DNA from: Sideroxydans sp.
GTDB lineage: Bacteria > Pseudomonadota > Gammaproteobacteria > Burkholderiales > Gallionellaceae
Length of the DNA stretch: 64,000 nucleotides
Direction: 5' to 3'
NCBI GenBank assembly: GCA_013791855.1
Contig: VMTA01000004.1
Span: forward strand, 124,001 to 188,000
In this document: positions 1 to 64,000 of the stretch, one piece after another
How positions within the stretch are numbered: the stretch's first letter is position 1
How the letters are laid out: every line of letters starts with the position of its first letter
Position numbers and translations under genes: made by a program
The notes under the pieces: generated by a model
Database searches by the model: none
Told to the model about the DNA's origin: nothing
Seen by the model: the letters and a program-made list of their open reading frames with translations, nothing else

Positions 1-1
1 G

Positions 2-439
2 GTGATCAACGGCGGCGTGAACGGCAACACCAGTGGCGATGCGCTAAAGCGACTTCCAGCGTTGCTCGAAGAACACAGGCCCGCGTTGGTATTGCTGACA
101 TTGGGCGGTAACGACATGCTGCGCCGCTTGCCGGTGCAACAACTGGAAGAGAATCTGGCGCACCTGGTGGTGAAGAGCAGGGCGGAAGGGGCGCAGGTGG
201 TGATGGTGGCGACGCCGCAACCCAGTCTTGCCGGCGCCGTGTTGCGCAATCTCTCCGCGCCTGAATTCTATGGTCGGGTGGCGGGCTCACATCAGGTGCC
301 GCTGATCGAGGATGCCATCGCCGAGGTGCTGTCCGATCCTTTGCTCAAGGGCGACCAGATCCATCCGAACGCGGACGGACATGCAGTGCTTGCCACTAAG
401 ATCTTTGAAGCTTTGCGCGATATCGGCTACGCAGATTGA
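2..439 (+). CDS. GDSL/SGNH-family esterase (TesA-like), 5' end cut off
   Basis: Carboxy-terminal part of an SGNH hydrolase of the TesA/arylesterase type, which hydrolyses acyl esters or thioesters, usually in the periplasm. Visible family blocks are the Gly of block II (NTSGD), block III GGND near residue 36 with its oxyanion Asn, and block V DQIHP near the end with catalytic Asp and His. Block I with the nucleophilic Ser (GDSL) and any signal peptide must lie before the window, so the GTG at base 2 is only the first in-frame codon, not the true start. The exact substrate cannot be told. Confidence 0.85.
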   Translation: MINGGVNGNTSGDALKRLPALLEEHRPALVLLTLGGNDMLRRLPVQQLEENLAHLVVKSRAEGAQVVMVATPQPSLAGAVLRNLSAPEFYGRVAGSHQVPLIEDAIAEVLSDPLLKGDQIHPNADGHAVLATKIFEALRDIGYAD

Positions 440-546
440 CCTGCTCAAGTTAGTCATTGCGGAAGCGGATGAGCGCCTGATAGTATGGCTCCGCGGCAAC
501 TTCAGCTTTGTCGCGACCATTTTAGTAGATGCCGTTCTTCAACCTG

Positions 547-554
547 TAAGGAGG
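547..554 (+). promoter_or_regulatory. Strong ribosome binding site of the PA2779-family gene
   Basis: TAAGGAGG lies 7 nt before the ATG at 562, an almost perfect anti-16S match. It fixes the start of the following small gene. The 122 bases between the esterase stop and this ATG hold no other gene that I can see. Confidence 0.7.
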
Positions 555-561
555 ATTCAAG

Positions 562-963
562 ATGACGATGCAAGATTCCAGTTTCATGCGTTGGACCAGC
601 CGCGTAATGATCGTACTCATGACGTGCATGGCGATGCCGTTGACAGCGAATGCCGCGATGGTGGAGACCGATGTGGTGGTCGATCATGCCTTGGCCGAAC
701 AGGGCCGAGCCAAGATCATGGCGCTGGTGAATCGTGAGGATGTGCGTGCCCAACTGGAAGTGCGCGGCGTCACGACCGAGCAAGCCCAAGCACGCGTCGA
801 TGCGCTGACCGACGATGAAGCGATGCAGATCGCAGGCAAGCTGGACCAGTTGCCGGCAGGTGGTGACATCCTTGGTACGGCAGTATTCATCTTTATCATA
901 CTGCTAGTGACCGACATCCTCGGCTTCACCAAGATATTCCCGTTCACACGCTCGGTACGCTGA
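562..963 (+). CDS. PA2779 family protein (small exported membrane protein)
   Basis: A 133-residue protein of the family named after Pseudomonas PA2779; the function is not known. It has an N-terminal signal-like hydrophobic segment (about residues 14-32, ending AANAAM-like), a central helical Glu/Ala/Gln-rich part, and a second hydrophobic helix near residues 102-121 followed by a short basic tail. It probably sits in the inner membrane with the middle part in the periplasm. It is followed after 6 bases by a PA2778-type cysteine peptidase, and this pair is conserved in many proteobacteria, which supports the call and suggests a joint role. Confidence 0.8.
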   Translation: MTMQDSSFMRWTSRVMIVLMTCMAMPLTANAAMVETDVVVDHALAEQGRAKIMALVNREDVRAQLEVRGVTTEQAQARVDALTDDEAMQIAGKLDQLPAGGDILGTAVFIFIILLVTDILGFTKIFPFTRSVR

Positions 964-969
964 TCAGCG

Positions 970-1914
970 ATGTCTAGAGCTTATGCCAGCCTGATGGCTG
1001 GCATATTCCTTCTAATGCTCGGGGGGTGCAGGACACTGCCGCCTCCGGCAGCTTTGTCCGAAGATATGGCTGCGGCATTGCCGCGTCAGATCGAGCTATC
1101 TGAAGTGCCCTTCTTTGCACAGGAAGATTACCAGTGCGGACCGGCCGCGCTGGCGATGGTCATGAAACATGCAGGTTTGGCGGTCGATCCGGAAGTGCTC
1201 AAACCGGAGGTCTATCTGCCGGGGCGTGAAGGTTCATTGCAAGTCGAGATGATGGGCGCGACGCGGCGTCACGGTCTGGTGGCATATCAGATGTCGCCGG
1301 TGCTGGGCGAGGTGTTGGAAGAGGTCGCGCGCGGCACGCCGGTGGTGGTGTTGCAGAACCTTGCGCTGGATTGGTATCCGGTCTGGCATTACGCGGTGGT
1401 CATCGGTTACGACCTGAATAAGAAGGAAGTTATTCTGCGTTCCGGGCGCGAGCGTGATCAGCGCATATCGCTTGTTGCATTCGAAAACACCTGGGCGCGC
1501 AGTGCGCACTGGGCGATGGTCGCTATGCCGCCGGAGAAGGTGCCCTATACTGCAACGGAATCTCGTTACGTTGCTGCAGTGAATGCATTCGGCAAGGTTG
1601 GGCAACTGCCCGCCTCTCGTCTGGCCTATCTTTCTGCCAAGAAGCGCTGGCCGGATAGTCTGGGTGTCAGTATCGGACTGGGAAATATCGCCTATTTGAT
1701 GAAGCGCATGGATGAGGCCGAGGCCGAGTTCAGGGCGGCTGTTACGGCGCATCCGGATTCGGTCGCTGCGCTGAACAATCTGGCGCAGACACTTTCAGAT
1801 ATGGGGCACGATGAGGAGGCGCTGGTGTTCGTGCAGCGCGCGGCAGAGTTGGGCGGCCCGCTGCATGACATCGTGTTGTCGACTCAGGCTTCTATAGAGC
1901 GCAAGCTAAAATAG
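970..1914 (+). CDS. PA2778 family cysteine peptidase, C39-like lipoprotein with TPRs
   Basis: A 314-residue predicted lipoprotein. The lipobox LGGC puts the lipidated Cys at residue 20. A C39-like papain-fold domain follows: Gln-Cys with candidate nucleophile C56 in QCGPAALAMV, and candidate His H140 in WHYAVVIGYD. The last third (about 220-305) has two TPR-like helical repeats (LGNIAYLMKRMDEAEAEF; ALNNLAQTLSDMGHDEEAL). The family is known only by sequence; a role in processing or sensing an exported peptide is inference. It lies 6 bp after its usual partner gene and runs convergent, 4 bp from the end of yqaA. Confidence 0.82.
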   Translation: MSRAYASLMAGIFLLMLGGCRTLPPPAALSEDMAAALPRQIELSEVPFFAQEDYQCGPAALAMVMKHAGLAVDPEVLKPEVYLPGREGSLQVEMMGATRRHGLVAYQMSPVLGEVLEEVARGTPVVVLQNLALDWYPVWHYAVVIGYDLNKKEVILRSGRERDQRISLVAFENTWARSAHWAMVAMPPEKVPYTATESRYVAAVNAFGKVGQLPASRLAYLSAKKRWPDSLGVSIGLGNIAYLMKRMDEAEAEFRAAVTAHPDSVAALNNLAQTLSDMGHDEEALVFVQRAAELGGPLHDIVLSTQASIERKLK

Positions 1915-1918
1915 TGAC

Positions 1919-2332
1919 TCAAGCGGTCAACGCGATCACCAGATAACGCGCGAATTTTCCCAGCAGCATGAACAGCGCTGCGTGCCAGGGATTCAGTCGC
2001 AACCAACCTGCAGCCACACACAACGCATCGCCGATCAACGGCACCCATGCGAGCAGCAATGCGGGCGTGCCGTGAGCTCTTACTTTTTCTACGTGCTTGA
2101 GTTGCTGTGTCTGCGGCAACAGCCAGCCCATGCCGAACGAGATCATGCCGCCTATCGTGTTGCCCAGCGTGCCGACCAGAAGGGCGGGCCAGAACAGCTC
2201 CGGGTGCAGTTTCAGGATGCCGAACAGTACCGCTTCGGAACCGCCGGGCAGCAAGGTTGCGGCCAGCAGGCTGGAGATGAACAGGCCCCACAGGCTGATG
2301 TCACTGGAAAGGTAGGTGGCGAGCGTATCCAT
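1919..2332 (-). CDS. yqaA: YqaA family membrane protein (DedA/SNARE-associated type)
   Basis: A 137-residue inner-membrane protein. Hydrophobic segments at about 14-30, 45-70 and 90-110 surround the Gly/Pro-rich LLPGGSEAVLFGIL and GTLGNTIGGMISFGMG patches typical of the YqaA branch of the DedA-like superfamily. DedA-like proteins take part in membrane homeostasis and lipid scrambling; the exact job of YqaA is not known. The gene is the last of a minus-strand run after DUF4197 (79 bp gap) and ends 4 bp from the convergent cysteine peptidase. I see no clear terminator between them. Confidence 0.75.
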   Translation of the reverse strand: MDTLATYLSSDISLWGLFISSLLAATLLPGGSEAVLFGILKLHPELFWPALLVGTLGNTIGGMISFGMGWLLPQTQQLKHVEKVRAHGTPALLLAWVPLIGDALCVAAGWLRLNPWHAALFMLLGKFARYLVIALTA

Positions 2333-2411
2333 CTATTTGGCGAGGCAGATCACGCAGGCGAACCGTTGATTGGAAGGTCGTTGTTGGCCGGATGCAGTCT
2401 GGTTGTGGTCA

Positions 2412-3170
2412 TCACGGACGCAGGGCGGAGAATATCTTTTTGGCCAGATCGCCGGTGGCTTGCAGTGGATGGGCGCGAATCTCTTTTTCTTGTTCCGCGA
2501 TGAGCAGATAGAGTCCGTCCAGCGCTTTGCGGGTGATGTAGTCGTCAAGGTGCGCATCCTTTTCCTTGACCAGTCCGAGCTTGATACCCTGTCCCGCAAA
2601 CCGTTCATAAGTCCGGGCAAGACGGACCTTTTGCATGGAGTGCGCCACGACAGGTTTGAATCGGGTACCCAGCGCGGTTTCGGTGTTGCGGCGGAAGTAT
2701 TGCGTGGCCGCATCGTCGTCGCCGAGCAGGATGTTCTTTGCATCGTTCACGGTCATGTTCTTCACGGCTGCGACCAACAGCGCCTTGGCTTCCGGCACGG
2801 CGGCTTCGGCAGCGCGGTTCATCGAGGTGACGAACTCATCTGCATACTTGCCCATGCCGACCTTGCGCAGGGCGCTGTCTGCCTTCTGCAGATTCTCCGG
2901 TAGCGGGATGCGCACTTTGGGATTGCCGAGATAGCCGTCCACGCGCGCCAAGTCCTTGACGGCGGATTCCGCCCCTTGGGTGAGCGCTTGTTTGAGACTC
3001 TCGGCCTGCTGCTGTGGCGAGTAGGCATCCAGCCCGGTTGGCTGGGAAGTGGGCGGTGCCGAGTTGGATTGCTTCAATCCGTCCAGCTTGGACTTAAGAT
3101 CATCCAGATTGAACGCTGCGGCCGGCATGCCAAGTGTGAGCATGCCGAGCAGCAGGGTGCGTACGATCAT
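2412..3170 (-). CDS. DUF4197 domain-containing exported protein
   Basis: A 252-residue protein with a signal peptide (about residues 1-19, ending PAAAF) and then one DUF4197 domain to the C-terminus; conserved helical motifs such as [13 protein letters not shown] and the end [12 protein letters not shown] are visible. The function of the family is unknown and it is probably periplasmic. I chose the ATG at 3170, which overlaps the lpdA stop as ATGA. A longer reading frame upstream would run inside lpdA and would destroy the signal peptide. It is probably co-transcribed with lpdA and translationally coupled to it. Confidence 0.85.
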
Positions 3171-4921
3171 TTCTTTCGTGGCGGCAACAGGTCGGTGATC
3201 GTGCCTTCCGCCATCTCGGCAGCGAAGCACAAGGTCTCCGACAGGGTCGGGTGCGGGTGGATGGTGAGGCCGATGTCTTCCATGTCCGCGCCCATCTCCA
3301 GTGCCAGCACGCCCTCGGCGATCAGTTCGCCCGCATTGACGCCGACGATGCCCATGCCGAGGATGCGGCGGGTCTTCGGATCGAGCAATACCTTGGTCGA
3401 ACCCTCTTCGCGGGCGATGGACAGCGCACGACCGGAAGCGGCCCACGGGAAGGATGCCTTCTCGTATTCGACGCCCTGCGCCTTGGCTTGCGTCTCGGTC
3501 AGGCCCATCCAGGCGACCTCCGGATCGGTGTAGGCAACGGACGGGATGGTGAGCGGTTCGAAGAAGGCTTTATGTCCGGCGATGTTCTCCGCCGCGACTT
3601 TGCCTTCATGCACCGCCTTGTGCGCCAGCATCGGGTCACCCACGATGTCGCCGATGGCGAAGATGTGCGGCACGTTGGTGCGCATCTGTTTGTCGACCGG
3701 GATGAAGCCGCGCTCGTTCACGACAAGACCAGCCGCTTCGGCGTTGATCTCGCGTCCGTTCGGACGGCGGCCCACGGCCATCAGCACTTTGTCATAAAGC
3801 TGTGGTTCAGCGGGCGCCTGCTCGCCCTCGAAAGTGACCTTCAGGCCTTTCTTCTCTGCCTCGATCTTGGTCACTTTGGTCTTCAGCATGATGGCTTCGT
3901 AGCGCTTGGCGATACGTGTGTGCAGCGGCTTGATCATGTCCTTGTCAGCGCCGGGCATGATCTGATCCATCAATTCGACCACCGAGATCTTCGCGCCCAG
4001 TGCTTCATATACCGTCGCCATCTCCAGACCGATGATGCCTCCGCCGATCACCAGCATGCGCTTGGGTACATCCTTCAGTGCCAGTGCGCCGGTGGAGTCG
4101 ATGATGCGTTCGTCGTCATAGGGGAAGCCTGGGATGCGCGCCACACTGGAACCTGCCGCGACGATGGCGTTGTCGAAGGTGACGATCTTCTCGCCATCCT
4201 CGGTCTGCACGGCGATGGAATTGGGCGAAGTGAACTTGGCGATACCGCGTACCACTTGCACCTTGCGCTGCTTGGCCAAACCGGCGAGACCGCCGGTGAG
4301 CTTGCCTATCACGCTTTCTTTCCATGTGCGGATCTGGTCGATGTCGATCTTTGGCTTTCCGAAAGTCACGCCGTGGTGGCTGACTTCTTCAGCTTCGTTG
4401 ATCACCTTGGCGACATGCAGCAGCGCCTTGGACGGGATGCAGCCGACGTTCAGACACACACCGCCGAGCGAGGCATGTTTCTCGATCAGCACTACCTGTT
4501 TGCCCAGGTCGGCGGCGCGGAAGGCGGCGGTGTAGCCGCCGGGGCCGGCACCGAGCACCACGACTTCGGCGTGGATGTCGCCCTTGGCGACAGTCGCTGC
4601 CGGTGTAGGGGCGGGCTGTGGTGCGGCGACAGGTGCTGCGGCTTGATGTGCTGGTGCAGCTTTGGCCGGTGCCGGCGCGGCAGCGCTGCTTTCCAGTAGC
4701 AGGATCACAGAGCCTTCGCTGACCTTGTCGCCAAGTTTGACCCTCAGCTCCTTCACTACGCCAGCGGCGGGTGACGGCACATCCATAGTGGCTTTGTCAG
4801 TCTCCAGCGTGATCAGCGATTGTTCGGCTTCGACAGTCTCGCCAGCTTTGACTGCGATCTCGATGACAGCCACGCCTTTGAATCCGCCGATGTCCGGTAC
4901 TTTGATTTCGATTGTGCTCAT
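3167..4921 (-). CDS. lpdA: Dihydrolipoyl dehydrogenase with N-terminal lipoyl domain (E3)
   Basis: E3 subunit of 2-oxoacid dehydrogenase complexes, reoxidising dihydrolipoyl groups with NAD+. The 584-residue protein has a lipoyl domain (residues 1-75; lipoyl Lys in ETDKATM at 43), a flexible Ala/Pro linker (about 78-112), an FAD site GAGPGG near 124, the redox pair CLNVGC (C156/C161), and the C-terminal dimer domain with the HPHPTLSE active-site His. The ATG at 4921 gives exactly the family's N-terminus; the open frame further upstream lies inside proA. Unusually there is no aceE or aceF here: the gene sits 17 bp after proA. Complete and apparently functional. Confidence 0.96.
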
Positions 4922-4938
4922 GATTTTTCTCTTTCTTG

Positions 4939-6198
4939 TCAGATGCGGATCTGCCCGTTGCCGAGCACGATGTATTTTTGTGACGTAAGCCCTTCCAGTC
5001 CGACCGGGCCGCGCGCATGGATCTTGTCGGTGGAGATGCCGATCTCCGCGCCCAGGCCGTATTCGAAACCGTCGGCGAATCGTGTGGAGGCGTTCACCAT
5101 CACGCTGGCCGAATCGACCTCGCGCAGGAAACGCATCGCCTTGCTGTAGTTTTCGGTAACGATGCTGTCGGTGTGCTGCGAGCTGTAAGTATTGATGTGT
5201 TCGATGGCCTCGTCTACGTTCGCCACCACGCGCACGCTCAGGATAGGCGCGAGATATTCGGTGTGCCAATCCTCTTCGGTGGCAACCTTCATCTGCGCGA
5301 CGATCTTGCGCGCCGCATCGTCGCCGCGCAGTTCGACGCCTTTCTTGAGGTAGATGCCGCACAGCTCCGGCAATACTTGTGCCGCCACGCTGGCGTTCAC
5401 CAGCAAGGTCTCCATCGCGTTGCACACGCCGTAACGGTGTGTCTTGGCGTTATCGGCGATGCGGATCGCCTTTGCGAGATCGGCTTCGTCATCGATATAC
5501 ACATGGCAGATGCCATCCAGATGTTTGATGACGGGCACCTTGGCGTCTTCCGAGATGCGCGCGATCAGGCTCTTGCCGCCGCGCGGCACGATCACGTCCA
5601 CATATTCCTTCATGGTGATGAGTTCACCCACGGCGGCGCGGTCGGTGGTGTTCACCACCTGTACCGCCGTTTCCGGCAAACCCGCTTCACGCAGGCCTTG
5701 GTGCACGCAGGCTGCGATGGCCTGATTGGAATGGATGGCCTCGGAGCCGCCGCGCAGGATGCAGGCGTTGCCCGACTTCAGGCACAGGCCCGCCGCATCC
5801 GCCGTCACGTTCGGACGCGATTCGTAGATGATGCCGATGACGCCGAGCGGCACGCGCATCTTGCCGACCTGAATGCCGGAAGGGCGGTATTTCATGTCGC
5901 TGATCTCGCCGATCGGGTCGGGCAACGCGGCGATCTGGCGCAAGCCTTCGGCCATGCTCTTGACGGTTTTTTCGGTCAAAGTGAGGCGGTCGATGGAGGC
6001 GTCGTCGAGTCCGTTCTGCTTTGCGGCGGCGACATCCTTGGCGTTCTCAGCGATCAGCTTGGCGCTATTGAGCAGGATGGCCGTGGCGATGTTCTCCAGC
6101 GCATGGTTCTTGGCGTTGGTATCCGCCATCGCCATTGCGCGTGATGCGGCGCGGGCCTGCTGCCCGACGCCTTTCATATATTCCTTGATGTCGTTCAT
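4939..6198 (-). CDS. proA: Glutamate-5-semialdehyde dehydrogenase (gamma-glutamyl phosphate reductase)
   Basis: Second enzyme of proline synthesis, NADPH reduction of glutamyl-5-phosphate. At 419 residues it matches the family (about 417). Typical segments seen: [20 protein letters not shown], the substrate loop [10 protein letters not shown], and the catalytic Cys in [13 protein letters not shown] placed the start at the ATG at 6198 (MNDIKEYM), since the 15 extra residues from the upstream ATG would lie over the likely promoter. No clear Shine-Dalgarno is seen. It is the first gene of a minus-strand run with lpdA, DUF4197 and yqaA, divergent from trpC. proB is not in the window. Confidence 0.95.
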
Positions 6199-6226
6199 GG
6201 TGCTTGTCTGGATATCAGTGGCGCGC

Positions 6227-6253
6227 ATTTTAGCATTGCGCATGCGTTAGAAT
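6227..6253. promoter_or_regulatory. Divergent proA/trpC promoter region
   Basis: Two back-to-back -10 boxes lie in the 81 bp between proA and trpC. TAGAAT (6248-6253) reads towards trpC and is followed by GCGCACC. TAAAAT on the minus strand (6232-6227) reads towards proA and is followed by GCGCGCC. Neither has a good -35 box at 16-18 bp, so an activator or a strong discriminator may matter. Because the sites interleave, the two promoters may compete. Confidence 0.5.
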
Positions 6254-6279
6254 GCGCACCTTATTCAAGAGAATCCAGC

Positions 6280-7071
6280 ATGTCCGACATCCTCAACAAG
6301 ATACTCGCAGTCAAAGCACAGGAAGTCGCCGCCGCGCTTTCGGCCAAGCCCTTGCCCGTGATCCGCAGCGAGGCCCAGCATGAGCTTCCGGCTCGTGATT
6401 TCGTGGCGGCCATTCGCAGCAAGATCGCTGCCGGCCAGCCGGCGGTGATCGCCGAAATCAAGAAAGCCAGCCCCAGCAAAGGGGTGATCCGGGAGGATTT
6501 TCAGCCGTCCGAGATCGCGCAGAGTTACGCGCAGCACGGTGCGGCCTGTCTGTCGGTGTTGACCGATGAGCAGTTCTTCCAGGGCAGCGTCGAATATCTG
6601 AAGCAGGCTCGTGCAGCATGCGAATTGCCCGTGCTGCGCAAGGATTTCATGGTGAGCGAATATCAGATATATCAGGCGCGCGCGATGGGGGCGGATGCGA
6701 TCCTGTTGATCGCTGCCGCCTTGTCGCTCAAGCAGATGCAGGCTTTCGAGAAGCTGGCGCAGCAACTGGGCATGGCGGTGCTGGTCGAAGTGCATGACAG
6801 CAAGGAGCTGGAGATCGCATTGCAATTGAAGACCCCGCTGATCGGCATCAACAATCGCAACCTGCGGACTTTTGAAGTGAGCCTGCAAACCACATTGGAT
6901 CTGCTGGAGCAGATGCCGACAGACCGGATCGTCGTTACCGAGAGCGGTATCTTCACCGCACAGGACGTCAATCTTATGCGCGAACATCAAGTGCATACCT
7001 TCTTGGTCGGCGAAGCATTCATGCGTGCCGCCGATCCGGGGGCAGAGCTGGCCCGCACTTTTTCCTCTTAA
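6280..7071 (+). CDS. trpC: Indole-3-glycerol phosphate synthase
   Basis: Closes the indole ring in tryptophan synthesis (CdRP to indole-3-glycerol phosphate), cytosolic TIM barrel. The 263-residue length is normal. Key motifs: [12 protein letters not shown] with catalytic Lys at about 61-68, [12 protein letters not shown] at about 118-128, the ligand segment [12 protein letters not shown], and VVTESGI near the end. Most related bacteria keep trpC directly after trpD; here it stands alone 35 kb away from trpEGD, divergent from proA. Its own promoter lies at 6248. No transcription attenuator was noticed in front of it. Confidence 0.97.
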
Positions 7072-7449
7072 GGAGCGCTTGTGGTGACGGAGCAGTGTTC
7101 GGCGGTAGTCACCCCGCCGCTTGCGCTGCAATCCCCCGCTCGGGTATCCCTTTGGTGTGTAATGCCCTTATTTTCCAGTGGTTGCCGGCCTGTCATGAAA
7201 GTGCGAGTTGCAATTTTGCAACAGAATGCGTGAATTTTGATGCAGGTCAATTTACGAAGCTTTTGTTGAGGCAGAATCCGCTCCGAGCTCGCTGTAGGGG
7301 CTTGATTGCTGGTGGTCTTTAACGGTGTTGCAGAATTGTGACGTCGTAAGCGTCCCGTAAGGTGCCGATAGTACGGTGCGTTGCGAGACGAATGAGGCAA
7401 CTGACAATCGTCTTCATGGCAAACCAATTTATAACTAGAGGAGTTTCAC
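7072..7449. other. 378-bp intergenic region upstream of the porin
   Basis: No gene is supported here. It holds a perfect 16-bp inverted repeat GTTGCAATTTTGCAAC (7207-7222), an FNR-like site (7237-7250) and a -10-like CAGAAT (7272-7277). The last 165 bp would form a long 5' leader of the porin mRNA ending in the ribosome site GAGGAG (7438-7443). Confidence 0.6.
7237..7250 (+). promoter_or_regulatory. Candidate FNR/ANR-type binding site before the porin
   Basis: TTGATGCAGGTCAA matches the FNR consensus TTGAT-N4-ATCAA with one mismatch. Its centre lies 41.5 bp before a transcription start predicted from the -10-like CAGAAT at 7272-7277, the spacing of class II FNR-activated promoters. That would make porin expression oxygen-responsive; this is inference from one site. 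Confidence 0.4.
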
Positions 7450-8505
7450 ATGCAAAAGAAAATCATCGCACTGGCTGTTGCTGCCGCTTTCTCCGCTCCT
7501 GCTTTCGCCGACGTAACTGCCAACGGTATCGTTGACGCTGCCATCATCAGCGCAACCGGTGCCGGCCAAAAGAGCGACATGATCGCTTACTCCGGTGGCC
7601 TGTCCACTTCCCGCTTGGGCGTGACCGCTACAGAAGGTCTGGACAATGGCTGGACCGTGATCGGCGCTGTTGAATACGGCATCGACACGCAAGACAATGG
7701 TTCCACGCTGACTGCACGCAAGAAGATGCTGGCTGTTGCAGGTGACTTCGGTACCGTTGCAACCGGCTACCTGCAAACCACCGGCTACGACATGGCTGTG
7801 AAATTCGACCCGACTGCAGGTTCTGCTGTATCTCCTCTGCAAAACGTGACCAAGGGTGGCGTGTTTGTGATGGGTACGTCGGCTGAAGGTGCTCGCGGTG
7901 AACGCGCTGTTGCCTATATCTCTCCCAAGATCGCCGATGCCTTCACCGTAGCAGTGAACTATTCGACCTCCTTGATCACTGCACTGGGTGGTAACAATCT
8001 GGGTAACCTGACAGGCACAGCCGATACCAAGCACACTGCCTTCCTGGCTTCGGTCAACTATGATCAAGGCCCTCTGGCTGTTGGCGGTGCTTACGCTACC
8101 GTGACTGCTGCTGGTACTGAAGCTGCCAAGGAATACATGTTCGGCGCTTCTTACGATCTGGGTATGGCCAAGCTGTCTGGTACATACCAGTCCCGCGCTT
8201 GGAACGGTGGCGATACTGACAAAGCATATAGCTTCAGTGCCGTGGCTCCGGTCGGTGCTGGCGCAGTGGTGGCTAGTTTTGCAGGTACCAAGATGCAAAC
8301 TGCTAGCACCAATGGCACCAGCTTGACCTTGGCTTATCTGCAAAACCTGTCCAAGACTGTGACTGGTTACGCTGCATATTCCCGTGCAAGTCAGGATGCA
8401 GGTACCAACGCATATAGCGTTGCAAACGGCGCGCTGGTTGCTGGTAGCTTGGATGCAGGTGGTAGCTCCAGCCTGGTGGCAGTGGGTCTGCGCAAGAAGT
8501 TCTAA
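7450..8505 (+). CDS. Gram-negative outer-membrane general porin
   Basis: A 351-residue 16-strand-type porin of the betaproteobacterial family, forming trimeric diffusion channels. The signal peptide spans residues 1-20 (cleavage AFA|DV). The mature part starts [12 protein letters not shown], has regular amphipathic beta stretches ([18 protein letters not shown]) and ends in KKF with the terminal Phe needed for BAM assembly. Ribosome site GAGGAG lies 6 nt before the ATG. Codon use is uniform and biased, as in highly expressed genes. A strong terminator follows. Selectivity cannot be told from sequence. Confidence 0.93.
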
Positions 8506-8534
8506 ATCAGTCTTTCCCTCTGATTTGGATGAGA

Positions 8535-8563
8535 ACGGGCCTCTTTGGAGGCCCGTTTTTTAT
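8535..8563 (+). terminator. Rho-independent terminator of the porin gene
   Basis: Perfect 9-bp stem ACGGGCCTC/GAGGCCCGT with a TTTG loop, then TTTTTT. It starts 29 bp after the porin stop. Confidence 0.92.
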
Positions 8564-8632
8564 TGGGGCATTTCCGCAAGTGCGGGAATCAAGTACCCTT
8601 GCGGTCATAAATTTGAAGTCGGGAGAATAATC

Positions 8633-9259
8633 ATGCTGAATCTGGATACTTTGATTGTCGAATTCGACAAGGGCTTGCGCACGCTGTTCGCCAAGGCGCC
8701 AACTGCACGTCCTTATCCCGATGCGAACATCCCTGATGCGACGATGAGCGAGGCTGAAAAGAAGCATGCCGCGGCTTTGATGCGCATCAACCATACCGGT
8801 GAGATATGCGCGCAAGCTTTGTATCAAGGGCAGGCACTGACCGCGCGCGATCCGGTGGTGCAGGAGAAGCTCAACGATGCGGCTTGGGAGGAGACGGAGC
8901 ATCTGGCCTGGACCTCGCATCGTGTGCATGAACTGGGCGGGCGTCTGAGTCTGCTGAATCCGCTGTGGTACACCGGTTCCCTGGCGATCGGCGCAGTCGC
9001 CGGAGCGTTGGGTGACAAGTGGAACCTGGGTTTTCTGGCCGAGACCGAGCGTCAGGTCGGGGCGCACCTGCAGAGCCATCTGGATGGTTTGCCGCCACAG
9101 GATGCCAAGAGTCGCGCCGTAGCGCAGCAGATGTACACGGACGAGGTAGGGCATGCCGACATGGCAGTGGAACTGGGTGCGGCGGAGTTGCCGTTGCCGG
9201 TGAAGCTGGCGATGCGCGGTATGTCCAAGGTGATGACCAAGACCGTCTATTGGGTCTGA
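8633..9259 (+). CDS. coq7: 2-polyprenyl-3-methyl-6-methoxy-1,4-benzoquinone monooxygenase (demethoxyubiquinone hydroxylase)
   Basis: Hydroxylates demethoxyubiquinone, the last ring hydroxylation of ubiquinone synthesis; membrane-associated di-iron enzyme. The 208 residues match bacterial Coq7. Iron ligands are seen in [13 protein letters not shown], in EETEHLAW and in [10 protein letters not shown] (the repeated E-xx-H pattern). A hydrophobic stretch [19 protein letters not shown] lies in the middle. The start is the ATG at 8633 ([11 protein letters not shown]), preceded by GGGAGAA; a longer upstream frame would run back through the porin terminator. It stands alone between two terminated or oppositely oriented neighbours and implies an aerobic ubiquinone-based respiration. 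Confidence 0.95.
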
Positions 9260-9286
9260 GTCTTATCGTTCTTTGTGGGAGGGCGC

Positions 9287-9703
9287 TTATCCCTCTTGTA
9301 TCTCGAAATCGTGCGTGATGTCTGCCGTCTTGCCCAGCATGATGGAGGCCGAGCAGTATTTATCGGCCGACAGCTTGATCGCCCTTTCTACTTGTTCGTG
9401 TTTCAAGCCTTTGCCCGTCACGATGAAGTGCATGTGGATCTGGGTGAACACCTTGGGGTCGGTCTCTGCGCGTTCTGACTGGATATCCACCACGCAATCG
9501 GTGATGGGTTGGCGCGCTTTCTTGAGGATGTGCACCACATCATAGGCGGTGCAAGCGCCGGTGCCGATCAACAGCATCTCCATCGGGCGCGGGCCGAGGT
9601 TCCTGCCGCCGCCTGCAGGCGGGCCATCCATCAATACAGCGTGTCCGCTCTCCGTCTCGCCTAGGAACGAAACCTCTTCCACCCATTTGATGCGTGCCTT
9701 CAT
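9287..9703 (-). CDS. OsmC family peroxiredoxin-like protein
   Basis: A 138-residue OsmC/Ohr-fold protein; such proteins reduce organic hydroperoxides with two Cys. The two conserved Cys are present: C51 in TGACTAYDV and C117 in DKYCSAS, with conserved RPMEMLLIG in front of the first. Its closest match by eye is the OsmC subgroup close to E. coli YhfA rather than Ohr; substrate and partner are unknown. A good ribosome site GAGGTGA lies before the ATG. The next gene on the same strand (ydcF-like) ends 25 bp upstream, so the two could be co-transcribed. Confidence 0.85.
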   Translation of the reverse strand: MKARIKWVEEVSFLGETESGHAVLMDGPPAGGGRNLGPRPMEMLLIGTGACTAYDVVHILKKARQPITDCVVDIQSERAETDPKVFTQIHMHFIVTGKGLKHEQVERAIKLSADKYCSASIMLGKTADITHDFEIQEG

Positions 9704-9728
9704 GTGGTCACCTCGTAAGTTGGTTGCG

Positions 9729-10469
9729 TCAGGATTTTAGCCGATACCAGAGCATGCCGACGACTTCATGCATGAACCGGTAACTTCCCAGCAGTGCTGC
9801 GGCATTGGGAATGAAACTCAGTAGGTCGGTCTTGTGGCGCGTGGTGAAGGCGGTGGCAGCGGGTATGACTTCGAAACCGGCGCGCTCGAAGACCTGAACA
9901 GCGCGTGGCATATGCCAAGCATGCGTCACGAGATAGATGCGTGTCATCCCCTCTCGTGCTAGCAGGTCGTGGCTGTGGCGCGCGTTCTCCAGCGTATTGT
10001 CCGAGCTGTCTTCAACCCAACGCACCGGCACGTAGTATTCCTGCTCCAGCACTTGCTTCATCAGCGGCGCTTCGGCACCTCCGCCTTGCGGGTTCCCACC
10101 GCTGACCAATACCGGTTTGCCGGTCTGGCGATACAGCATGGCTGCGTAGCGCACGCGTTCCAGCGTTTCCTTGCTGACGGTGTTGCCGCCATATTCCGGT
10201 GCGTTGAAATGCTGGCCGCCGCTCAGGACGATGATGGCATCCGCGGGCTCCTTGCTGAGATCGGCTGGCTTGCCTTCTATGCTTTGCAGCAGGCTGTCGG
10301 CCACGAATGGGGTGGACAGCAACCAAATGCCGGCAACGGATACAGAGACCAGAATGCGCGCCGCGCGGGGGCGTTTGTGCCAAAGGTACAAGCCGATGCC
10401 TGCTACGACCAGAAGGTTGAGTGGCGGCAGCAGGAAGGCGCTGACGAGATTGGTAAGGAACCAGGACAT
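9729..10469 (-). CDS. YdcF/ElyC family protein (DUF218), membrane-anchored
   Basis: A 246-residue protein with two N-terminal hydrophobic helices (about 5-28 and 36-55) and then a DUF218 domain. Family marks seen: AIIVLSGGQ, LVSGGNP with EAPLM, and the conserved SDNTLENARHSHDLL plus LVTHAWHMPRAVQVFERAGF. ElyC of E. coli, in the same family, influences undecaprenyl-phosphate use and envelope integrity; a similar envelope role here is inference. It lies upstream of osmC on the minus strand and divergent from the alpha/beta hydrolase gene, whose promoter lies in the 80-bp gap. Confidence 0.85.
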   Translation of the reverse strand: MSWFLTNLVSAFLLPPLNLLVVAGIGLYLWHKRPRAARILVSVSVAGIWLLSTPFVADSLLQSIEGKPADLSKEPADAIIVLSGGQHFNAPEYGGNTVSKETLERVRYAAMLYRQTGKPVLVSGGNPQGGGAEAPLMKQVLEQEYYVPVRWVEDSSDNTLENARHSHDLLAREGMTRIYLVTHAWHMPRAVQVFERAGFEVIPAATAFTTRHKTDLLSFIPNAAALLGSYRFMHEVVGMLWYRLKS

Positions 10470-10516
10470 GGAATGGGGCGCGAAAAGGGTGGCGCATGAT
10501 ACGCCTGCAAGGTGAG

Positions 10517-10543
10517 TTGATGCCAGCGCGCGGCAGGTACAAT
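10517..10543 (+). promoter_or_regulatory. Promoter giving a probably leaderless hydrolase-glp operon mRNA
   Basis: TTGATG (10517-10522), a 15-bp spacer, then TACAAT (10538-10543). The start expected 7 nt later coincides with the A of the ATG at 10550. There is no Shine-Dalgarno before that ATG. Confidence 0.5.
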
Positions 10544-10549
10544 GCCCGT

Positions 10550-11689
10550 ATGAACATCCCGTTGCAGGCTCGCCATCATCCTTCCGGACTGAATACCCGT
10601 TTCGCCGGAAAGGGGCTGTCTTTCAGTGAATATATCCAGCAGGCCGAGGCGATGTTGCGACGGGTACATGCAGGCAAGCCGGATATTGAAAAGATCGTGG
10701 CCGGTAATGCGCCATTTGCATTGCAGCCCTCAGGCGACTTTCAGAAAGGAGTCGGGAAGCCAACCCGACGCGGTGTGTTGCTCACCCATGGCCTGAGTGA
10801 TTCGCCCTATCACATGCGCCACTTGGCTGCGTTCTTTCAGCGTAACGGATTCCGCGTGATGGCGGTGTTGCTGCCGGGACATGGTACGCAGCCCGGCGAT
10901 CTGCTCGATGTGCGCTGGGAGGATTGGGCGGAGACGGTGGCTTATGGTGTGCAGTGTCTGGCAGAGGAAGTGGACGAGGTCTATCTGGCGGGTTTCTCGG
11001 CGGGGGCTGCATTGAGTCTGTATCAGGCGGACAAGGACAAGCGTGTGCGCGGTCTATTCATGTATTCCCCCGCGTTCGAGATACCCCGCCGCGCCCGCTG
11101 GGCGAGCTTGAGCCGGTTCTATGGTTGGTTGTTGCCGCGCCGCTCATGGTTGGCCGTGATGCCGGATCAGGATATCTACAAATATGAATCGTTCTGCATG
11201 AATGCGGTGACGCAGATGTGGCGACTGACCCAAGCTCTGCCGCAGGGAGAATTGCAGATTCCGGTATTCGTGGTGGCCAGTGCCGACGATGCCACGGTGG
11301 TTTCAGCCGCCACGCTTAACTTCCTGCGCCGAGTGAAGCATGCCTTGCGAAAGATGTTGTGGTACGCCGCTGTCGATCCGCAACAGGCGGATGTGGAATG
11401 GGTGAAGAGCGCGCTGCCAGAAAAACGTATCCTATCCAGTGCGCATACCGCCGTCGTCATGTCTCCTGACGATGCGCATTACGGTGAGTCGGGCGAGTAC
11501 GCGAACTGTCTGCATTATTTCGCTCAGGATGACGAGCATTATTCTGCATGCCGGTCATCCCAGGTCGCGTGGTTGGGCGAGGTGACGCCGCAGAATCTGA
11601 AATATGGATTGTTGCGGCGGCTCATGTACAACCCGCAATACGCGGCGATGGAGGCCGCCATGCGCAACTTCATTGAAAGACTGCCATGA
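10550..11689 (+). CDS. Alpha/beta hydrolase (lysophospholipase/esterase-like)
   Basis: A 379-residue cytosolic-looking hydrolase. The first strand and oxyanion region VLLTHGLSDSPYHMR, the nucleophile elbow GFSAGAALS, and late Asp (SADDATV) and His (DDAHYG region) candidates make a full catalytic set. The call of lipid or lysophospholipid cleavage is inference from its place: its stop overlaps (ATGA) the start of a glycerophosphodiesterase, followed by glpD and an FGGY kinase. Upstream in-frame starts at 10496 and 10520 exist, but the TACAAT box just before 10550 makes that ATG the likely start. Confidence 0.75.
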   Translation: MNIPLQARHHPSGLNTRFAGKGLSFSEYIQQAEAMLRRVHAGKPDIEKIVAGNAPFALQPSGDFQKGVGKPTRRGVLLTHGLSDSPYHMRHLAAFFQRNGFRVMAVLLPGHGTQPGDLLDVRWEDWAETVAYGVQCLAEEVDEVYLAGFSAGAALSLYQADKDKRVRGLFMYSPAFEIPRRARWASLSRFYGWLLPRRSWLAVMPDQDIYKYESFCMNAVTQMWRLTQALPQGELQIPVFVVASADDATVVSAATLNFLRRVKHALRKMLWYAAVDPQQADVEWVKSALPEKRILSSAHTAVVMSPDDAHYGESGEYANCLHYFAQDDEHYSACRSSQVAWLGEVTPQNLKYGLLRRLMYNPQYAAMEAAMRNFIERLP

Positions 11690-12423
11690 GCAAGACCTTG
11701 ATCTACGCGCACCGTGGAGCCAATCGCGAGGCGGCAGAAAATACGCGTACGGCTTTCGAGCAAGCGTTACGCTATCCGATTGACGGGATCGAGACCGATG
11801 TGCAGTTGAGTCGCGATGAGGTTGCGGTGCTGTGGCATGACCGTGATCTGAAGAAGCTCGGCTTGCCTGACAAAAGTATCGATGACTACGACTTTCAGCC
11901 ACTGCCGGAGATGGATTTCGCCGCGCACTTTCCGGGCGCGGAACCGGAAGGTGTGATGAGCCTGCAGACATTCGTCGACGCCTACCGCGCGCGTTGCGGC
12001 TTGTTGCTGGAGATCAAGAACCGCAGTTGGGAAGAAGTCGCCCGGCAAGAGATGAAAGTGCGACAGACGCTGGCACTGGCCGGGAGCGCGGGCGATGGCG
12101 TGCTGGTCTCTTCTTTCAATATGAACAGTCTTGCCTATGCACATGGCATCGCGCCAGACTTCCCGTTGGTGCTCAATCTGGAGCCGGAGCATACGGTGAA
12201 GGATGCGCGCAGCGCGCTGGACTTGCATCCGTTCCTGCATGGACTATGTGTCGAGATATCCACGCTGGATGTCGATATGGTCGGGCTGCTGCGCGAGCGG
12301 GGTAAGTCCATCGCTGTTTATACCTGCGATACCGATGCAGAGATCGAGCGCGCCTTGCTCCTCGGGGTGGATATCCTGATCAGTGACTTGCCGGAGAAGG
12401 CATTGCGGATGAGGGACGCATGA
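11686..12423 (+). CDS. ugpQ: Glycerophosphodiester phosphodiesterase (UgpQ-like)
   Basis: Cuts glycerophosphodiesters (deacylated phospholipids) to glycerol-3-phosphate and an alcohol. The 245-residue protein has no signal peptide, so it is cytosolic like UgpQ rather than GlpQ. GDPD motifs: HRGANREAAENTRTAF with catalytic His and Arg at the N-terminus, DGIETDVQLSRD with metal ligands Glu/Asp, VLWHDRDL with the second His, and LLEIKNRS. It overlaps the hydrolase stop and the glpD start by 4 bp each, so translation of the operon looks coupled. Its product is the substrate of the next gene. Confidence 0.92.
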   Translation: MSKTLIYAHRGANREAAENTRTAFEQALRYPIDGIETDVQLSRDEVAVLWHDRDLKKLGLPDKSIDDYDFQPLPEMDFAAHFPGAEPEGVMSLQTFVDAYRARCGLLLEIKNRSWEEVARQEMKVRQTLALAGSAGDGVLVSSFNMNSLAYAHGIAPDFPLVLNLEPEHTVKDARSALDLHPFLHGLCVEISTLDVDMVGLLRERGKSIAVYTCDTDAEIERALLLGVDILISDLPEKALRMRDA

Positions 12424-13976
12424 AGCGCGACTTTGCTGCTCTGCAAGGTGAGTTCGATCTGCTTGTCTGCGGCGGCGGTATCTACGGCGCATGGACTGCT
12501 TACGATGCCGCGTTGCGCGGACTCAAAGTCGCACTGGTCGAGCAGGGTGATTGGGCGGGCGCGACATCATCTGCTTCCAGTAAACTTATCCATGGCGGTC
12601 TGCGCTATCTGGAGACTTACGATTTCAAACTGGTGCGCAAGGCATTGAAGGAGCGGCAACTGTTGCTCGATATTGCGCCGCACCGGGTATGGCCCTTGCG
12701 TTTTGGTGTGCCGGTGTATGCGGATAGCCGCAACGGCACGCTGTTGCTGAAAGCGGGGTTGATGCTGTATGACGCGCTGGCGGGCTTTCCCGGCGAGCCT
12801 ATGCGGCATCGCCATTTCTTCAAGCAGGGATTCTCATCCCGTTTTCCTTTTTTGAATGACGCCGGGCTGCACGGCGGATTCACTTACGGCGATGCGCAGA
12901 CTGACGATGCGCGTTTGGTGCTGGAATTGGTGGCAGGCGCGATGGAGAACGGCGCGGTATGCCTCAACTACGGGAAGCTGGTCGATTGGCATGAGGAAGG
13001 CGGCAAGGTGTGTGGCGCCGATGTTCGGGATATGTTGACTGGAAGCGCACTGAAAGTACGCGCCAGACAATGCGTGAGTACCTCGGGGCGATGGGCGATG
13101 TTGAGCGAGCAGGGGCAAACATGGTGTCGTTTGAGCAAGGGTGTGCATCTGGTGTTGCCTGCACTGCCCACGCGGGAGGCGGTTTTGCTTACGTCGAAAA
13201 AAGACAGTCGTGTGTTCTTCATCATCCCTTGGTATGGCCGTACGCTGCTGGGCACGACCGATACAGACTATCGCGGCGCGGCCGATCAGGTGCAAGTCGA
13301 GGAAGCGGACATCGATTATCTGCTTGAAGCGGCCAATGACTATCTCATGCAGGCATGGAGTCGAGCGGATGTGATCGGCAGCTATGCCGGTGTGCGTGTG
13401 ATGAAGCAGAGCGATGATGCGAATCCATCTGCCGTCAGCCGGGACTGGGAGTTGAAGACGACTGCGAACGGGTTGCATCACGCTATCGGCGGCAAGCTCA
13501 CCTCGGCGCGCGAAGATGCGGCGGTGATCGTTGATGCGGTGTGCGCAAAGCTTGGTGTCGCCACTGCATGCGCCAGCAAAGGGAGTCTGCCGTGGGCGCC
13601 GAATCGGAATTTTGCAGAGTGGGTGTCTGAATCGAGCGTGTTGACTCATGGGCTTGGCATTGATGATGAGAGTGGTCGGTGGCTGATGCGTCGACATGGC
13701 GCGCGCATCACCGACGTGTTCGCTATCGTTAAAGAGGCTCCTCAATATGCTGCACGTATCGTTCCGGAAGTCCCTCTGATCTATGCGGATCTGTTGTTGT
13801 GTGCGCGCGACGAGATGGCAGTTCATCTTGTCGATCTGTTGCGACGGCGTATGCCCTTGCTGATCCTGACTCAGTTGGATGCAGCTCGGCTGCGACATCT
13901 CGCCGAGCTGCTGGCGCCAGAGTTCGGCTGGGATGCTCAACGAGTCGCAGATGAAATGAATGCCTGTCTCATATGA
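12420..13976 (+). CDS. glpD: Glycerol-3-phosphate dehydrogenase, FAD-dependent
   Basis: Oxidises glycerol-3-phosphate to dihydroxyacetone phosphate and passes electrons to the quinone pool at the inner membrane. The 518 residues match GlpD. Seen: the FAD dinucleotide fold LLVCGGGIYGAWTAYDAALRG near residues 13-33, the family block SSASSKLIHGGLRYLE near 50-65, and YGRTLLGTTDTDY with TTANGLHHAIGGKLTSAR further on. It overlaps the genes on both sides by 4 bp. With the diesterase and the kinase it makes a compact route from phospholipid head groups or glycerol into glycolysis. Confidence 0.93.
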   Translation: MKRDFAALQGEFDLLVCGGGIYGAWTAYDAALRGLKVALVEQGDWAGATSSASSKLIHGGLRYLETYDFKLVRKALKERQLLLDIAPHRVWPLRFGVPVYADSRNGTLLLKAGLMLYDALAGFPGEPMRHRHFFKQGFSSRFPFLNDAGLHGGFTYGDAQTDDARLVLELVAGAMENGAVCLNYGKLVDWHEEGGKVCGADVRDMLTGSALKVRARQCVSTSGRWAMLSEQGQTWCRLSKGVHLVLPALPTREAVLLTSKKDSRVFFIIPWYGRTLLGTTDTDYRGAADQVQVEEADIDYLLEAANDYLMQAWSRADVIGSYAGVRVMKQSDDANPSAVSRDWELKTTANGLHHAIGGKLTSAREDAAVIVDAVCAKLGVATACASKGSLPWAPNRNFAEWVSESSVLTHGLGIDDESGRWLMRRHGARITDVFAIVKEAPQYAARIVPEVPLIYADLLLCARDEMAVHLVDLLRRRMPLLILTQLDAARLRHLAELLAPEFGWDAQRVADEMNACLI

Positions 13977-15376
13977 TTGTCTCTGTCGCACTTGATCTGG
14001 GCACGACCAGCATCAAGGCAGGGCTGGTGTCTGCGGAGGGCGAACTGAGCGGGGTGGTGGTGAGTCATGCACCGCCGGTGACGGCCAAAGCGGGGCGTTA
14101 TGAGAGCGATGCTGCTGCCTATGCGGAAGCTGCGGATGCGGTGCTTGCCGAATGTCTCGCGCGGACGGATGAACGACCGCCACTCGGGCTATGTAGCCAG
14201 CGATCTTCTTTCGTCATATGGGAGCGTGCCAGTGGTCGCCCCATCACCTCGCTTATCTCCTGGCAGGACGACCGGGGCATGGCTAGTTGCGAAGCATTGC
14301 GCGAAAAGGAAGGAAGAATACGGGCGCTCACTGGCCTGTCGCTCACGCCCTATTACCTGGCACCCAAGCTGAGTGTGTTACTCGGAGAGCATCCGCAATG
14401 GCGGGTACGTCTGGCTAGCGGGGAATGGATGCTGGGTACGCTTGATACCTTTCTTATATGGCGCTGGACGGGTGGCCGGCATCATGTCATCGACGCTTCG
14501 ATGGCGGCGCGTACCCTGTTGATGGATGTGCATGGCTTGCGATGGTCTGCCGAGTTGTGCGACTTGTTCGGAGTGGATGCCGCAATCTTGCCTGAGATAT
14601 TGCCCTCGACCGGATTGAAGATCGTGCTCGACGATGGCTTGCGTTTGCAGGCTAGTGTGGCGGATCAATCGGCAGCGCTGTGGCATGGCATCGCGCCTGG
14701 GCGTCGCGAAGCGATGGTCAATCTCGGCACGGGAGGTTTTGTTGCGGCATATCGTCCGCAAGGAAAAAGCATGCCGGCGGGATATTTGGAGACGCTGGTA
14801 TGCATGGATGCGCAGCAGCAAGTCCATAGGGCCTGCGAAGGGACATTGAATTCGATCGCTGCTGCGTTGGACGCATACCCGGTAGAAAGCTGTTCGCCGG
14901 ATGAGTTGGCGAGTGACGACATCTATTGCGTGGCAGAGCCTAGTGGATTGGGCGCGCCTTACTTTAGGCGCGACATCGGGCTGAGGTTCTCGGAATCGGT
15001 CGATCATCTGGACGCGCATCGCATCGCCCTGCTGTTGCAGGAAAGCATCATCTTTCGCGTGGCGCGGATAATTGAGGATATTCGGCGAGAATCGGATGTG
15101 GATAGTGTCTATCTCTCCGGCGGCCTGTCCAATTTGCCCTGTTTGCAGCAAGGGATCGCCAGTCTTGTGCCAGTCGCGTACCGTTTATCTCAGCCGGATG
15201 CCGGGCTGATCGGGGCGGCTCAGCTGGCGTCCGGAGCGGGGGCGGGTGGCTTCAGGCAGGCTCAAAAGATAGCGGTGGGCAGCAGCCAGGCTCGGCTACG
15301 ACAGAAGTTCGAGGGATGGAAGTTGTGGCTGGACGATCTGCTAGGATCCGGCCCGTCGGGGGTGATGAAGCCATGA
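13973..15376 (+). CDS. FGGY-family carbohydrate kinase, probably glycerol kinase
   Basis: A 467-residue FGGY kinase. It starts with the phosphate-binding ALDLGTTSIKAGLV, has the substrate segment ISWQDDRG, the middle DQSAALWHG, and the ATPase-type VYLSGGLSN near the end. Position after glpD argues for glycerol as substrate, but it is shorter than typical GlpK (about 500) and the usual GlpK signature blocks are weakened, so another polyol or a divergent glycerol kinase is possible. No glycerol facilitator gene (glpF) is seen nearby. Last gene of the hydrolase-GDPD-glpD operon; rplM has its own promoter 14 bp later. Confidence 0.78.
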   Translation: MIVSVALDLGTTSIKAGLVSAEGELSGVVVSHAPPVTAKAGRYESDAAAYAEAADAVLAECLARTDERPPLGLCSQRSSFVIWERASGRPITSLISWQDDRGMASCEALREKEGRIRALTGLSLTPYYLAPKLSVLLGEHPQWRVRLASGEWMLGTLDTFLIWRWTGGRHHVIDASMAARTLLMDVHGLRWSAELCDLFGVDAAILPEILPSTGLKIVLDDGLRLQASVADQSAALWHGIAPGRREAMVNLGTGGFVAAYRPQGKSMPAGYLETLVCMDAQQQVHRACEGTLNSIAAALDAYPVESCSPDELASDDIYCVAEPSGLGAPYFRRDIGLRFSESVDHLDAHRIALLLQESIIFRVARIIEDIRRESDVDSVYLSGGLSNLPCLQQGIASLVPVAYRLSQPDAGLIGAAQLASGAGAGGFRQAQKIAVGSSQARLRQKFEGWKLWLDDLLGSGPSGVMKP

Positions 15377-15389
15377 GTTCGATAAGCGT

Positions 15390-15418
15390 TTGACAGGTGT
15401 AATGGTCTCGCATAGAAT
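15390..15418 (+). promoter_or_regulatory. rplM-rpsI promoter
   Basis: TTGACA (15390-15395), exactly 17 bp, then TAGAAT (15413-15418), followed by GCGCGCCC. This is a near-consensus sigma-70 promoter with a GC-rich discriminator, the kind associated with stringent control of ribosomal genes. Confidence 0.88.
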
Positions 15419-15465
15419 GCGCGCCCTTCGCAGTCCGTTATTCATTTATTGTTTTAGGAAATGCC

Positions 15466-15903
15466 ATGAAAACATTTTCCGCTAAAGCGCAGGAAGTCCA
15501 GCACGACTGGATTCTGGTCGACGCAGCTGACAAAGTGCTGGGCCGTTTGGCCAGCCAGATCGCTACCCGCCTGCGCGGTAAGCATAAGGCTATTTATACG
15601 CCCCACGTAGACACCGGCGATTTCGTCGTGGTCGTGAACGCTGAAAAAGTGCGCGTGACCGGCAATAAAGCCCAGGACAAGATGTATTACCGCCACACCG
15701 GCTTCCCCGGCGGTATCTACGAAACCAACTTTATCAAGATGCAACAGCGTCATCCGCAGCGTCTTTTGCAAAAGGCCGTGCGCGGCATGCTGCCTAAGGG
15801 TCCGCTGGGCTACGCGATGCTGAGCAAGCTGAAGGTGTATGCAGGTGCAACGCATCCGCATAGCGCGCAGCAACCCAAACCTATCGATCTGTTGAAGGCT
15901 TAA
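15466..15903 (+). CDS. rplM: 50S ribosomal protein L13
   Basis: Early-assembling protein of the large ribosomal subunit. The 145 residues are near the usual 142. Characteristic stretches: [17 protein letters not shown] at the start, the central [32 protein letters not shown], and the C-terminal [17 protein letters not shown]. Promoter at 15390; the stop is followed after 2 bp by rpsI, the universal partner. Codon use is strongly biased, as expected for a ribosomal gene. Confidence 0.98.
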
Positions 15904-15905
15904 TC

Positions 15906-16298
15906 ATGAGCGTAACTTATAACTATGGAACTGGCCGTCGCAAGAGCGCGGTGGCTCGTGTGTTCATGAAGGCTGGCAAGGGCGAGATCGTCGTCAATGA
16001 CAAGCCTCTGGACGTATTCTTCTCTCGCGAGACCGGTCGTATGGTCGTGCGTCAGCCTCTGGAATTGACCGAGATGATGGGAAAGTTCGACATCATGGTG
16101 AACGTCTCCGGTGGCGGCGAATCCGGTCAAGCCGGTGCGGTGCGTCACGGCATCACACGTGCACTGATCGACTATGATGCATCGCTGAAGCCGACCCTGA
16201 GCCAAGCTGGCTTGGTCACTCGTGATGCGCGTGAAGTCGAGCGTAAAAAAGTCGGTCTGCGCAAGGCGCGTCGCAGGAAACAATTCTCCAAGCGTTAA
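15906..16298 (+). CDS. rpsI: 30S ribosomal protein S9
   Basis: Small-subunit protein whose C-terminal tail reaches the P-site tRNA. The 130 residues match the family; [14 protein letters not shown] at the N-terminus, [19 protein letters not shown] in the middle, and the basic end RRKQFSKR with the terminal Lys-Arg that contacts tRNA. It forms an operon with rplM and is closed by a terminator 17 bp after the stop. Confidence 0.98.
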
Positions 16299-16315
16299 GC
16301 TTGTGTGGAACCGGG

Positions 16316-16339
16316 AAAGCCGCCATTTGGCGGCTTTTT
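16316..16339 (+). terminator. Rho-independent terminator of rplM-rpsI
   Basis: Perfect stem AAAGCCGCC/GGCGGCTTT with loop ATTT, followed by TTTTT. It lies in front of the true argC start and argues against any upstream argC start. Confidence 0.9.
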
Positions 16340-16373
16340 CATTTATCATTCGCCCACTTTCCGGGAGGGTAGC

Positions 16374-17402
16374 GTGGTCAAGGTCGGTATCGTAGGTGGC
16401 ACGGGTTACACAGGGGTCGAATTGCTCCGTTTGCTGGCGGCACATCCGCAGGCCGAGTTGCGCGCGATCACTTCGCGTGCCGATGCGGGTATGCCGGTCA
16501 GCCAGATGTTCCCCAGTCTGCGCGGACGTGTAGATCTCGCGTTCTCGCATCCCGATGAGGCGCATCTGGACCAGTGCGACGTGGTGTTCTTCGCCACACC
16601 CAATGGCATCGCCATGCAGCAAGTGAGAGCCCTGCTGGATGCGAGAGTTAAAGTCATCGACCTGGCTGCCGACTTCCGTATCAAGGATGTGGCGGAATGG
16701 GAGAAATGGTACGGCATGAGCCATGCCTGTCCTGATCTGGTGGAAGAAGCCGTCTATGGCCTGCCCGAGGTGAATCGGGAGCAGATAAAAAGTGCGCGCC
16801 TGATCGCCAATCCGGGTTGTTATCCGACGGCGGTCCAATTGGGATTCATCCCGCTGCTGGAGGCTGGCGTCGTCGAGACAAGCTCCCTCATCGCCGATTC
16901 AAAATCCGGGGTATCGGGTGCCGGCCGTAAAGCCGAAGTGCACGCCCTGTTCTCCGAGGCGAGCGATAACTTCAAAGCCTACGGTGTGGCAGGACACCGC
17001 CACTTGCCGGAGATCAAACAAGGGTTGGCGAATGTGACTGGCACGCCGGTCGGGCTGACTTTCGTACCGCATCTGACCCCGCTGATACGCGGTATCCATG
17101 CCACGCTCTATGCGCGGCTGACCAAGGATGTCGATCTGCAAGCGTTGTTCGAGCAGCGTTATGCCGGCGAGGCTTTTGTCGATGTATTGCCGGCAGGCGG
17201 TATGCCGGAAACGCGTTCCGTGCGCGGTTCCAATATCTGCCGTATCGCGGTGCATCGTCCGCAAGGTGGCGATACCGTGGTGGTGCTGTCAGTGATCGAC
17301 AATCTGGTCAAAGGAGCGGCCGGGCAGGCGGTACAGAACATGAATATACTGTTCGGGTTGCCGGAAAGCACCGGTATCGATCTGGTCCCATTGTTGCCCT
17401 GA
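16374..17402 (+). CDS. argC: N-acetyl-gamma-glutamyl-phosphate reductase
   Basis: Third step of arginine synthesis, NADPH reduction of N-acetylglutamyl phosphate. With the GTG start at 16374 it has 342 residues, the family norm; the start has GGGAGGGT 5-11 nt upstream and gives [18 protein letters not shown], the NADP fold. An ATG at 16305 would run through the rpsI terminator. The catalytic Cys is in [10 protein letters not shown], with [11 protein letters not shown] after it and the late GHRHLPEI. Place after rpsI is typical for betaproteobacteria. Confidence 0.95.
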
Positions 17403-17403
17403 A

Positions 17404-18153
17404 ATGAGAATGATCAAAGGATTCAAACGCCGCTTCAGTATCTCCGCGCCGCGTCTCGCAGTGCGCCCCCACGTGCCTTGGTATGTGCGTTGGGCCATCA
17501 TGCTGCCCTTCGTGCTGGTGATGGGGTTCCTGGTGTGGTGGGCCTATGATGCCGGTATGGCGCTGGCGGGTTTCCATCGCGGTGAAGCAGAGCAGGAGAT
17601 CACCGTGCTGCGTGAGCGCGTGCAGGAACTGGAGATGCAGAACGCCGGTCAAGCCAATCAGATAGCAGTGCATGAGCGTCAGGCCCAGATCCAGCAAGCC
17701 GCGGCGGACGAAGTGCTGGAACAGGTGAATGCCCTGCATGATGAGAATCTGCGTTTGCGGGAGGATCTCTCGTTCTTCCAGAGCTTGCCGCTCACTGCGG
17801 GTCGTGATGCGGAGCTTTCCATACACAGTCTTAAACTGGAACCTGCCAGTCTGCCCGGCGAATATCATTGCCAGATGCTGCTGGTGCAGGGGGTGCAGCG
17901 ACGCGGAAGGGTATTCCAGGGCAACCTCCAGATAGTGGTCAACGGCGAACAGGGGGGGCGAAAAGTGGTGTTACAATTCCCGGAACCTGATTCCGCTGAA
18001 GTCGCTGCGCAGCACCTGAACTTCAAGTATTACCAGCGCGTCGAACGCATTTTCCGCTTGCCGGAAGGTGTGCATATCGATAGCGTGGAGATACGGGTCT
18101 TCGAGAAGGGTATGCAGGAGCCCAAGGTGACGCAGACGGTATTGCTTTCATAA
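17404..18153 (+). CDS. DUF6776 family protein, coiled-coil membrane protein
   Basis: A 249-residue protein with one membrane helix (about residues 31-50, IMLPFVLVMGFLVWWAYDAG), then a coiled coil rich in Glu/Gln/Leu (about 62-125), then a beta-rich C-terminal domain. It matches the DUF6776 family of betaproteobacteria as far as I can judge by layout. The function is unknown. The neighbour is a bactofilin 12 bp downstream, so a role in anchoring or organising the bactofilin scaffold at the membrane is a reasonable guess, not shown. The start follows the argC stop by one base. Confidence 0.65.
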   Translation: MRMIKGFKRRFSISAPRLAVRPHVPWYVRWAIMLPFVLVMGFLVWWAYDAGMALAGFHRGEAEQEITVLRERVQELEMQNAGQANQIAVHERQAQIQQAAADEVLEQVNALHDENLRLREDLSFFQSLPLTAGRDAELSIHSLKLEPASLPGEYHCQMLLVQGVQRRGRVFQGNLQIVVNGEQGGRKVVLQFPEPDSAEVAAQHLNFKYYQRVERIFRLPEGVHIDSVEIRVFEKGMQEPKVTQTVLLS

Positions 18154-18165
18154 TGGAGTGGCTAG

Positions 18166-18570
18166 ATGTTCAGTAAACACAGCAAACCGCAAAATCGCAT
18201 CGATTCTTTGATAGGTGTAGGGACTCGGGTCAATGGTGACATCCATTTCACTGGCGGGTTGCGCGTAGACGGAGAAGTCACCGGCAGCGTGATCGCCGAC
18301 CCTGCCAAGGCCAGCACGCTGGTGTTGAGCGAGCAGGCTCAAGTGCACGGAGAGATCAGCGTTACGCATCTGGTGGTCAATGGTATGGTGACCGGCCCCG
18401 TTCAGGCATCCGAGTACCTGGAACTTCAGAGCAAAGCCAAGGTCACTGGCGATGTAAGGTACAAAACGCTGGAGATACAGTTGGGTGCAATCGTCGAGGG
18501 TAAGCTGGTGCACATCAATGAGACCTCTGAAAAAGTCGTGTCGCTCAAGGTGAGCGGCGCTGAATCGTAA
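18166..18570 (+). CDS. Bactofilin family cytoskeletal protein
   Basis: A 134-residue polymer-forming protein. The short polar N-terminus (about 1-20) is followed by the bactofilin beta-helix from about residue 22 (VGTRVNGDIHFTGGLRVDGEVTGSV) with regular six-residue rungs (VHGEISVTHLVVNGMVTGPV) to about 115, and a short free tail. Bactofilins form nucleotide-free filaments at the membrane and often recruit cell-wall enzymes. It follows the DUF6776 protein and precedes erpA; a GGAG ribosome site is seen. Confidence 0.9.
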   Translation: MFSKHSKPQNRIDSLIGVGTRVNGDIHFTGGLRVDGEVTGSVIADPAKASTLVLSEQAQVHGEISVTHLVVNGMVTGPVQASEYLELQSKAKVTGDVRYKTLEIQLGAIVEGKLVHINETSEKVVSLKVSGAES

Positions 18571-18591
18571 TAAAAGACAAGGAGTACAACC

Positions 18592-18942
18592 ATGAATGCA
18601 GTGACTGAAATGCAAGATCCGCTGTTGTTTACCGACAGCGCTGCCAACAAGGTGAAGCAGCTGATCGAAGAAGAGGGCAATGCCGAGCTGAAGCTGCGTG
18701 TATTCGTCACCGGCGGCGGCTGTTCCGGCTTCCAGTATGGCTTCACTTTTGATGAAGTCGTCAACGAGGACGATACCGTCATGAACAAGAACGGTGTGCA
18801 GTTGCTGGTCGACCCGATGAGCTTCCAGTATCTGGTCGGTGCGGAGATCGATTACACCGAAGGCTTGGAAGGTTCTCAGTTCGTGATCAAGAATCCGAAT
18901 GCAACAACCACATGTGGTTGCGGTTCTTCATTCTCGGCATAA
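18592..18942 (+). CDS. erpA: Iron-sulfur cluster insertion protein ErpA
   Basis: A-type carrier that hands [Fe-S] clusters to targets such as IspG. The 116-residue protein carries the three invariant cluster Cys: C44 in [11 protein letters not shown], and C108 and C110 in TTCGCGSSF. Ribosome site AAGGAG lies before the ATG. It is the last gene of a plus-strand run and is closed by a terminator shared with the convergent anmK. Confidence 0.95.
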
Positions 18943-18962
18943 GCTGACGGCGGTTGAAGGAC

Positions 18963-18993
18963 GAACGGGGCGCGCAAGCGCCCCGTTCTGTTT
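18963..18993 (+). terminator. Terminator between erpA and anmK
   Basis: Perfect 11-bp stem GAACGGGGCGC/GCGCCCCGTTC with loop GCAA, then TGTTTTA. The hairpin lies between convergent genes, so it can serve erpA and may slow the opposite transcript as well. Confidence 0.85.
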
Positions 18994-20093
18994 TATGCAG
19001 GGTAGATAGCGCCCAGTACGCAGGGGTGTGATGCGCCTGTGGCGGCGGGCAGGTTGCCTGGTTGCAGCGTCATGGTCTGGCGTGCCAGCCAGGCAAAAGC
19101 GATCGCCTCCATCCAGTCTGCGGGAATGCCGAGTGCATCGGTTTTGCGGATGCGGCAGTGCGGTAAACGCTGTTGCAGTGCCGATGCCAATGCGGCATTG
19201 TGCGCACCGCCGCCGCACAGATACAGTTCCTCGGCACCCGCACAGAATCTGTCGAGCGCTTGAGCGATACTGTTGCAAGTGAGCGCCAGCAGAGTCGCCT
19301 GTACATCTGCGGGCGACTCTGTGCCATTAAGTCGATCCTCCAGCCATGCAAGATTGAACAGGTCGCGTCCCGTACTCTTGGGAGGCGACTCGGAAAAATA
19401 TGGCTCGGCCATCATGCGTTGCAGCAACTCTGGAATGACCTTGCCGCTGGCAGCCCACTCGCCATTCTCGTCATAGGGCTTGCCATGGTGTTTGCTGATC
19501 CAGCTATCCAGCAACAGATTCCCCGGGCCGGAATCGAATCCCGTCGTGCCGTGGCCGGGTTGCAGGTCGGTGAGGTTGGCGATGCCGCCAAGGTTGAGTA
19601 TGACGCGATGGATCGCGGGATGACGCAGCATCATGTCATGGAATGCGGGCACCAATGGTGCGCCCTGACCGCCTGCAGCGATGTCGCGTGAACGGAAGTC
19701 GCTCACGACGTGGATGCCGGTCAGTTCAGCCAGAAGCGCGCCATTGCCAAGTTGCACCGTGTAACCTTGCTCGGGCCGATGGCGGATGGTCTGGCCGTGG
19801 CTGCCGATGGCCAGTACGAGTTGGGGTGAAACACCTGCCTTGTTCAGTAAGGCGTGGCTGGCATCGGCGTAAGCGCGGGCCAGTGCGATGGAAGCGAGTT
19901 GTGTGCGGTGTATCTCGTCGAAACCGGGTTGGTGCAGTTCGAGCAATACAGCTTTCAGTGATGGCGGATACGGCTGGTAATGGCTAGCCAGCATCTGGGG
20001 CTTGTCGTCTTTGAATTCGACCAGTGCGACGTCGATGCCATCCAGACTGGTGCCTGACATGATGCCAAGATAAAGCTCAGAAGCGGTTTTCAC
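18993..20093 (-). CDS. anmK: Anhydro-N-acetylmuramic acid kinase
   Basis: Recycles cell-wall sugar: phosphorylates and opens 1,6-anhydro-MurNAc to MurNAc-6-phosphate. The 366 residues match AnmK; GIMSGTSLDGIDVALVEF at the start is the ATP-binding signature, and DSGPGNLLLD, GRDLFNLAWLE and LYLCGGGAHN follow. The start codon is GTG at 20093, sharing one base with the TAG stop of the upstream M23 peptidase, so the two murein genes form a tightly coupled pair. A murQ etherase is not in the window. Confidence 0.94.
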   Translation of the reverse strand: MKTASELYLGIMSGTSLDGIDVALVEFKDDKPQMLASHYQPYPPSLKAVLLELHQPGFDEIHRTQLASIALARAYADASHALLNKAGVSPQLVLAIGSHGQTIRHRPEQGYTVQLGNGALLAELTGIHVVSDFRSRDIAAGGQGAPLVPAFHDMMLRHPAIHRVILNLGGIANLTDLQPGHGTTGFDSGPGNLLLDSWISKHHGKPYDENGEWAASGKVIPELLQRMMAEPYFSESPPKSTGRDLFNLAWLEDRLNGTESPADVQATLLALTCNSIAQALDRFCAGAEELYLCGGGAHNAALASALQQRLPHCRIRKTDALGIPADWMEAIAFAWLARQTMTLQPGNLPAATGASHPCVLGAIYPA

Positions 20094-21391
20094 TAATCGA
20101 GTTTGGCGATGCGCGTATTGTGCAACAAGGAAAGCCGGGCGTTCAGGTCGCGCGTGGATTCGCTGAATGCAGTGCGCTGGGCATCGCTGATCGGTTTGCC
20201 ATCCGGCAGCACCATCTTCAGCGGATCGCGCTGGACGCCGCTGACCTTGAATTCGTAATGCAGGTGGGGACCGCTGGCCAGGCCGGTCTTGCCCACATAG
20301 CCGATGACCTCGCCTTGCCCTACGCGTTGACCGCGATGCAGGCTGGCGGCGAATCTTGAGAGGTGGCCATAGACCGTTTGATAATGGCCCTGATGCTTAA
20401 GTATCACCACATTACCGTAACCTCCCTGCTTGCCTACGAAGCTCACAACGCCATCAGCCGTGGCGCGCACCTTGGTGCCGATGGGGGCGGCATAGTCCAC
20501 ACCTTTGTGGGCGCGCCATTTGTTGAGTACCGGATGGAAGCGCGAGCGACTGAAGCCGGAGCTCACGCGCGAGAATTCGATGGGAGAGCGCAGGAAGGCC
20601 TTGCGCATGCTCTTGCCGTCCGGTGAGAAGTAGTCACCGCCATGACGTGAGTTCTGGAAAAAGAAGGCGCGGAAAGTGCGGCCGTGGTTGACGAACTCTG
20701 CAGCCAAGATGCGCCCTTTATGCGCCGATTCGCCGTTCACGTAGTCCATCTCGTAGATCACACTGAATTTATCGTGCCGACGCAGGTCGCGGTGGAAGTC
20801 GATATCACCGCCGAAGACTTCGACCATCTGATTGGCGATCGAATCCGGCAATCCTGCCTCATCCGTGGCGGCGTACAGGCTACTGCTGATCTCGCCGGTC
20901 TGCACAAAGACACGGCGTTCAGTCTCGGCGACATGTTCCGTCACCCTGAAGCTTGCGCCGTCTTTGAGTATCTGAACCTGATTGCCATCGTTGTCGGTGT
21001 AGCGCAGGGCAAGCAGATTGTGCGCATCGTCCGCCTCGGCCAGAAAAGTCCTGCCCACGCGCAATTGGCGGAACGAACTGGCCGATGAGGCGCGACGCAG
21101 GAATTCATCTGCAGCCGGATCCTGCACATTCACGCGGCGCAACAGCTCGCCCACGGTGTCCCCGCGTTGTACGCGGTCATTGCGCCAGAACACGGAAGCA
21201 TCGGGCTGTTGTGCAGTGTTGGCGGGCAGTTCGATGTGCTCGATGACGCTGTATTGTGAGGCAGACAGGCCGGCGGTCTGGGGCATGATGCCGAACGCCG
21301 TCACCACCCCGAGCAACGGCAGGGTGGACAGGGTGACGAACCAGCGCAGCTTCATCTTGTGCGCGTGTAACAGGGTGTTTTGCGGTAACAT
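20093..21391 (-). CDS. M23 family metallopeptidase (murein endopeptidase, MepM-like)
   Basis: A 432-residue envelope protein. One N-terminal membrane helix (about 17-37, [19 protein letters not shown]) is followed by a LysM/OapA-like segment ([15 protein letters not shown] at about 72-86) and a C-terminal LytM domain. The zinc ligands are in [11 protein letters not shown] (H-xxx-D) and in GPHLHYEF (H-x-H). Such enzymes cut peptide cross-links in peptidoglycan to allow growth. I chose the ATG at 21391; a farther start at 21538 would overlap the start of the divergent tyrS. Coupled to anmK. Confidence 0.9.
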
Positions 21392-21536
21392 TCGCGCTTC
21401 CTCGGCGTCGTCGTTGGCGCATATGCGAAAGGCATGGCGACCAACAAGCAGAATACGGCGCCACTTTAACAGAAAGCGACACCCCATCAAAATCCGCCCG
21501 GCACCCGGGCAAGAAACAGACAAGCGGTCTTTCGAC

Positions 21537-22733
<1,197 letters not shown>

Positions 22734-22740
22734 ATACCGG

Positions 22741-22769
22741 TTGTGCGCCGGGTGCGTCTTCGGTAGAAT
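22741..22769 (+). promoter_or_regulatory. rpsU promoter
   Basis: TTGTGC (22741-22746), 17 bp spacer, TAGAAT (22764-22769), followed by CGCGCCC. It sits 8 bp after the tyrS stop and drives the rpsU gene, possibly the rpsU-yqeY-dnaG-rpoD block. Confidence 0.75.
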
Positions 22770-22805
22770 CGCGCCCTCGAATTTTTGGTTAAAGGTAGTT
22801 TGTCC

Positions 22806-23018
22806 ATGACAACCGTACGTGTTAAAGAAAATGAGCCGTTCGAAGTAGCAATGCGCCGCTTCAAGCGTTCCGTAGAGAAGACCGGTCTGCTGACCGAACT
22901 GCGCGCCCGCGAGTTTTACGAGAAGCCCACAGCCGAGCGCAAGCGCAAGCTGGCCGCTGCCGTGAAGCGTCACTACAAGCGTCTGCGCAGCCAAACTCTG
23001 CCGCCGAAGATGTATTGA
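22806..23018 (+). CDS. rpsU: 30S ribosomal protein S21
   Basis: Small basic protein of the 30S subunit near the anti-Shine-Dalgarno. The 70-residue length is typical; [21 protein letters not shown]-type start and the conserved [19 protein letters not shown] segment are clear. The ATG at 22806 was chosen over an upstream start that would add seven residues not found in the family. It heads the old macromolecular-synthesis order rpsU-(yqeY)-dnaG-rpoD and is followed by a terminator that must be read through or bypassed to reach dnaG. Confidence 0.97.
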
Positions 23019-23033
23019 TCCAGATTCACCCGG

Positions 23034-23070
23034 ACGCCGCAATCTTTCGGGGTTGCGGCGTTTTGCTTTT
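23034..23070 (+). terminator. Terminator/attenuator after rpsU
   Basis: Stem ACGCCGCAA/TTGCGGCGT with a 10-nt loop, followed by TTTTGCTTTT. In E. coli a comparable site between rpsU and dnaG lowers dnaG expression; the same role here is inference. Confidence 0.8.
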
Positions 23071-23087
23071 GTTTTGAGGAGTAGAGC

Positions 23088-23534
23088 TTGAGCCTGAAAC
23101 AGCAGATCACTGAAGACATGAAAACAGCGATGCGCGCCAAAGAAACGGCCCGACTCGGTGCTATTCGTCTGCTACTTGCCGCCATGAAGCAGAAAGAGGT
23201 CGACGAGCGCGTCGAACTTGGTGATGCGGATGTGCTGGCGATCATCGACAAGATGCTCAAGCAGCGCCGCGACTCTATCACTCAATATGAAGCGGCCGGT
23301 CGGCAGGACCTGTCGGATGTCGAGAAGTTTGAGATGTCTGTGTTGCAAACCTACATGCCGCAGCAGATGAGCGAAGCGGAAGTCGCAGCCGCCATCGAAC
23401 AGGCAGTCGCCGCATCCGGTGCAGCCAGCGTGCAGGACATGGGCAAGGTGATGGCCATCCTCAAGCCGAAACTGGCAGGACGCGCCGATCTGGGCAAAGT
23501 GTCCGGGCAAGTTAAGGCTGCGTTGTCCAAGTGA
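23088..23534 (+). CDS. yqeY: GatB/YqeY domain-containing protein
   Basis: A 148-residue protein of the YqeY family, related to the C-terminal tail of GatB/GatE, which grips tRNA in the amidotransferase; the role of the free-standing protein is unclear. Seen: helical ITEDMKTAMRAKETARLGAIRLLLAAMKQKEVD at the start and KVMAILKPKLAGRADLGKVSGQVK at the end. The start is a TTG at 23088 (LSLKQQ) with GAGGAG 7-12 nt upstream. It sits in its common place between rpsU and dnaG. Confidence 0.9.
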   Translation: MSLKQQITEDMKTAMRAKETARLGAIRLLLAAMKQKEVDERVELGDADVLAIIDKMLKQRRDSITQYEAAGRQDLSDVEKFEMSVLQTYMPQQMSEAEVAAAIEQAVAASGAASVQDMGKVMAILKPKLAGRADLGKVSGQVKAALSK

Positions 23535-23591
23535 TTCCGTCATTCCGGCGCTGACCGGGATGCAGTGGTTCTCTATCGAGCGGGGGCGGGA

Positions 23592-25325
23592 GTGATTCCA
23601 AAAAGTTTCATTCAGGATCTGCTCAATCGTCTCGACATCGTCGATGTCATCGAGCGCTATGTTCCGCTGAAGAAAGCCGGCGCAAACTACGTCGCCTGCT
23701 GTCCTTTCCATAACGAAAAATCCCCGTCGTTCACCGTCAGCCAGAGCAAGCAGTTCTATCACTGCTTCGGATGCGGTGCACATGGCACCGCGATCGGCTT
23801 CGTCATGGAGCACACCGGCAGCGGCTTCGTAGAAGCGGTGGAAGATCTGGCCAAAGGCATAGGTCTCGAAGTGCCGCGCGAAGCCTCGAGCACGCCGCAG
23901 ATAAAAGTCGCTCCCGATCTGTACGAGTTGATGCAGACAGCCACGCGCTACTACCGCGAGCAACTGAAGAACAATCCGCGTGCGATCGATTACCTCAAGG
24001 GGCGCGGACTCTCCGGTGAAGTTGCAGCTCGCTTCGGTATCGGCTATGCCCCCGACGATTGGCAACCTCTCAAAGCCGCTGTCTCCAACTATCAGGATGC
24101 TTCGCTGGTCGAGGCCGGTCTGGTGATCGAAGGAGAGGGCGGCAAACGCTACGATCGCTTCCGTGATCGCATCATGTTCCCCATCGTGAATGTGCGTGGC
24201 AACGTGATCGGATTCGGCGGGCGTGTGCTGGACAAGGGCGAGCCGAAATATCTCAACTCGCCTGAGACCACGCTGTTCGAGAAAGGTCACGAACTGTACG
24301 GTCTGTATCAGGCGCAGAAGGCCATCCGTGCCCAGCAGCGTGTGGTGGTGGTGGAAGGTTACATGGACGTGGTGGCGCTCGCGCAGCACGGCGTGGAATA
24401 TGCAGTGGCGACACTGGGCACGGCAACGACGCCATTCCATATTCAGAAGCTGATGCGCGTGTGTGACCAGCTGGTGTTTTGTTTCGACGGAGACCGCGCC
24501 GGCCAGAAAGCCGCATGGCGCGCGCTGGAGAATGCCTTGCCGCAATTGCAGGACGGCAAGCGCATCGGCTTCCTGTTCCTACCGGAAGAGCATGACCCTG
24601 ATTCGTACATACGCGAATTCGGCACGGAAGCCTTCGAGCACGAATTGGATGATTCAATGACGCTGTCCGGCTATCTGCTGCGCGAACTGGCGGCGCAAGT
24701 CGACCTGACGACGCAGGAAGGTAAAAGCGCTTTGGTGAAGAATGCACAGCCGTTGCTGACGACCATCACAGCACCGACCACTGCCCTGCTGTTGCGTAAA
24801 CAGGTCGCTGCTTTGGCCGGATTGGAGCAGGCGGAACTGGAAGCCCTTTGGTCTATCAAGCCGGTCGCAACGCCCAAACGCATCGCGCCACAGAAGGCAA
24901 AGCGCAATGCGCCCTCGGAGTTGCGTCACATGTTGCGCTGCCTGCTGATGAAGCCGGAACTGGCCCGTGAATTGCCGCGCGATTGGTCAAGTGAGACTGC
25001 CGAGGGCGCAGCCATCACAGCGCTGGCGGATTGGCTGCATGAAGGTGCCGACGAAGTCAGCACGGCTGCGTTGATCCAGCATTTCCAGGATACGGTGCAC
25101 GCTTCGGTATTCGCCTCCGTGCGGGGCGAAGTCATGCAGCTGGGAGACGATTACGACATCGACTCGGACTTCTCTGGCTTGCTGCGTAAGATACGGCGCG
25201 CCGAGATCGAAAGTGAAATGACTCTGCTGCTGGCCAAAGGCTTGTCAGGAATGAGTCCTGCCGAGCGTGAGCGGCATGCGGAGCTTAAAGATGCGCTAGC
25301 GCAATTGAAGGCCACACTGAGCTGA
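23592..25325 (+). CDS. dnaG: DNA primase
   Basis: Makes RNA primers at the replication fork. With the GTG at 23592 (VIPKSFIQDLL) it has 577 residues, the usual size. The N-terminal CHC2 zinc ligands are C37, H40, C58 and C61; the TOPRIM core has VVVEGYMDVVAL and the acidic FCFDGDRAGQKAA; the C-terminal helical domain that binds DnaB helicase follows from about 430 (LRHMLRCLLMKPEL). An in-frame ATG-like start 27 bp upstream is less likely. Stands between yqeY and rpoD. Confidence 0.95.
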   Translation: MIPKSFIQDLLNRLDIVDVIERYVPLKKAGANYVACCPFHNEKSPSFTVSQSKQFYHCFGCGAHGTAIGFVMEHTGSGFVEAVEDLAKGIGLEVPREASSTPQIKVAPDLYELMQTATRYYREQLKNNPRAIDYLKGRGLSGEVAARFGIGYAPDDWQPLKAAVSNYQDASLVEAGLVIEGEGGKRYDRFRDRIMFPIVNVRGNVIGFGGRVLDKGEPKYLNSPETTLFEKGHELYGLYQAQKAIRAQQRVVVVEGYMDVVALAQHGVEYAVATLGTATTPFHIQKLMRVCDQLVFCFDGDRAGQKAAWRALENALPQLQDGKRIGFLFLPEEHDPDSYIREFGTEAFEHELDDSMTLSGYLLRELAAQVDLTTQEGKSALVKNAQPLLTTITAPTTALLLRKQVAALAGLEQAELEALWSIKPVATPKRIAPQKAKRNAPSELRHMLRCLLMKPELARELPRDWSSETAEGAAITALADWLHEGADEVSTAALIQHFQDTVHASVFASVRGEVMQLGDDYDIDSDFSGLLRKIRRAEIESEMTLLLAKGLSGMSPAERERHAELKDALAQLKATLS

Positions 25326-25384
25326 AAACAGGGGGTAGGCACGGTAATTGCATCCGTCCGTGTAGACGCTGTTCGAAGCTAACC

Positions 25385-25414
25385 TTCGGAAAAGTTGAAT
25401 AAATCTGCTATAAT
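25385..25414 (+). promoter_or_regulatory. rpoD promoter
   Basis: Consensus TATAAT (25409-25414) followed by CCGCGCCC, with a weak -35 TTCGGA 18 bp upstream. It lies in the 153-bp gap between dnaG and rpoD and lets rpoD be expressed apart from dnaG. Confidence 0.65.
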
Positions 25415-25478
25415 CCGCGCCCTTTTGGTGGTCGAGACACGACTGCCCGCTAATCAATTTTAATTCTGGGAACCGAGC

Positions 25479-27521
25479 ATGGCGACTCAGCAAAACAAGA
25501 AAACCACTACTCCGGCAAAAAAAACCACGGCGGAAGCCAAACGCGAGACAGCGAATGCTACGGAAAAAAGTGCCAGCAAAACTACCAGCGTAAAAGCCAA
25601 AGCAGCAGAGGTAGCAAGCAAGCAGAGCGATAGCTCTCAAGATATCGAAGAGCGTCGCACGCGCCTCAAAGCGCTGATCCTGCTGGGCAAGGAGCGCGGC
25701 TACCTGACTTTTGCCGAGATCAACGACCACCTGCCCGACATGCTGGAAGTCGAGCAGGTCGAGGGCGTGGTCAGCATGATCAACGACATGGGCATCTCCG
25801 TGTGCGACGTCGCACCGGACAGCGAGTCGATGGTGATGAACGAAGTCGCACCGCCCGTGGCCGATGATGATGCCGCTGCCGAAGCCGAGGCCGCCATCTC
25901 TACCGTCGATTCCGAATTCGGTCGAACCACCGATCCGGTGCGCATGTACATGCGTGAGATGGGGGTGGTCAATCTGCTCACCCGCCAGGACGAGATCGAG
26001 ATCGCCAAGCGTATCGAAGACGGCCTGAAGCACATGATCATGGCCATCTCCGCTTGCCCGGCGACTATCGCCGAGATCCTGTTGCTGGCTCAAAAGATCG
26101 CCAATGACGAGATGCGTGTCGAGGAACTGATCGACGGGTTCGTCGATGGCGAAGACGAAGCCAAGATCGGCAGCGATGCCGACGACAGCAGCAGCGATTC
26201 GAACGACGACGCCGATGCGGAGAGCGACGACTCCGATAACGATGAAGAAGAAGACGAAGAAGCGCAGGCCGAAGCCGCCGCAGCTGCCGTAGCGGCCAAT
26301 CTGGCGCAGATGAAGGTCGATGCGCTGACACGCTTCGCGCTGATCAGCGACCTGTTCACCAAAATGGGCAAGGCATACGAGAAATTCGGCTACCGCAGCA
26401 AGCAATACGACAAGCTGCAGCAACAGATCTCCGATGAGCTGATGCAGTTCCGTTTCTCCGCAAAACAAGTGGATGCTTTGTGCGACACCATGCGCAAGAT
26501 GGTGGAGGACGTGCGTACCAGCGAGCGTGCCATCCAGACACTGTGCGTCACCAAATCGCACATGCCGCGTCCGCACTTCATCAAGTCTTTCCCGTCCAAC
26601 GAACTCAATCTGGAATGGGTGCATCGCGAGATCGCGGCCAAAAAGCCCTACAGTGAAACGCTGTCACGCCATGAAGCTGCCATCATCGACCAGCAGAAAC
26701 AGATGATCGCCCTGCAGCAGCGCGTGGGCATCCCCATCGTCGACCTGAAAGAGATCAACCGCCAGATGACCAACGGCGAAGCCAAGGCACGCCGCGCCAA
26801 GCGCGACATGATCGAGGCCAACCTGCGTCTGGTCATCTCCATCGCCAAGAAATATACCAACCGCGGTCTGCAATTCCTCGACCTCATCCAGGAAGGCAAC
26901 ATCGGTCTGATGAAGGCCGTGGACAAATTCGAATATCGCCGCGGTTACAAGTTCTCGACTTACGCGACTTGGTGGATCCGTCAGGCCATCACGCGCTCCA
27001 TCGCAGACCAGGCGCGCACCATCCGTATCCCGGTGCACATGATCGAGACCATCAACAAGATGAACCGCATCTCGCGCCAGATCATGCAGGAGACGGGTAT
27101 CGAAGCCGATGCGGCCACGCTCGCAGTCAAGATGGAGATGCCGGAAGACAAGATCCGCAAGATCCTCAAGATCGCCAAGGAGCCCATCTCCATGGAAACG
27201 CCGGTTGGTGACGACGACGACTCCCATCTGGGAGACTTCATCGAAGACGCCAACTCATTGGCCCCGATCGATGCGGCCGTATTCGACAGTCTGCGCAACG
27301 TCACCAAGGACATCCTCGACAGCCTGACTCAGCGCGAAGCCAAAGTGCTGCGCATGCGTTTCGGTATCGAGATGAACACCGACCACACGCTGGAAGAAGT
27401 CGGCAAACAGTTCGACGTCACCCGCGAGCGTATCCGTCAGATAGAAGCCAAGGCCCTGCGCAAGCTGCGCCATCCTTCCCGTTCCGAGAAACTGAAGAGC
27501 TTCCTCGACGGCGAAAGTTAA
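25479..27521 (+). CDS. rpoD: RNA polymerase primary sigma factor RpoD (sigma-70)
   Basis: Housekeeping sigma factor. The 680-residue protein has a Lys/Thr/Ala-rich N-terminus (1-60), region 1.1 (about 65-120), the non-conserved insert with a very acidic Asp/Ser/Glu stretch (about 223-268), region 2 with the -10 melting core ([13 protein letters not shown] near 490), region 3, and region 4 with the -35 helix-turn-helix ([23 protein letters not shown] near 640). Preceded by its own TATAAT promoter; only 7 bp separate its stop from a tRNA gene, so the tRNA is probably processed from the rpoD transcript. Confidence 0.98.
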
Positions 27522-27528
27522 GTGTCAC

Positions 27529-27605
27529 GGGCCCTTAGCTCAGTTGGTTAGAGCAGAGGACTCATAATCCTTTGGTCCGCGGTTCAAGTCCGCGAGGGCC
27601 CACCA
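27529..27605 (+). tRNA. tRNA with CAT anticodon, probably tRNA-Ile2 (lysidine type)
   Basis: A complete 77-nt cloverleaf including encoded CCA (27603-27605). Acceptor GGGCCCT pairs with AGGGCCC; the anticodon loop is CTCATAA with anticodon CAT at 27563-27565; the T arm is CGCGG/CCGCG around TTCAAGT. C4-G69, C5-G68 and T12-A23 are the pairs read by the lysidine synthetase TilS in E. coli Ile2, and the variable and T-loop part also looks like Ile2 rather than elongator Met. Annotation programs may call it tRNA-Met. It lies 7 bp after rpoD and marks one edge of the Fic island. Confidence 0.93.
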
Positions 27606-27612
27606 AATAAAC

Positions 27613-27646
27613 AAAAGGCTTACAGAAATGTAAGCCTTTTGTTTTT
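27613..27646 (+). terminator. Terminator after rpoD-tRNA
   Basis: Perfect 12-bp stem AAAAGGCTTACA/TGTAAGCCTTTT with GAAA loop, then GTTTTT. It begins 8 bp after the tRNA CCA and belongs to the AT-rich sequence side. Confidence 0.93.
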
Positions 27647-27750
27647 CTACAAACTTTCAGGATTTTCTACGAAAAATCTATGGAATGCTTAGGCCTTAAT
27701 ATATTTCTAAAAGGGTTTAAATGAAAAATAATAGGAAAGCTAAGCTCAAA

Positions 27751-27960
27751 GTAAATAGACGTTCAATAATTACTAACTAAGTAGTTTGAGCTAAATATTA
27801 GCTAAAAAAATAATCTCAAAGTAATTTGAGATGCATTAATTAAAGACAAAATAGCTTGAGATAAAAAATAACTAGAAAATTAATCTCAAATTATTTTGAG
27901 GAGCGACAATTAAAGACTAACAAGCTTGAGCTAAATATTTATAAGGAAATTAATCTCAAA
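27751..27960 (+). repeat. Three 70-bp tandem repeats with phased CTCAA/TTGAG motifs
   Basis: Units 27751-27820, 27821-27890 and 27891-27960. By hand alignment units 2 and 3 agree at 53 of 70 positions and units 1 and 3 at 48 of 70; the last ten bases TAATCTCAAA are identical in all. CTCAAA ends at 27750, 27820, 27890 and 27960; TTGAG ends at 27790, 27830, 27860, 27900 and 27930. All distances are multiples of 10, so the motifs lie on one face of the helix. Unit borders form hairpins (ATCTCAAA/TTTGAGAT at 27813-27832; CTCAAA/TTTGAG at 27885-27900). No long open frame. Confidence 0.9.
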
Positions 27961-28015
27961 ACAAATTATGACTCCACAAAGTACAAAATAATTGGCTGAA
28001 TAAATTCCCGCAAGT

Positions 28016-28082
28016 TTGACGTTAATAATTATATTTATATTGACGTCAATAAATCTTGTCGTTAATATTCGAGTTAATAATT
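28016..28082 (+). repeat. Three short direct repeats in the fic promoter
   Basis: TTGACGTTAATAATT (28016-28030), TTGTCGTTAATATTC (28056-28070) and TTCGAGTTAATAATT (28068-28082) are variants of one 15-bp word. A perfect palindrome TTGACGTCAA (28040-28049) lies between the first and second. These look like operator sites around the fic promoter. Confidence 0.6.
28040..28068 (+). promoter_or_regulatory. Promoter of the fic gene
   Basis: TTGACG (28040-28045), 17 bp, TAATAT (28063-28068). The -35 box is inside the palindrome TTGACGTCAA, so a bound repressor would block it. The ATG at 28091 follows about 16 nt after the expected start; no good ribosome site is visible. Confidence 0.6.
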
Positions 28083-28090
28083 TCCGACAA

Positions 28091-29239
28091 ATGGGGTTTG
28101 AATTGTCTATACCTGAAAAAGAGTTGAATTTCGAACATGCAGTAAATTATCACTATGAAAAATTTCCACCTGCAAACATAGACTATGGACTCATTGTAAA
28201 TCAGTTGGTTAGGGCTACTGAGGCGATTGCACGCTTCGATCAAATGCTAAAGAATTTGCATAACAGCGAAATTATGCTGGCTCCTTTACGTAATCAGGAG
28301 GCTGTTATTTCTTCAAGAATGGAAGGAACAGTTAGTACGATGGACGAGATTCTTCAGTACGAAGCGGATTACGACGAGACTGGAGAAGGAGAAGCAAACA
28401 CACGATCAGAGGTAATCGAGACAATTCTTTATCAGCGAGCGTTAAAAAACGCACAGGCAGAAATTGAGCGCGGCCAACCACTTTCACAATTTTTGATAAA
28501 AGCTGCGCACCAGCAGCTATTGTCATTTGGTCGAGGCCACACAAAGTCACCAGGAAAATACAAAAGTGAACAGAACTATTTAGTAGATAAAACTAAAAGA
28601 AATGTTTTATTTGTGCCTATAAGCCCTGAACGATTGCAAGAGGGATTAGATAGCCTATTCAAATATATTGAAGAGTCGAAAGAAACAGCCCTGATTAAAG
28701 CGGCTATCACGCATATTGAATTTGAAGCGCTGCATCCATTTAAGGACGGAAATGGACGTATCGGCAGAATGATAATCACTTTGATGCTTTGGACATCGGG
28801 TGTGATTTCAGCCCCGCATTATTACATCAGCGGATATTTTGAAGAGAATAAAGACCAGTATATTGACTCAATGAGACGTGTTTCGGAATCCAATGATTGG
28901 ACGGGTTGGTGCTTGTTCTTCTTAGAGGCCGTAGAGCAGCAAGCTATTAGCAACTTGCAAATTGCTGAAAATATTCGCACGCTATATGAAGAAATGAAAA
29001 TCGAGTTCAGTGAACTCCTGGCATCAAAGTGGAGTGTCAATGCACTAGACTATATTTTTACGAATCCCGTTTTTAGAAACAATAAATTTACACAGCACAG
29101 CGGTATCCCAAGCGCAAGTGCTGCGAGATTTACGAGGCTACTACTTGAAAAAGACCTCATAACTGTTGTGCAAGAAGCATCAGGAAGAAGACCTGCTCTA
29201 TACAGGTTTGAGCCACTGATGAGATTAGTTCGGGTTTAA
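28091..29239 (+). CDS. fic: Fic family protein, class II AMPylator-type with winged-helix tail
   Basis: Fic enzymes transfer AMP (or another nucleotide part) to hydroxyls of target proteins. From the ATG at 28091 it has 382 residues: Fic N-terminal domain (about 10-95), Fic core with intact HPFKDGNGRIGR (residues 215-226; catalytic His, Asp, Asn, both Arg), and a C-terminal winged-helix-like part (about 310-382, HSGIPSASAARFTRLLLEKDLI). The inhibitory motif SSRMEG (74-79) precedes the core, so it is class II: self-inhibited, needing no separate antitoxin. A TTG start at 28016 would lie in the promoter. Target unknown. AT-rich codon use unlike its neighbours points to transfer. Confidence 0.92.
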   Translation: MGFELSIPEKELNFEHAVNYHYEKFPPANIDYGLIVNQLVRATEAIARFDQMLKNLHNSEIMLAPLRNQEAVISSRMEGTVSTMDEILQYEADYDETGEGEANTRSEVIETILYQRALKNAQAEIERGQPLSQFLIKAAHQQLLSFGRGHTKSPGKYKSEQNYLVDKTKRNVLFVPISPERLQEGLDSLFKYIEESKETALIKAAITHIEFEALHPFKDGNGRIGRMIITLMLWTSGVISAPHYYISGYFEENKDQYIDSMRRVSESNDWTGWCLFFLEAVEQQAISNLQIAENIRTLYEEMKIEFSELLASKWSVNALDYIFTNPVFRNNKFTQHSGIPSASAARFTRLLLEKDLITVVQEASGRRPALYRFEPLMRLVRV

Positions 29240-29243
29240 CTTC

Positions 29244-29298
29244 TAGCAACTGACTCCTAATCTTTTAGTCGACAGTTCAAGTCTGTCAGGGCCCGCCA
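29244..29298 (+). pseudogene. Degenerate 3' part of the tRNA (likely att remnant)
   Basis: Aligns without gaps to 27551-27605 of the intact tRNA, 41 of 55 bases identical, from the anticodon arm to a final GGGCCCGCCA. The anticodon triplet is CCT instead of CAT and the anticodon stem is broken, but the T stem has paired changes (GACAG/CTGTC). There is no 5' half, so it is not a working tRNA. It begins 4 bp after the fic stop. Confidence 0.8.
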
Positions 29299-29305
29299 AT
29301 ATAAG

Positions 29306-29334
29306 AGCCTCGCATCATTGCGAGGCTTTTTGTT
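29306..29334 (+). terminator. Terminator after the tRNA remnant, facing the LysR gene end
   Basis: Perfect 9-bp stem AGCCTCGCA/TGCGAGGCT with TCAT loop and TTTTTGTTT after it. It has the GC-rich look of the host and may be the original terminator of the tRNA gene before the island entered. Confidence 0.88.
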
Positions 29335-29348
29335 TGTGCGAGCAGAGA

Positions 29349-30254
29349 TCATGCAAGTTTCATTGCGCTCTCAAGATGGTCCAGGAACGCGCGTGTCTTG
29401 CTGGGCAGGAAACGTCGCATCGGCATCACCGCCCACGCGGTGACGGATGGGAAACACCAGTCCGGCAGCACGCGCACCAATCTATTCTTCTTCACATCTT
29501 CTTCCGCGAACGGTACGGGCAGCATGCCGATGCCGGCGCCATCCAGCAGTAATTGCTGGATGACGCTGATGGAATTCAGCGTCATGCGTCCCGGCGGCAC
29601 ACCCGCCCATTCTTCTTTGCCGCGCAATAGCTTCCACGGTTGCGGCTGTCCGAGGTTGGAGGCCATGCGCAGCGAGGTGTGACGCTGTAATTCGTCCGGA
29701 TGTCGCGGTGCGGGGTGCAGTGCCAGATAGATGGGACTGGCATATAAGGCAAGATGCTGCTCGTCCAGTTTGCGCGCGACCAGCGTGGAATCGTTCGCCA
29801 ATTCCCCCATGCGAATGGCGAGGTCGAAACGTTCGCCGATCAGGTCTACCAGACGCGAACTCAAATCGAGTTCCAGTTCGATCTCCGGATAGGCTTCGAT
29901 GAAGGTGGCAAGTGCGCGCGACAAGGTGCGTCTGGCATAGTCTTCCGGCATGGAGATGCGCAGGCTGCCGCGCGGTTGCACATCCTGACTGCGCGCGAAA
30001 TCCTGGGTGGTTGCGACTTCTTCGGTGACGCGGCGGCAGTGGTCGAGGAAGGCCAGTCCGAATTCGGTGAGCGACAGGCGGCGCGTGGTGCGGATCAACA
30101 GTTTTTGTCCCAGCAACTCTTCCAGATTGCCCAAGCGGCGCGAGACGGTGGCTTTCGGCATGCCGAGTTGCTCGGCGGCGCGCACCAAGCTGGACTGTTC
30201 AGCGATGCTGGCAAACAGGATCATGTCATCGGCCGAGATATTCTTTTGTTCCAT
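29349..30254 (-). CDS. LysR family transcriptional regulator
   Basis: A 301-residue LysR protein: N-terminal helix-turn-helix (about 8-65; SLVRAAEQLGMPKATVSRRLGNLEELLG), linker helix, and a C-terminal substrate-binding type effector domain from about 95 (GSLRISMPEDYARRTL). It resembles the CrgA/AaeR-like group of betaproteobacterial LysR regulators. It is divergent from the pirin gene with 89 bp between them, the classical layout for LysR control of a neighbour, so it probably regulates pirin-yceI-OYE in response to an electrophile or redox signal (inference). Confidence 0.92.
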   Translation of the reverse strand: MEQKNISADDMILFASIAEQSSLVRAAEQLGMPKATVSRRLGNLEELLGQKLLIRTTRRLSLTEFGLAFLDHCRRVTEEVATTQDFARSQDVQPRGSLRISMPEDYARRTLSRALATFIEAYPEIELELDLSSRLVDLIGERFDLAIRMGELANDSTLVARKLDEQHLALYASPIYLALHPAPRHPDELQRHTSLRMASNLGQPQPWKLLRGKEEWAGVPPGRMTLNSISVIQQLLLDGAGIGMLPVPFAEEDVKKNRLVRVLPDWCFPSVTAWAVMPMRRFLPSKTRAFLDHLESAMKLA

Positions 30255-30260
30255 TTACGG

Positions 30261-30315
30261 GATAGTCTATCTCGGTATGCTAGGTTTATCTATGTTTTTG
30301 GAACGCATAATATGC
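30261..30315. promoter_or_regulatory. LysR/pirin intergenic palindromes
   Basis: Two perfect 11-bp palindromes: GATAGTCTATC (30261-30271), which fits the T-N11-A type LysR half-site rule, and GCATAATATGC (30305-30315), which overlaps a CATAAT -10-like box for the pirin gene. Both lie in the 89 bp between the divergent genes. Confidence 0.45.
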
Positions 30316-30343
30316 AACCACTTTAGTCAACCAAGGAAATGCC

Positions 30344-31210
30344 ATGAACACGGCAACCCCAACAACCCTCAAGCGATCACGCAACATCGAACGTCTGGTG
30401 CAGGGCGTGGCCACATCGGACGGCGCGGGCGTCAGTCTGACGCGTGTGTTGACCGGCAAGTTGCAACGCCGCCTCGATCCATTCCTGATGCTGGATGCAT
30501 TCGGTAGCGACGATCCGGACGATTACATCGCCGGTTTTCCCGATCATCCGCATCGCGGCTTCGAGACCATCACCTATATGTTGTCCGGGCGTATGCGCCA
30601 CCGCGACAGTGCTGGGCACGAAGGGCTGCTGGAGAACGGCGGTATGCAGTGGATGATCGCCGGACGCGGTGCAATCCATTCCGAGATACCCGAACAGGAA
30701 GACGGGCTGATGGAAGGTTTTCAGCTTTGGCTCAACCTGCCCGCACGCAACAAGATGGCCGCGCCTTGGTACAAGGATTTTTCATCGGCAGAGATTCCCG
30801 AATACACCACGCCGGAGGGTGTGACCGTGCGCGTGATAGCGGGCGAGAGCAACGGTGTGGTGGGCGCGATGACGCGAGAAGTCACCGAGCCGGTCTATCT
30901 GGACATCCATCTGCCTGCGGCGACTCGACTATCCACTGCGCTACCGGCCACGCATAACGCATTCGTCTATGTCTATCGCGGTGCGGTGCAGGTCGGCGAT
31001 ACGCAGGTGGACGCGCAACGCATGGGGATATTGGGCAATGCGCCCGATGCGGATGGCGTGACGATCTCCGCCGCCGGTGATGCGCGCCTGATCATGGTGG
31101 CAGGCAAACCGCTCGACGAACCCATCGTGCAATACGGCCCATTCGTGATGAATACGCAGGAAGAGATCCATCAGGCGCTGGATGATTATCGCAGCGGGCG
31201 GTTGGCATGA
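30344..31210 (+). CDS. Pirin family protein
   Basis: A 288-residue double-cupin protein. The N-terminal cupin metal motif is seen in DHPHRGFETITYMLSGRMRHRDS (His-x-His and a later His) and GGMQWMIAGRGAIHSE (His/Glu). Bacterial pirins are reported as quercetinase-like dioxygenases or as partners of dehydrogenases; which applies is not told by sequence. First gene of a plus-strand run with two YceI proteins, an old yellow enzyme and a glutaredoxin-like protein; divergent from a LysR regulator. Together this looks like a small redox or electrophile response unit. Confidence 0.92.
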   Translation: MNTATPTTLKRSRNIERLVQGVATSDGAGVSLTRVLTGKLQRRLDPFLMLDAFGSDDPDDYIAGFPDHPHRGFETITYMLSGRMRHRDSAGHEGLLENGGMQWMIAGRGAIHSEIPEQEDGLMEGFQLWLNLPARNKMAAPWYKDFSSAEIPEYTTPEGVTVRVIAGESNGVVGAMTREVTEPVYLDIHLPAATRLSTALPATHNAFVYVYRGAVQVGDTQVDAQRMGILGNAPDADGVTISAAGDARLIMVAGKPLDEPIVQYGPFVMNTQEEIHQALDDYRSGRLA

Positions 31211-31227
31211 ATCCAAGGGAGAGTTCT

Positions 31228-31803
31228 ATGTTTGGAGCAATAGTGAAACTGGCCGTGGCATTCGTGCTGATGTCTGTCGGCGTGTCCCATGCTGTCGAAT
31301 ATCGCCAGGTTCAGGCGAACGAAAGCACGGTGATGTTTGGATACACCCAGATGGGGGTGTCTATGGAAGGCAAGTTCAGCAGGTTCACTGCGCAACTCGC
31401 TTTCGATCCGGCCAAGCTGAAGCCTGCACAAGCCAAGATCGAGATCAACATCGCCAGCATCGATACCGGTGTGGATGAAGCGAACGAAGAAGTGGTCGGC
31501 AAGCAGTGGTTCAATGCGCAAACCTTTCCGACTGCGAGTTTCGTTTCAACCGGAATGAAGTCGTTGGGCGGTGATCGTTATGAAGCCAGCGGCCAACTCA
31601 GCATCAAAGGCACGACGCGGGATGTCGTTGTGCCGGTCACTTTCAGCAGTGCCGGCGCGCGCGGTCAATTCGACGGCGTGTTGAACATCAAACGTCTCGA
31701 CTATGCGATAGGTGAAGGTGCGTGGTCGGATGTCGGCACAGTCGCTGATGAAATACAGATCAAGTTCCATTTTGTTGTCACCGCAGCACCCAACAAGAAG
31801 TAA
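31228..31803 (+). CDS. YceI family periplasmic protein (first copy)
   Basis: A 191-residue exported lipocalin-like protein; YceI folds bind polyisoprenoids such as ubiquinone precursors. The signal peptide is about residues 1-21 (VGVSHAVEY). Domain marks: STVMFGYTQMGVSMEGKFSRF and the conserved SIDTGVDEANEEV, IKGTTRDVVVPVTF. I chose the ATG at 31228 because AAGGGAGAG stands 5-13 nt before it; an ATG at 31207, overlapping the pirin stop, would add a polar extension ahead of the signal peptide. A second YceI gene follows after 26 bp. Confidence 0.88.
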   Translation: MFGAIVKLAVAFVLMSVGVSHAVEYRQVQANESTVMFGYTQMGVSMEGKFSRFTAQLAFDPAKLKPAQAKIEINIASIDTGVDEANEEVVGKQWFNAQTFPTASFVSTGMKSLGGDRYEASGQLSIKGTTRDVVVPVTFSSAGARGQFDGVLNIKRLDYAIGEGAWSDVGTVADEIQIKFHFVVTAAPNKK

Positions 31804-31829
31804 TCCCAACCCACGCAAAGGAGAGCAAC

Positions 31830-32396
31830 ATGAAACGCACCCTGACTACATTGATCGCCACATTGTTTGCCGCGACTGCCTATTCTGCCCCGGAGACCTA
31901 CATGATCGAACCGACACATTCCATGCCGCGTTTCGAATACAACCATCTCGGATATTCCATTCAACTCAGCCGCTTCGACAAAGTCTCCGGCAGCATCACG
32001 CTGGACCGTGCGAAGAAGACCGGCGCAGTCGATGTCACCATCGATGCCAAGTCGGTCAACACCGGTTCGGCCCTGTTCAACGAGCATATTCAAGCTGCCG
32101 ACTTCTTCGACACCGAGATGTTCCCCACCATCACTTACAAATCGAGCAAGGTCAAATTCAAGGGAGACCAGCCGGTGTCAGTGGCAGGCGAGCTAACGAT
32201 CAAGGACATCACCAAGCCGGTCACGCTCACCATCGATTCCTTCCATTGCATGCCGCACCCGATGGTGAAGAAAGAAGCCTGCGGCGCGACTGCCACGGCC
32301 AAGGTGAAACGCTCCGACTTCGACATGGCCAAGAATGTTCCTTACGTCGGCGATGAAGTGACATTGACCATCCCGGTGGAAGCGATCAAGCAGTAA
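31830..32396 (+). CDS. YceI family periplasmic protein (second copy)
   Basis: A 188-residue YceI protein with a signal peptide (about 1-19, TAYSAPET) and the canonical YceI core: HSMPRFEYNHLGYSIQLSRFDKVSGSI, the SVNTGSALFNEHIQAADFFDTEMFPTI block, and the two-Cys C-terminal hairpin (FHCMPHP...KEACGA) that can form a disulfide. It is nearer to typical YceI than its neighbour, which lacks the His and Cys pattern. The pair are tandem paralogues that have diverged. AAGGAG ribosome site before the ATG. Confidence 0.92.
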   Translation: MKRTLTTLIATLFAATAYSAPETYMIEPTHSMPRFEYNHLGYSIQLSRFDKVSGSITLDRAKKTGAVDVTIDAKSVNTGSALFNEHIQAADFFDTEMFPTITYKSSKVKFKGDQPVSVAGELTIKDITKPVTLTIDSFHCMPHPMVKKEACGATATAKVKRSDFDMAKNVPYVGDEVTLTIPVEAIKQ

Positions 32397-32454
32397 AGAA
32401 CAAGCCGCCGGTCACGTGGCCGGCGGGAAACAGAACAGCAACAAAGGAAACGAT

Positions 32455-33522
32455 ATGACGCAAACATTATTCACCCCGACCATGCTCGGCAAACTGCAAC
32501 TCAAGAACCGCATCGTGATGGCGCCGATGACGCGCTCGCGCGCCACCGGCAACGTGCCGAACGAACTCATGGAAAAGTATTACGCGCTTCGTGTGGACGC
32601 GGGACTCATCATCACTGAAGGTACCTCGCCATCCGCCAATGGTCTGGGTTATGCACGTATCCCGGGGCTGTTCTCAGGCGAGCAGGTGCAGGGATGGAAG
32701 AGGGTGAACGATGCGGTGCATGCCAAGGGCGGCAAGATTTTCGTGCAGTTGATGCACACCGGACGCGTCAGCCATCCGGCCAATATGCAACCCGGAACCA
32801 GGATCGTCGCACCGTCAGCGGTCGCTTTAGCCGGTGATATGTGGACGGACAGCAACGGCATGCAGCCTTATCCTGCGCCGACCGAGATGAGCGAGGAAGA
32901 CATCACCACCGCCATCGTCGAATATGCACAAGCATCGAAGAATGCTATCGCTGCCGGTTTCGATGGGGTTGAGTTACATGCCGCGAACGGCTATCTGATC
33001 GATCAGTTCCTCAACACCGCCACCAACCAGCGCACCGACCAGTGGGGCGGCAGCGTGGAGAACCGTATCCGCTTCGCGGTGGAAGTCGCCAAGGCCAGTG
33101 CGGCTGCGATCGGCGCGGATCGTATCGGTCTGCGAATCTCTCCCTACGGCGTGTTCAACGGCACTGCAGCCGACGCCAAGATGGATGCGCTGTATCTGCG
33201 ACTGGTCGAAGAACTGAATGCCATCGGTCTGGTTTACATCCATATCGTCGATCACAGCTCCATGGGCGCACCGGAAGTCAGCCCCGAGTTGAAGCAGAAG
33301 ATACGCGCCAACTTCAAAGGAAAATACATCCTCTCCGGCGGCTACGATGCGGCGCGCGCCAATGCCGATCTCGATGCGCAAAAAGGCGATCTGGTCGCCT
33401 TCGGTCGCCCCTTCATCTCCAATCCCGATCTGGTGAGCAAGCTGCAAAGCGGTGCCGAGTTGACGCCGCCAGACATGGCGACGTTCTACACGCCGGGCGA
33501 GAAGGGTTACACCGACTACTGA
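32455..33522 (+). CDS. Old yellow enzyme family alkene reductase (NemA-like)
   Basis: FMN-dependent, NADPH-using reductase of activated C=C bonds and electrophiles such as N-ethylmaleimide or nitro compounds. The 355 residues match NemA. Seen: KNRIVMAPMTRSRA at the start, the substrate His/Asn pair region (VELHAANGYLIDQFLN), NQRTDQWGGSVENRIRF and the phosphate-binding end (ILSGGYDAARA, VAFGRPFISNPDL). The start is the ATG at 32455 with AAAGGA upstream. Its stop TGA shares two bases with the next ATG. Confidence 0.93.
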   Translation: MTQTLFTPTMLGKLQLKNRIVMAPMTRSRATGNVPNELMEKYYALRVDAGLIITEGTSPSANGLGYARIPGLFSGEQVQGWKRVNDAVHAKGGKIFVQLMHTGRVSHPANMQPGTRIVAPSAVALAGDMWTDSNGMQPYPAPTEMSEEDITTAIVEYAQASKNAIAAGFDGVELHAANGYLIDQFLNTATNQRTDQWGGSVENRIRFAVEVAKASAAAIGADRIGLRISPYGVFNGTAADAKMDALYLRLVEELNAIGLVYIHIVDHSSMGAPEVSPELKQKIRANFKGKYILSGGYDAARANADLDAQKGDLVAFGRPFISNPDLVSKLQSGAELTPPDMATFYTPGEKGYTDY

Positions 33523-33743
33523 TGAAGCTGGTCCTCTACAGCACTTCGCATTGCCATCTGTGCGAGCAGGCAGAAGTCTTGCTCGCACAAATCGGTGTCG
33601 AGGCGGAACATGTCGATATCGTGGAGGACGACGCATTGCTGGAAAGCTATGGCACGCGCATCCCGGTGGTGAAGAGAATGGATGACGGCAGCGAACTCGG
33701 CTGGCCGTTCGATATCGAAGCCTTGCGCCGCTTCATCGCGTAA
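33522..33743 (+). CDS. Glutaredoxin family protein (DUF836 type)
   Basis: A 73-residue thioredoxin-fold mini-protein with redox pair C11-H-L-C14 near the N-terminus and the conserved cis-Pro segment TRIPVVKR. These proteins are thought to reduce disulfides or handle glutathione adducts. It overlaps the OYE stop (TGATG), which suggests joint expression in the electrophile/redox unit. It is convergent with the PhnE gene, leaving only 3 bp between the stops and no terminator that I can see. Confidence 0.85.
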   Translation: MKLVLYSTSHCHLCEQAEVLLAQIGVEAEHVDIVEDDALLESYGTRIPVVKRMDDGSELGWPFDIEALRRFIA

Positions 33744-33746
33744 GCG

Positions 33747-34544
33747 TTATTTCCCAGTCAGTCTGCGCCGTAGCCAGAAACTCACAGTATCCACCACGGT
33801 GATCATCAACAGCATCGCGATGATGACGGTGGCGGCTTGCTGCATCTGAAACAGCGAAAGATGATATTTCAGCATCTGTCCCAAACCACCGGCACCGACG
33901 ATACCAAGGATGGCCGCCGCGCGGATGTTGTTCTCCCAGCGATACAGTGTGTACGACATCAACTGCGGCGCGATCTGCGGTAGCGCGGCATAGAAGAACG
34001 CACTCAGTGCACCGGCACCGTTCAGGCGCAGTGTGTCCTCGCATGCGGGTGGCAGATTCTCCAGCGCATCGGCGAACAATCTGCCGAGCACGCCGCTAGT
34101 GTGTATCGCCAATGCCAGCGTTCCCGCGAACGGCCCCAAACCTGCCGCGATCAGCAGGATCACCGCCCACACCAATTCGGGAATAGAACGCAATACATTG
34201 AGCGCCAATCGCACGATGCCACGTGCGACAGCGCCGAACCTGCCACTTGCAGGCAGCGCCAAAGCCAGACCGACCACGAACGCGATGCCGGTGCCGAGCG
34301 CCGACATGGATAGCGTCTCCAATGTGCCTTCGGCAACGCGGATCAGGAACGGCACCGCCATCTCAGGTGGCGCAAAACCTTGCAGGAATTCCATGCTGGA
34401 ACGCACCGCACTGGTGGTGAACAGTTCGCCCCATTTGATGTTCAAGGAATAGAAACTGGCAGCAATCAGCGCCAGCAGCCCGAGCAGCAAAGCCAGCGTG
34501 GCAGGCGCGATGACGGGCGGCGGAGCGGGGCGGCGACTATTCAT
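33747..34544 (-). CDS. phnE: PhnE-type ABC transporter permease (second)
   Basis: A 265-residue inner-membrane permease with about six helices and the loop that meets the ATPase (the EAA-like RLNGAGALSAFFYAALPQIAP near 170-190). It belongs to the PhnE family with the motif YTLYRWENNIRAAAILGIVGAGGLG. It is the last of a four-gene importer operon phnD-phnC-phnE-phnE and starts one base after the upstream permease stop. The two permeases are different enough to form a heterodimer. Substrate is discussed under phnD. Confidence 0.9.
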   Translation of the reverse strand: MNSRRPAPPPVIAPATLALLLGLLALIAASFYSLNIKWGELFTTSAVRSSMEFLQGFAPPEMAVPFLIRVAEGTLETLSMSALGTGIAFVVGLALALPASGRFGAVARGIVRLALNVLRSIPELVWAVILLIAAGLGPFAGTLALAIHTSGVLGRLFADALENLPPACEDTLRLNGAGALSAFFYAALPQIAPQLMSYTLYRWENNIRAAAILGIVGAGGLGQMLKYHLSLFQMQQAATVIIAMLLMITVVDTVSFWLRRRLTGK

Positions 34545-34545
34545 C

Positions 34546-35373
34546 TCAGCCCAACTTCTTGCGCAGGAAAGTGCTGACCAGGTCGGCCCCGGCCACCAGC
34601 AACACGAAGATGATCAGCATGGTGGAAACTTCCGCACCCGCCAGCATCTTCATCGACTCATCCATGCGCTGGCCGATGCCGCCCGCGCCGACGAAGCCCA
34701 TCACCACCGAACCGCGTATCGCGCATTCCCAGCGATAGGTGGTGTAAGACACCAACTCTGAACCCGCCGCAGGCAGCGCGCCATAGAACAAGGCTGACAG
34801 TCGGCTGCTACCGTTTTGCAGCAATGCTTCAGTGGCATGCGCTTCGGACGATTCCAATATCTCGGCATAGACTTTGCCGAGCATGCCGCTGTAAGTCAGC
34901 GCGATAGCCAGCACGCCAGCGGTCGGGCCGAGGCCGACGATGCGCACCAGCAACAAAGCCCACACCAGCTCTGGCACGCTGCGCAACACGACCAACAACC
35001 AGCGCGCAGATTGTCGAACGAACGCACCCGCGATACGCATGCGACCCGACTCCAAGCGAGAGATGGACAATGATTCCGTCGCCAGCAAAGTGAGCGGGAT
35101 CGCGCCCAGCAAGGCCAGCGTGAGTCCGGCGGTAGCGATGGCGATAGTCTGCCAGGTGGCCTCCAGCATCAACAACAGAAAGTCGGAGGAATGCGCGGGC
35201 GGGAAGAAGCTCGACAGAAAGTACCAGGTCGCGTCCAGACTCTGCGCATCGAACAATATCCACGGCTTGAATTCGCTGGCGACCAGCATCGGCCACAATA
35301 CAATCAGCGCGATCAAGGTGGCGGTGATGCGCCCGCGCCAGGCCGGATCGGGATGGGCGGCACGCATCTTCAT
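34546..35373 (-). CDS. phnE: PhnE-type ABC transporter permease (first)
   Basis: A 275-residue permease of the same family as its neighbour, with a longer periplasmic N-terminal part and the family motif YTTYRWECAIRGSVVMGFVGAGGIGQ. The coupling loop ALLQNGSSRLSALFYGALPAAG is present. The ATG overlaps the phnC stop (ATGA). It lies at the inner membrane as half of the channel together with the second PhnE. The gene order ATPase, permease, permease with a separate binding protein fits the phosphonate/phosphite/selenate-type importers. Confidence 0.9.
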   Translation of the reverse strand: MKMRAAHPDPAWRGRITATLIALIVLWPMLVASEFKPWILFDAQSLDATWYFLSSFFPPAHSSDFLLLMLEATWQTIAIATAGLTLALLGAIPLTLLATESLSISRLESGRMRIAGAFVRQSARWLLVVLRSVPELVWALLLVRIVGLGPTAGVLAIALTYSGMLGKVYAEILESSEAHATEALLQNGSSRLSALFYGALPAAGSELVSYTTYRWECAIRGSVVMGFVGAGGIGQRMDESMKMLAGAEVSTMLIIFVLLVAGADLVSTFLRKKLG

Positions 35374-36188
35374 GCGAAATGTGCTTCAGCCGGTTCGGGC
35401 GCGGGCGGAAGCGACTCACCCGACGCGTCCTGCTTCGCATTGCGATACAGCGCGGCAATCATCGCTTCCGTCACCGCTGCACGCGGCGAATCGAACACCA
35501 CACGCCCATCGCGCAAACCGATGATGCGCGGAAAATATTCGAGCGCCAGTTCCACCTGATGCAGGCTGCACACCAGCGTGGCGTTACGCGTCGTAGCTTC
35601 AGCTTGCAAGGTATGCAACGTCTGCCGCGACAAGGTCGGGTCGAGTGCGGACAGTGGCTCGTCCACTAGGAACGCATCGGCACTAGAAACCAACAAGCGA
35701 GCCATGCCGCAACGCTGACGTTCGCCGCCTGACAAACGATCCACGCGCGCATACAACTTGTCTTGCAGATCGAAACGCGCCAACGCGTCGTACGCGACAT
35801 CGGGATCGGCTGGCTTGATCAACGAAGCGATGGACTTCCAGAAACCCCATTGCGGCAAACGTCCGGCCAGTACCGCCGTCACCACACGCTGCCGTGGTGG
35901 CAGTGGCGGTGTCTGCGGTGCGAGGAACAGCCGGGCGCGCAACACATGGCGCGCCGCATGTTGCAGCGTCCACGGTTGCGTATCGAACACAGAGAACTCA
36001 CCGGAAGTCGGCGGATGGGCGCAGGCTAACGTATGCAGCAAGGTCGTCTTGCCCGCACCCGAGGGGCCGATCAAGGCGATCTGCTCGCCTTGTTCTATCG
36101 TCAGCGTCACTGCATTCAAAGCATGGCCCAAGTCGGCGTGCGCCGCCGAAGCATGGCGCACGCTGACTTCGCGTAATACGAACGACAT
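35370..36188 (-). CDS. phnC: PhnC-type ABC transporter ATP-binding protein
   Basis: A 272-residue ATPase that powers the importer. Walker A IGPSGAGKTTLLHT (about 38-51), signature LSGGERQRCGMARLL (about 153-167), Walker B AFLVDEPLSALDP, and the H-loop SLHQVELAL are all intact. Membership of the PhnC group is judged from the gene neighbours. It overlaps the first permease by 4 bp and begins 2 bp after the binding-protein stop. Confidence 0.92.
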   Translation of the reverse strand: MSFVLREVSVRHASAAHADLGHALNAVTLTIEQGEQIALIGPSGAGKTTLLHTLACAHPPTSGEFSVFDTQPWTLQHAARHVLRARLFLAPQTPPLPPRQRVVTAVLAGRLPQWGFWKSIASLIKPADPDVAYDALARFDLQDKLYARVDRLSGGERQRCGMARLLVSSADAFLVDEPLSALDPTLSRQTLHTLQAEATTRNATLVCSLHQVELALEYFPRIIGLRDGRVVFDSPRAAVTEAMIAALYRNAKQDASGESLPPAPEPAEAHFA

Positions 36189-36190
36189 GT

Positions 36191-37060
36191 TTACTTCAGC
36201 AGACCTGCGCTGCGAGCAGCAGTCTCGATCGCACTGTAGTTCTCAGCCTTGGTGCGGATGAAACTCGAAGCGCGTTGCAGATCGAGGATCGCTTTGTCGT
36301 GTGCATTGTTTGCATTCAGGTCGAGGAAAGCCTTGGCCAGCTTCTCGCGCAGCGCGGGAGCCATGTCGGAACGTACGGTCCAGTTGTAATCGTAGTAGCC
36401 CGGTGTGGTGTAGAACACATGCACGGCTTTGGTATCGACCTTGCCTGCTGCCACAAGCTTGTTCCATACCGAGATGTTCAACGCACCCGCATCCACTTTG
36501 CCACCGGCAACCGCAGCGACGGTCGCATCATGCGCGCCGGAGAACGCGATACGCTTCATATCGTTTTCCGGGTTGATGTGCGCAGCCAGCAGGAAGGAAC
36601 GCGGCATCAGGTGACCGGAAGTGGAAGACTCGGAACCAAAAGTGAAGGTCTTGCCTTTCAGGTCTTGCAGGCTGGTGATGTCGTTACGTGTGGTGATGAA
36701 CACGGACTGGAACTTCTCGTCCTCAGCACGCTGCACCAGCGGGATCACCTTGTCGTGGCTGCGCACCTTGGCTTGCACGAAAGTGAAGCCGCCGAACCAG
36801 ACCATGTCCAGTTTGTCGTTGATCAGACCTTCCACAGAAGCGGCGTAATCGGTGACGGGGGTAAACTCGACCTTCATGCCCAGTTTCTTCTCCAGATACT
36901 CACCCAGCGGTTTGAACTTACGTTGCAACTCGGTCGGCGACTCGTCCGGGATGGCGGAAACGCGCAACACCGGCTGGGCTTGAGACAAGCTGGCGGTCAG
37001 CAATGTGACCGAGGCGAAAGCGATAGCAAAGAATGCTTTGATGATTTTTGAAGAAGACAT
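36191..37060 (-). CDS. phnD: PhnD-like periplasmic binding protein; phosphonate or possibly selenate importer
   Basis: A 289-residue binding protein with a signal peptide (about 1-28, ending SLSQAQP). The mature part begins LRVSAIPDESPTELQRKF and carries VTDYAASVEGLINDKLDMVWFGGFTFVQA and GSESSTSGHLMPR, a PhnD-family pattern. I recall the IPDESPTELQRKFKPLG type as close to the family named putative selenate transporter binding protein rather than classical phosphonate PhnD; this is from memory. No C-P lyase (phnG-M) or phosphonatase gene is near, which also speaks against phosphonate use. Ribosome site AAAGGG. Its mRNA seems to have a long structured leader. Confidence 0.85.
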   Translation of the reverse strand: MSSSKIIKAFFAIAFASVTLLTASLSQAQPVLRVSAIPDESPTELQRKFKPLGEYLEKKLGMKVEFTPVTDYAASVEGLINDKLDMVWFGGFTFVQAKVRSHDKVIPLVQRAEDEKFQSVFITTRNDITSLQDLKGKTFTFGSESSTSGHLMPRSFLLAAHINPENDMKRIAFSGAHDATVAAVAGGKVDAGALNISVWNKLVAAGKVDTKAVHVFYTTPGYYDYNWTVRSDMAPALREKLAKAFLDLNANNAHDKAILDLQRASSFIRTKAENYSAIETAARSAGLLK

Positions 37061-37581
37061 GACGACCCTTTAAGTTATGGGCGCCGACAGAGCAGGGGAA
37101 ACAGAAATGACGAACGACGTCCATGCAACATGGACGAAAAAAGCGAGTGCGTGCTTGCGATGCAAGCGCGGCGACAAAGCTTCGTACCTCATAGGATCTG
37201 CTGACCTGCACAGTGGCAGCGCGTTGATACGGCACATTCCATAGTTTCGGGATGATGCTAGCTACACGCGGACCGTCTGACCCGTTCCATACAAATGGAA
37301 CGGCGCTACGGCGAGCCAAGCAAAACCAGAAACGACAGCGGCGCGCAGTTTAACAGAGGTGGGGTGGGGAAGGTCGGGGCTGGCAGGATTTAGCTGCTGA
37401 AAGCTGTGATAGTGAATATTGAAATGCCTGAAAGCAGACGATGGCGGTCGGCAGAAACTAACCTATAAGAGACGCTCGACTTTCCCGATAACGGACGGTC
37501 AACGTAGAAGTCACCGGCGCTGCGCGGCTTTATCGCGCAGCGTCCGTGTGGACTGCCGGATTGGGCGTTGTAGCCACATCC
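37061..37581. other. 521-bp intergenic region upstream of phnD with several hairpins
   Basis: No gene supported. On the minus strand a -10-like TTAAAC (37353-37348) followed by TGCGCGCC would start a leader of about 280 nt. It contains inverted repeats CCGTTCCAT/ATGGAACGG (37282-37303), GCTTGC/GCAAGC (37153-37168) and CGTCCATG/CATGGACG (37118-37136). Further out is a GC-rich palindrome CGCTGCGCG/CGCGCAGCG (37518-37542), which looks like an intergenic repeat element. Confidence 0.6.
37118..37303 (-). promoter_or_regulatory. Structured leader of the phnDCEE operon, candidate cis-regulatory RNA
   Basis: Three separate hairpins can form in the phnD leader (9-bp arms at 37282-37303, 6-bp arms at about 37153-37168, 8-bp arms at 37118-37136). 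A run of six T on the minus strand lies between the second and third. No known riboswitch consensus was recognised. Confidence 0.4.
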
Positions 37582-38004
37582 CTATCGACTTGCGCGGTTT
37601 GTGCATGACATTCGCTCTTCAATTAAGCGTTGCTCCTCGGCGCGCCTAGTGGTTTGTTCTTGCGCGGTTAGGGTTCGCCCTCGATATCTCTTTTCGAATT
37701 CTTCTGCGCGGCGGTTGCTCCCTGCAATGCACTCCTCTTCCTTCGCGACAGTGGCCGGCGGGATTGCCGTCCTGCTGGATCGACGGCAATCCTCATGACG
37801 CTGCGCAACAGCGGCAAGGGCAGCATTCATGCTCTTGGACCAAGCGAGGTACGCTTCCTGGTCATGTTTTGATGGAGGGTGGCTCTCCAACTCACTAATG
37901 ATTCGATTTTGCTCTGCTTCGGCCTGGGCGTCACACTTGTTCTGAGCACTAGCGGTGAGTGGTATTAGCGCAATGAGGAGGAAGAGCGTGATGTGGTGTG
38001 TCAT
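37582..38004 (-). CDS. Small exported protein of unknown function
   Basis: A 140-residue protein that I do not recognise. The start at 38004 gives a clear signal peptide (MTHHITLFLLIALIPLTASAQ) with AAAGGAT as ribosome site; an upstream in-frame start at 38079 would spoil it. The mature part is highly charged and helical (Glu/Arg/Gln-rich), with four Cys (NKCDAQ, EDCRRS, EEECIAG, MSCTNR) that could form two disulfides. It stands alone on the minus strand between a palindromic region and an AT-rich gap beyond the relA end. Probably periplasmic. Confidence 0.65.
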   Translation of the reverse strand: MTHHITLFLLIALIPLTASAQNKCDAQAEAEQNRIISELESHPPSKHDQEAYLAWSKSMNAALAAVAQRHEDCRRSSRTAIPPATVAKEEECIAGSNRRAEEFEKRYRGRTLTAQEQTTRRAEEQRLIEERMSCTNRASR

Positions 38005-38318
38005 AGCGATCCTTTTAGAAATGATGAGCGAATTCTGCGATGCCCAACAGTTGTTATAGAGCCCCATGGATCCGGACATTTATTAATATAGAGACAGACA
38101 CTTTTTGCACCTATCCTTCTGAACATTAAGCGCTTATTAATACCTCCGTCTCTTTATTACATTATTGATAAGGAGACGCAGGCCAAGAGTATTGGATCAC
38201 AACGCCAAGTTTCAGCATATATGCCGAAATATCTATATCCGCCCTATATACCCGAAAGACCGCTTCTGGCCGATAGGCGAAGTCTATCCCTGAGTTCTCA
38301 TCGCCGCAAAGCAGCCCT
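38005..38318. other. 314-bp partly AT-rich gap after the relA end
   Basis: No gene is supported. The stretch 38080-38170 is AT-rich and carries an 8-bp palindrome AAGCGCTT. A reading frame at 38162-38428 on the minus strand mostly overlaps relA in another phase and does not resemble an ACT domain. The part just beyond the relA stop (about 38248-38300) has the look of a degenerate intergenic repeat. Confidence 0.5.
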
Positions 38319-40268
38319 TCAACTCGTCCACTTTGCATCCAGCAACCTGTCCTCGCGCTCTTCCGGGACGCGCTGCATGAAGGGGCAGTCGTGGCGGTGG
38401 ATGGTGATGCCTCGGTCACGGGTGACATAGCCGACGATGTGGGCGGGGAATTCGGGGTGGCAGCACAGGGCGAGTTTGTAGGTCAGGCTGCTTTCGCCTT
38501 CGATCGACACGCGCTTGGGTGCTTGCGACTGGGCGCTGCTTGATGGGGCCTTACGCTGCGGGGGCGCTTCTTGCACCAGCGCGAGGCTGGCGCGGCGCGG
38601 GGTGATGTCGCCGCGACCGAGTGCGGCGTAGAGGTCGTCCGGTTTGTTGTAGCGCAGTTGCTGGGCGAGCTTTTCCAGATTGATGTCGTTGACGCCGACG
38701 CGATGCAACTCGCGATCGAGCAGGGCGCGGCCTTGCGAAATACTTTCGTCCAGCGTCTGTTCCGAGAACCAGTGGCGCACTTTGGCACGAGCGCGTGAAC
38801 TCTTCAGATAACCGAGTTTTGGATTGGCCCAGTCGCGACTGGGGCCGCCCTGTTTGACGGTGAGTATCTCGACGCGCTGGCCGGTCTGCAATTGATGTTT
38901 GAGTGGCACGATGTTGCCGTCCACTTTCGCACCGCGCGTGCGGTGACCGAGGTCGGTGTGTAACACGTAGGCGAAGTCCACCGGCGTCGCGCCGGTGGGC
39001 AGGTCGATTACCTTGCCTTGCGGGGTCAGCACATAGACGCGGTCCTGAATCAGTTCATTGCGGAACTGTTCCTGCATCTCGCCGTTGTCGGCCAGTTCTG
39101 CTTTCCACGCCAGCACCTGACGCAGCCAGGCGACTTTCTCGTCCAGTCCGCCTTCGGATTTTTTGTTCTCTTTGTAGCGCCAGTGGGCGGCCACGCCGAG
39201 TTCGGAATCGTGATGCATCTGCCGCGTGCGTATCTGCACTTCCACCGACAGGCGGCGCGGGCCGAGCACGGCGGTGTGCAGCGAGCGGTAGCCGTTGGGT
39301 TTCGGTTTGGCGATGTAGTCGTCGAACTCTTTCTGGATCGGCAGCCACAGTTCGTGCACCAGCGACAGCGCGGCATAACATTGTTCGATGTCGTCGACCA
39401 GGATGCGCACCGCGCGCACGTCGTACAGATCCTCGAAGGCCAGATGCTTGCGCTTCATCTTGTTGATGATGCTGTAGATGTGTTTGGGGCGGCCGGTCAC
39501 TTCGCCGTCGATGCCCGCATCCTTCAGTGTCTGCTGCAGTTGCGCGACGAGGTCGGTGATGTAGCGTTCGCGATCCACACGCTTCTCGTCCAGCGATTTG
39601 GCGATCTGTTTGTACAGCACCGGTTCCAGATAGCGCGTGGAAAGGTCCTCCAGTTCCCACTTGATCTGCCACACGCCGAGGCGGTTGGCCAGCGGCGCGA
39701 AGATGCTCTGTGTCTCTTGCGCGACTTGTCGTTGCACTGCCTCGTCCACCCGAGAGAGGTGGCGCAGCGTCTGCGTGCGTTCGGCGAGTTTGATCAACAC
39801 CACGCGGATGTCTTCCACCATCGCCAGCAGCATCTTGCGCATGGTCTCGACTTGCTGCGCGGCTTCTTCGGCGCTGGGCTGCGCGCGCACTTCGCTGAAC
39901 TGGCGCACGTGCTCCATGCGCGAGATGCCTTCCACCAGCCCCGCGACATTGGGGCCGAAGTTTTCACGCAGCACGAGGTGCGCATCCTTGATGAAGTTCG
40001 GCACGGCATGCAGCGCGGTGGCCGCGATGGCTTCAGCATCCAGATTGAGGCCGATCAGGATGGCGGCCGAGCCAAGTGCGTGCTGCAACAGCGGCGTGCC
40101 GGTGATGTCGGTGCTGCCCCGGTAGAGCGGGGCAGCGAATTCGCAGGCCTGCCGGATCAGTTCGATCTCTTTCGGCGGGAAGGTGTCGGCCAAGGCGGAC
40201 ATCCAGTGCTGGATATCTGCGTCGTCGTCTCCGGTGAGCGGCGGGAATTGATGTTGAACTGAAACCAT
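38319..40268 (-). CDS. relA: GTP pyrophosphokinase RelA, lacking the C-terminal ACT domain
   Basis: Makes (p)ppGpp on stalled ribosomes. Order: pseudo-hydrolase domain (about 30-200; the HD pair is replaced, HAVPNF), synthetase (about 225-370; RPKHIYSIINKMKRK, EFDDYIAKPKPNGYRSLHT with the acidic RelA-type motif), TGS (about 425-490; VYVLTPQGKVIDLPTGATPVDFAYVLH), helical part, and the zinc-finger/RIS region (about 600-640; LCCHPEFPAHIVG, HRHDCPF). It then stops at residue 649, about where the roughly 80-residue ACT domain of typical RelA (about 740) should begin. No frameshifted ACT coding is visible downstream. Activity may be altered. Last gene of the rpe-gph-trp run, 9 bp after the HD-GYP gene. 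Confidence 0.9.
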   Translation of the reverse strand: MVSVQHQFPPLTGDDDADIQHWMSALADTFPPKEIELIRQACEFAAPLYRGSTDITGTPLLQHALGSAAILIGLNLDAEAIAATALHAVPNFIKDAHLVLRENFGPNVAGLVEGISRMEHVRQFSEVRAQPSAEEAAQQVETMRKMLLAMVEDIRVVLIKLAERTQTLRHLSRVDEAVQRQVAQETQSIFAPLANRLGVWQIKWELEDLSTRYLEPVLYKQIAKSLDEKRVDRERYITDLVAQLQQTLKDAGIDGEVTGRPKHIYSIINKMKRKHLAFEDLYDVRAVRILVDDIEQCYAALSLVHELWLPIQKEFDDYIAKPKPNGYRSLHTAVLGPRRLSVEVQIRTRQMHHDSELGVAAHWRYKENKKSEGGLDEKVAWLRQVLAWKAELADNGEMQEQFRNELIQDRVYVLTPQGKVIDLPTGATPVDFAYVLHTDLGHRTRGAKVDGNIVPLKHQLQTGQRVEILTVKQGGPSRDWANPKLGYLKSSRARAKVRHWFSEQTLDESISQGRALLDRELHRVGVNDINLEKLAQQLRYNKPDDLYAALGRGDITPRRASLALVQEAPPQRKAPSSSAQSQAPKRVSIEGESSLTYKLALCCHPEFPAHIVGYVTRDRGITIHRHDCPFMQRVPEEREDRLLDAKWTS

Positions 40269-40277
40269 CGGTCGTGT

Positions 40278-42254
40278 TTAGAGCTGATATTTGTTTTCTG
40301 AAAAGAGCCGTGATGCGGCATCCGCTACGTCCGCATCGTAGCGCACGCCGCGATGTTCGCGTATCTCGTTCAAGGCCGCTTCGATGCCGAGGCCGGGGCG
40401 GTAAGGCCGGTGCGAGGCCATCGCTTCGATCACATCGGCGACTGCCAGGATGCGTGCGCCGAGGATGATGGCGTCGCCTTGCAGGCCTTGCGGATAGCCG
40501 GAGCCGTCCATGCGTTCGTGATGCTGCAACACCATTTCGGCCACCGGCCACTGGAAATCGATGTCCTTGAGGATGTCGTAACCGGCCTGCGGGTGTGTCT
40601 TGATGAAGTCATACTCGATCTCGCTCAGGCGCGCGGGCTTGCTCAATATCTCGGCAGGGATGGATATCTTGCCGAGGTCATGCACCACACCGGCGAGGTG
40701 GATAGCGAATATCTCTTCGTGCGGCAGATTCATCTCGCCGGCGATGGCGGCGGCGAGATCGGCCACGCGCCGCTGGTGCCCGGCGGTATACGGGTCGCGC
40801 ATCTCCACGGTAGCGGCGATGGCTTGCACCGTGTCCTGTAATCCTTCCTGTATCGTTTCCAGAAAATGCTGTTTCTCCTGCAGTGCCTGATCGCGCTCGG
40901 CGCGCATGCGCAGATTGCGGATGCCGAACGAAAGGTCTTCGCTCATTTCGGACAGCAGGGCGATCTCGTCATCGGTGAAGGCATGCGGCGTGTCGGCATA
41001 CAGTGAAAGTGTGGCGAACGTCGAGCCGTTGTTGTGCAGGGGCAGCGCGATGCTGGCACGGTAACCGTATTTCATGGCCTCGTCCCGCCACGGCGCGAAC
41101 AGCGGATCGCTGGCGATGTCCTGACAGATGGTGGCCTCGCCGCTGCGCACGGTGACGCCGGACGGCCCGTTGTTCAGCGCGATGTCCTGCCAAGTCGATA
41201 GCAGGGATTCCACATAGCCCGGCTGCACGGCATGCCAGACTTCGGGCTTGATGGAGCGTGCTTCATCCTGTTGCACATAACCCACCCAGGCCAGCAGGTA
41301 GCCGCCTTTCTCCACGGTGGCGCGACACATCGCATCCAGCAGGGCGCGTTCTTCGCGCGCATGCAGCAGCGTCTTGTTGCCTGCGCTCAAGGTTTTGAGC
41401 GCGCGATTGGCATGGTGCAAGGATTGCTCCGCATTCAACACGCGCAGGAATGGCTCTTGCACACTGCCGACGAACACCGTGCGGTACAGGATGATGTAAG
41501 CGATGATCTTGTAAACGTGTCCCAGTAGATTGAACACATCGGTCACATCGGAATACAAGGTAAAACTCAGCTCGCTCAGGACGGTGATCAACGCCACGCT
41601 GAACAGCCCGACGGCCTCGCGCGGCTTGCCGGTGTGCGCCTGCCGCCAGAACAGGATGCCGGCGATCATCAACAGCATGACGATGAAATATTCCGCCGCG
41701 ATCTTGAGCATCGTCAGCCCGGTGCCGGCGATGAAGGTGCGCGGCAGCGCATCCTGATGGAACAGGCCGATCCAGTACACCACTGCGCTGACGAGGATCG
41801 CAACGGTCAGCATCGTGTAGCGGGTGTTCGGACGCGCAAGCGGTTGCCACGGGCGCAATGCGACGGATAGCAAAGCGGCGGCAAAGATAAAGCGCGCCGC
41901 CAGCCAGAAGTTGATCGCTTTCTCCGGCCCGGCGGGCGTCACCCAGTCCGGCATGCCGGCGAAGGACAGCATGTGCGCGAAGTCGATCAAGCCGACCGCC
42001 AGCGAGGCGCAGGCGAGGAGGATGATGTTGGATGCGCGATCTTGGCTGTAGGCGTTCCAGGCGACGCCGAAGATCAGCATGGAGATGATCAGTGACGCGG
42101 TCTCTACCGGCAGGTGGATGCTCTGGTATTTCGAGATGCCTTCGAATGCATGTTGCGGCGGGGCGAACCAGACGATCAAAAATAAGACTGCCAGTAGCGC
42201 CAGCGGCCAAGCCGCTTTACGCAATGCAGCCTTGTTGTGGGCGAGCGCGTCCAT
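40278..42254 (-). CDS. MASE3-GAF-HD-GYP cyclic-di-GMP phosphodiesterase
   Basis: A 658-residue sensor enzyme that probably degrades c-di-GMP. The first 250 residues are membrane helices of the MASE3 sensor type, then a GAF domain (about 290-440; ALLDAMCRATVEKGGYLLAWVGYV), then an HD-GYP domain (about 465-640) with VVHDLGK (HD at 525-526), HHERMDGSGYP (578-588) and DVIEAMASHRPYRPG; the catalytic set looks complete. It starts 6 bp after trpD and ends 9 bp before relA, so a second-messenger enzyme pair sits at the tail of the tryptophan operon, where related bacteria often have trpC. Confidence 0.88.
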   Translation of the reverse strand: MDALAHNKAALRKAAWPLALLAVLFLIVWFAPPQHAFEGISKYQSIHLPVETASLIISMLIFGVAWNAYSQDRASNIILLACASLAVGLIDFAHMLSFAGMPDWVTPAGPEKAINFWLAARFIFAAALLSVALRPWQPLARPNTRYTMLTVAILVSAVVYWIGLFHQDALPRTFIAGTGLTMLKIAAEYFIVMLLMIAGILFWRQAHTGKPREAVGLFSVALITVLSELSFTLYSDVTDVFNLLGHVYKIIAYIILYRTVFVGSVQEPFLRVLNAEQSLHHANRALKTLSAGNKTLLHAREERALLDAMCRATVEKGGYLLAWVGYVQQDEARSIKPEVWHAVQPGYVESLLSTWQDIALNNGPSGVTVRSGEATICQDIASDPLFAPWRDEAMKYGYRASIALPLHNNGSTFATLSLYADTPHAFTDDEIALLSEMSEDLSFGIRNLRMRAERDQALQEKQHFLETIQEGLQDTVQAIAATVEMRDPYTAGHQRRVADLAAAIAGEMNLPHEEIFAIHLAGVVHDLGKISIPAEILSKPARLSEIEYDFIKTHPQAGYDILKDIDFQWPVAEMVLQHHERMDGSGYPQGLQGDAIILGARILAVADVIEAMASHRPYRPGLGIEAALNEIREHRGVRYDADVADAASRLFSENKYQL

Positions 42255-42260
42255 CGCCGC

Positions 42261-43277
42261 TCAGGCGTTACTCACCTGTACCAGTTGCGCCAGTTTGGCT
42301 TTTGCTGCGCCATTGGCGATGACCTCGGCGGCCTTCTTGATGCCCAGTGCCAGCGTGTCGGCCAGTCCCGCGAGATAGATCGAAGCGCCCGCGTTCAGCA
42401 GCACGATGTCCAGCGGTGCGCCAGGCTGGTTGTCCAGCACGTCGAGGATCATGTCGCGCGAGGCTTGCACGCTGTCGGTATGGATGTCGTCCAGCGAGGC
42501 GCTGCGCAAACCGAACTGTTCGGGGCGGATGGTGTACTCGCTGACGATGTCGTCCTTGAGTTCTGCCACCAGCGTCTCGCCGCTGATGGTGATCTCGTCC
42601 AGTCCGTCCGCGCCGTGCACCACCATCACGCGCTTGCTGCCCAGACGCTGCAACACGCGCGCCTGGATGCCAACCAGGTCGCGATGGAACACGCCCAGCA
42701 GTTGCTGCTTCGCACCAGCTGGGTTGGTCAGCGGGCCGAGGATGTTGAACAGCGTGCGGATGCCCAGTTCCTTGCGCACCGGCGCGGCGTGTTTCATCGC
42801 GCTGTGATAGTTGGGCGCGAACATGAAACCGAAACCGACTTCGCTGATGCATTTCGCGGTCTGTTCTGGTGTGAGGTTGATGTTGATGCCCAGCGCTTCC
42901 AGCACATCGGCGCTGCCGGACTGCGAAGATACCGAACGCCCGCCGTGCTTGGCAATCTTCGCGCCCGCTGCCGCCGCCACGAAAGCTGAGGCGGTGGAGA
43001 TGTTGAAGGTGTGCGCGCCGTCGCCGCCGGTGCCGCAGGTGTCCACCAGCCGGGCGTCGTCTGCGATGTCGACCTTGGTGGAAAGCTCGCGCATCACGCT
43101 GGCCGCACCGGCGATCTCGCCGATGGTCTCTTTCTTCACGCGCAGTCCCGTGATGATGGCGGCAATCATCACCGGCGTGACTTCGCCGCCCATGATCTGG
43201 CGCATCAACGACACCATCTCGTCATGGAATATCTCGCGATGTTCGATGATGCGCTTGAGTGCGTCTTGCGGCTTCAT
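42261..43277 (-). CDS. trpD: Anthranilate phosphoribosyltransferase
   Basis: Second step of tryptophan synthesis: attaches phosphoribose to anthranilate. 338 residues from the ATG at 43277 ([16 protein letters not shown]). Diagnostic: [17 protein letters not shown] with the PRPP loop near residues 78-94, [21 protein letters not shown], and the later HGADGLDEI. The ATG overlaps the trpG stop; a farther upstream frame is only a by-product of trpG in another phase. Complete. Confidence 0.97.
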
Positions 43278-43843
43278 GGTTTGCCCTCCAGAAAGTTCTT
43301 CAGCATGTCGTGCCCGTGTTCGGTGAGGATGGACTCGGGGTGGAACTGTACGCCGTGCACAGCCAGCGTCTTGTGACGCACGCCCATGATCTCGCCATCG
43401 TCGGTCCACGCCGTGATCTCCAGACATTCCGGCAGCGTCTCGCGCTCGATCACCAGTGAATGGTAGCGCGTGGCGGTGAACGGATTCGGCAGGCCGGTGA
43501 ATACGCTGTTGCTGTGGTGGTTGATCAGCGAGGTCTTGCCGTGCATCAACGTCTTGGCATGAATGATACGCCCGCCGAAAGCCTGGCCGATACTCTGGTG
43601 GCCGAGGCACACACCGGGCAGCGGGATCTTGCCAGCGTATTGTTTGATGGCTGCGACCGAGATGCCTGCTTCGTTCGGCGTGCAGGGGCCGGGTGAGATG
43701 ACCAGATGCTGCGGGTTCATCTGCGCGATCTCTTCAACTGAAATTTCGTCGTTGCGCTTCACCACCACATCCGCGCCGAGCTCGGCGAAGTATTGCACCA
43801 GGTTGTAGGTGAAGGAATCGTAGTTGTCTATCATCAATAGCAT
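43274..43843 (-). CDS. trpG: Anthranilate synthase glutamine amidotransferase component
   Basis: Supplies ammonia from glutamine to TrpE. The 189-residue class I amidotransferase has the nucleophile Cys in [15 protein letters not shown] (about residue 79) and the His/Glu partners in [12 protein letters not shown] near 170; [17 protein letters not shown] is the typical start. It may also serve p-aminobenzoate synthesis. It sits between trpE (9 bp) and trpD (4-bp overlap). Confidence 0.97.
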
Positions 43844-43852
43844 GTCGTCCTC

Positions 43853-45340
43853 CTAGCGGTGCGACTGGGCGTCGAGCCCGTCCAGCACCATCTCCGCCGC
43901 GCGCAACACCGCGCGTGCCTTGTTCTGCGTCTCCATCCATTCGCTGTCCGCTACTGAGTCGGCGACGATGCCGGCACCCGCTTGCACGTACAGCGTCTTG
44001 TCTTTCACCACGGCGGTGCGCAGCGCGATGGCTACGTCCATGTCGCCGTTGAAACCGAGGTAGCCGACCGCACCTGCGTAGATGCCGCGCTTGGAGGGTT
44101 CCAGTTCGTCGATGATCTCCATCGCTCGTACCTTGGCCGCGCCGGAAACAGTGCCGGCTGGGAAAGTGGCTTTCAGCACGTCCATCGCATCCAGACCCTG
44201 TTTCAGTTTGGCTTCTACGTTGGACACGATATGCATCACATGCGAGTAACGTTCGATCACCATCTTGTCAGTGAGCTTCACGGTGCCGTGTTCGGCCACA
44301 CGGCCGATGTCGTTGCGGCCGAGGTCGATCAGCATCAGGTGCTCGGCCAGTTCTTTCGGATCGGCCAGCAACTCTTCGGCGAGTGCGGCATCCTGTTCCA
44401 TCGTCTTGCCGCGCGGGCGGGTACCGGCGATGGGGCGCACGGTGACGGTGTCGCCTTCCAGTCGCGCCAGAATCTCCGGCGAGGAGCCGACCACATGATG
44501 GTCGCCCATGTCGTAATAGAACATGTAGGGCGAGGGGTTGATGCTGCGCAGCGCGCGGTACAGCGACAACGGAGAAGCGGGGAAGGGCTGCGACATGCGC
44601 TGCGACAACACCACCTGCATGATGTCGCCGTCGAAGATGTATTGCTTGGACTTCTCCACCGCCGCTTTGAAGGCGGCCTCGCCGAATTCCGATTTCGCTT
44701 CGATATGTTTGGCGGGCGGTGCGAACGGGATGTCGGCCGGCAAGCGCATCATGCCGATCAGCTCGCGCAGACGTTCGCGTCCAAGCGGATAGGCATCGTC
44801 CTGCGCCGGATCGACATAGACGATGAAGGTAAGTTTGCCGGACAGGTTATCGATCACCGCCAGTTGCTCGGTCAGCATGAGCAGGATGTCGGGCGTACCC
44901 AGCGTGTCCGGCTTCTGTGTTTTGGCCAGTCTTGGTTCGATGTAGCGCACAGTGTCGTAGCCGAAGTAACCCGCCAGACCGCCGGTGAAGCGCGGCAGAC
45001 CGGACAAGGGGGCGACCTTGAAGCGCTTCTGGTAGTCGCTGATGAAATCCAGCGGATGTTCCACTTGCTGCGTGGTCGAGCCTGCCGCATTGCTCAGCGT
45101 GACTTCCTGTCCGCGCACCGAGATGCGTGTCTCGGCCGGCAGGCCGATGAAGGAATAGCGGCCGAAGCGTTCGCCGCCCTGCACCGATTCCAGCAGATAG
45201 GAAAACGGCTTGTTGGCCAGCTTGAGATACAGCGACAGCGGCGTGTCCAGATCGGCGAAGGTCTCGGCGACCAGCGGGATGCGGTTGTAGCCTTGCGCGG
45301 CTAGCGCGTTGAATTCTTCTAGTGTGATAGGTGACAACAT
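43853..45340 (-). CDS. trpE: Anthranilate synthase component I
   Basis: Makes anthranilate from chorismate, the first committed step to tryptophan. 495 residues; the feedback-inhibition site LLES is present in [19 protein letters not shown] near residue 50; the chorismate-binding C-terminal half has [40 protein letters not shown] and the end block [15 protein letters not shown]. Its Shine-Dalgarno (AGAGAGG, 45352-45346 on the minus strand) lies within the 3' arm of a leader stem. See the trpL entries for regulation. Confidence 0.97.
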
Positions 45341-45342
45341 AA

Positions 45343-45438
45343 AGACCTCTCTAAAGTTCGTTCGATGACCATGGGCGGACGCGAAGTCCGGTGATGCTGG
45401 ATCACCATCGCCAATAGGTCGTCTGCAAAGAGAGGTCT
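45343..45438 (-). promoter_or_regulatory. trpE leader RNA: three-way junction hiding the trpE ribosome site
   Basis: A closing stem of 10 perfect pairs joins AGACCTCTCT (45438-45429) with AGAGAGGTCT (45352-45343); the latter is the trpE Shine-Dalgarno. Inside lie GGTGAT/ATCACC (45406-45401 with 45395-45390) and CGGAC/GTCCG (45390-45386 with 45380-45376). The first arm of the closing stem is codons 4-7 of the leader peptide and the second hairpin begins at its stop codon. No T run follows, so control would be at translation start, not termination. Confidence 0.75.
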
Positions 45439-45449
45439 GTATGTGTCAT
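45402..45449 (-). CDS. trpL: trp operon leader peptide (Trp-Arg-Trp)
   Basis: A 15-residue reading frame, [15 protein letters not shown], too short for usual gene finding. Trp codons are at 13 and 15, directly before the TGA; Trp is rare in general, so two in three codons before the first trp gene is a strong sign of a tryptophan-sensing leader. The ATG follows the gph stop by one base (TGACATG), with no ribosome site of its own, so it is probably translated by ribosomes coming from gph. Codons 4-7 form one arm of the stem that covers the trpE ribosome site. Confidence 0.78.
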
Positions 45450-45450
45450 G

Positions 45451-46137
45451 TCAAAGTTTTTTGATGAGTGGCAATATGCCGGTGAGATCGGGGATGACTG
45501 CATCCACGTTCAATGTCTCGACCGGTTCGCCGTGATTGTAGCCGTAAGGCACGCAGATGATGGGGCATCCTGCGGCACGCGCGGCCTGCGCATCGCTCAG
45601 CGAATCGCCGACCAGCAGCAGATGCTCGATGGCACAACCGAAGAATTTGGCCGCGTGCAGCAAAGGCATCGGGTGCGGTTTCTTCTCGGGCAAGGTGTCT
45701 CCCGCGATCACGATCTCGAAATATGGCGCGAGGCCGGAGGCTTGCAGGATCGGGTCGGTGTAGCGCATCACTTTGTTGGTGATGCACCCCAAACGGTAGC
45801 CCGCTGCCTTCATCGCATCCAGCCCCTGCACCACATTGGCGAACGTCTTGCTCGTGCAGGCCAGTTCGGTGTAGTGCTTCTCGAAGATCGGCAAGGCTGT
45901 ATCGAACAGCGCTGCATCGGGCTCGGCATGCATGTCGCCGGTCAACGCACGCTTCACCAACCAGTGGATGCCGTTGCCGATGTAGCTCATCAGCAGGTCT
46001 TGCGACACGGGCGCGCGGCCCATGTCACGCAACATGCGATTGGCGGATTCAGCCAACTCCGGCGCGGTATGCAGCAGCGTACCGTCCAGATCGATGACGA
46101 TGGCCGACACGGCCAGCGGAAAGTCCTTGAACGCCAT
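45451..46137 (-). CDS. gph: Phosphoglycolate phosphatase
   Basis: HAD-family phosphatase that removes 2-phosphoglycolate, formed by RuBisCO oxygenation or DNA repair. 228 residues. HAD motif I is DLDGTLLHT (nucleophile Asp near residue 17), with cap domain, and later motifs CITNKVM, GDTLPEKKPHP and VGDSLSDAQAA. Its start shares one base with the rpe stop (TAATG) and its stop is one base before trpL. The rpe-gph-trpE order is common in betaproteobacteria. Confidence 0.94.
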   Translation of the reverse strand: MAFKDFPLAVSAIVIDLDGTLLHTAPELAESANRMLRDMGRAPVSQDLLMSYIGNGIHWLVKRALTGDMHAEPDAALFDTALPIFEKHYTELACTSKTFANVVQGLDAMKAAGYRLGCITNKVMRYTDPILQASGLAPYFEIVIAGDTLPEKKPHPMPLLHAAKFFGCAIEHLLLVGDSLSDAQAARAAGCPIICVPYGYNHGEPVETLNVDAVIPDLTGILPLIKKL

Positions 46138-46826
46138 TACTTGCCGACTTTGGCCAGCTCGGCGCGCAGCTCAGCGATGATGGTGTTGTAGCGGTTGGCG
46201 TCTTTGTCGTTCTTCTTGCCGAACACGGCGGAACCAGCTACGAAAGTATCCACGCCTGCTTCAGCCACTTCCTTGATGTTGGCCGGGCCGACGCCGCCGT
46301 CGATCTCCAGACGGCATTTGTAGCCGCCCGCATCGATCATGGCGCGTACCTTGCGTGCCTTATCCAGCACGTGCGGGATGAACTTCTGACCGCCGAAGCC
46401 GGGGTTGACCGACATCAGCAGCACCATGTCCAGCTTGGGCAGGGTGTATTCCAGGATGTCCAGCGGTGTGGAGGGGTTGAATACCAGGCCTGCCTTGCAG
46501 CCGAGTTCCTTGATCAGGCCGATGGTGCGGTCGATGTGCTCGGAAGCTTCCGGGTGGAAAGTGATGTAGGTCGCGCCGGCCTTGGCGAAGTCGGGAATGA
46601 TGCGGTCCACCGGCTTGACCATCAGGTGCACGTCGATGTCGGCGGTCACGCCGTGCTTGCGCAGCGCTTCGCAGACCAGCGGGCCGATGGTCAGGTTGGG
46701 TACATAGTGGTTGTCCATCACGTCGAAGTGCACGATGTCGGCGCCGGAGGCCAGTACGTTGTCCACTTCCTCGCCCAGCTTGGCGAAGTTTGCGGAAAGG
46801 ATGGAGGGGGCGATCTGATAATCCAT
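46137..46826 (-). CDS. rpe: Ribulose-phosphate 3-epimerase
   Basis: Interconverts ribulose-5-phosphate and xylulose-5-phosphate in the pentose phosphate and Calvin cycles. The 229-residue TIM barrel has [15 protein letters not shown] at the start, [17 protein letters not shown] with metal-binding His/Asp, [12 protein letters not shown], and [11 protein letters not shown]. Good ribosome site AAAGGAAC before the ATG. First gene of the rpe-gph-trpEGD-HD-GYP-relA run; a -10-like TAAAAT (minus, 46874-46869) followed by GCGCGTCC lies 43 bp upstream. Confidence 0.96.
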
Positions 46827-46868
46827 GAGAGTTCCTTTAATTGAGAGGGGTTTGAATTTTGGACGCGC

Positions 46869-46874
46869 ATTTTA
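46869..46874 (-). promoter_or_regulatory. Candidate -10 box for the rpe-gph-trp operon
   Basis: TAAAAT on the minus strand, followed by GCGCGTCC as at other promoters in this window. A matching -35 box is not clear. Confidence 0.45.
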
Positions 46875-46939
46875 CCTGAAATGCGTACTTCGCCGCTGTG
46901 CGGCTTGTCATGTCATGCAAAATACGGTGAAATGCAGCG

Positions 46940-47323
46940 ATGGAAGATCCTTCTCGATATCGTATTCATGTTGCCGTGCAGGTGCGCCATCTGGCGGAAC
47001 AATCCGATGAAGCCGATGAACGCTTCGTATTCTCCTACACCATCACCCTCACCAATCAGGGCTCGCAGGCGGTGCAGTTGTTGAGCCGCCACTGGATCAT
47101 CACGGATGCCAACAATCACGTGCAGGAAGTGAAAGGCAAGGGCGTGGTCGGTGAGCAGCCGGTGATCAAGCCGGGCGAGAAGTTCGAATATTCAAGCGGC
47201 ACCGTATTGGCCACCCAAGTCGGTACAATGTCCGGCAGCTACCGCATGCAAGTGCTGGACGGTGGCGAGTTCACGATCCCCGTGCCCCAGTTCGTATTGA
47301 GCGTGCCGCGCACGCTGCATTAG
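46940..47323 (+). CDS. apaG: ApaG family protein
   Basis: A 127-residue beta-sandwich protein of the ApaG family, historically linked to Co2+ resistance and Mg2+ efflux in Salmonella; the biochemical role is unsettled. Family marks: FSYTITLTNQGSQAVQLLSRHWIITDANN and VKGKGVVGEQPVIKPGEKFEYSSGTVL. The ribosome site is weak. It is divergent from rpe (113 bp gap) and followed after 10 bp by mltA, probably in one unit. Confidence 0.95.
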   Translation: MEDPSRYRIHVAVQVRHLAEQSDEADERFVFSYTITLTNQGSQAVQLLSRHWIITDANNHVQEVKGKGVVGEQPVIKPGEKFEYSSGTVLATQVGTMSGSYRMQVLDGGEFTIPVPQFVLSVPRTLH

Positions 47324-47333
47324 ATAGGAAGCA

Positions 47334-48509
47334 ATGAAGTCTTTTTCCTCTGTTCGTAATCTGGCCTTGTTGCTGGTTCTCAGTGTCTGGTTGTCAGCCT
47401 GTAACATATTCAAGCCTGCCGTGGTCGAACCGGTGCCGCCGGTGGGCAAGGTGTCGCCTGATTTCATGCTGGCGAGCTGGGCAGAGTTGCCGGACTGGCT
47501 GAATCAGGAGTTGCCGGCCTCGTGGCCCGCGTTCGAGCAGAGTTGCAGTGCGCTGCGCTACAAGACGCTGTGGTTACCGATCTGCGATGCGGCCAAAGCC
47601 GTCGCACCGGACGACCTGATGGCGCAGCGCACTTTCTATGAGACCTGGTTCACGCCCTATCGCATCCTCAATCCGGACGGTACGGATACCGGTCTGGTCA
47701 CCGGCTATTACGAACCGCTGCTGCACGGCAGTCGCAAGCAGAGCGCCAAATACCCCTACCCGATCTACACGCCGCCAGAAGATATGCTGATGGTAGAGAT
47801 GGGCGAGCTGTACCCGGAATTCCGAGGCAAACGTGTGCGCGCGCGTCTGGACGGCAAGCGTGTCGTGCCCTATTACAACCGCGCCGAGATCGATGCCGGT
47901 CAGGCGGAGGCACTGCAAGGGCATGCCTTTCTGTGGGTGGAAAATGAGGTTGAGCTTTTCTTCCTGCAGATACAGGGTTCGGGCCGTGTTCAACTGGAAG
48001 ACGGCACAAGGGTCAAGATCGGTTACGCCGATCAGAACGGTCATCCCTATGCCTCCATCGGACGGCGCTTAATCGATATGGGTGAGATGACGGCGGATCA
48101 GGCTTCGATGCAAAGCATCAAGCGTTGGGCGGAGATGAATCCGGAGCGGCTGGCAGTGCTGTTGGGGCACAATCCCAGCTATGTGTTCTTCCGTGAACTG
48201 CCGGATGCGATCTCGGGACCCGTCGGCGCATTGGGCGTGCCGCTCACCAACGAATACAGTATCGCAGTCGATCGGAGCGCCATGCCGCTCGGTGTGCCGG
48301 TGTTCCTTTCCACGACCCAGCCGAATTCCGAAGAGCCGCTCAATCGCCTTATGTTCGCTCAGGACACCGGCGGTGCCATCAAAGGTGCGGTGCGAGCCGA
48401 CTTCTTCTGGGGCTTCGGTGAGTTGGCTGGTGCCAAGGCGGGGCGCATGAAGCAGCGCGGCCGCATGTGGGTGCTGTTCCCCAAGGGCGGCGAGCCGACG
48501 CTCAACTGA
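47334..48509 (+). CDS. mltA: Membrane-bound lytic murein transglycosylase A
   Basis: Cleaves peptidoglycan glycan strands to 1,6-anhydro ends; outer-membrane lipoprotein. 391 residues with lipobox LSAC (lipidated Cys 23). The MltA domain has TGYYEPLLHGSR, LFFLQIQGSGRVQLEDG, and the C-terminal 3D (DPBB) domain with the conserved three Asp (VDRSAMPLGVPV, QDTGGAIKGAVRADFFWG). Ribosome site AGGAAG. Its product, anhydro-muropeptide, is what AnmK (at 18993) helps to recycle. Confidence 0.95.
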   Translation: MKSFSSVRNLALLLVLSVWLSACNIFKPAVVEPVPPVGKVSPDFMLASWAELPDWLNQELPASWPAFEQSCSALRYKTLWLPICDAAKAVAPDDLMAQRTFYETWFTPYRILNPDGTDTGLVTGYYEPLLHGSRKQSAKYPYPIYTPPEDMLMVEMGELYPEFRGKRVRARLDGKRVVPYYNRAEIDAGQAEALQGHAFLWVENEVELFFLQIQGSGRVQLEDGTRVKIGYADQNGHPYASIGRRLIDMGEMTADQASMQSIKRWAEMNPERLAVLLGHNPSYVFFRELPDAISGPVGALGVPLTNEYSIAVDRSAMPLGVPVFLSTTQPNSEEPLNRLMFAQDTGGAIKGAVRADFFWGFGELAGAKAGRMKQRGRMWVLFPKGGEPTLN

Positions 48510-48540
48510 GTCTTTTCTTCTGCGCGGCACCATCATCAGA

Positions 48541-48562
48541 ACGATGCGAAATCTCGCATCGT
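48541..48562 (+). other. Perfect hairpin after mltA
   Basis: ACGATGCGA/TCGCATCGT with loop AATC, 31 bp after the mltA stop. No T run follows at once, so it is not a standard terminator; it may protect the mRNA 3' end. A weaker AT-rich hairpin TTGCTT/AAGCAA (48620-48634) followed by a T-rich stretch lies further on. Confidence 0.45.
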
Positions 48563-48699
48563 CCTCCCAAGTATATAGACCTCCCATCACAAACAACTTT
48601 AGCTGATTTGCGCAATTCATTGCTTTTTAAGCAAATTTGTTTTTCATTAAAGAAGGCCGCTAACTCTTTGTCCTGAAAAGAAAAAATCCATTTTCCTGC

Positions 48700-48728
48700 T
48701 TGACCGACCCCATTGTTTTCAATATAGT
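48700..48728 (+). promoter_or_regulatory. Main promoter of the division/cell-wall cluster
   Basis: TTGACC (48700-48705), 17 bp, TATAGT (48723-48728). The expected start near 48735 lies within the MraZ boxes. Confidence 0.8.
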
Positions 48729-48771
48729 GGGTCCCAGTGGTAAAAAGTGGGAATAAATGGGAGGCAAGGGG
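48727..48771 (+). promoter_or_regulatory. MraZ operator: five boxes at 10-bp steps
   Basis: GTGGG, GTGGT, GTGGG, ATGGG and AGGGG stand at 48727, 48737, 48747, 48757 and 48767, each separated by exactly 5 bp. MraZ is known to bind such GTGGG-N5 direct repeats and repress its own operon. The first box overlaps the -10 element and the last is also the mraZ ribosome site. Confidence 0.9.
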
Positions 48772-48775
48772 TTTT

Positions 48776-49222
48776 ATGTTCCAAGGGGCGGCGCAATTCA
48801 ATCTGGACGGCAAAGGCAGGCTGACGATACCGACACGGTATCGCGACATGCTGCTGGCCCATTGCGCCGGTCAGTTGGTGCTGACCGCCGATGCGGATGG
48901 CTGTCTGCTGGTCTACCCCCAGCCCGAGTGGCAACCCATACGCGAGAAGCTGATGAAGCTTTCTGCGCTCAATCCAAAGATACGTGCCTTGCAGCGCTTC
49001 CTGGTCGGCCATGCCGAAGAGGTGGCGATGGATGCTGCCGGGCGCGTTCTGATCTCATCGACCCTGCGCGATTACGCCAAGCTGGACAAGCGCGTGATGC
49101 TGGTCGGTCAGGGCAACAAATTCGAATTGTGGGACGAAACGCGCTGGCAGGCGCAGTACGAGAAGATGACGAGTTTCTCGATGGACGATCTGCCGCCTGA
49201 GCTGGAAGGGTTCACCTTGTGA
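48776..49222 (+). CDS. mraZ: Transcriptional regulator MraZ
   Basis: AbrB-like ring-forming DNA-binding protein that represses the division/cell-wall operon. The ATG at 48776 ([19 protein letters not shown]) gives 148 residues and has AGGGG 5 nt upstream; an in-frame upstream start at 48737 would lie inside the operator. Two MraZ repeats are seen: [15 protein letters not shown] near 10-24 and [34 protein letters not shown] in the second half. Overlaps rsmH by 4 bp (GTGA). Confidence 0.96.
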
Positions 49223-50151
49223 GTGAGGCGTTCGCGCATGCGACCGTCCTGTTGAACGAAGCGGTCGATGCGTTGCAGGTGCAGCCGGATGGCATCTATG
49301 TGGACGGCACCTTCGGGCGCGGTGGACATAGTCGCCTGATCTTGCAGCAGCTGGGTGCGCAAGGTCGTTTGATCGCGCTGGACAAGGATCCGGCAGCTAT
49401 AGCAGCAGGTCGGGCGATCGAAGATGCGCGGTTCACGCTGGTGCATCGCGGGTTCGAGCAGTTGGCGCAGGTGTTGCAAGAGTTGGGCGTGGGCAAAGTG
49501 GATGGCGTGTTGTTGGACTTGGGTGTGTCGTCGCCGCAACTGGACGACGAGCAGCGCGGCTTCAGTTTTCGTTTCGATGCGCCGCTGGATATGCGTATGG
49601 ACACGAGTAGCGGGCAGACGGCAGCGGAATGGCTGGCGACGGTGGAAGAAAAAGAACTGGCGGAGGTGATACGTGATTACGGCGAAGAACGGTTTGCTAG
49701 GCAGGTTGCAAGGACGATTGTTGCTGCGCGCCAGGAGCGGGCTATCGAGACAACCAAACAGCTCAGCGACATCGTGGCACAGTGCGTGCGCACGCGCGAA
49801 CCGGGCAAGAACCCGGCCACGCGAACCTTTCAGGCTATACGGATTTATATCAATCGCGAGCTCGAAGAGCTCGAGAGCATCCTTCCGCAGTGTGTGGAGC
49901 AGCTGAAAGAAGGCGGGCGCATGTCCATCATCAGTTTCCATTCCCTTGAAGACCGCATCGTGAAACGTTTCATGCGCGATATGGCGCAGGGCGACAAGGT
50001 GCCCAAGTTCGTGCCGATCCGCGCGGTGGATGTGCCTCAGGGAAAGATAAAGTTGGTCGGCAAGCCGGTCTTTGCTTCGGATGGCGAACTGTCGGCCAAT
50101 CCGCGCGCGCGCAGCGCGGTATTGCGAGTGGCGGAGCGGCTGGGTGGCTAG
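49219..50151 (+). CDS. rsmH: 16S rRNA (cytosine1402-N4)-methyltransferase
   Basis: SAM-dependent methylation of C1402 in the ribosomal P site. The 310 residues match; SAM loop [15 protein letters not shown] near 31-45, [29 protein letters not shown], and [14 protein letters not shown] near 237-250. GTG start coupled to mraZ by the GTGA overlap. Its stop lies inside the start of ftsL. Confidence 0.97.
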
Positions 50152-50425
50152 GCTGAATGTTTTGTTGTTAATTCTGGTTATCGCATGTGCGTTGGGTGTC
50201 GTCACCTCCCAGCACAAGGCGCGCCAGTTGTTTATGGATCTGCAGTACGAGAAAGAACGGGCGCAACAGATGGATGTCGAGTGGGGCAAATTGCAGCTGG
50301 AGCAAAGCACGCTGGCGATGCCGACGCGCGTGGAGAAGCTCGCACGCCAGCAATTGCAGATGCACTTGCCCGCCGGTGACCAGATGCATCTGGTGCGTAT
50401 CGACGGTAGCGGGGTGCAGCCATGA
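50144..50425 (+). CDS. ftsL: Cell division protein FtsL
   Basis: Small bitopic divisome protein that pairs with FtsB and FtsQ and activates FtsWI. With the GTG at 50144 it has 93 residues, normal for FtsL: a membrane helix from the very N-terminus (about 3-19, [17 protein letters not shown]) and a periplasmic leucine-zipper-like coiled coil (about 24-70). The next ATG (50157) is out of frame, so GTG is needed; it overlaps rsmH by 8 bp. The stop overlaps the ftsI ATG. Confidence 0.9.
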
Positions 50426-52146
50426 ATTACGCCACACTGCCACAGACGTCCGCGCAACTCGCCTTGCCTGCCTGGCGCTCGCGCGTGCTGTTCGTCCTGT
50501 TGCTGCTGGTGATGCTGGCTTTGTTCGCCCGTGCCGTCTACCTGCAGGGCATCAACAACGACTTCCTGCAGCAGAAGGGCGATGCGCGTTATGCGCGCGT
50601 GATCGAGGTACCCGCGCATCGCGGCATGATCACCGACCGCAACGGCGAGCCGCTGGCGATCAGTACGCCGGTGGAGTCCGTTTGGGCCAGCCCGGCCGAG
50701 GTGGAGATCGATCTGCGCCAGCTGATGAATCTCGCGCGGGCATTGGATATGAAGCCCGAAGCACTGCGGGATAAATTGCAGGCGCGCCGTGAATTCGTTT
50801 ATCTGAAGCGCCAGTTGCCGCCCGAGCAGGCGCGCAAAGTGGCGGCACTTAACATTCCCGGTGTGTCGCTGCAGCGTGAATACAAGCGCTATTACCCGGC
50901 GGGCGAGGTGACTTCGCATCTGCTCGGCTTCACCGATGTGGACGACAACGGACGCGAAGGTATAGAGCTGGCGCTGCAGGACAAGCTGGGCGGCAAGCCG
51001 GGCAGCCAGCGCGTGATCAAGGACAGGCGCGGACAGATCATCGAGGATGTGGCCAGTCTGCGCGCCCCGAAAGAGGGTGGCGATGTCGCGCTCAGCATAG
51101 ACAGCAAACTGCAGTTCCTGGCCTTCCGCGAGATCAAGCAGGCGGTGATCGACAATAAAGCCAAATCCGGTTCCATCGTCGTGTTGGATGCGCGCAGCGG
51201 CGAAGTGCTGGCGCTGGCGAACTGGCCCACCTATAACCCGAACAATCGCAAAGGCGCGACGTTGTCAGTGATGCGCAATCGGGCCGTCACCGATCTGTTC
51301 GAACCCGGCTCGACCATGAAGGCCTTCGCGGCGGCCGCCGTGCTGGAAGAGGGCAAGTACAAGCCGGATACGCGTATCGATACCGGCGACGGCAGGATGA
51401 CCATCAACGGTCGAACCATCCATGACACACATCCGGACGGCGTGATGACGGTGTCGCAGGTCATCCAGAAGTCGAGCAACGTGGGGGCGGCCAAGATGGC
51501 CTTATCGCTGACGCCGCAGACATTCTGGGGGCACTTGAGCGAGGCGGGCTTTGGCATGCGCACCGGCAGCGGCTTCCCCGGCGAGGCGAGCGGCATCCTG
51601 CGCGACTTCAAGACATGGCGACCTATCGAGCAGGCGACCATGTCCTACGGCAACGGCATCTCGGTCAACCTGCTGCAACTGGCGCGCGCCTACACCGTGT
51701 TCGCCAACGACGGCGAACTCAGGCCCATCAATATGTTGCGACAGGTCGAGCGCACGGCGGGCGAACCGGTCTATTCGATCCGCACCGCGCGTGCGGTGCG
51801 CGACATGCTGGAACTGGTGGTGAAGCCGGGAGGCACCGCACCGCTGGCGCAGATCCGCGGCTATCGCGTGGCGGGCAAGACGGGTACCGCGCACAAATTG
51901 CAGAACGGTCGTTACGTGGATGAATACGTCGCGTCCTTCGTCGGTATGGCGCCGGCCTCCGATCCGCGCCTGATTGTGGCGGTGATGGTGGATGAGCCGT
52001 CCGGTGCTCAATACTACGGCGGCCTGGTCGCCGCACCTGTCTTCCAAAGCGTGATGAGTGCCTCGTTGCGCGCGCTGGACGTCCCCTACGATGCACCGCT
52101 TAACAATGTCTTGCAGTCCGCACAATTGGTGGAGGAGGAGACATGA
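50422..52146 (+). CDS. ftsI: Peptidoglycan D,D-transpeptidase FtsI (PBP3)
   Basis: Septal transpeptidase that cross-links peptidoglycan with FtsW. 574 residues: one N-terminal membrane helix (about 21-41), non-catalytic pedestal with HRGMITDRNGEPLA, and transpeptidase domain. The three active-site motifs are intact: S297-T-M-K300, S351-S-N353 and K486-T-G. A signal-anchor topology with the body in the periplasm follows. ATGA overlap with ftsL and with murE. Confidence 0.97.
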   Translation: MNYATLPQTSAQLALPAWRSRVLFVLLLLVMLALFARAVYLQGINNDFLQQKGDARYARVIEVPAHRGMITDRNGEPLAISTPVESVWASPAEVEIDLRQLMNLARALDMKPEALRDKLQARREFVYLKRQLPPEQARKVAALNIPGVSLQREYKRYYPAGEVTSHLLGFTDVDDNGREGIELALQDKLGGKPGSQRVIKDRRGQIIEDVASLRAPKEGGDVALSIDSKLQFLAFREIKQAVIDNKAKSGSIVVLDARSGEVLALANWPTYNPNNRKGATLSVMRNRAVTDLFEPGSTMKAFAAAAVLEEGKYKPDTRIDTGDGRMTINGRTIHDTHPDGVMTVSQVIQKSSNVGAAKMALSLTPQTFWGHLSEAGFGMRTGSGFPGEASGILRDFKTWRPIEQATMSYGNGISVNLLQLARAYTVFANDGELRPINMLRQVERTAGEPVYSIRTARAVRDMLELVVKPGGTAPLAQIRGYRVAGKTGTAHKLQNGRYVDEYVASFVGMAPASDPRLIVAVMVDEPSGAQYYGGLVAAPVFQSVMSASLRALDVPYDAPLNNVLQSAQLVEEET

Positions 52147-53642
52147 ACGCGCTTCGACTCGGTGAGCTAGGTATGTTGGGTGTCGAGGTCACACGCCTCG
52201 TCTCGGACAGTCGCGCGGTACAGGTGGGCGACACCTTCGTCGCCTATCCCGGCGAAGGTAATGATGGCCGTCGCTACATCGCGCAGGCGATCGCGAACGG
52301 AGCCAATGCCGTGATCTGGGAAGCGCAGGATTTCGCCTGGATGCCGGAGTGGGCGGTGCCCAATCTGCCGGTGCATGGTCTGCGTCAACAGGCCGGATTC
52401 ATCGCCGACAGCATCTATGGCCACCCGTCCGCCAAGCTGTGGACGGTGGGCGTGACCGGCACCAACGGCAAGACCTCGATCAGCCAGTGGCTGGCGCGCA
52501 GTTTCGCGGCGGTAGGCAGCAAGAGTCTGGTGATCGGCACGCTGGGCAACGGTTTTCCGGATGCGCTGCAGGCGAGTGTGAACACCACGCCGGATGTGCT
52601 GCGTCTGCATGCGCTGCTGGCAGAGGGGATACAGCAGGGCGCACAGGCTGCGGTGATGGAAGTCTCTTCGCATGCGCTTACGCAAGGCCGGGTCAATGGC
52701 ATGCAGTTCGATGTGGCACTGCTCACCAATCTGACACGTGACCATCTCGATTACCACGGCGATATGCAGCACTACGCCGCGGCCAAGCGCAAGCTGTTCG
52801 ACTGGAGCGGCCTGAAATTCGCCGTGGTCAATCTGGACGATGCCTTCGGCGACGAGCTGGCTGCATCGCTGCGCGACGGCGCGGCGGAAGTGATCGGCTA
52901 TGGCCTGAGCGACGAGGCGCTGCAGCGCGCAGGCCGTCTCGGCCTGCGCATGGTGCACGGCAAGCTGGTGCGCGCAGACATGCAGGGCATTTCTTTGTCG
53001 CTGCATACCAGCTGGGGTACGGCGGATATGAACAGCCGTCTGGTGGGTGAGTTCAATGCCTCCAACCTGCTTGGCGCGCTGGCAGTGATGCTGGTGAGCG
53101 AGGTGGATATAGAAGACGCGGTGCGCGAACTGGGGCTGCAAAAAGCGGTCGCCGGACGCATGCAGACACTGGGCGGCAAGGATGTGCCGATGGTGGTGGT
53201 GGATTACGCGCACACACCGGATGCGCTGGAAAACGTGCTGCAGACTTTGCGCGCGGCGACGGAAAAGGCCGGTGGCCGTGTCATTTGCGTATTCGGTTGC
53301 GGCGGTGACCGCGATCGCGGCAAGCGTCCGATGATGGGCACGGTCGCCGAACGCTTCGCCGATGTGCGCATCATCACCAGCGACAACCCGCGCAGCGAGG
53401 ACGCGCTGGCGATCATCGGGCAGATTCGCGGCGGCATGCACGGCGAGTGCCAGGTGATCGAGGATCGCGCACGCGCCATCGCGCAGGCTATCGACCATGC
53501 CCGCATCAACGACACCGTGCTGATCGCCGGCAAGGGACACGAGGATTATCAGGAGATCGCCGGTGTGCGTCATCCCTTCTCCGACAGCGAGCTGGCGCAG
53601 CGCGCGCTGAGCATGTGGAAACCCGAGGAGCGTTGGTCATGA
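52143..53642 (+). CDS. murE: UDP-MurNAc-tripeptide synthetase MurE
   Basis: Adds the third amino acid (meso-diaminopimelate in Gram-negatives) to UDP-MurNAc-L-Ala-D-Glu. 499 residues; ATP loop TGTNGKTSISQW near 103-114, carbamylated-Lys region, NLTRDHLDYHGDMQHY and FGCGGDRDRGKRPMMG. The DNPR box (TSDNPRSEDALAI) that marks Dap-specific enzymes is present, so the substrate is Dap. Overlaps ftsI and murF by 4 bp. Confidence 0.97.
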   Translation: MNALRLGELGMLGVEVTRLVSDSRAVQVGDTFVAYPGEGNDGRRYIAQAIANGANAVIWEAQDFAWMPEWAVPNLPVHGLRQQAGFIADSIYGHPSAKLWTVGVTGTNGKTSISQWLARSFAAVGSKSLVIGTLGNGFPDALQASVNTTPDVLRLHALLAEGIQQGAQAAVMEVSSHALTQGRVNGMQFDVALLTNLTRDHLDYHGDMQHYAAAKRKLFDWSGLKFAVVNLDDAFGDELAASLRDGAAEVIGYGLSDEALQRAGRLGLRMVHGKLVRADMQGISLSLHTSWGTADMNSRLVGEFNASNLLGALAVMLVSEVDIEDAVRELGLQKAVAGRMQTLGGKDVPMVVVDYAHTPDALENVLQTLRAATEKAGGRVICVFGCGGDRDRGKRPMMGTVAERFADVRIITSDNPRSEDALAIIGQIRGGMHGECQVIEDRARAIAQAIDHARINDTVLIAGKGHEDYQEIAGVRHPFSDSELAQRALSMWKPEERWS

Positions 53643-55015
53643 TGCTGCTCTCCCAGGCCGCTAGCGCATTGCATGCCCGCATGGATGGCGCGGATGTGCG
53701 CTTTTCCGCAGTCTCGACCGACACGCGCAACATCGCGCCGGGCGACTTGTTCATCGCGTTGCGGGGCGAGCACTTCGACGGCGCGCAGTTCGTCGCACAA
53801 GCCGCGCAAGCCGGTGCGGTCGCCGCCATCGTGAAGGAAGGCAGCGTGCTGGAAGAAGTGGGCTGCCCCGTATTGTTCGTGCCCGACACGCGCCTCGCGC
53901 TGGGAAAGTTGGCCGCGCACTGGCGCAAGCGCTTCGATATTCCATTGCTCGCTATCACGGGTAGCAACGGCAAGACCACGGTGAAGGAGATGCTGGCCGC
54001 GATCCTGAGTGCGCATGCCGGTGAAGAAGCGGTGCTGGCGACACGCGGCAACTTCAACAACGATATCGGCATGCCGCTCACTCTGCTCAAGCTGCGCGAA
54101 CAGCATCGCTATGCCGTGATCGAGATGGGCATGAACCATCCCGGCGAGATCGAATATCTCACACATCTTGCGCAGCCCGATGTGGCGCTGGTCAACAACG
54201 CCAGCGGTGCGCATCTGCAAGGGCTGGGTTCGGTGGAAGGTGTGGCACGCGCCAAAGGCGAGATCTTCGCGGGACTGCAAAGCAACGGCACTGCGGTCAT
54301 CAATGCGGATGATGCGCACGCCGGACTGTGGCGCACGCTGGCATACAAACACCGCGTGTTCGATTTCGCGCTGGAACACACCGCCGCAGTCAAAGGTGAA
54401 TGGCAGGCACAGGGTTTTGGCGGCGAGTTGCGCGCGTATACCCCGGCAGGCGAACTGCGTGCCGTATTGCAGGTGCCGGGCGAACACAACGCGCGCAACG
54501 CGCTGGCTGCCGCGACGGCCGCACTGGCTGTGCATGTGCCGCTGGAAACCATCGAACATGCGCTGGAATCCTTCGGTGGTGTGGCCGGACGCCTGCAGCG
54601 CAAACAGGCGCTGTCCGGCGCGACGCTGATCGACGATACCTACAACGCCAATCCGGCCTCCATGCATGCCGCACTGGAAGTGCTGGCGCAGGCGACAGGC
54701 ATGCGCATCTTCGTGCTGGGCGATATGGGCGAGTTGGGTGAAGACGCGGCGCAGTTCCATCGCGAGATCGGCATCACCGCGCGCGAACTGGGCATCGAGC
54801 GCCTGTATGCGCTCGGAGAACTGAGCAGTCAGGCAGTCGCAGAGTTCGGTAAAGGGGCAGCGCACTTCGACGATGTCGACGGATTGCTTGCTGTATTAAA
54901 AGACGGAATGGATGCGCAGACCACCGTGCTGGTGAAAGGCTCGCGCTTCATGAAGATGGAACGTGTCGTGCAGGCGTGCGCGACCAAACAGGAGGAAACA
55001 TGCTGCTCGCATTAG
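53639..55015 (+). CDS. murF: UDP-MurNAc-tripeptide--D-alanyl-D-alanine ligase MurF
   Basis: Adds D-Ala-D-Ala to finish the UDP-MurNAc-pentapeptide. 458 residues from the ATG at 53639, which overlaps the murE stop. Mur ligase marks: [14 protein letters not shown] near residues 107-120, [24 protein letters not shown] and [16 protein letters not shown] longer reading frame upstream lies within murE. Its end overlaps mraY by 16 bp. Confidence 0.97.
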
Positions 55016-56103
55016 CCCAATGGCTATCCCAGGATGTACGCGCGTTCAGCGTGTTCAACTACATCACGCTGCGCGCGGTGATGGCGGCGATGACCGCGCT
55101 CATGATCTCCTTCGTGCTCGGGCCGTGGATGATACGCAAACTGACCGCGATGAAGATCGGCCAGTCGGTGCGCAGCGACGGCCCGCAGACGCATCTGGTG
55201 AAAGCTGGAACGCCGACCATGGGTGGCGCGCTGATCCTGATGTCGGTCGCCATCACCACTTTGCTGTGGGGCGACCTGCACAACGCCTACGTGTGGGTGG
55301 TGTTGCTGACCACGCTGGGCGTGGGCGCAGTCGGTTGGGTGGATGACTACCGCAAGGTGGTGAACCGCAATCCGGACGGCCTGTCGGCGCGCGCCAAGTT
55401 GTTCTGGCAGTCGCTGATCGCGCTGTCGGTCGGCATCTATCTGTGGACGCATGCCACGCTGCCGCAGCACACCGAGGTCATCGTGCCGTTCTTCAAGAAT
55501 TTCGTCATCCCGCTCGGCATGGTTGGCTTCATCGTGCTGGTGTATCTGGTCATCGTCGGTAGCAGCAACGCGGTGAACCTGACTGACGGTCTGGACGGCC
55601 TGGCCATCATGCCGACTGTGATGGTGGCGGCGGCACTGGCCATCTTCGCCTATGTCGCGGGCCACGCCGAGTTCGCCAAATACCTAGGTGAACCGGCCAT
55701 CCCAGGCGCGGGCGAACTGGCCGTGTTCTGCGCTGCCATCGCGGGAGCCGGGTTGGCCTTCCTGTGGTTCAACGCTTATCCGGCAGAGGTGTTCATGGGT
55801 GACGTCGGCGCGCTGGCGTTGGGCGCGGCATTGGGCGCAGTAGCGGTGATCATTCGTCAGGAACTGGTGCTGTTCATCATGGGGGGCGTGTTCGTGGTGG
55901 AAGCGGTGTCGGTGATGTTGCAGGTGTCCTGGTTCAAATACACCAAGAAGCGATACGGCACCGGCCAGCGCATCCTGCTGATGGCACCGCTGCATCATCA
56001 CTTCGAGCAAAAGGGCTGGAAGGAAACGCAGGTGGTCGTCCGCTTCTGGATCATCACCATGTTGCTGGTGCTCATCGGACTGTCGACACTAAAACTGAGA
56101 TGA
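55000..56103 (+). CDS. mraY: Phospho-N-acetylmuramoyl-pentapeptide transferase
   Basis: Integral membrane enzyme making lipid I on undecaprenyl phosphate. About ten membrane helices in 367 residues; active-site blocks [22 protein letters not shown] (Asp pair) and [11 protein letters not shown], and the late [15 protein letters not shown]. The ATG at 55000 has AGGAGG 5-10 nt upstream. Overlaps the murF 3' end by 16 bp and murD by 4 bp. Confidence 0.97.
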
Positions 56104-57482
56104 CAACTTTGCGCGACAAATCGGTGCTGATACTCGGTCTGGGGGAGACCGGGTTGTCGCTTGCGCGCTATCTGCACGCGCAGGGCGCGCGGCTGCGCGT
56201 GGCCGATAGTCGCACCTCGCCGCCGGGCGTGGACATCCTGCGCAGCGAGATGCCGCAGGCCGAATTGCGTTGCGGTGTATTTGATGATGCGCTGCTGCAA
56301 GGAATAGACCGTATTGCGATCAGCCCCGGCGTGCCGATGTTCGAACCGTTCGTGCAGCGTGCGGTCGCAAGGGGTATCCCGGTCGAGGGTGACATCGAAT
56401 TGCTGGCGCAGCAGATCGCGAATGCGCAGCCGACACCGAAAGTCATCGCCATCACCGGTGCAAACGGCAAGACCACCACCACCAGCATGGTCGGTGCGAT
56501 GTGTGCTGCCGCCGGCGTGGATGCGCAAGTGGCGGGCAACATCTCGCCGGCCGTGCTGGATGCCTTGCGCGAGCGCGGTGGACACCAGCCGCAAGCCTGG
56601 GTTCTTGAGCTGTCCAGCTTCCAGTTGGAGACGACCCATACTCTGGATGCCGACGCGGCTGTGGTGCTCAATGTGAGCGAAGATCATCTGGACCGCTATG
56701 CGAACAACATGAATCTGTACGCTGCCGCAAAGACACGGATCTTCAACGGCAACGGCGTGCAGGTGCTGAACCGTGACGATGCACGCAGTGCTGCGATGGG
56801 TCTGAGCGGACGTAAACAAGTGACCTTCGGGCTGACACCGCCGAGCAGCGAGCTGGACTGGGGGATCGGCAAAGAAGGCGCCATCACCTGGCTGATGCAG
56901 GGCGCGCAGAAGGTGATGCGCGCCGACGAATTGCAAGTGGCCGGTCTGCACAACGTGGCGAACGCGCTGGCTGCACTGGCGCTGTGCCGTGCGCTCGATC
57001 TGCCGCTGCCGCCGCTGGTCGCGGCACTGCGCGCCTTCAAGGGCTTGCCGCACCGCGTGGAAAAAGTGGCCGAAGTGAACGGCATCACCTATTACGACGA
57101 TTCCAAAGGTACTAACGTCGGCGCGACCGAAGCGGCGCTGAATGGTTTGGGCAAGCAGGCCGTCGTCATCCTCGGCGGTGACGGCAAGGGGCAGGATTTC
57201 TCGCCATTGAAAGAGGCAGTGAAAAAGCATGCGCGTGCTGTAGTGCTGATCGGTCGCGATGCGCCGCTGATTGCAAACGCCATCGCAGCTTGCGGCAAGC
57301 CGGTATTGAATGCGCGCGATATGGATGAAGCGGTGCATATCGCAACAGCCAACGCACAGCGCGGTGATGCGGTGCTGATGTCGCCCGCCTGTGCCAGCTT
57401 CGACATGTATCGCAACTACTTGCACCGCGCGGAAGCATTCATCGCTGCGGTGCGGAAACTGCAAGCGGAGGCAACATGCTGA
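56100..57482 (+). CDS. murD: UDP-N-acetylmuramoylalanine--D-glutamate ligase
   Basis: Adds D-Glu to UDP-MurNAc-L-Ala. 460 residues; N-terminal Rossmann part with [17 protein letters not shown] loop [15 protein letters not shown] near 119-133, [17 protein letters not shown], and [15 protein letters not shown]. Order mraY-murD-ftsW-murG is the standard one. ATGA overlap with mraY; ends 7 bp inside ftsW. Confidence 0.97.
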
Positions 57483-58639
57483 ACACCGCATTGAACGCGC
57501 CGCGTCGCGCCATGGCCGAATACGACACCGTGCTGGCCTGGCTGGTCACCGCGCTGCTCGCCATCGGTCTGGTGATGGTGTATTCCGCATCCATCGCCAC
57601 TGCCGAGGCGGGCCGTTATACCGGTCATCAGGCGACCTACTATCTGGTGCGACACAGTCTGTTCATGGCGATCGGTCTGGCAGTTGCGATGGCGGCATTC
57701 ATGGTGCCCACGCAGAAATGGCAGAAATACGCGCCGGTGCTGTTCGTGATCGGTGTGGTGCTGCTGATACTGGTGCTGATTCCCGGCATCGGCAAATCGG
57801 TGAACGGCAGTCGCCGCTGGATCTCGCTGGTTGTATTCAACATGCAACCTTCGGAATTGATGAAGCTGTTCGCGGTGTTGTACGCGGCCGACTATGCGGT
57901 ACGCAAAGGTGCGGTGCGCCACCGTTTCGTGCAGTCCTTCGTGCCGATGTTCATCGTGATGGCGCTGGTCGGTGCCTTGCTTCTCTTGGAGCCTGACATG
58001 GGTGCCTTCGTGGTGATCTGCGCCATCGCGATGGGTATGCTGTGGCTGGGCGGCTTCAATCTGAAGATCTTCGGCGCGTTGACCTTCGCACTGCCGCTGG
58101 CCTTCGCCGCACTTATCTTCTCTTCCGAATACCGCATGCAGCGCGTGCTGGGTTTCCTCGATCCCTGGTCCGATCCTTACGGCAAGGGCTACCAGTTGAG
58201 CCATGCGCTGATCGCCTTCGGACGCGGCGAGTGGCTGGGCGTCGGCCTGGGCGGCAGCGTGGAGAAACTGTTCTATCTGCCGGAAGCGCATACCGACTTC
58301 CTGCTGGCGGTGATCGCTGAAGAGCTGGGCCTGTTCGGTGTGACCGCCGTGCTACTGCTGTTCGGCTGGCTGATCGTGCGTGCCTTCGCCATCGGCCGTC
58401 AGGCCGCGATGTCCGACCGGTTGTATGCCGCACTGGTGGCACAGGGCATCGGCGTGTGGCTGGGTGTGCAGGCGATGATCAACATCGGAGTGAACATGGG
58501 CGTACTGCCGACCAAGGGCCTGACTCTGCCTTTCCTCAGCTTCGGTGGCAGCGGTGTGGTGGTGAACATGGTGGCGGTCGCGGTGCTGCTGCGCATTGAC
58601 TACGAGAACAGACGCGTTGCGCGAGGGTTGCCGATATGA
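57476..58639 (+). CDS. ftsW: Peptidoglycan glycosyltransferase FtsW
   Basis: SEDS-family polymerase of septal peptidoglycan working with FtsI. 387 residues, about ten membrane helices. SEDS marks: [19 protein letters not shown], the [37 protein letters not shown]-type loop (quoted in part; catalytic Asp region), EELGLFG, and [16 protein letters not shown] near the C-terminus. Start overlaps murD by 7 bp, with GGAGG-like GCGGAGGC upstream; ATGA overlap with murG. Confidence 0.95.
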
Positions 58640-59697
58640 GCCGCACCATCCTCATCATGGCAGGCGGCACCGGCGGGCACATCTACCCTGGCTTGGCCGT
58701 GGCCGATGCATTGCGCGCGCAGGACTGGAACGTAGTCTGGCTGGGTGCCCCGAACAGTATGGAAGCGGAGCTGGTGCCCAAGCACGGCTACCCGGTGGCG
58801 TGGGTGAACTTCAGCGGTGTGCGCGGCAAAGGGGTGCTGCGTCTGTTGACCCTGCCATTCACTTTGCTGCGCGCGCTGGGGCAAAGTGCGGCCGCGATCC
58901 TGCGCCATCGTCCCGATGTGGTGTTGGGCATGGGCGGCTACATCACCATGCCGGGCGGGCTGATGGCGGCTTTCCTGCGCCGTCCGCTGGTGGTGCATGA
59001 ACAGAACTCCATCGCGGGCATGAGCAACAAGGTGCTGGCCAAGTTGGCGTCGCGCGTGCTGAGCGGTTTTCCGGATGTGTTGCGGGACACCGAATGGTGC
59101 GGCAATCCGGTGCGTGCCGACATCGCCGCGTTGCCGACGCCGCTAGCGCGCTTCACACAGCGCAGCGGCAAGCTGAACGTACTGGTGGTGGGTGGCAGTC
59201 TGGGGGCGCAGGCATTGAACGAAGCGCTGCCAAAGGCGCTGGCGATGATGGATGAGACCGTGCGTCCGCAGGTGATCCACCAGACCGGCAAGCGGCATTT
59301 CGAGTCGGTGCAGCAGTTGTATGCGCAGGCCGGCGTGCAGGCGGATGTGCGTGCCTTCCTCGACGACATGGCGCAGCAGTATGCGCAAGCTGATGTAGTG
59401 ATCTGTCGCGCAGGCGCGCTGACCATCGCAGAGTTGGCGGCGGCCGGCGTGGCGAGTGTGCTGGTGCCGTTCCCGTTCGCCGTGGACGATCATCAGACGC
59501 ACAACGCACGCTTCCTGAGCGAACACGGCGCGGCGATCCTGTTGTCGCAAAAAGAATTGAGTGCGGAAAAGCTGGCGCAACTATTGCGTGAGCTGGATAG
59601 GGAAAAGCTGCTGACGATGGCGCAAGCCGCACGCAGTCTGGCCAAACCGGATGCGACACAACAAGTAGCGCAAGTTTGCGTTGCCTTAGCGGGATAG
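58636..59697 (+). CDS. murG: UDP-GlcNAc--undecaprenyl-pyrophosphoryl-MurNAc-pentapeptide transferase
   Basis: Adds GlcNAc to lipid I to form lipid II at the inner face of the membrane. 353-residue GT-B fold with [19 protein letters not shown] at the start, [29 protein letters not shown], the second-domain loop [13 protein letters not shown], and [31 protein letters not shown] in part as donor site. Overlaps ftsW; 5 bp before murC. Confidence 0.97.
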
Positions 59698-59702
59698 AAG
59701 AT

Positions 59703-61121
59703 ATGAAACATAAAGTCAAAAACATCCACTTCGTAGGCATCGGCGGTTCCGGTATGAACGGTATCGCCGAGGTGATGCTCAACCTGGGATTCAAGGTGAG
59801 CGGTTCCGATATCGCGGACAGCACGGTCATCATGCGTTTGCGTGATCTGGGCGCGAACATCAGCATCGGACACGATGCCACGCACTTGCGCGACGCGGAT
59901 GCGGTGGTGACCTCCACGGCAGTGAAGGCGGACAACCCGGAAGTCATCGCCGCGCGTGAACAACATGTGCCGGTGGTACCGCGCGCGGTGATGCTGGCCG
60001 AGCTGATGCGTCTGCGCCAGGGAATCGCCATCGCCGGCACGCACGGCAAGACCACCACCACGTCGCTGGTGACCAGTGTGCTGGCCAAGGGCGGCTTCGA
60101 TCCGACCTTCGTCATCGGCGGACGCCTGAACAGCAGCGGGGCGAATGCGCGCCTGGGTACTGGCGAGTTCATCGTAGCGGAGGCGGATGAATCGGATGCG
60201 TCCTTCCTGCACCTGACGCCTATCCTTGCCGTGGTCACCAACATTGATGCCGACCATATGGAAACCTATGGTCACGACTTCAACAGATTGAAGCAGGCCT
60301 TCGTCGATTTCCTGGAGCGCTTGCCCTTCTATGGTCGCGCCATGTTGTGTGCGGACGATCCGAACGTGCGCGAGATATTGCCGCGCATCAGCAAGCCGAT
60401 CACCACCTATGGCATGAGTGAGGAAGCGCAGATCCGCGCGGTGAATGTACGCCATGAGGCTGGTCGGATGCGCTTCACCGCGCAGTGCCGCCATGACGAG
60501 AAATGTCTGTTCGACGGTAAGCCGCTGGATATGGACATCACGCTCAATCTGGCGGGCGAGCACAACGTGCTGAACGCGTTGGCGGCAATTGCCATCGGTC
60601 TTGAGGTGGGTGTCGCACCGCAAGCCATCGCCGATGCGCTGGCCGAGTTCGAGGGCGTGGGCCGTCGTATGCAACGCTATGGCGAGATCGCCCTGTCATC
60701 CGGTGGCTCATTCACCTTGATCGATGACTATGGACACCACCCGGTGGAGATGAAAGCAACCATCGCTGCGGTGCGCGGCGCGTTCCCGGACAAACGTCTG
60801 CTGCTGTCCTTCCAGCCGCATCGCTACACGCGCACACGCGACCTGTTCGAAGATTTCGTCAAAGTCCTGTCGGGTGTGGATGCGCTGGTGCTGGCAGATA
60901 TCTACGCGGCAGGCGAAGCGCCCATCGTGGCGGCAGACGGTCGTGCGCTGATGCATGCCTTGCGGGTGGCGGGGCAGACCAATGCGGTGTTCGTGGAGAA
61001 CATCGCCGACATGCCGCAGGCCATCATGCAGATGGCGCAGGACGGCGATGTGGTGCTGAACATGGGCGCAGGTTCCATCGGCGGTGTGCCGAACCAAGTG
61101 GTGAAACTGACCAGCAAATGA
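59703..61121 (+). CDS. murC: UDP-N-acetylmuramate--L-alanine ligase
   Basis: Adds L-Ala to UDP-MurNAc, the first peptide step. 472 residues from the ATG at 59703 ([20 protein letters not shown]). ATP loop [13 protein letters not shown] near 117-129, [26 protein letters not shown], and [27 protein letters not shown] near the end. The upstream in-frame extension lies in murG. ATGA overlap with murB. Confidence 0.97.
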
Positions 61122-62035
61122 ATATGAGTGAGCCGACACAGTTCAATACGGAAGTTCTGCGTGGAGAGTTACTCCATGACGAACCGATGTCGCGCCATGT
61201 GAGCTGGCGTGCGGGCGGTGTCGCGCAGCGCGTGTACCAGCCGGCCGATCTGGCGGATCTGCAAGTCTTCCTGCAGCAGATCCCGGCGGACGAACCGCTG
61301 CTGGCGGTCGGATTGGGCAGCAACCTGCTGGTGCGCGACGGTGGATATCGCGGCACGGTGCTCCTGATGGTGGGCGCGCTGACCGAGCTGCGCATGGAAG
61401 ATGGGTCGATCTACGCGCAGGCCGGCGTGCCGGGGGCGAAGCTGGCGCGGTTCGCGGCGAGTAACAAGTTGTGTGGCGCGGAATTCTTTGTCGGGATCCC
61501 CGGCACTTTGGGCGGCATGCTAGCGATGAACGCCGGTTGCTACGGCGGAGAGACCTGGAGCGCGGTGCAGCGTGTGCAGGTGTTGACGCGCAGCGGAGTG
61601 TTGGTCGAGCGTACGCCGCAGGAATATGACATCGGTTATCGCCACGTCACACTGAAGCAGCAGAACGAGGAGTTCTTCGTTGCTGCTTGGCTGAAGTTCG
61701 GCGAAGGCGACGTCGAGGCGGCGAAGCGGGACATCAAGGCGCTGATGGAGAAGCGCAGCGCAAGCCAGCCCCTGCAGATGCCCAATGCGGGCTCCGTGTT
61801 CCGCAACCCGCAGGGCGAGCATGCGGCGAAGTTGATCGAGGGATGCGGGCTGAAAGGCAAAAGCATCGGCGGTGCGCAGGTGTCCGAGAAGCATGCGAAC
61901 TTCATCGTCAACACGGGCGGAGCAAGCGCGGCGGATATCGAGAATCTGATTGGTGAAGTGCAAGTGACGGTGCTGCAGAAGACGGGCATCAACTTGCATC
62001 CGGAAGTGAAGATCGTTGGAGAGAGCGTCAAGTGA
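61118..62035 (+). CDS. murB: UDP-N-acetylenolpyruvoylglucosamine reductase
   Basis: FAD enzyme that reduces the enolpyruvyl group to give UDP-MurNAc. The 305-residue form is the short (type II) MurB. FAD motifs: [19 protein letters not shown] near 64-82, [20 protein letters not shown] with the catalytic Ser/Cys region, and the late [22 protein letters not shown] in part. Starts within the murC stop (ATGA) and ends within the ddl start (GTGA). Confidence 0.96.
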
Positions 62036-62943
62036 ATAGATTCGGAAAAGTGGCGGTGTTGTTGGGCGGCCGTTCGGCCGAGCGCGAAGTGTCGCTGAAG
62101 AGCGGTGCGGCGGTGCTGGCTGCTTTGCAGCGCAGCGGGGTGGATGCGCATGCCTTCGACCCGGCCGAGCGTGAGTTGTCGGAATTGAAGGCTGAGAAGT
62201 TCGATCGCGTATTCGTCATGCTGCATGGACGGGGCGGCGAGGACGGCACGGTACAGGGCGCGCTGGAGCTGATGGGTATCCCGTACACCGGCAGCGGCGT
62301 GATGGCCTCGGCAATCGGCATGGACAAGTGGCGCAGCAAAATGATCTGGCAGGCGGCCGGATTGCCGATCCCGGAATACGAGGCGCTGACCGCGCCGACC
62401 GATTGGAACGCAGTGGCGGAGCATCTCGATCTGCCGTTGTTTGTGAAACCCGCCAGCGAAGGTTCCAGTGTCGGCGTGATCAAGGTCAAGACGGTGGATG
62501 CATTGCCCGCTGCCTACGCCGAGGCGGCCAAGCACGACAAGGTGGTGATCGCCGAGAGTTTCATGAGCGGCGGTGAATATACGGTGGCGATCCTGAACGG
62601 CAAGGCGTTGCCGGCGATCAAGATCGAACCGGCGAACGAATTCTACGATTACGAAGCGAAGTATCTGCGCGACGACACACGCTACCTGTGTCCATGCGGA
62701 TTGGATGCGGAGCAGGAAGCCGAGATGCAGCACATGGCGCAACTGGGTTTCCAGCTGATCGGCGGTCAGGGCTGGGGGCGTGTGGACTTCCTGCGCGGCG
62801 AGGACGGCAAGATGTACCTGCTGGAAGTGAATACCGCGCCCGGCATGACCGACCACAGCCTGGTGCCGATGGCAGCGCGCCAGGCGGGTATCGGCTTCGA
62901 GCAACTGGTGGTGCAGATATTGGAGGGCGCGCATGTGGGATAA
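62032..62943 (+). CDS. ddl: D-alanine--D-alanine ligase
   Basis: Makes the D-Ala-D-Ala dipeptide used by MurF. 303-residue ATP-grasp enzyme (DdlB type). Seen: [17 protein letters not shown] at the start, [27 protein letters not shown] in part, [14 protein letters not shown], and [26 protein letters not shown] in part with metal-binding Glu/Asn. GTG start coupled to murB. The end overlaps ftsQ by 11 bp. Confidence 0.97.
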
Positions 62944-63637
62944 CGCTCATCTGCTGCGCGGTATCGCCAACGTGCTGTTCGGCTTCAGCCTGCTGCTGAT
63001 GGTGTACGGCATGTTGCGCTACGTGGCGCAGTTGCCGGCGTTCTCTCTGCGCGCGGTGGTGCTGACTGCAACGCCGCAACAGGTGGATGTCGCCCAACTG
63101 GAGGAGGTGGTGCGCGAGCAGGTGCGCGGCAATTTTTTCACGGTCGATCTGGCCGAGACGCGTGCTGCATTCCAGCAGTTGCCATGGGTGCGGTCGGTGA
63201 GCGTGCGGCGCAAATTCCCCTGGCAACTGGAAGTGGAGATCGAGGAACACATTGCGTTGGCACGCTGGAACAAGACCGCGCTGGTGAACACCTATGGCGA
63301 GTTGTTCGAGGCGAAGAGCGATGAAGCATTGCCCGAGTTCTCCGGCGAGCAGGAGAACTCCTTGGTGGTGGCGCGCATGTATGGCGAGTTGGAGCAGGAG
63401 TTGCTGCCTATGCAAAGACATATCGTGCGATTGGACCTGTCGCCGCGCATGAGCTGGCAGGTCAAACTGGACGATGGCATGGAGCTCGCGCTGGGACGCG
63501 AAGCGATGCGCGAACGGTTGGCGCGTTTCGTCAAAGTCTTTCCATACAGCGTGGCGGTGCGCGTGCCGAACGCGCGACGTATCGATCTGCGCTATCGCAA
63601 TGGATTCGCTGTGCAGCCGCCGCTAGGCGCGGCATAA
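62933..63637 (+). CDS. ftsQ: Cell division protein FtsQ
   Basis: Bitopic divisome protein linking early and late division proteins through FtsB-FtsL. 234 residues: short cytosolic tail, membrane helix (about 10-31, [19 protein letters not shown]), POTRA domain (about 36-105; [46 protein letters not shown] in part) and the beta domain. Start overlaps the ddl 3' end by 11 bp. ftsA follows 19 bp after the stop. Confidence 0.95.
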
Positions 63638-63656
63638 GGGTAGTCAGGAGAAGGTG

Positions 63657-64000
63657 ATGAGCAAAGAGAGCAAGAGTTTGATCGTGGGTCTGGACATCGG
63701 TACGTCGAAGATCGCGTGCATCGTGGCCGAGGTGACGGCGGAGGGAACGCTGGAGGTGATCGGTGCAGGCATGCATCAATCATCCGGCATGAAAAAAGGC
63801 ATGGTGGTGAACATCGATGCCACGGTGGGGGCGATCCAGCAGGCACTGCAGGAAGCGGAGCTGATGGCGGACTGCAAGATTCGCCAGGTCTATACCGGCA
63901 TCGCGGGCGGCCACATCCGCAGCTCGAATGCGCACGGCATGATCAAGATCAAGGACAAGGAAGTGGCGCAGACCGATGTGTTGCGCGCCATCGAGACCGC
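63657..64000 (+). CDS. ftsA: Cell division protein FtsA (cut by the window end)
   Basis: Actin-like protein that anchors FtsZ to the membrane. The first 114 codons are present, starting MSKESKSLIVGLDIGTSK at 63657 with AGGAGAAGG upstream; phosphate-1 loop GLDIGTSKIACIVAEV and the domain 1C start (AIQQALQEAELMADCKIRQVYTG in part, then GGHIRSSNAHGMI) are clear. The rest, including the C-terminal amphipathic helix, is outside. ftsZ is expected next. Confidence 0.95.
   Translation, partial: MSKESKSLIVGLDIGTSKIACIVAEVTAEGTLEVIGAGMHQSSGMKKGMVVNIDATVGAIQQALQEAELMADCKIRQVYTGIAGGHIRSSNAHGMIKIKDKEVAQTDVLRAIET

Follow-up and report, generated by a model that had tools for sequence, protein, structure and literature searches.

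A putative tryptophan-codon leader peptide predicted to govern translation initiation of trpE

A leader frame between gph and trpE

The window (the whole 64,000-nucleotide stretch of DNA that was analyzed) carries on its minus strand a row of genes that we read as rpe, gph, trpE, trpG and trpD, the names being taken from our reading of the proteins in the ORF list. The presumed controlled gene is trpE, encoding anthranilate synthase component I (43853–45340, minus strand), with trpG and trpD downstream. Upstream lies gph (45451–46137, minus strand), a phosphoglycolate phosphatase by reading of its protein, and a gap of 110 nt separates it from the trpE start at 45340. The gph stop codon, a TGA at 45453–45451 of the minus strand, is followed by a single C and then by the ATG of a leader ORF of 15 codons plus TGA (45402–45449, minus strand), which reads ATG ACA CAT ACA GAC CTC TCT TTG CAG ACG ACC TAT TGG CGA TGG TGA. 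Codons 13 and 15 are thus Trp codons, and TGA stands directly after codon 15. The first-pass annotation had reported a 15-codon frame one base past the gph stop with Trp at these two codons, and the letters of the window confirm it.

There is no Shine-Dalgarno (SD) sequence visible before the leader ATG of the window, and a simple consensus scan of 44900–47000 found no sigma70-like promoter; ribosomes translating gph would be placed to start the leader. A second frame, of 31 aa, overlaps the end of the leader and starts within it; relatives such as L008 do not keep this frame, and we rejected it for that reason. The sequence TGGCGATGGTGA is present in 10 copies in the genome, including the one at trpE.

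A predicted stem over the trpE ribosome site

The gap is predicted to fold as a closed three-way junction (-43.2 kcal/mol) in which a perfect 10-bp helix, P1, encloses two hairpins. The 5′ arm of P1, AGACCUCUCU (45429–45438, minus strand), consists of leader codons 4–7 and is assigned from the fold and from the duplex tests described below; the 3′ arm, AGAGAGGUCU (45343–45352, minus strand), holds the trpE SD. This fold reproduces the perfect 10-bp pairing of codons 4–7 with the SD, and the two enclosed hairpins, that had been claimed from the letters. Five more base pairs, ACAUA/UAUGU, extend the pairing onto the trpE AUG, with UAUGU of the start-codon region (45337–45341, minus strand) facing leader ACAUA (45444–45440). 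The interior of the junction (45364–45423, minus strand) is predicted to include a stem, P2 (about 45423–45410 with 45376–45364), and the inner hairpins GGUGAU/AUCACC (45406–45390) and GGAC/GUCC (45389–45377), all on the minus strand.

Such a structure is rare in shuffled sequence. The fold has a z score of -4.48, and 0/200 dinucleotide shuffles fold as well. Among 5000 dinucleotide shuffles of the 110-nt gap, an ORF of 8–35 codons in which Trp takes two of the final three positions arose once, perfect 10-bp pairing to the 20 nt that precede the trpE ATG also arose once, and the two never occurred together. The predicted openness of the trpE SD in the window is 0.14, compared with 0.39 when the upstream sequence is shuffled (15/300 shuffles are as low). 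In sequence and in modeling, the SD of the downstream gene appears to be sequestered by pairing within the region of the upstream ORF, as in translational attenuators. An alternative, the 4-bp anti-sequestor GGUC/GACC, which would free the SD when the ribosome masks P2, was examined by eye and set aside, only some sequences of the long-type clade described below having it.

Conservation of the leader within the family

For comparison, 112 loci of the family, which is probably the iron-oxidizing Gallionellaceae, were located by TrpE searches (18 + 94) and their upstream regions extracted; L019, which is without a trpE start, was excluded throughout. The core TGG-CGA-TGG, two Trp codons flanking the rare Arg codon CGA (codons 13–15 in the window, 45405–45413, minus strand, with CGA at 45408–45410), lies within 200 nt of trpE in 94/112 loci and in 91 of these is in frame with an ATG. 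Family leaders were chosen by the pattern TGGCGNTGG, in which any CGN is allowed, and the number of Trp codons per leader is not independent evidence because the leaders were chosen by TGGCGNTGG. The three exceptions among the 94 are L072, with ATA for ATG; L077, cut by a contig end; and L002, with an in-frame TAG at codon 12. In this last locus TrpE is 96% identical and the stem is kept, yet TAG precedes the Trp codons. The exact core is missing from 18 loci. Altered remnants of it persist in four (L011, L032, L089 and L117), and in the other 14 a WRW-type leader was not seen, with possible traces in L073 and L105.

Once one duplicate had been removed, 90 distinct family leaders remained. For 87 of these the distance from the stop of the upstream long frame to the leader ATG is -4 to +6 nt, the other 3 not being placed. 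The first-pass claim of a leader start at the gph stop is supported. An SD match of at least 4 nt precedes the leader ATG in only 5/89 family leaders, as against 89/89 for trpE. Leader placement and the missing SD fit a restart by ribosomes leaving gph. Leaders range from 11 to 19 codons, and the residues outside the Trp-Arg-Trp core differ between groups; the inner part of the junction is similar within the long-type clade and is unrelated sequence in other groups.

The position of the leader at the upstream stop, together with the retention of the stem in L002 despite a stop ahead of the Trp codons, would also suit a stem that damps the trpE start constantly or simply belongs to its folding, with a Trp/Arg peptide that merely couples from gph and senses no Trp. 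We see little chance of this, given that the Trp-Arg-Trp core is kept in most of the family while other leader residues vary by group, and that Trp/Arg leaders recur in the order and beyond.

Several loci have rearranged upstream regions. In L013, L017, L012, L033 and L091 an unrelated palindromic sequence is inserted in the spacer between leader and trpE; the WRW leader is retained, and the predicted leader-SD pairing is weaker, at -10.6 to -15.6 kcal/mol. In some genomes of genus g18 (loci L051, L056, L065, L082 and L084) the leader is absent, and repeats of the AGGATTCAGG and CCTGAATCCTG types before trpE could pair mutually. In two genomes, G010 (upstream region L122) and G023 (L121), the trpE match comes as two adjacent pieces of one open frame, residues 1–300 or 1–301 and 292–495, suggesting an insertion within TrpE.

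Pairing between leader arm and trpE start across loci

The letters of the stem vary by group (GACCTCTC/GAGAGGTC, AACCTCCT/AGGAGGTT, ATTCCTA/TAGGAGT and others). For each leader, the duplex predicted with its own trpE start region was set against those predicted with the start regions of other loci. In the family set (91 family and 4 order loci, with L021 and L022 left out), the own duplex averages -17.5 kcal/mol and the swapped duplex -12.0 kcal/mol, and own beats its mean swap in 92/95 loci. The own pairing beats 95% of unlike swaps in only 33/95, and the own arm beats 95% of shuffled arms in 73/95. The best helix overlaps the SD region in 84/94 loci, which, with the fold, supports the assignment of the 3′ arm in the window. 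The longest pairing seen, 20 bp and perfect, joins the leader start of L020 with its trpE start region.

In the order set the own mean is -18.07 kcal/mol against -12.93 kcal/mol for swaps, and 0/5000 permutations reach the own mean; own beats the mean swap in 55/73 loci, does not do so in 18/73, and falls in the top 5% of swaps in 25/73. Redundancy was controlled by 20 random non-redundant greedy picks of 14–19 family-set loci and 39–43 order loci each. Over these picks the mean double-swap fraction is 0.93 for the family and 0.78 for the order, with 0/2000 permutations every time, and single-linkage clustering, which collapses the family to 6 groups, points in the same direction (family 15/15, order 437/595). 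The predicted openness of the SD follows suit: over 90 family loci its mean is 0.27, compared with 0.38 under shuffled upstream sequence, and it is lower than shuffled in 62/90; among the order loci, shuffling the upstream sequence gives a more open SD in 45/73. The effect is modest but consistent.

The long-type clade was examined in an alignment of 17 sequences (A2), from which L036, L066, L081 and L094 were left out, their 3′ arm being misaligned in the 21-sequence alignment A1; automatic folding of A1 gave a different, weak consensus. In A2 the CAU/AUG pairing at the start codon is kept in 98% of cells, a clade conservation that accompanies the fold of the window, and no covariation beyond shuffles was found among these 17 sequences, in which the stem is conserved and nearly invariant. 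The clade neither supports nor opposes the pairing, because the stem hardly varies there. Comparison of related genomes for Trp codons and for paired changes in the stem had been suggested as the check on the first reading of this locus, and this check did not refute it: the core is widely kept, and stem and partner change together.

Spread in the order and beyond

By reading of the relatives, the order is named Betaproteobacteria (GTDB Burkholderiales). An automatic rule found a Trp/Arg leader in 73/97 order loci, the remaining 24 being without a motif leader under that rule; some leaders were probably mis-chosen by it (for example L138 and L201), which adds noise. Outside the family, the leader start lies at most 10 nt from an upstream long-frame stop in only 27/69 order leaders.

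A sample of the class comprised 56 genomes, 43 with a TrpE match, and yielded 30 loci; of the 29 besides the window, 27 have a trpE frame. CGATGG occurs roughly 60–100 nt upstream of trpE within a small frame in 12/27 of these other-order loci, and no such leader was seen in the remaining 15. These 12 were selected by CGATGG in a small frame, irrespective of pairing; their own duplexes average -20.6 kcal/mol and the swapped ones -13.6 kcal/mol, with 62/66 double swaps and 0/10000 permutations. Own beats its mean swap in 11/12, the exception being L313. The class loci not used are L307 and L330, in which no ORF was found, and L319, L322 and L329, in which CGATGG lies outside -60 to -100. L328, with CGATGG at -75, no in-frame start and a pairing worse than its swaps, was left out of the 12; with it added, the counts are 72/78 double swaps and 0/10000 permutations.

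The CGA codon before Trp

The Arg codon within the core is strongly biased, a feature that, like the breadth of the element's occurrence, the first-pass annotation had not noted. The variable base N of the core is A in 90/90 distinct family leaders, and once four duplicates had been removed, the Arg codon directly before Trp is CGA in 87/87 distinct family leaders and in 48/72 order cases. When Trp-Arg-Trp was sought in all 130 loci, whichever of the six Arg codons was used, CGA turned up 100 times and CGT once. By comparison, CGA accounts for 6/80 of the Arg codons that only follow Trp, for 5/121 of those within the first 30 trpE codons, and for 2/49 of the Arg codons in trpE, gph, rpe and trpG of the window.

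These counts bear on a sensor of another kind. In TnaC the nascent peptide itself arrests the ribosome, and a WRW or RWR peptide could similarly cause arrest when it senses free tryptophan or some other ligand, a reading to which the recurrence of the Trp-Arg motif across the order lends some appeal. The preference is for the CGA codon at a specific position, beyond a preference for Arg, which points to decoding at the level of the codon, and the residues ahead of the core differ between groups; we consider peptide sensing very unlikely. Ribosomes read CGA more slowly than CGU or CGC in a his-leader assay reported for Salmonella (PMC4046918). We infer that CGA-UGG would lengthen or secure the wait at Trp. 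It is also possible that the six bases act as an RNA sequence.

Terminators and transcriptional control

The first-pass annotation had seen no terminator-like T run before trpE, and the consensus scan of 44900–47000 agrees, no terminator-like site being found there. Between leader and trpE, such sites number 5/95 (1.5 expected) in the family set and 1/69 (0.8 expected) in the order, which is near background. A hairpin with a U run is present between leader and trpE in L076, L083, L092 and L123, and a weak one in L090. In the genera of the first four, the same leader may act on transcription, seemingly through a gained terminator.

Searches with Rfam 15 over the window gave only two weak, unrelated matches, and 39 distinct loci gave none at the gathering score. 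The Trp_leader family (RF00513) scored above its cut-off in 0/60 order genomes, the E. coli control being positive. Below threshold there were 7 Trp_leader matches in 6 order genomes, and in the four of these with a trpE place listed (G028, G048, G050 and G077) none is at that place.

The leader could nevertheless control RNA polymerase more generally, by way of a terminator that is hidden or non-canonical, or by leaving trpE mRNA untranslated and open to Rho. The five hairpins with U runs, above the 1.5 expected, speak for this reading, as does E. coli toiL, an upstream ORF (uORF) whose translation controls topAI translation and, via Rho, its transcription (PMC12121999). Given that coupling, Rho could add a second layer here. 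Set against the window without a terminator-like site, an order count at its expectation and the lack of Trp_leader matches over the cut-off in the order genomes, transcription attenuation as the main mode of control appears unlikely.

Ribosome position and release of the stem

A ribosome footprint reaches about 15 nt upstream of the P-site codon. By this measure, a ribosome with codon 13 of the window's leader in its A site would cover only the last 3 nt of the stem arm, and in the modeled window RNA one ribosome stalled at codon 13 leaves a 7-bp stem and the start-codon pairing in place. In constrained folding the SD openness of the free RNA is 0.22. A ribosome on the leader stop codon leaves it at 0.20, one stalled at codon 13 raises it to 0.42, and the addition of a queued ribosome brings it to 0.50; the start codon opens only with the queued ribosome (0.00 to 0.33). 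The first-pass annotation had held that the footprint of a ribosome waiting at codon 13 reaches the stem arm and frees the trpE start. With this footprint the ribosome barely reaches the arm, and in the model release by that ribosome alone is doubtful; opening, even then only partial, needs a queued second one.

Across 95 loci the modeled mean SD openness rises from 0.29 in the free RNA to 0.32 with a ribosome at the stop, 0.39 with one stalled and 0.45 with one stalled and one queued. In 13/95 the SD is predicted to be open (>0.6) without any ribosome, and in some loci, such as L099, the modeled stall closes the SD instead of opening it. The next Trp codon lies a median of 12 nt past the stem arm. 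Of 94 loci, 79 have a Trp codon at which a waiting ribosome would touch the arm, and in 59 its footprint would extend over half of the arm or more; in 15 the arm would be out of its reach. A stalled and a queued ribosome with the footprint given above would together cover the whole arm in 94/94. Release by a single ribosome, doubtful in the model of the window, seems more plausible for the short-leader forms; we therefore favor a queue-assisted release.

Proposed mechanism

We propose, with a probability of roughly 75%, that the leader is a ribosome-mediated tryptophan attenuator acting on trpE translation initiation. The proposal starts from what can be read in the sequences, namely the ORF, the stem, their joint conservation, the lack of a terminator-like site and the closeness to the gph stop. 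Ribosomes that terminate on gph would restart at the leader ATG. With ample Trp-tRNA the leader would be finished and the ribosome would leave, upon which the vacated codons 4–7 could pair with the trpE SD (and AUG), and trpE would be poorly translated. When Trp-tRNA is scarce, the ribosome would wait at TGG-CGA-TGG, and this ribosome and one queued behind it would occupy the 5′ arm so that the SD stays open. The CGA codon would serve as a built-in slow step. What we infer is that the leader is translated, that ribosomes stall and queue on it, that trpE responds and that CGA plays this role. A counterpoint to this mechanism is that many ribosomes arriving from gph should often open the stem even at ample Trp.

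More tentatively, and at somewhat less than even odds, we suggest that this is a widespread translational trp attenuator of Betaproteobacteria and several other gammaproteobacterial orders, in which the CGA-UGG pair is the sensor: a slow CGA before Trp would hold the ribosome and its queue over the SD-hiding arm even at a modest shortage of Trp-tRNA.

Comparison with known systems

Control of transcription by ribosomes has its textbook example in trp attenuation. In the leader described here, the same principle of sensing appears to be applied to translation initiation, for the most part with no terminator, in samples from one order and from several other orders of the class; the tested loci gave no match in Rfam 15. 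This suggests how trpE may be controlled in these groups and gives the CGA-UGG codon pair a testable role; the few genera in which a terminator seems to have joined the same leader provide a natural series. Among open-licence papers on trp leaders and translational attenuation, we found no title or abstract that describes this leader, an absence that is not proof.

In E. coli, trpL lies immediately upstream of trpE and encodes a short peptide whose Trp codons are close to its end. The likeness of our leader to the E. coli trp attenuator (trpL; RF00513) lies in this short Trp-codon peptide directly before trpE, to which the frame and its conservation point, its translation being predicted. The two differ in that our leader is predicted to pair with the trpE SD and, lying just behind gph, shows no SD before its own ATG; neither an intrinsic terminator (no terminator-like site or U run) nor a covariance-model match to RF00513 over the cut-off was found.

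In the B. subtilis rtpLP leader (anti-TRAP), Trp codons regulate translation initiation of the next gene, and the finishing ribosome covers the SD. Trp codons in a leader peptide would govern downstream initiation in both systems; here, an RNA stem would hide the SD. The cat and erm leaders are translational attenuators that respond to antibiotics. With these, and with toiL, our leader shares the idea that a stalled uORF ribosome alters downstream initiation, whereas the signal here would be a shortage of Trp-tRNA and not a drug, and the 5′ arm lies upstream of the stall codons.

Among the printed designs consulted, the nearest is the LEU element of actinobacterial leuA, a leader whose leucine codons and the leuA SD together form the base of a pseudoknot (PMC1262725). 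Both leaders contain codons for the amino acid of the pathway, and in both the SD of the biosynthetic gene has its pairing partner among the codons of the leader. As that account presents it, the Leu codon run itself pairs with the SD, in another phylum and for another amino acid, whereas here it is codons 4–7, upstream of Trp codons 13 and 15, that pair, and the Trp codons do not. We regard the trpE leader as a variant of the ribosome-mediated leader-peptide attenuator and not as a member of Trp_leader.
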